A stretch of 16,703 nucleotides of DNA from Solirubrobacterales bacterium (GTDB lineage Bacteria; Actinomycetota; Thermoleophilia; Solirubrobacterales; Solirubrobacteraceae), in NCBI GenBank assembly GCA_003157595.1, contig PMKB01000291.1:1-16703 (forward strand), written 5' to 3'. A program made the translations under genes and the position numbers. Under the pieces are notes generated by a model. The model worked only from the letters and a program-made list of their open reading frames with translations, had not been told where the DNA came from and did not search any database. The stretch's first letter is position 1. The number at the start of each line of letters is the position of its first letter. This document shows, piece by piece, positions 1 to 16,703 of the stretch.

Positions 1-91
1 ACCGGGGAGCCCCGTTTGGTTGCTCAATGTGGAAACGATCAGGTCAGCAATGGTCTGAAAGTTTTTTTACGGAGAGTTTGATTCTGGCTCA
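1..91 (+). rRNA. Truncated rrn leader and first ~19 nt of a 16S rRNA (plus-oriented copy)
   Basis: Positions 73-91 read AGAGTTTGATTCTGGCTCA, the universal 16S 5' end, preceded by TTACGG. Positions 1-60 resemble the leader of the minus-strand copy (GGGGAGCCC, GGTTGCTCAA, GTGGAA, TCAGC, ATGG), but lack about 45 nt present there and carry many substitutions. The 16S match stops at 91, where the sequence switches to the opposite-strand copy. This is therefore a fragment, not a working gene. Its leader differs from the other copy, so it comes from a second rrn operon or another strain rather than being a simple fold-back of the same molecule. Confidence 0.7.
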
Positions 92-178
92 TATTGCTAT
101 AAACAAAATTTCGTTCGACTTGCATGTCTTATCCACGCCGCCAGCGTTCGTTCTGAGCCAGAATCAAACTCTCCGTAA
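67..178. repeat. Perfect 25-bp inverted repeat formed by two 16S 5' ends
   Basis: Arm 67-91 and arm 154-178 are exact reverse complements, separated by 62 nt of minus-strand 16S. The arms are the conserved 16S start plus TTACGG. Such head-to-head truncated rRNA ends are typical of assembly or multiple-displacement chimeras at contig ends. A real inverted rrn pair would have to lack nearly all of both genes. Confidence 0.85.
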
Positions 179-180
179 TA
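92..180 (-). rRNA. 16S rRNA, 5' end only (minus-oriented copy, truncated)
   Basis: On the minus strand AGAGTTTGATTCTGGCTCAG (153-172) continues into AACGAACGCTGGCGGCG, then TGGATAAGACATGCAAGTCG and into the first variable region (AACGAAATTTTGTTTATAGC). The mature 5' end should lie near 178-180. The gene breaks at about 92-94, inside V1, where an inverted 16S start begins. The GTGGATAAGACATGC segment differs from the GTGCTTAACACATGC / GTGCCTAACACATGC form usual in Actinomycetota and from memory resembles Verrucomicrobiota 16S. About 88 of an expected ~1500 nt are present. Confidence 0.85.
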
Positions 181-559
181 AAATCAACCAGACCTGCCCC
201 GAATTGCTTCGAGGTTTGCCATGATCCCTTGCGGGGCCATCGCTGATCCGACCGATTCCACGTTGAGCAACCAGTCAGGGCTCCCCGACTGATTTTTGTT
301 ACTTCACTCAAAGTTTGCCCCGGCTCGCGCCGAGACAAACGTGGGCTCTCACGTATCGCACTTTCAATTTTCAAAGAACACGACGCGCCGCCATTAGCAG
401 CGTGTGTAATCAACTTTCAGATAATGAACTCTCAGCCGTCGGGCTGAACGCTCATGTCTAACCGCTGATTACTTCCGTTTTCAGGCGACAGCAAGCCCGC
501 TCTCGGGTTTAGAGTTTGTCGCACTCCTAAAGAACCGTCCGAAACTTCCCCCAGCAGGC
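181..559 (-). promoter_or_regulatory. rrn operon leader (pre-16S) on the minus strand
   Basis: This stretch has no plausible gene. On the minus strand it runs from the promoter at 566-594 through boxA (368-380) to the 16S start, about 380 nt, as expected for a pre-rRNA leader. It contains a hairpin at 272-291 (CAGTC...GACTG with an inner GGG/CCC), which on the plus strand is followed by ATTTTTGTT and so could terminate plus-strand transcription. The base composition is much less GC-rich than the rest of the window. Confidence 0.65.
368..380 (-). promoter_or_regulatory. boxA-like rRNA antitermination site
   Basis: The minus strand reads TGTTCTTTGAAAA, a very close match to the boxA of bacterial rrn leaders (core TGCTCTTTGA / TGTTCTTTGAAAAC). 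NusB/NusE bind such RNA to suppress Rho termination in rRNA operons. It lies about 190 nt upstream of the 16S start, on the correct strand and inside the leader. Confidence 0.75.
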
Positions 560-565
560 AACCTC

Positions 566-594
566 TATCTACTCGTACTTCTCACACCTGTCAA
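566..594 (-). promoter_or_regulatory. rrn promoter (TTGACA - 17 - TAGATA)
   Basis: On the minus strand a perfect -35 TTGACA (589-594) is followed after exactly 17 nt by TAGATA (566-571). Upstream is an AT-rich stretch, GAAAATTCTT, which could act as an UP element. Position and strand fit initiation of the minus-oriented 16S operon at about 559. Confidence 0.75.
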
Positions 595-655
595 GCCCCT
601 CACACAAGAATTTTCGCCACGACCTCGCGGCTCGATTCCCCGTGAAGGGACGGCC

Positions 656-684
656 AAACTACAGATCGCCCCATTCAGATGCAA
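656..684 (-). promoter_or_regulatory. Possible second, upstream rrn promoter (TTGCAT - 17 - TAGTTT)
   Basis: The minus strand carries TTGCAT (679-684) and TAGTTT (656-661) separated by 17 nt, 90 nt upstream of the stronger promoter and in the same direction. Tandem promoters are common at rrn operons. Both hexamers match consensus at only about half their positions, so this is tentative. Confidence 0.3.
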
Positions 685-771
685 GAACTATTTTCAACTT
701 GCCGCCGGAGGCAAATTTTATGGGCCTTCCAGCCCCGCATAAAGTGCAATATCGTGCGCAAAACGCCCAAC

Positions 772-801
772 AAAAACCACCCAACCGCGTCTTTTGACGC
801 G
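772..801 (-). terminator. Intrinsic terminator for the cold-shock gene
   Basis: On the minus strand, downstream of the csp stop, CGCGTC-AAAA-GACGCG (786-801) forms a 6-bp stem with a tetraloop. It is followed by a G/T-rich stretch that includes TTTTT (772-776). The U-tract is about 9 nt from the stem, which weakens the call, but strand and position fit csp termination. Confidence 0.5.
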
Positions 802-847
802 TTGTTTCCCGCACGTTCGCGCTCGAAGGGCTGGCCGCCCGAACAAC

Positions 848-1051
848 CTACACCCGGGTGACGTTCTGGGCCTTCGCGCCCTTGGCGTCTTCGATGATCT
901 CAAACTCCACGGCTTGACCCTCGGCCAGGGTCTTGAATCCGTCACCCTGGATGGCCGAGAAGTGAACGAACACGTCTTCGGAGCCGTTCTCCGGGGTGAT
1001 GAACCCGAAGCCCTTGTCGTCACTGAACCACTTGACGGTTCCTGTAGCCAT
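848..1051 (-). CDS. cspA: Cold-shock domain protein (CspA family)
   Basis: A 67-residue single-domain cold-shock protein, the usual length for the family. It binds single-stranded RNA/DNA and acts as an RNA chaperone in the cytoplasm. Seen directly: the N-terminus [12 protein letters not shown]1 as KGFGFI (about 13-18) and RNP2 as VFVHF (about 27-31), plus the acidic ending [17 protein letters not shown]. The ATG at 1051 is chosen because the family starts there; upstream in-frame sequence is not homologous. GGAGG lies 11 nt before it (minus strand GGAGGTAAGTACCAGC-ATG). The gene stands alone, with a hairpin terminator at 772-801. It points toward the rrn region, so it marks the first sequence that clearly belongs with the GC-rich genome. 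Confidence 0.95.
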
Positions 1052-1258
1052 GCTGGTACTTACCTCCACTGGTCGCGTGCTGCGAACGTGGAGATTGCTG
1101 AAAGCAAGGGCTACGACCGCGGGCACTGCGTGCGTCGGGTTTATGCCCGACCTGATTGACACACGGTAGCAGCGAGGGAGTGCCGGCGCCAGCATTTCGC
1201 GCGCGCCGCCAAGCCGGCGAGGCACGGCGCCCGCTCGGCGCGCTGGCGCGCGGAGGCT
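1052..1258. other. Intergenic region upstream of csp with two inverted repeats
   Basis: These 207 nt lie between the DJ-1/PfpI stop and the csp start and hold the csp 5' leader and promoter. I see no convincing -35/-10 pair. GTCGGG-N6-CCCGAC (1134-1151) is a perfect inverted repeat that could be a leader hairpin or an operator. A GCGCGC-TG-GCGCGC element near 1237-1252 could be a U-less terminator for the DJ-1/PfpI gene. Confidence 0.4.
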
Positions 1259-1843
1259 CTAGACCGGTGGCTCCGGGTAGTACTGAATCTCTCGTCGGAC
1301 CTCGGCGGCGCGTTCGGGCGAGTGCAGCCGGGCGACCAGGTGCAGCGCCACGTCGATGCCCGCCGAGACGCCGGCGGCGGTGATGATCTCGCCGTCATCG
1401 ACGAACCGGGCGCCGCGACGAACGTCGATCCGATCACCGAGCGTCGCGAGCAGCTCGAGCGACGCCCAGTGGGTGGTGGCGGGACGGCCGTCGAGCAGAC
1501 CGGCGTCGGCGAACACGAGCGCCCCGGTGCAGACGCTGGTCATCAGCGTGCCGCCCGCATGCAGTGAGCGCAGCCGCTCGCGGATGCGCTCCTGACCCAG
1601 CTGGGCGCGCGTCCCCTGACCGCCGGGATAGACCAGCACGTCGAGCGCGCCGAGCTGCTCCCAGGTGCGGTCGGCGAGCACGCGCAACCCCTTCGCGCAG
1701 CGCACCGGGTCGAGCGTCTCGGCAACCGTGACGATCTCGACGCCGTCGCCGGGCCAGTGGCGAGCCCAGGCGGCGAGCACCTCCCACGGTCCCGCCCAGT
1801 CGAGCTCCTCGGCGTCTTCGAACAGCGCGATCGCGATGCGCAT
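1259..1843 (-). CDS. DJ-1/PfpI family protein (isonitrile-hydratase-like)
   Basis: A 194-residue protein with the class I glutamine-amidotransferase-like fold. Motifs seen: AGPWEV near residue 17, VYPGGQGT (71-78), and the nucleophile elbow TSVCTGALVFADAGLLDG with Cys105, followed by ATTHW with His125. CTGAL...GLLDGR.ATTHW is characteristic of the isonitrile hydratase / GlxA amidase-domain branch. No AraC-type DNA-binding domain follows, so it is the stand-alone enzyme form. The substrate is not predictable; isonitrile hydration is one possibility, and protein or aldehyde repair another. The ATG start at 1843 gives the standard N-terminus (MRIAIALFEDAEELDW). No Shine-Dalgarno is seen, but a TAGGCT -10 sits 8 nt upstream, suggesting a leaderless mRNA. 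Confidence 0.85.
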   Translation of the reverse strand: MRIAIALFEDAEELDWAGPWEVLAAWARHWPGDGVEIVTVAETLDPVRCAKGLRVLADRTWEQLGALDVLVYPGGQGTRAQLGQERIRERLRSLHAGGTLMTSVCTGALVFADAGLLDGRPATTHWASLELLATLGDRIDVRRGARFVDDGEIITAAGVSAGIDVALHLVARLHSPERAAEVRREIQYYPEPPV

Positions 1844-1851
1844 CGCCGATC

Positions 1852-1857
1852 AGCCTA
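1852..1857 (-). promoter_or_regulatory. Candidate -10 (TAGGCT) for a leaderless DJ-1/PfpI transcript
   Basis: The minus strand reads CCCACTAGGCTG with TAGGCT ending 8 nt before the ATG at 1843. This places the expected transcription start on or next to the start codon, and there is no Shine-Dalgarno. The SRAP gene has nearly the same context (CCCACTAGCCTG). Confidence 0.4.
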
Positions 1858-1959
1858 GTGGGCCTTCGCGCAACGCTCTCGCAAACCCGTTTCGAGCGGC
1901 TTTTCGCGTAGCGGAAGTGGCCCCGGAAACCGGACCGGCCGTGTACCTTTGGGCGGATC

Positions 1960-2427
1960 GTGTTGGCTGCAATCAGATCGGGAGCGTCGGCGGCGAGCCG
2001 GAGTCTCGCGGTCGTCGCGCAGCTCGAGCTCGTGCTGGTCGGCGCGGTGCTGCTCGTGCTCGCCGGCCTGCTGCTCGCGCGTGAGCTGCGACGCTGGCGC
2101 ACGCGCCATCGCCCACACAGCCACGAGGTTCGGGCCCGCGCACTGATGGGCGAGCTGTGCCCGAACGGCTGGCAGGCGCAGCTGACGCTGTACAGCTCCG
2201 GATCGACGGCGCCGCCGGGATCGCAGCCCAACGCCGGCGAGCTTGTCGCGCTCGACTGGTCCGAGCTTCCGGACGAGCGCGGCGAGCTGCCGCCGACGCG
2301 GCGCGTCTGGGCGCCGACGATCACCGACGCGCTTGCCGCGATGGTCCAGGATCGGCGTACGGACGAGGTGCTCGAGCGGATCGAGCGCTCGGCCGGCGCC
2401 GACGATGATCCGTGGGACGCGCTCTGA
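1960..2427 (+). CDS. Hypothetical protein with one N-terminal transmembrane segment
   Basis: A 155-residue protein with a GTG start. Residues about 16-40 (AVVAQLELVLVGAVLLVLAGLLLA) form one strong membrane helix, followed by basic RELRRWRTRHR, suggesting that the remaining ~110 residues are cytosolic. The soluble part is acidic toward its end (ERIERSAGADDDPWDAL) and shows no motif I can name. No strong ribosome binding site precedes it. It is followed 16 nt later by an alpha/beta hydrolase gene on the same strand, so the two probably share a transcript. Function unknown. Confidence 0.7.
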   Translation: MLAAIRSGASAASRSLAVVAQLELVLVGAVLLVLAGLLLARELRRWRTRHRPHSHEVRARALMGELCPNGWQAQLTLYSSGSTAPPGSQPNAGELVALDWSELPDERGELPPTRRVWAPTITDALAAMVQDRRTDEVLERIERSAGADDDPWDAL

Positions 2428-2443
2428 GCGCATCCAACGCCAG

Positions 2444-3322
2444 ATGCCAAGCACGCGCCTGCTGCTCGACTTCCTGACGCCCGGGCGCTCACACCGCTAC
2501 GGCGGCGACCACCGCTGCCAGCGCGCCGAGCTGCACCTGCCACCCGGTGGCGGTCCGTTCCCGGTGCTCGTCACGATCCACGGCGGATCGTGGACGACTG
2601 GGGTTTCGAAGGCCGTCATGCGCGGCCTCGCCGGCGACCTCGTCCGCCGGGGCTACGCCGTCTGGAACATCGAGTACCGACGCATGGGCCGTGGCCAGGG
2701 CGGCGGCTGGCCGGCGACCTTCACGGATGTCGCCGCGGCGATCGACCACCTCGATCGCGTGGCGGCTCCCCTGGATCTCGGCCGCGTCACCCTCTTCGGC
2801 CATTCCGCCGGCGGCCACCTCGCCCTCTGGGCGGCGAGCCGCGGAGCGCTCGGCGACGGCGCACCGGGAGCCCACCCGCGGATCGAGCCTGTCGCGGCCG
2901 TGTCGGCGGCCGGCGTGAACGACCTTGCGCAGACCTACCGGGAGGCGCCCGGCGGCGCCGTCGGCTCGCTGATGGGCGGCGGACCAGACGAGGTTCCCGA
3001 GCGCTACGCGGCGGCCGACCCGATCGCGCTGGTCCCGCCGGCGGCGTCGGTGCTGCTCGTGCACGGAACCGGCGATGTCACGGTGTCGGTGCGTCGCAGC
3101 CGCAACTACGCCCAGGCGGCGCGAGCCGCCGGCGCGAGTGTCGAGTTGATCGAGATCGCCGGCGACGCCGGCCGCCACCGAAGCCACATCCTGCCCGCCA
3201 GCGCAAGCTGGGCGGCCGTCGCGGGCTGGCTCGAAGCCCGACGCGACGCCACACGCGGCGATCGCGGGGCCGGCTCCACCGCGGTCGGCGCCCGGGAGCC
3301 CAGGGCCGAGGAGGGCTGCTAG
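2444..3322 (+). CDS. Alpha/beta hydrolase (esterase / kynurenine-formamidase-like)
   Basis: A 292-residue serine hydrolase, probably cytoplasmic. Seen: oxyanion-hole HGGSW (46-50), nucleophile elbow GHSAGGH with Ser121, the acid in HGTGDVTVSV (Asp211), and a His in GDAGRHRSHI (His245 or His248). HGG plus GHSAGGHLA is typical of the hormone-sensitive-lipase / acetyl-esterase / formamidase-like branch. The ATG at 2444 is chosen because it removes a low-complexity Arg/Ser extension that would overlap the previous gene and gives a normal N-terminus. The last ~25 residues are Arg/Ala/Gly-rich and probably disordered. The substrate cannot be told. Confidence 0.85.
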   Translation: MPSTRLLLDFLTPGRSHRYGGDHRCQRAELHLPPGGGPFPVLVTIHGGSWTTGVSKAVMRGLAGDLVRRGYAVWNIEYRRMGRGQGGGWPATFTDVAAAIDHLDRVAAPLDLGRVTLFGHSAGGHLALWAASRGALGDGAPGAHPRIEPVAAVSAAGVNDLAQTYREAPGGAVGSLMGGGPDEVPERYAAADPIALVPPAASVLLVHGTGDVTVSVRRSRNYAQAARAAGASVELIEIAGDAGRHRSHILPASASWAAVAGWLEARRDATRGDRGAGSTAVGAREPRAEEGC

Positions 3323-3329
3323 CGGCCCG

Positions 3330-4028
3330 CTACCTCGCCGCCGGAGAGACCAGCAACTCTGGCCCTTCGGGCACGCCGGCGCCGACCTTGTTGACCAGCG
3401 GGTTGGCCGGCGAGACCGCCATCAGCTCCGCCGGGAACGGGACGCACAGCGCCTTCGCCGCCGCCGCGTCGAGTTCCGGGGAGAGCCAGGCGCGCTCGCC
3501 GTCCGGGCCGGCGAGGATCACCGGCATGCGGTCGTGAACGGCGGCGACGAGGCCGTTCGCCGCCGTCGTGAGGATCGTCGCCGACTCGATCGGCTCGCCG
3601 TCGACGGTGCCCGGCGTCCACAGGCCGGCGAAGGCGAAGGGCTCACCGTCGCCCAGCGTGAAGCGGAACGGCACGCGTGGCAGCTTGCGATCCTCGGGGC
3701 GCAGCCACTCGTAGAAGCCGTCGGCCAGCAGCAGCGCGCGGCGGTCGGCGCTCGCGAGCAGCCGCTTGTAGGAGCCCTTCTCGTCGGCCGTCTCAGCCCG
3801 GGCGTTGATCATCTTGTAGGCGATCTTTGCGTCCTTCGCCCAGGGCGGGATCAGGCCCCAGCGCATCGCGCGGGCCACCGGCGCGCCGTCCTGGTCGCGC
3901 ACGATCGCGATGATCGTCTGCGTCGGGGCGATGTTGTAGCGCCGCGATCCCTCGCGAAACGGGATGCTCACGCCGAAGCGCCGCTGCAGCGCGTCAGGTT
4001 CGGCGGTATTCGTGTAGCGCCCGCAGAT
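3330..4028 (-). CDS. SRAP-domain abasic-site protein (YedK/HMCES family), start codon reads ATC
   Basis: YedK/HMCES proteins crosslink through Cys2 to abasic sites in single-stranded DNA. The ORF contains RYNIAPTQ, RWGLIPPWAK, INARAET, ADGFYEW and HDRMPVIL. Reading upstream of the first usable start (GTG at 3971), the frame continues as C-G-R-Y-T...LQRRFGV, the conserved MCGRYT start, with Cys at codon 2. The codon before Cys, where Met is expected, is ATC (4026-4028). An in-frame TAG lies at 4038-4040, so no upstream ATG, GTG or TTG exists. Counted from ATC the protein is 232 residues, with Cys2, Asn75, Glu107 and His165 matching E. coli YedK Cys2, Asn75, Glu105 and His160. Initiation at GTG 3971 would remove the catalytic Cys. 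The likely explanation is ATG to ATC by mutation or base error, or genuine AUC initiation. Confidence 0.85.
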   Translation of the reverse strand: MCGRYTNTAEPDALQRRFGVSIPFREGSRRYNIAPTQTIIAIVRDQDGAPVARAMRWGLIPPWAKDAKIAYKMINARAETADEKGSYKRLLASADRRALLLADGFYEWLRPEDRKLPRVPFRFTLGDGEPFAFAGLWTPGTVDGEPIESATILTTAANGLVAAVHDRMPVILAGPDGERAWLSPELDAAAAKALCVPFPAELMAVSPANPLVNKVGAGVPEGPELLVSPAAR

Positions 4029-4281
4029 CGCTGCAGGCTAGTGGGTCGCCGCGAAACGTCGTGCCCACGTGGAACCTTTGGCGAAGGCGCACCGGTGCCG
4101 GGGGCGCGGATCGCGTGGCGCCGCGGGTGCCGGCGCGATCCGATCCGATCGCCGGGATACTCTGGCGCATCGGAAAACGCAAGCTGACCCGCAGGCCGAT
4201 CCTCGGTCGAGCCTTCCCCGAAGGGATCGTCTAGCCCGCCCCCGCACGGGGGCGCCGGCGCGCCGCAAGGCGGCTCGCGGC
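4029..4281. promoter_or_regulatory. Divergent promoter region and structured leader before the kelch gene
   Basis: These 253 nt lie between the divergent SRAP (-) and kelch (+) genes. Seen: a GCACCGGTGC palindrome (4089-4098); three tandem CGATC units (4136-4150) framed by the inverted repeat GCGATC/GATCGC; and a possible plus-strand -10, GATACT (4156-4161). Three successive hairpins follow: CCTTC-CCC-GAAGG (4213-4225), CGCCCCC-GCAC-GGGGGCG (4238-4255) and GCCGC-AAG-GCGGC (4262-4274), the last ending 7 nt before the ATG. An in-frame open stretch extends the kelch frame upstream to 4069, but its basic low-complexity sequence does not look like protein. Confidence 0.4.
4035..4040 (-). promoter_or_regulatory. 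Candidate -10 (TAGCCT) upstream of the SRAP gene
   Basis: On the minus strand CCCACTAGCCTGCAGCG precedes the ATC start. TAGCCT ends 6 nt before it, leaderless-promoter spacing. The TAG of this hexamer is also the in-frame stop that closes the reading frame upstream. No Shine-Dalgarno is present. Confidence 0.4.
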
Positions 4282-5370
4282 ATGAGCGACATCGATTCTG
4301 AGATGCCTCGAGCGAGACAGCGACGCGCGCCGCGCGAGCCGCGGGAGTCGCGGCTGCGCCGGCGCGCCGGCGCCGTTGCCGCCTTCCTGCTGGCTGCGCT
4401 CGCGGTCGCCGCAGTGGTGGCCTACTCGTTGCACGTGCACCTGCCGTTCGGACTGAACGCGAAGAGCCCGACGCCGGCAAAGAGCACCGGCCCGACCGGG
4501 CCCACGGGCGCCACCAAGGCGACGAGCACGCGAACCGTCTCGGTCTCGAGCCTCGGTTCGCTGAGCGCACCGGCTTCGCGCATCGCCGCCGTCCCCTACG
4601 GGACCGGCGGAGCGCTCCTGCTGGGCGGCTACGACGCCGCGGGCGCCGAGACCAACTCGATCGAGAACTTCCAGTCCGCGACGGTGACCGCCGCCGGCAC
4701 GCTGCCGGTCCCCGCGGCCTCGGCCGTCGCAGCCGTGCTCAGCCAGAACGTCTACCTGTTCGGTGGCGCGGGCTCGACGATCTATGAGCTGAGCAACGCG
4801 AGCTTCACCGACGTCGGCAGCCTCCCCGCGTCCACGGCCGATGCCGCCGTCGCCACCGTCGGCGACACCGCGTATGTGATCGGCGGCTACACCGGCGCCG
4901 CAGAGCTGAACACGATCGTCGCCTACACCCCCGGCTCGACCGCCCAGACGGTGGCGACGCTCCCGGTGACCCTGCGCTACCCCACGGCCGCGGCGTTCGA
5001 CGGTCAGGTGTACATAATCGGCGGCTCGACCGCCGGGGTCCCGAGCGCCACCGTCTACCACTTCGACCCGGCGACCAACGCCGTCGTCGCCTTCACGACG
5101 CTCCCGCGCGCACGCGATCGCGAGAGCGCGGCGACGCTCGGCGGACTGATCTACGCGATCGGCGGTGCCAACGCCCGCGGGCAGCGCTCGCGGGCGATCT
5201 ACACGATCAACCCTGCGACCAGCGGTGTGCGCCTGGCCGGCGTTCTGCCGCAGAGCCTCGCCGACACCGTCGCGGTGCCCGCCGACGGCCGGGTCCTCGT
5301 CGCCGGCGGCACGAATGAGGGCCTGGCGGCGGTCGCGACGATCTACGCGGTGACTCCGAACTCGCGATGA
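4282..5370 (+). CDS. Membrane-anchored kelch-repeat beta-propeller protein
   Basis: A 362-residue protein with a basic N-terminus (RRAPREPRESRLRRR), one membrane helix at about 29-50 (AGAVAAFLLAALAVAAVVAYSL), a Pro/Thr/Gly-rich linker including GPTGPTGAT (about 60-88), then a propeller. Six Gly-Gly doublets occur in kelch context: LLLGGYD, VYLFGGAG, AYVIGGYTG, VYIIGGSTAG, IYAIGGANA and VLVAGGTNE. This indicates six blades, outside the cell by the positive-inside rule. Propellers of this type usually bind proteins or glycans; no enzyme motif is visible. The ATG at 4282 is chosen as the last Met before the basic region and helix. Its stop overlaps the MOSC start as ATGA, so the two genes are translationally coupled. 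Confidence 0.8.
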   Translation: MSDIDSEMPRARQRRAPREPRESRLRRRAGAVAAFLLAALAVAAVVAYSLHVHLPFGLNAKSPTPAKSTGPTGPTGATKATSTRTVSVSSLGSLSAPASRIAAVPYGTGGALLLGGYDAAGAETNSIENFQSATVTAAGTLPVPAASAVAAVLSQNVYLFGGAGSTIYELSNASFTDVGSLPASTADAAVATVGDTAYVIGGYTGAAELNTIVAYTPGSTAQTVATLPVTLRYPTAAAFDGQVYIIGGSTAGVPSATVYHFDPATNAVVAFTTLPRARDRESAATLGGLIYAIGGANARGQRSRAIYTINPATSGVRLAGVLPQSLADTVAVPADGRVLVAGGTNEGLAAVATIYAVTPNSR

Positions 5371-6146
5371 GCGCGCGCGTCGTCGCGGTCACGGTCGCGC
5401 CCGTCAAGGGTCTGCGCGCCCTCGCGCGCGAGGAGGTGGAGCTCGGGGCCCGGGGCGTGCGCGAGAATCGCCGCTTCTTCCTGCTCGACGCGGACGACAG
5501 GATGGTCAACGGCAAGCGCTTCGGCGCCCTGCAGGCCGTCCTCGCCGAGTACGCCGATGCCGAGCGCACGCTCTCCCTGCGCTTCCCCGACGGCGCGGAG
5601 GTGAGCGCACGGGTCGAACCCGGCCGAAGGCTCGTCGCGCGATTCTTCTCGAGCACGATCGCCGCCATCGAGGTGCTCGGGCCATGGTCGGACGCGCTTT
5701 CGCAGCACATCGGCGCACCGCTGCGGCTGGTGGAGAGCCTCAGCGACTGGGGGGCCGTCGACCGCGGGCGCGAGGGCGCGGTGTCGCTGATCTCCTCGGC
5801 GAGCATCGAACGCCTCGCGCAGGCCGCCCAGGCAGCCCAGCCGATCGACGCGCGCCGCTTGCGGATGCTGTTCGAGATCGACGGCACCGCCGCGCACGAG
5901 GAGGATCGGTGGCTCGGGCGCCCGCTGCGAATCGGCGCGGCGCTCGTCACGCTGCGCGGGCACGTCGGCCGCTGCGTGGTGACCAAGCGCGACCCCGAAA
6001 GCGGCGTCAGCGACCTCGACACACTCAACGCGCTCGCGAGCTACCGCGGCGAGGCCGCGACGACCGAGCCGCTGGCATGCGGCGTCTACGGCACGGTGCT
6101 CCAGGCCGGAACGGTGCGGATCGGCGACGCTGTCGAGCTGATCTGA
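5367..6146 (+). CDS. MOSC domain protein (mARC/YcbX-like)
   Basis: A 259-residue protein with an N-terminal beta-barrel (VTVAPVKGLRALAREEVELGARGVRENRRFFLLD) and a C-terminal MOSC domain. Diagnostic parts: RRLRMLFEIDG...HEEDRWLGRPLRIG (164-190) and GHVGRCVVTKRDPESG with Cys203, which aligns with the Mo-ligand Cys of mARC/YcbX proteins. The ending GVYGTVLQAGTVRIGDAVEL is also typical. The family handles or carries the molybdenum cofactor and includes N-hydroxylamine reductases. No ferredoxin domain is attached. The start overlaps the kelch stop by 4 nt. A molybdenum-hydroxylase subunit lies 10 kb downstream, but a functional link is only a guess. Confidence 0.85.
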   Translation: MSARVVAVTVAPVKGLRALAREEVELGARGVRENRRFFLLDADDRMVNGKRFGALQAVLAEYADAERTLSLRFPDGAEVSARVEPGRRLVARFFSSTIAAIEVLGPWSDALSQHIGAPLRLVESLSDWGAVDRGREGAVSLISSASIERLAQAAQAAQPIDARRLRMLFEIDGTAAHEEDRWLGRPLRIGAALVTLRGHVGRCVVTKRDPESGVSDLDTLNALASYRGEAATTEPLACGVYGTVLQAGTVRIGDAVELI

Positions 6147-6159
6147 GGCAATCGTTTTT

Positions 6160-6232
6160 CGGATCGGCGCATGCGCCGATCCGCGGGACGGTGCATGCAC
6201 CGTCCCGACGGGCGGGTGCATGCACCCGCCCG
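6160..6232. repeat. Three abutting perfect 24-bp palindromes with GCATGC cores
   Basis: Palindrome 1 (6160-6183) has half-site CGGATCGGCGCA, palindrome 2 (6184-6207) CGGGACGGTGCA, and palindrome 3 (6209-6232) CGGGCGGGTGCA. Each is followed by its exact reverse complement. Centres are 24 and 25 bp apart, and only one base separates 2 from 3. The cores share GCATGC, and 2 and 3 share GGTGCATGCACC. The arms differ between units but compensate perfectly within each, so the pairing is conserved rather than the sequence. They lie between the convergent MOSC and small membrane protein genes. A TTTTT run precedes them on the plus strand. A bidirectional U-less terminator or a protein-binding array are the main options. 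Confidence 0.9.
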
Positions 6233-6249
6233 AACAGCAGACCGGCCTT

Positions 6250-6420
6250 CTAGGACCCGAAGCGTCGCTGGCGCTCGGCGCGGTAGCGCTCGTTCTGCTG
6301 GTGCTCGCCGCGAACCTGGATCGCGACGTAGACCAGGATCACGTTGACGACGACGCCGATGCCGCCGAAGGTGGCGATCAGTCCAAACGTCTCCGAGAAG
6401 GCCTTGCTGACTGCGAGCAC
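6250..6420 (-). CDS. Small single-pass membrane protein (56 aa)
   Basis: Minus-strand ORF with GTG start at 6420 and TAG stop at 6250-6252, encoding 56 residues. It begins MLAVSKAFSETFGLIATFGG, has a hydrophobic helix at about 12-35 (GLIATFGGIGVVVNVILVYVAIQV), and ends in a charged, Gln/Arg-rich tail (RGEHQQNERYRAERQRRFGS). GAGGAG sits 4 nt before the GTG, a good ribosome binding site at rather short spacing. Codon third positions are strongly G/C, as in the neighbours. It is convergent with the MOSC gene, with the triple palindrome just past its stop. Function unknown; small one-TM proteins with this layout often act as membrane-complex accessory subunits. Confidence 0.65.
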   Translation of the reverse strand: MLAVSKAFSETFGLIATFGGIGVVVNVILVYVAIQVRGEHQQNERYRAERQRRFGS

Positions 6421-6500
6421 GATGCTCCTCTGTCGCTGCGGGTCGAACGGCTGTGCGGCAGATTACCGCGTCGCGTAGCCTTCCACTCCGCCCACCTCCC

Positions 6501-6589
6501 GGAGAGGTGCCGGAGCGGTTGAACGGGCGCGACTGGAAATCGCGTGACGGGGGAAACCTCGTCCGAGGGTTCGAATCCCTCCCTCTCCG
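6501..6589 (+). tRNA. tRNA-Ser(GGA)
   Basis: An 89-nt class II tRNA. The acceptor GGAGAGG (6501-6507) pairs with CCTCTCC (6582-6588), with G as discriminator. The anticodon loop CTGGAAA gives anticodon GGA (reads UCC/UCU). A long variable arm is present (GACGGGGGAAACCTCGTC region), and the T arm is GAGGG-TTCGAAT-CCCTC. CCA is not encoded (TGC follows), so it is added after transcription. A TAGCCT hexamer at 6476-6481 could be its -10. Confidence 0.95.
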
Positions 6590-6664
6590 TGCCTCAGCGT
6601 TGCCTGCGTTCGAGCAACAGCCCGATCGGCGCCCGACGTGCCGTCGATCTGCGAACGTCGCGCC

Positions 6665-7279
6665 GTGCCGCAACCACGCCTGCGAAGACTGGCGCAGCTG
6701 TTCGCCGGCCTGACCCTCTACGGAGTCAGCGACGCGATGCTGCTGCTCGCCGGGCTCGGACTGGACCCCTGGGACGTCCTGCACCAGGGGCTCTCGCGCC
6801 GCATCGGGCTCGGCGTGGGCACCTGGGCGATCATCGTCGGTGGGGCGGTCCTCTTGCTGTGGCTGCCGCTTCGCCAGCGCCCCGGGGTCGGCACGGTCTG
6901 CAACGTCGTCGTGGTCGGCGCCGTGATCGACCTCGTGCTCGCGCTCGTGCACGCGCCGCACGGACTGCTCGCCCGCGTCGTCATCCTGCTCGCCGGTGTC
7001 TTTCTCAACGGTGTCGCGACCGGCGCCTACATCGGCGCCGGCCTGGGGCCCGGTCCGCGTGACGGATTGATGACCGGCTGGGCGAGGCGCGGCCACTCGA
7101 TCCGCGTCGTACGCACCGCGATCGAGGTCTCGGCGCTGGCGATCGGCTGGCTGCTCGGCGGAAGCGTCGGCGTGGGAACTGTGATCTACGCGCTCGCGAT
7201 CGGGCCGCTCGCACACCGTTTCATCCCGCTGCTTGCGATCCCGATGGCGACGCGGAGCACCGGCCAACCAGAGATGTGA
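6665..7279 (+). CDS. YczE/YitT-like integral membrane protein
   Basis: A polytopic membrane protein of about 204 residues with five to six hydrophobic segments: LFAGLTLYGVSDAMLLLAGL, GTWAIIVGGAVLLLWLPL, CNVVVVGAVIDLVLALV, VVILLAGVFLNGVATGAYIGAG, and SALAIGWLLGGSVGVGTVIYALAI. GLDPWDVLHQGL and GLGPGPRDGLMTG are the paired motifs of the YczE/YyaS/YitT family, whose biochemical role is unknown. The start is uncertain: GTG at 6665 gives MPQPRLRRLAQLF, close to the first helix, while GTG at 6638 adds nine residues. Neither has a clear ribosome binding site. It follows tRNA-Ser by about 75 nt. Confidence 0.75.
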   Translation: MPQPRLRRLAQLFAGLTLYGVSDAMLLLAGLGLDPWDVLHQGLSRRIGLGVGTWAIIVGGAVLLLWLPLRQRPGVGTVCNVVVVGAVIDLVLALVHAPHGLLARVVILLAGVFLNGVATGAYIGAGLGPGPRDGLMTGWARRGHSIRVVRTAIEVSALAIGWLLGGSVGVGTVIYALAIGPLAHRFIPLLAIPMATRSTGQPEM

Positions 7280-7296
7280 TCAAATATCCAAACACC

Positions 7297-7321
7297 GCCG
7301 CGGGACCCCCGCCGCGGCTTT
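7297..7321 (+). terminator. Hairpin terminator after the YczE/YitT-like gene
   Basis: GCCGCGG (7297-7303) and CCGCGGC (7312-7318) form a 7-bp perfect stem with an 8-nt loop, followed by TTT. It lies 18 nt past the stop and about 40 nt before the large operon, so it probably insulates the two. An AT-rich patch (TGATCAAATATCC, 7277-7289) lies before it; I cannot fit a clean promoter there. Confidence 0.5.
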
Positions 7322-7357
7322 GTGCGGCGTGGTGTCGGCCAGGAGAGGGAGTGCTGC

Positions 7358-8422
7358 GTGCCGGGTGTGCCGTTTCGAATTGGCGTGATGCAGCTGACGA
7401 TGGAGCCGCTCGCGGAGATCCTCGACCACGCGCGGGCACTCGACCGCCACGGCTTCGACACGATCTGGCTGGCCGAGGCGTATCCGTGGTGGCGCAAGCA
7501 TTCGATGGAGGCGAGGTCGGCGACCGCGATCTCGCCGCTGATCGCGCGTGAGACCGAGCGGCTGACGATCGGCTGGGGCATCATCTCGCCGTTCACCCGC
7601 CATCCGATCGAGGTGGCGATGGATGCGCGCGTGACGCAGGAGGCGGCCGGTCCGGAGCGTTTCCACCTCGGCTTCGGCGCTTCGCGGATCTTCATGAAGG
7701 AGATCGGAGCCGACGAGGTCAAGCCACTGAACCCGACGCGCGACTCCGTGCGCATCGTCCGCGGCGTGCTGGGCGGCGCTCAGTTCGACTACGACGGCCC
7801 GGCCTTCAGCGCCCACGTGCCGGCGCTCGCCGACGATGCCGAGACGCCGCGTGGCGCGGTCCCGATCTACATCGCGGGGACCGGCCCGCGGATGCAGCAG
7901 TACGCGGGCGAAGAGGCCGACGGCCTCCTGACAGCCTCGATCACGACCCCCGACTTCGTCCGCTACAGCTGCGCGAACATGGCCGCGGGCGCCGAGAAGG
8001 CAGGCCGCGACCCGGCCGAGATCGACGTCGGCTGCACGATCGTCGCCTCGATCGACGAGGACCGCGACCGCGGCCGCGAGGGCGCCCGCGAGATCGCGGG
8101 CATGTACCTCGCGAACAAGGTGCAGAACATCCAGGGCTCGGCGGACGTGCTGCTCGAGCTGGCGGGCCTGAGCCAGGATGAGATCCGCCCGATCGCCGAG
8201 GCGATGGAGCGCGGCGGGCGCCGGGCGGCCGCCGCGGCGGTCAGTGACTCGATCCTCGAGAAGTGCCGGCCGATCGCGGGCACGCCGGAGGACTGCGCGG
8301 CGGCGATCGAGACCTACCGCGAGGCCGGCTGCACGCACGTGATGCTCGAGCTGTGGGGCGAGGATCGCCAGCGCCAGATCGAGCTGTTCGCAACGCAGGT
8401 CCTCCCCCGCCTGGACCGATGA
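7358..8422 (+). CDS. LLM-class (luciferase-like) flavin/F420-dependent oxidoreductase
   Basis: A 354-residue TIM-barrel enzyme of the bacterial-luciferase-like superfamily, first gene of the large operon. Seen: FRIGVMQLTMEPLAEILDHARALDRHGFDTIWLAEAYPWW at the N-terminus, TIGWGIISPFTRHPIEVAMDA, then FHLGFGASRIFMKEIG (the loop near flavin phosphate) and VPIYIAGTGPRMQQYAGEEADG, the classic LLM motif. Overall it resembles F420-dependent methylene-H4MPT-reductase-type enzymes; FMN cannot be excluded. Family members oxidise, reduce or monooxygenate small molecules. The GTG at 7358 is chosen because GGAGAGGGAG lies 6 nt upstream and a start at 7322 would add a non-homologous Cys/Arg-rich leader. The next gene starts 66 nt later, the longest gap in the operon. 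Confidence 0.9.
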   Translation: MPGVPFRIGVMQLTMEPLAEILDHARALDRHGFDTIWLAEAYPWWRKHSMEARSATAISPLIARETERLTIGWGIISPFTRHPIEVAMDARVTQEAAGPERFHLGFGASRIFMKEIGADEVKPLNPTRDSVRIVRGVLGGAQFDYDGPAFSAHVPALADDAETPRGAVPIYIAGTGPRMQQYAGEEADGLLTASITTPDFVRYSCANMAAGAEKAGRDPAEIDVGCTIVASIDEDRDRGREGAREIAGMYLANKVQNIQGSADVLLELAGLSQDEIRPIAEAMERGGRRAAAAAVSDSILEKCRPIAGTPEDCAAAIETYREAGCTHVMLELWGEDRQRQIELFATQVLPRLDR

Positions 8423-8488
8423 GCACGGCGAGCCCGACCCGCCCAACGCCGCCGCCGCTGCGGGCCCCTGATCGCGGGGAGCCTGCGG

Positions 8489-9736
8489 ATGGACGCTGAA
8501 CCGCGGAGCGCGCTGATCGCCGCGGTGGACGAGGCGCGGCTGGTGGCGACGGCGAGCTCGTTCGTCGACATCTCAAGCCCGACCGGCAGCGAGCAGCAGA
8601 TGGCCGAGTGCATGCGCGACACGCTCGAGGCGACGGGCCTGGCGGTCAGCTGGCAGGAGGTGGAGGACGGGCGGCCCAACGTGGTCGGGCGGCTCGAGGG
8701 CTCGGGGGGCGCTCCGAGCCTGATGTTCAACGGGCACATGGACACCTCCTACTCCGGGCGCGAGCCGCATCTGCGCTCCAAGCCCGGCTTCCAGCCGCAT
8801 GCGGAGGTGCGCGACGGGCACATCTGGGGACTCGGCATCTCGAACATGAAGGGCGCGCTCGCGTGTTACGTCGAAGCCGTGCGCGCGATCGCAGACGCCG
8901 GATTGCGCCTGCGCGGCGACGTGGTGATCGCGGCCGTCGTCGGCGAGATCGAGAAGACGCAGTGGGGCGAGGAGTTCCGCGGTGCGCAATACCGCGGCTA
9001 TGCCGCCGGCAGCCGCTACCTGGCGACCCACGGCGGGATCGCCGACTACTGCATCCTCGGCGAGCCGACCGAGCAGCGCGTCGTGCTCGGCCACTACGGG
9101 ACGATGTGGGCGCGGATCTCGACGCAGGGGCCGTTCGTCCACACCGCCTTCTCGAGCGGTCGGCTGGGCGAGAACGCGATCGTGCGGATGCACAGCGTGC
9201 TCGCCGACGTGCTCGACTGGATCCCCGGGTGGGAGCGCCGCAGCGCCTATGGCGGCATCGACGGCGTGGTCAACGTCGGCGCGACCCGAGCCGGCGCGCC
9301 GTGGCGGGTCAGCCGCACCCCTCACCAGGCGGACCTCTTTCTCGACATTCGCGTGCCGCCGACGATGGCGATGACGGCAGCGCGTGAGGACTTCGCCGCG
9401 CTGGTTCGCGAGCTGCGCGAGCGCCACCCCGACTTCGGGATCAGCTCGGAGGTCTTCGTCACCGCGCCCGGCGCGCAGATCGCGGAGTCCCACCCGCTGA
9501 TCGCGGCGATCGACGCAGGCCACACGCAGGTGTTCGGGGCGACGCCGGCGCGCGACACGGTGCGCTGGTTCTCGGACGCCTCGGCGCTGACGCGCTACGG
9601 CATCGAGACCGTCAACTACGGCACCTCCAGCGGCCTGCCGAGCGTGGACGGGGAGAACCTCGAGATCGCCGGCCTGCGCGCCATGGCCACCGTCTACGCG
9701 CTCGTCGCGGCCGAGGTCTGCGGGGTGGCGCCGTGA
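8489..9736 (+). CDS. M20 (ArgE/DapE) family hydrolase homologue with altered metal ligands
   Basis: A 415-residue, full-length M20 protein with catalytic and dimerisation domains. M20 enzymes use two zinc ions to cleave N-acyl or peptide amides. Motif 1 is intact (FNGHMDTS, His83, Asp85). The bridging Asp of the usual GRGxxDMKG is Asn119 here (GLGISNMKGAL). The usual DEE is GEIE (Glu153 kept, the next ligand Glu is Ile154). GEPTE (Glu192) is kept, and the C-terminal ligand His seems absent (SGLPSVDGENLEI). By eye, three of five ligands differ, so it may bind one metal, use different chemistry, or belong to a divergent branch. ATG at 8489 has GGGGAG 7 nt upstream. The stop overlaps the next start. 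Confidence 0.85.
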   Translation: MDAEPRSALIAAVDEARLVATASSFVDISSPTGSEQQMAECMRDTLEATGLAVSWQEVEDGRPNVVGRLEGSGGAPSLMFNGHMDTSYSGREPHLRSKPGFQPHAEVRDGHIWGLGISNMKGALACYVEAVRAIADAGLRLRGDVVIAAVVGEIEKTQWGEEFRGAQYRGYAAGSRYLATHGGIADYCILGEPTEQRVVLGHYGTMWARISTQGPFVHTAFSSGRLGENAIVRMHSVLADVLDWIPGWERRSAYGGIDGVVNVGATRAGAPWRVSRTPHQADLFLDIRVPPTMAMTAAREDFAALVRELRERHPDFGISSEVFVTAPGAQIAESHPLIAAIDAGHTQVFGATPARDTVRWFSDASALTRYGIETVNYGTSSGLPSVDGENLEIAGLRAMATVYALVAAEVCGVAP

Positions 9737-10620
9737 AGCTTGCGACCGTCGAGACGCCCGACGGCTCCCGCCGTGCCGGTGTGATCGAGGGCGATCAACT
9801 CGCCCTCCTCGACGTGCCCGACATGCGCACGCTCTACGAGCGCGGCCTGGACCCGGCCGCAGCGAGCAGCGGCGAGCGGCTGGCGCTGGCCGACGTGCGG
9901 CTGTGCGCGCCGATCGTGCCGAAGAAGTTCTTTCACACCTCGGGCAACTTCCGCGAGCACGAGGAGGAGTCGAAGGTGGTCGGCTGGTCGCACGAGATCG
10001 CGCCGTGGATCGTGTTCTTCCAGAACGTCGACGCGATCATCGGCCCCGACGAGGCGATCATCTACCCCGAGCACCTGACCGAAGAGCTCGACCACGAGCT
10101 CGAGCTCGCCGTGATCATCGGCAAGGCGGGACGGCACTTCGACGCGCACGAGGCCGAGTCATATATCGCCGGCTACACGATCTTCAACGACATCACGGCG
10201 CGCGACATCCAGCGGCGCGAGATGCGCTCCGGCGTGTTCTCGTTCTGCAAGGCGATCGACACGTTCTGCCCGCTGGGCCCGTGGATCGTCACCCCGGACG
10301 AGGTCGGCGACCCCCACGATCTGAAGATGACCCTGCGAGTCAACGGTGAGCTGCGCCAGGAGTCCCACTCCGGCAACATGTCCGTGACGATCCCGGAGAT
10401 CATCGCCCACTACTCGCCGCTGGGCTACAGCCCCGGCGACATCATCTCCACCGGCACCGTCTCCGGCGTCGCCGGATTCAGCGAGAACGCCGCCGATCTG
10501 TACCTGCGAGCCGGCGACGTCGTCGAGTGTGAGATCGAGCGGATCGGCACGCTGTCAAATCCGGTCATCTCCTGGGAGCAGGCCTACGGCGTCCCGGCGC
10601 CGCCGCTGCAGCGCTGGTGA
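9733..10620 (+). CDS. Fumarylacetoacetate hydrolase (FAH) family protein
   Basis: A 295-residue protein with a short N-terminal domain and an FAH catalytic fold (from about residue 64, VPKKFFHTSGNFREHEEE). Divalent-metal ligands are visible: EELDHELELAVIIGK (Glu122, Glu124) and YTIFNDITARDIQ (Asp153). KAIDTFCPLGPWIVT and DIISTGTVSGV complete the family signature. FAH-fold enzymes hydrolyse C-C bonds of acylpyruvates, decarboxylate beta-keto acids such as oxaloacetate, or isomerise/hydrate pathway intermediates. Which of these applies is unclear. The GTG start overlaps the M20 stop by 4 nt (GTGA), so translation is coupled. Confidence 0.9.
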   Translation: MKLATVETPDGSRRAGVIEGDQLALLDVPDMRTLYERGLDPAAASSGERLALADVRLCAPIVPKKFFHTSGNFREHEEESKVVGWSHEIAPWIVFFQNVDAIIGPDEAIIYPEHLTEELDHELELAVIIGKAGRHFDAHEAESYIAGYTIFNDITARDIQRREMRSGVFSFCKAIDTFCPLGPWIVTPDEVGDPHDLKMTLRVNGELRQESHSGNMSVTIPEIIAHYSPLGYSPGDIISTGTVSGVAGFSENAADLYLRAGDVVECEIERIGTLSNPVISWEQAYGVPAPPLQRW

Positions 10621-10624
10621 GCGC

Positions 10625-11800
10625 ATGGGCTGGGAGATCGACAGCGTCAAGCTCGAACGCGTCCGCACGCTGATGGCCGACGTGGGACTTGACACGCTGG
10701 TCGTGCGCGCGCCAGACAACGTCTGCTACCTCACCAACTACTGGCCGATGAAGGGCTACGACATCGCGGTCGTCCCGCGCGAGGGCGAGCCGACGCTGTT
10801 CGTGATGGAGCCGCAGTACGAGGAGGCGCAGCGCACGGCGTGGACGGCCGACGTGCGGCAGTTCCCCTTCTACGACCCCGACGACCCCCGGCCGCCCGCG
10901 GTCCGCGCGCAGGACCGCTGCCTGGCGCTGCTGCGTGAGCGCGAGCCGGGACGCGTCGGCCTCGAACACTCGCAGGGCACGCAGGCGGCCGACCGCATGG
11001 CCGGCGAGCCGACCGTCTTCTGGAGCGGCTGGTTCGACGGCTTCGCCGCCGTCGCGGCCGAGGTGCTCGACGCCGCTCCGCTGCTCGCGCGCGCGCGCAT
11101 GATCAAGACCGCGCAGGAGATCGAGCGGCTGCGCCTGGCCAACGAGCTCGCAACGCTCGCGATGGAGCACGTCCGCGACAACATCCGCCCCGGGATGCTC
11201 GAGAGCGAGGTCGGCGCGATGTTCGAAGGGCACGTGCACGCGCTCGGCACCGGCTATCAGGGCAAGGTCGCGCTGGCGCGGGCGTTCACGCTCGTCTGGG
11301 CGGGACCGGGAATTCGCACCTTCACGGCGACCGGCAACCGGCCGGTGCTCGACGACGAGCCCACCCTGCTCGAGATCTGGGTCTGCGCGGACGGATACTG
11401 GTCCGATCTGACCAAGAACGCCTGCCCCGGCACGCTGCGCCCGCAATACGACGCGCTGCTCGACGGCCTGCTCGGCGTCTACGGCGCGGCGATCGGGCAC
11501 CTGCGCCCCGGAGCGAGCCTCGCCGAGTTGGACACGCTGATCCGCGACGGCATCGCCGAGCTCGGCTACCCCGGCCAGCCGAGTCACCCCGTCTGCCACG
11601 GCGTGGGCGCCCGAGCGCACGAGCCGCCGTTCGCGCACCGGGCGGTGGCGGCGCAGATCGAGGCGGGCATGGTGCTCGCGATCGAGCCCGCCGTCTACTG
11701 GCCCGGCGGCGGCGGCCTGCGGCTCGAGGACAACTTCCTCGTGACCGCGACCGGCAGCGAGAAGCTCTCGCACTACCCCGACGACTTCCGCGCGCCATGA
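10625..11800 (+). CDS. M24 family protein (Xaa-Pro peptidase/creatinase fold), first copy
   Basis: A 391-residue pita-bread-fold protein. An N-terminal creatinase-like domain (about 1-155, with VRAPDNVCYLTNYWPMKGYDIAV) precedes the M24 catalytic domain. Expected dinuclear ligands are Asp, Asp, His, Glu, Glu. Seen: Glu250 at the first position (LEIWVCADGYWSD), Asp261, His325 (CHGVGARAHE), Glu354 (AIEPAVY) and Glu368 (RLEDNF). Only the first Asp is changed, conservatively to Glu, so it may still bind metal. Family members cleave Xaa-Pro peptides, creatine, or DMSP, so peptidase activity is not assured. The ATG is 4 nt after the FAH stop, and its own stop overlaps the next ATG as ATGA. Confidence 0.85.
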   Translation: MGWEIDSVKLERVRTLMADVGLDTLVVRAPDNVCYLTNYWPMKGYDIAVVPREGEPTLFVMEPQYEEAQRTAWTADVRQFPFYDPDDPRPPAVRAQDRCLALLREREPGRVGLEHSQGTQAADRMAGEPTVFWSGWFDGFAAVAAEVLDAAPLLARARMIKTAQEIERLRLANELATLAMEHVRDNIRPGMLESEVGAMFEGHVHALGTGYQGKVALARAFTLVWAGPGIRTFTATGNRPVLDDEPTLLEIWVCADGYWSDLTKNACPGTLRPQYDALLDGLLGVYGAAIGHLRPGASLAELDTLIRDGIAELGYPGQPSHPVCHGVGARAHEPPFAHRAVAAQIEAGMVLAIEPAVYWPGGGGLRLEDNFLVTATGSEKLSHYPDDFRAP

Positions 11801-12990
11801 TCGATCGCTCGAAGCTCTGGCTCGGCGAACTGAACGCGACGGCGATCGCCGCCGCACCCGACGCGCCGGCGCGCGTCGGGTGCTACGACACGACGCTGCG
11901 CGACGGCGAGCAGACGGTCGGCGTCGTGCTCGACCCCTACGCCAAGCTCGAGATCGCGCGCTCGCTCGACGCCCTGGGAGTCGATCGGATCGAGGCCAGC
12001 TTCCCGCGCGTGTCGGCCGACGACGCCGAGGCTCTGGCGCTGATCGTCGGCGCCGGTCTGGCGGCCGAGGTGTGGGGCTTCTCGCGTGCGGTTCCGGCTG
12101 ACGTCGAGGCACTGCTGGCGGCCGGTGTGCGATCGACGGTGATCGAGTCGCCGGTCAGCGACGGCAAGCTCGCGGCCTACGGCCTCTCGCGCGAGAAGGT
12201 GACGGAGCGCGTCGTGGAGGCCGTCTCGCACGCGGCCGGCGCCGGCCTGCGGGTCTGCTTCTTCGGCGTCGACGGCTCGCGCGCGGACCTCGCGTTCCTG
12301 GAGCGCATCTTTTCCGCTGCGGTGGCGGCCGGGGCGCAGGAGATCGCGGTGGTGGACACGATCGGCGTGCTGGCCCCGGAGAGCGCTGCCGTGCTGGTCG
12401 CGAGCGCCCGGCGCTGGCTGGGAGCCGATGTCCCGATCCACTGGCACGGGCACAACGACTTCGGCCTGGCGACGGCGGCGGCCATCGCAGCAGTTCGCGC
12501 CGGCGCGCAGTGGGTTCAGGGCACCATCAACGGGATGGGCGAGCGGGCCGGCAACGCCAGCCTGGGCGAGGTCGCGCTCGCGCTCGACGCGCTCTATGGG
12601 ATCGGCAGCGCGCTGCGCTTCGAGCGGCTGCGCGAAACGTCGGAGCTGGTGCGGCGGTTGTCTGACTACACGCTCGAGCCGTGGCGGCCGCTGACCGGCG
12701 AGACGCTGTTCGTGCGCGAGTCCGGCGCGGTGGCGAGCCAGTTTCATGACCCACCGGCGATCGAGCCCTACTCGGCCGAACTGGTGCGCGCGCGCCGCGG
12801 CATCGTGCTCGGCAAGAAGAGCGGCCTTGACTCGATCAGGATCAAGCTCGAAGAGCTCGGCATCGAGCGCCCAGCCGAGGACTGGCCGGCGCTGCTCGCC
12901 GCGGTCAAGGAGCTCGGCGGGCGCGAGCGGCGGCTGGTCAGCGACGAGGAGTTCGCCGCGATCGCGGCCGGCGGCGAGGGCGGGCGCTGA
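11797..12990 (+). CDS. DRE-TIM acyl-CoA condensing enzyme (homocitrate/isopropylmalate synthase-like)
   Basis: A 397-residue TIM-barrel enzyme. Seen: the DRE signature YDTTLRDGEQT (Asp31, Arg35, Asp36), IEASFP near 65-70, metal His residues in HWHGHNDFG (His217, His219), and GTINGMGERAGNASLGEV (242-259), the second signature of alpha-isopropylmalate/homocitrate synthases. Such enzymes condense acetyl-CoA with an alpha-keto acid. The protein stops soon after the barrel (GKKSGLDSIRIKLEELGI...), lacking the leucine-binding regulatory domain of LeuA, so NifV/Lys20-like size and little feedback control are expected. The keto-acid partner is unknown. Coupled on both sides: ATGA with the previous gene and TGATG with the next. 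Confidence 0.9.
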   Translation: MIDRSKLWLGELNATAIAAAPDAPARVGCYDTTLRDGEQTVGVVLDPYAKLEIARSLDALGVDRIEASFPRVSADDAEALALIVGAGLAAEVWGFSRAVPADVEALLAAGVRSTVIESPVSDGKLAAYGLSREKVTERVVEAVSHAAGAGLRVCFFGVDGSRADLAFLERIFSAAVAAGAQEIAVVDTIGVLAPESAAVLVASARRWLGADVPIHWHGHNDFGLATAAAIAAVRAGAQWVQGTINGMGERAGNASLGEVALALDALYGIGSALRFERLRETSELVRRLSDYTLEPWRPLTGETLFVRESGAVASQFHDPPAIEPYSAELVRARRGIVLGKKSGLDSIRIKLEELGIERPAEDWPALLAAVKELGGRERRLVSDEEFAAIAAGGEGGR

Positions 12991-13961
12991 TGGCGATCTC
13001 GCGCGTCTGCGTGATCGGCGCCGGCACGATCGGCAGCCTGCTGGCCGGGCATCTGGCCGGCGTCTGTGAGGTGAGCGTGCTGACGCGCCGCCCCGAGCAC
13101 GCCGCGATGCTGCGCGAGCACGGGCTGCGGATCAGCGGCAAGCATGAGCGAGCGGTCGAGGTCTTCGCCACCGACGAGCCGGCGGCGCTGCCGCAGTTCG
13201 ACGTTGGGATCATCGCCTGCAAGGCGCTCGACCTCGAGCTGACCGCGTCGCGGCTGGCCGGCCTCGCCGATGGCGCGACGATGATGACCGTGCAGAACGG
13301 GCTGGGCGCCGAAGCGGTCGTGGCTCGCCACGGGGCCTGGCCGATCATCTCCGCGGTCACCTTCATGAGCGGCATCCGCCGCTCCGACGTGCACGTCGAA
13401 TACGAGCTCGACACCGCGACCTGGATGGGCCCGTGGGCGCAGACCGCCGCGCCCTACGCGCTCGTGCAGGAGCTCGCGGCGCTGATGATCAGCGCCGGCC
13501 TCGAGGCCGAGGCGATGGAAGACCTGCTGGGGGCCCAGTGGTCGAAGCTGATCTTCAACTCGGCGATCAACACGGTCGCCGCGCTGACGGAGCTGCCGCA
13601 CGTCGGGAGCTTCGCGCAGGAGCGCGAGTTCGGCGACCTCGGCCACCTCGTGCACGGGCTGATCGACGAGGGCGTCGCGGTGGCCGGCGCCGCGGGCGTG
13701 GCGCTGCACGAGAACCCGTGGGAGATGAACGTGCTGGCGGTCGCGCGAGGTGAGACCGCGCAGAGCGATTACGCCCACCGCCCGTCGATGCTCGAGGACG
13801 TGCTCGCACGGCGGCCGACCGAGGTCGAGTTCATCACCGGGGCGCTGGTGCGCGAAGCCGCCCGCGTCGGCGTGGAAGTGCCGCTGAGCACGGCGATGTA
13901 CAGGCTCGTGCTCGCCAAAGAGACCGCATGGCAACCGAGCCGCGCGCAGGCGGTGGTCTGA
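12990..13961 (+). CDS. Ketopantoate reductase (PanE/ApbA) family protein, copy 1
   Basis: A 323-residue NAD(P)-dependent 2-keto-acid/alcohol oxidoreductase. The Rossmann motif is GAGTIGS (10-16), with VQNGLG for the conserved Asn region. The catalytic Lys lies in AQWSKLIFNSAIN and a conserved Glu in RRPTEVEFITGALVREA. All expected active-site residues are present, so it should be active. In vitamin B5 synthesis PanE reduces ketopantoate, but no pantothenate gene is nearby and a paralogue follows, so a different 2-keto acid is likely. The ATG overlaps the preceding stop (TGATG). The gap to copy 2 is 2 nt. Confidence 0.88.
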   Translation: MAISRVCVIGAGTIGSLLAGHLAGVCEVSVLTRRPEHAAMLREHGLRISGKHERAVEVFATDEPAALPQFDVGIIACKALDLELTASRLAGLADGATMMTVQNGLGAEAVVARHGAWPIISAVTFMSGIRRSDVHVEYELDTATWMGPWAQTAAPYALVQELAALMISAGLEAEAMEDLLGAQWSKLIFNSAINTVAALTELPHVGSFAQEREFGDLGHLVHGLIDEGVAVAGAAGVALHENPWEMNVLAVARGETAQSDYAHRPSMLEDVLARRPTEVEFITGALVREAARVGVEVPLSTAMYRLVLAKETAWQPSRAQAVV

Positions 13962-13963
13962 GG

Positions 13964-14899
13964 ATGCGCGTGTGCATCGTCGGCTGCGGCGCCGTCGGCA
14001 GCCTGTTCGCCGCGCACCTCGCGACCCTCGACGAGGTCGAGGTCTGGGCCTACGACGTCGTCGAGGAGCATGTCGCGGCGATCAACGCGGGCGGCCTGCG
14101 GCTGACCGGCCAAGCCGAGATCCTCGCGCCCGTGCAAGCGCGCACCGACGCGAGCCAGATCCCGCCGTGCCAGTTCGGGATCGTCGCCACCAAGGCGATG
14201 TTCACGGCGCAGGCGATCGCTGCGACGACAGGCGTATTCGTCGACGGTGCGGTGTGTAGTGTGCAGAACGGCGTGGGAAACGAGGAGCTGATCGCCGAGC
14301 ATGTGCCACGGGTGATCCGCGGCACCACGTTCCCGGCCGGTCGGGTCGTGGCTCCCGGGGTCGTGCAGATGGACACCGGCGGGGACACCTGGATCGGCCC
14401 GTTCGAGGAGCGCCCCGCCTCTCGGGCGGAGATCGAACGGCTCGCCGACGCGCTGACGCGGGGCGGGATGCCGACCGTTGCGCTCGCCGACGCACGCGGC
14501 GCACAGTGGACCAAGCTGATCTTCAACGCCGCGAGCAACCCGCTCGGCGCGCTGACGGGCCTCACCCACGGACGCCTGTGCGAGCTGCCGGCGACACGCG
14601 AGCTGATCAGCGGGCTGGTGCGCGAAGGCGTCGCCGTCGCCGGCTCGCTCGGCATCACGCTCGACTCCGATCCGGACGCGCTGATCGACCACGCCGCGGA
14701 GGTGGCCTATGACCACCGCGCGTCGATGCTGCAGGACGCGCTCGCGCACCGGCGCACCGAGATCGACGCGCTGAACGGCGGCATCGTGCGCTTCGGCGCC
14801 CAGACCGGGGTGCCGACGCCGCTGAACGAAGCGATCGTCGCGCTGATCGGCGGCATGGAGCACGCCTGGAGCTCACAACCGCAGGCACAGAGCGAATGA
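13964..14899 (+). CDS. Ketopantoate reductase (PanE/ApbA) family protein, copy 2
   Basis: A 311-residue paralogue of the preceding gene. GCGAVGS forms the nucleotide loop, followed by VQNGVGNEEL, AQWTKLIFNAASNPLGALTGL with the catalytic Lys, and RRTEIDALNGGIVRFGAQTGVPTPLNEA with the conserved Glu. The active-site set is intact. The ATG at 13964 is chosen because MRVCIVGCG begins directly with the first beta strand and GAGG precedes it; an earlier in-frame ATG at 13928 lies inside copy 1. The paralogues have clearly diverged in sequence, so they may act on two different steps or form a heteromer. The stop overlaps the next ATG as ATGA. Confidence 0.88.
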   Translation: MRVCIVGCGAVGSLFAAHLATLDEVEVWAYDVVEEHVAAINAGGLRLTGQAEILAPVQARTDASQIPPCQFGIVATKAMFTAQAIAATTGVFVDGAVCSVQNGVGNEELIAEHVPRVIRGTTFPAGRVVAPGVVQMDTGGDTWIGPFEERPASRAEIERLADALTRGGMPTVALADARGAQWTKLIFNAASNPLGALTGLTHGRLCELPATRELISGLVREGVAVAGSLGITLDSDPDALIDHAAEVAYDHRASMLQDALAHRRTEIDALNGGIVRFGAQTGVPTPLNEAIVALIGGMEHAWSSQPQAQSE

Positions 14900-16104
14900 G
14901 CGACGCTGCGACGGCGCCGAACACGGTGAGCGACCCCGCGCGCACGCCCAGCGCCGGCGAGGTGGCGCGCCGCTACGCGAACGCGCGCGCGGCGATGGCC
15001 GAGCACGGCGTCGACGCGCTGCTGGTCAGCGGCAACGAATACAGCGGCTTCGAGGGCGCCGTGCGCTACCTCTCGGGCTTTCGCATCGTTCACCGCTACG
15101 CCTACGTGCTGCTGCCGGCGCAGGGAGAGCCGACCACGATCTTTCCGAGCGAGGCGCGCTGGGTCGGCGATCACGCCGACGGCTGGATCGGCGAGCCGGT
15201 CTTCGCCGAGCATCCCGGCGCCTGGATCCGCGACCACCTGCGCTCGCAGAAGGTCAAGCGCCTCGCCGTCTACGGGCTCGACTACATAATGGCGGTGCGC
15301 GACTACCGCGCGCTCGCGCAGGGCCCGTTCGAGCTGGTCGACTTCGACGTCGCGTTCGACCTCTCGCGTGCGGTCAAGAGCGACGAGGAGCTTGCGCTCG
15401 TGCGCGAGAGCATGGCAATCAACGTGGCCGGCTTCTGGGCCGTGCACGAGGCCTATGAGCCGGGACGCACGCAGGCCGAGCTGATGGCCGCCGCCGAGGC
15501 GGTCTTCGCGCGGCTCGGCACCGGGCGCCAGACGATGGACATGGTGCTCTGGGGCAGGTCCGGGTCCGCGACGCCCGAGTTCCGGATCCCCGATCAGCAG
15601 ACGCCGATCGCAGCTGAGGACCTGCTCCTGTACTCGCTCGAGGTGGCCGGCCCCGGCGGGCACTGGGTCGAGTTCTCCCGGCCGCTGACGCGTGGCGCGG
15701 CCGGGACGGACACGCTGCGCATGCTCGAGGCCTACGAGGAGTACTACGCCGCCGCCCGCGCGAGCATGCGCGCCGGGGCGAGCGCACACGACGTGCACCG
15801 TGCCGTCTCGGCTCCCTTTGGGGCTCGCGGCTACCCGCTCGGCCATGTCACCGGGCACTCGATCGGGATGACGATGATCGAGCACCCCAAGGTCGGTGAG
15901 GGCGTCGACGTCGAGTTGCGCGAGGGCATGATCTTCTCGATGCACCCGCACGCGATCGCCGGCGGCGGGACCGCGTGCCTGTACATGCAGGACACCTGGT
16001 GCGTCGGCGCGCAGGCCGGCGAGCCGCTCGCGAGCGTGCCGCTTGCGATCTTCGACGGTCACGAGCCGCGGCCGACACTCGACCACATCACAGGAGGGAC
16101 CTGA
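14896..16104 (+). CDS. M24 family protein (creatinase-like), second copy, probably non-metal
   Basis: A 402-residue, two-domain pita-bread protein. N-terminal domain about 20-160 (ARAAMAEHGVDALLVSGNEYSGFEGAVRYLSGF); catalytic domain from about 165. The five metal-ligand positions read Glu249 or its neighbour, Glu259 (HWVEFSRPL), His321 (TGHSIGM), His350 (FSMHPHAI, normally IEPG) and Gln365 (LYMQDTW, normally LEDT). At least three are not ligands of the standard set. Creatinase, a metal-free member, likewise has a Glu where the second Asp should be and a catalytic His. Metal-independent C-N hydrolysis or loss of catalysis are both possible. AGGAGGG near its end (16091-16097) serves the next gene. 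Confidence 0.85.
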   Translation: MSDAATAPNTVSDPARTPSAGEVARRYANARAAMAEHGVDALLVSGNEYSGFEGAVRYLSGFRIVHRYAYVLLPAQGEPTTIFPSEARWVGDHADGWIGEPVFAEHPGAWIRDHLRSQKVKRLAVYGLDYIMAVRDYRALAQGPFELVDFDVAFDLSRAVKSDEELALVRESMAINVAGFWAVHEAYEPGRTQAELMAAAEAVFARLGTGRQTMDMVLWGRSGSATPEFRIPDQQTPIAAEDLLLYSLEVAGPGGHWVEFSRPLTRGAAGTDTLRMLEAYEEYYAAARASMRAGASAHDVHRAVSAPFGARGYPLGHVTGHSIGMTMIEHPKVGEGVDVELREGMIFSMHPHAIAGGGTACLYMQDTWCVGAQAGEPLASVPLAIFDGHEPRPTLDHITGGT

Positions 16105-16107
16105 GCG

Positions 16108-16703
16108 ATGCTGCTAGCTGCCACCGAGTACGTGCGCCCGGCGAGCCTCGAGGAGGCGCTCGCCGCGCTGGGGGCGACCGCGGGCGCGCGCGTGCTCGCC
16201 GGAGGCCAGACGCTGATCAACGTCCTCAAGCACCGCGCGGCCGCGGTCTCGCTGCTGGTTGACATCAGCCGCCTGGAGGAGCTGCGCTTCATCGATGTGC
16301 GGCCCGACGGATCGGTCACGATCGGGGCCGCGACCACCTACGCGCAGCTCGAGCGCTCGCTCGAGCTGCGCGCGGCGCAGCCGGTGATCGGCGAGGTCGC
16401 GGCGGGCGCCGTCGACCGCCAGGTGCGCGCCCGCGGGACGATCGGCGGGAACGCATGCTTCGCCGATCCGGCGTCCAACTACCCGCCGCTGCTGGTCGCG
16501 CTCGACGCGTCGATGGAGATCGCCGGCCCCGCCGGGCCCCGGAGCGTGCCGGCGGCGGAGTTCTTCCTCGGCCTCTTCCGGACCGCGGTCGGAGCCGGCG
16601 AGCTGCTGAGGGCGATCACGCTGCCGCCGCTCGCGGGCGCCGGCGTCGGCTACCGCTCGTTGCAGCTGGCGGCGGACTCCTGGGCGCTCGCGCGCGCGGT
16701 GGC
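16108..16703 (+). CDS. Molybdenum hydroxylase FAD-binding subunit (CoxM/xanthine-dehydrogenase type), partial
   Basis: The first 198 residues are present and the gene runs off the window. Motifs: AGGQTLINVLKHR (31-43), the FAD pyrophosphate loop, and TIGGNACFADPASNYPPLLVALDA (111-134), the second FAD motif TIGGN. This medium subunit passes electrons from the Mo/2Fe-2S subunits to FAD in xanthine dehydrogenase/CO-dehydrogenase-like enzymes. CoxS- and CoxL-type subunits would be expected next. The ATG has AGGAGGG 10 nt upstream, the best ribosome binding site in the operon, and lies 3 nt after the M24 stop. It implies that the operon's pathway includes hydroxylation of an N-heterocycle or aldehyde. 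Confidence 0.9.
   Translation, partial: MLLAATEYVRPASLEEALAALGATAGARVLAGGQTLINVLKHRAAAVSLLVDISRLEELRFIDVRPDGSVTIGAATTYAQLERSLELRAAQPVIGEVAAGAVDRQVRARGTIGGNACFADPASNYPPLLVALDASMEIAGPAGPRSVPAAEFFLGLFRTAVGAGELLRAITLPPLAGAGVGYRSLQLAADSWALARAV

Follow-up and report, generated by a model that had tools for sequence, protein, structure and literature searches.

The window, by which is meant the whole stretch of 16,703 nucleotides analysed here, is one contig (C231) of a draft genome of 2.95 Mb that is 73% complete. A gene for a MOSC-domain protein (5367..6146, plus strand) converges with a small ORF of 56 aa (6250..6420, minus strand), and a tRNA-Ser (6500-6590) lies beyond the small ORF, whose locus is conserved in three congeners (G001, G002, and G003). 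When compared with these three, the present genome is the only one in which the MOSC gene stands between a kelch-type gene and the small ORF (4069-6420). Between the facing stops, at 6146 and 6250, lies an array of three unlike 24-bp units (6160-6232), each of them a perfect palindrome with a CATG centre, which ends 13 bp from the stop codon of the MOSC gene and 17 bp from that of the small ORF. The units occupy 6160..6183, 6184..6207, and 6209..6232, the third being preceded by a 1-nt spacer at 6208, so that their centres are 24 and 25 bp apart. On the plus strand, a run of T adjoins the array on its 5' side (6155..6159) and AACAGC on its 3' side (6233..6238). The latter is the most frequent edge sequence in genome G000 (11 of 55 edges exact), where the outward array edges, both pooled, have a consensus of roughly AACAGC/AAAAGC and where T is rare at +1 to +3 (0.07, 0.00, and 0.00).

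The window has a G+C content of 70.7% and contains three palindromes of at least 24 bp, against a mean of 0.005 and a maximum of 1 in 200 first-order Markov resamples. Each unit is predicted to fold alone into a 10-bp stem with a CATG (in RNA, CAUG) loop, whether as single-stranded DNA or as RNA transcribed from either strand, and in each of these cases the folding of the window units was matched by none of 200 shuffles. No U-tract follows the hairpins on either strand and a terminator scan of the window had no match; indeed, the flanks, with T's (6155-6159) preceding the array and A's (6233-6234) following it, are the opposite of what a U-tract terminator has. At gathering score, the only Rfam match in the window is to tRNA, and the array has none. 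The first-pass annotation, made from the sequence alone, had described three perfect palindromes with unlike arms at this spacing, between convergent genes and lacking a U-tract on both strands, and all of this was reproduced. Elsewhere in the window, a second perfect inverted repeat with 15-bp arms and a 2-nt gap (16341-16372) lies within a predicted gene.

Size, centre, and pairing of the units

The properties of the unit were determined on 376 kb of host DNA, comprising the window, 30 other contigs with matches (three of them partial), and 10 arbitrary contigs. All 70 perfect palindromes of at least 24 bp in this DNA are centred on CATG and 58 of them are exactly 24 bp long, while the 10 arbitrary contigs (63 kb) contain no 24-bp palindrome. 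A census that did not presuppose the centre gave 218 CATG-centred palindromes among 223 of at least 24 bp over three data sets (70/70, 25/28, and 123/125). Furthermore, the host GCATGC sites are bimodal when the mismatches between their 12-bp arms are counted: there are none at 70 sites, one at 8, two at 3, and three or four at 8, whereas the 89 sites with five to nine mismatches form the hump expected by chance. Units of the sister genera are again 24 bp long, and the six central bases of 137 of them, gathered by their CATG centre so that this centre is presupposed, are GCATGC in 109, ACATGT in 26, and GCATGT and TCATGA in one each. The GCATGC core proposed by the first-pass annotation thus holds for most units but not as an invariant, since what the genus and its sister genera share is CATG, nearly always within GCATGC or ACATGT.

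The compensation between the arms, which had also been proposed, was borne out. An alignment of 24 arrays has 718 cells, of which 98.7% pair and 9 are unpaired; both sides change in 21 of the 30 stem pairs, 172 cells carry such changes, and one-sided (G-U) variants are absent from the 718 cells. The covariation score of these arrays is 0.642, compared with 0.166 after shuffling and at most 0.116 for slid partners. Likewise, the 2420 stem pairs of 242 units, counted after units with more than three mismatches or with N had been removed, comprise 2390 Watson-Crick pairs, 3 G-T, 4 A-C, and 23 others. What the units have in common across genera is limited to CATG and G-rich 5' arms. What is kept in the units therefore seems to be shape and size rather than the sequence letters. 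Were only the RNA of one strand under selection, G-U pairs should be admitted; they would be barred by a constraint on both strands or by template switching that rewrites one arm from the other.

The units form ordered position classes, which are seen in both orientations. Near-identical pairs of units inside one array number 0 of 263, against 16.0 in free within-genome shuffles. Selection against alike units within an array was nevertheless rejected, because the deviation loses significance in shuffles that preserve unit position (mean distance, P 0.29, 0.18, and 0.05) and only the g25 count of pairs at a distance of two or less reaches P 0.037; the ordered unit classes can explain the scarcity. 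Two other rules of arrangement were also rejected. An outer stem closing the three hairpins is contradicted by the left and right edges, which do not covary (91 of 232 matches versus 95.5 shuffled, P 0.80), and the class order is not fixed to the strand in tandem gene contexts, where arrays run along versus against in ratios of 3:5, 2:3, and 6:3.

Recurrence in the host genome and in related genera

The degenerate motif GGNNNGGYGCATGCRCCNNNCC occurs 59 times in the host draft genome and its reversed control once; slightly wider motifs gave 27 and 34 listed places in two split searches of the same genome. A tandem pattern has 48 matches there and none in the control, and high counts recur in the same array-bearing genera. 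Of 31 host arrays, 21 have three units, 8 have two, and 2 have one, with a period of 24-25 bp. A contig end or N abuts three of the eight two-unit arrays, and contig ends or N runs were seen to start at arrays at L073, L088, and L096 (contigs C35, C220, and C342) and at L140 in G003. Arrays are therefore under-counted in drafts, in which contigs break or N begins at them as if the hairpins disturbed sequencing or assembly, and for the same reason absence from a draft genome is weak evidence.

The covariance model R1 detected arrays in at least 32 of the 146 genomes of the family, belonging to 4 of its 25 genera, namely the window's own genus (all 4 of its genomes), g14 (at least 18), g25 (at least 9), and g13 (at least 1). 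Within g25 and g13 the occurrence is patchy. When 396 genomes sampled from the phylum were searched, the only R1 arrays among the candidates scored were in the window's own genome. Both counts are lower bounds, because searches over more than 40 genomes used stricter filters and scored 34 candidates per genome in the family and 12 in the phylum, and both the model and the patterns are blind to arrays with another centre. When named genomes were scanned for a single form of the tandem, eight stretches were returned, four of them from MAGs named Solirubrobacterales or Solirubrobacteraceae, one from a MAG named Actinomycetes bacterium, and three from other bacteria; the single tandem-pattern matches outside the clade are in Pollutimonas, Candidatus Oscillochloris, and Amycolatopsis (L062, L063, and L069). 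Viral contigs had no tandem-pattern match, and a further genus of the family had no palindrome of at least 24 bp in 520 kb.

A looser pattern of CATG triples was not decisive, as it gave a few background matches in many of 399 genomes of the class. With it, G298 (family f8) has 10 triples spaced by 24-25 bp, compared with 1 for the control pattern, which may reflect coding periodicity or a distant relative. In G030 (genus g7) the reversed control pattern itself, that is tandems of GTAC or CGTACG, gave 23 and 19 matches, perhaps a local repeat; a GTAC-centred sister family was rejected for this genome, since 26 sampled stretches of 20 kb, together 520 kb of a genome of about 4.7 Mb, contained none.

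Placement after genes, turnover, and copying

The fetched DNA contains 84 arrays or pieces, an array split by N or a wider gap being counted as two (e.g., L090), and 81 could be classed after three at contig edges had been set aside. The gene calls come from our own codon-score script, on which the intergenic classes and distances depend, and 40 of the places (L180-L219, among the matches listed) were picked mainly from three-unit model matches, so that their array sizes are biased. With these calls, 56 of the 81 arrays come, at one edge, to within 25 nt of a stop codon that faces them (counting cases of overlap by 1-2 nt), and divergent genes flank 10 of the 81. All three data sets show a preference for convergent over divergent gaps (P 0.0001, 0.001, and 0.011); in other genera, avoidance of divergent gaps as such is non-significant (P 0.28). 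In tandem contexts the array is nearer to the stop than to the start in 14 of 15, 6 of 7, 10 of 13, and 9 of 9 cases. Gene ends without an array carry U-tract hairpins only at the shuffled level (2/299, 1/220, and 3/205 against 2, 1, and 2). One of the arrays in divergent gaps (L213, 1-2105) precedes by only 18 nt the start of what appears to be valS, and homologous genes in G001 and G002 are also preceded by arrays.

At the window junction, the three congeners keep the small ORF and tRNA-Ser, with a kelch-type gene ending directly opposite (flanks compared by eye), and lack both the array (0 of 3) and the MOSC gene, which may have arrived together with the array in the present genome. The two observations to which the first-pass annotation had tied a recurring element thus came apart, as the array is not unique in its genome but its locus is array-free in the three congeners examined. 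Elsewhere, homologous ends carry arrays with unlike arms in both genomes, within the genus (L097/L134) and between genera (L133/L191, L099/L189, and L090/L203); because the compared loci had been chosen for arrays, such examples give no rate. The arrays of L193/L218 agree in two units, and their remaining unit shows three differing pairs, with both sides altered in every case (by eye). At L136/L102 and L096/L130 the array of one species has an array-free homologous end as its counterpart in the other.

Identical two- and three-unit arrays also occur at unrelated loci and in both orientations. Adjacent unit pairs are common to arrays at different loci in 10 of 378 array pairs, compared with 1.3 on average in 1000 shuffles, the highest of which also reached 10, and one repeated two-unit array is involved in 6 of the 10 observed pairs. 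These shared pairs, together with the ordered position classes in both orientations, suggest from sequence comparison that arrays are copied as a cassette. The flanks of the array-free homologous ends are too diverged to define the edges of an element, and no clean empty site was obtained.

Another explanation is a purely selfish mobile hairpin, without a host role, that persists after genes because insertion there is harmless and whose CATG hairpin would be recognized by a putative enzyme. The arrays between divergent genes, the patchiness within g25 and g13, the identical arrays at unrelated loci in either orientation, and the array-free window locus of the congeners all favor this explanation, which we regard as possible but rather doubtful. 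Against it, homologous gene ends bear arrays in more than one genus, a Y1 transposase (Y1_Tnp) was found in none of 17 array-bearing genomes and in one of 10 others (G178), all of these counts coming from incomplete drafts, and inspection by eye of the 12 protein families that recur most often at the fetched loci revealed no transposase.

Interpretation and relation to known elements

The arrays are a real, clade-restricted, REP-like family of triple hairpins that follows a shape-and-size rule: they recur through the genome, have units of an exact size with a CATG centre and compensated arms, are restricted to a few genera, and prefer the position after a stop codon. As for the window, the reading that we prefer, and to which we would give about an even chance, is that its array is one copy of this dispersed three-hairpin family, acting as a U-less 3'-end cluster on both strands, with arms corrected by template switching and with occasional copying. 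The likeliest role would then be that of a bidirectional hairpin cluster at transcript ends. In the transcript, each unit would form its own 10-bp stem closed by a CAUG loop; read from either strand, the cluster would terminate transcription or shield the 3' ends of mRNAs without the help of a U-tract. The two-strand constraint would hold the arms to Watson-Crick pairing, since every G-U pair on one strand leaves an A-C mismatch in its complement, and template switching during replication would copy one arm onto the other so that both sides change together; these two processes are proposed as the reason that the arms stay Watson-Crick. Finally, some putative activity would occasionally copy whole arrays to new intergenic sites in either orientation.

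Bidirectional termination had been the simplest reading of the first-pass annotation. The placement at stop codons favors a 3'-end role, but termination itself is not established, because 10 of the 81 arrays have divergent genes on their two sides and because the three congeners have the small ORF facing the kelch-type gene at the window junction with no array between them.

A bolder proposal would make the family a new mobile, self-correcting DNA element. Here, an ordered three-hairpin cassette would be recognized in single-stranded form by a putative enzyme, through the CATG loop and the 10-bp stem length rather than through sequence, and this enzyme would both copy arrays between gene ends and rewrite their arms to perfect palindromes; we consider it unlikely. 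Improbable, in our estimate, is a site on the DNA where a dimeric nucleoid, condensation, or regulatory protein binds three in-phase dyads, the cooperative site also suggested by the first-pass annotation. The near-equal spacing of 24-25 bp stands and suits such a site, as does the lack of a fixed strand order relative to transcription, but recognition of the arm sequence is unlikely because the arms differ freely while pairing is kept: the outer arm bases vary and yet pair, which duplex recognition does not need, and little besides the centre and the G-rich 5' arms is common between genera. Ordinary intrinsic terminators that evolved separately for each gene and are alike only through high G+C are very improbable, since their proximity to stop codons and the description of tandem U-less hairpins there (in the parts consulted of PMC8355165) are outweighed by the CATG centre, the exact 24-bp size, the repeated arm vocabulary, and the lack of such palindromes in the 63 kb of arbitrary host contigs and in the 520 kb of the other genus.

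Under the preferred reading of a dispersed 3'-end hairpin family, the arrays may show how a clade with no detected excess of U-tract terminators ends its transcripts. In addition, sequence-based repeat finders may miss arrays of a family that is defined by shape, length, and a four-base centre. The two-sided arm changes, with almost no one-sided intermediates, make the arrays a natural test bed for the perfecting of palindromes in bacterial chromosomes, and template switching is known to turn imperfect inverted repeats into more perfect ones (PMC7202029, in the part consulted). The open-licence literature, in the portions consulted (including PMC13155455, PMC3733652, and PMC12306157), yielded no earlier description for this clade.

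Among known systems, REP, BIME, and REPIN elements come to mind first. As described in the sections consulted, they are short palindromes scattered through the genome, which for the most part lie downstream of coding sequence and between genes that are convergent or unidirectional; REP elements are often paired with unlike units, and compensatory changes are reported in REPIN spacers (PMC3733652; PMC3116915). Perfect palindromes also occur among REPs (PMC8266576, in part). The present arrays resemble REPs in being short palindromes in many dispersed intergenic copies, but differ from the GTAG and CGTC superfamilies, as neither tag was found when the four nucleotides immediately 5' of 164 array edges were read on both strands (GTGG was found twice), and from the GTAG group in that the 17 array-bearing drafts lack a RAYT (Y1_Tnp). 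They also keep a CATG centre and a 24-bp size, unlike REP, BIME, and REPIN elements, while arm sequence is not conserved. Of the REP-like mobile palindrome family put forward by the first-pass annotation, genome-wide recurrence therefore survives and membership of REP does not.

The nearest functional parallel is a proposed type of terminator made of U-less hairpin clusters, with two or more adjacent hairpins, often at most 20 nt from the stop codon (PMC8355165). The present arrays, too, are adjacent hairpins soon after a stop codon and have no U-tract, but the clusters, as far as the consulted part of that source goes, are not described with a common size, loop, or copied vocabulary. From U-tract intrinsic terminators, the arrays differ by having no 3' U-tract. 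Double-hairpin elements are mobile tandem short hairpins of mitochondria. Mitochondrial hairpin elements (RHE) are likewise mobile tandem short hairpins in intergenic DNA, and in the sponge mitochondrial elements, according to the sections consulted, stems are conserved and loops vary (PMC2800124), whereas in the present arrays the stems vary and the CATG centre is fixed.
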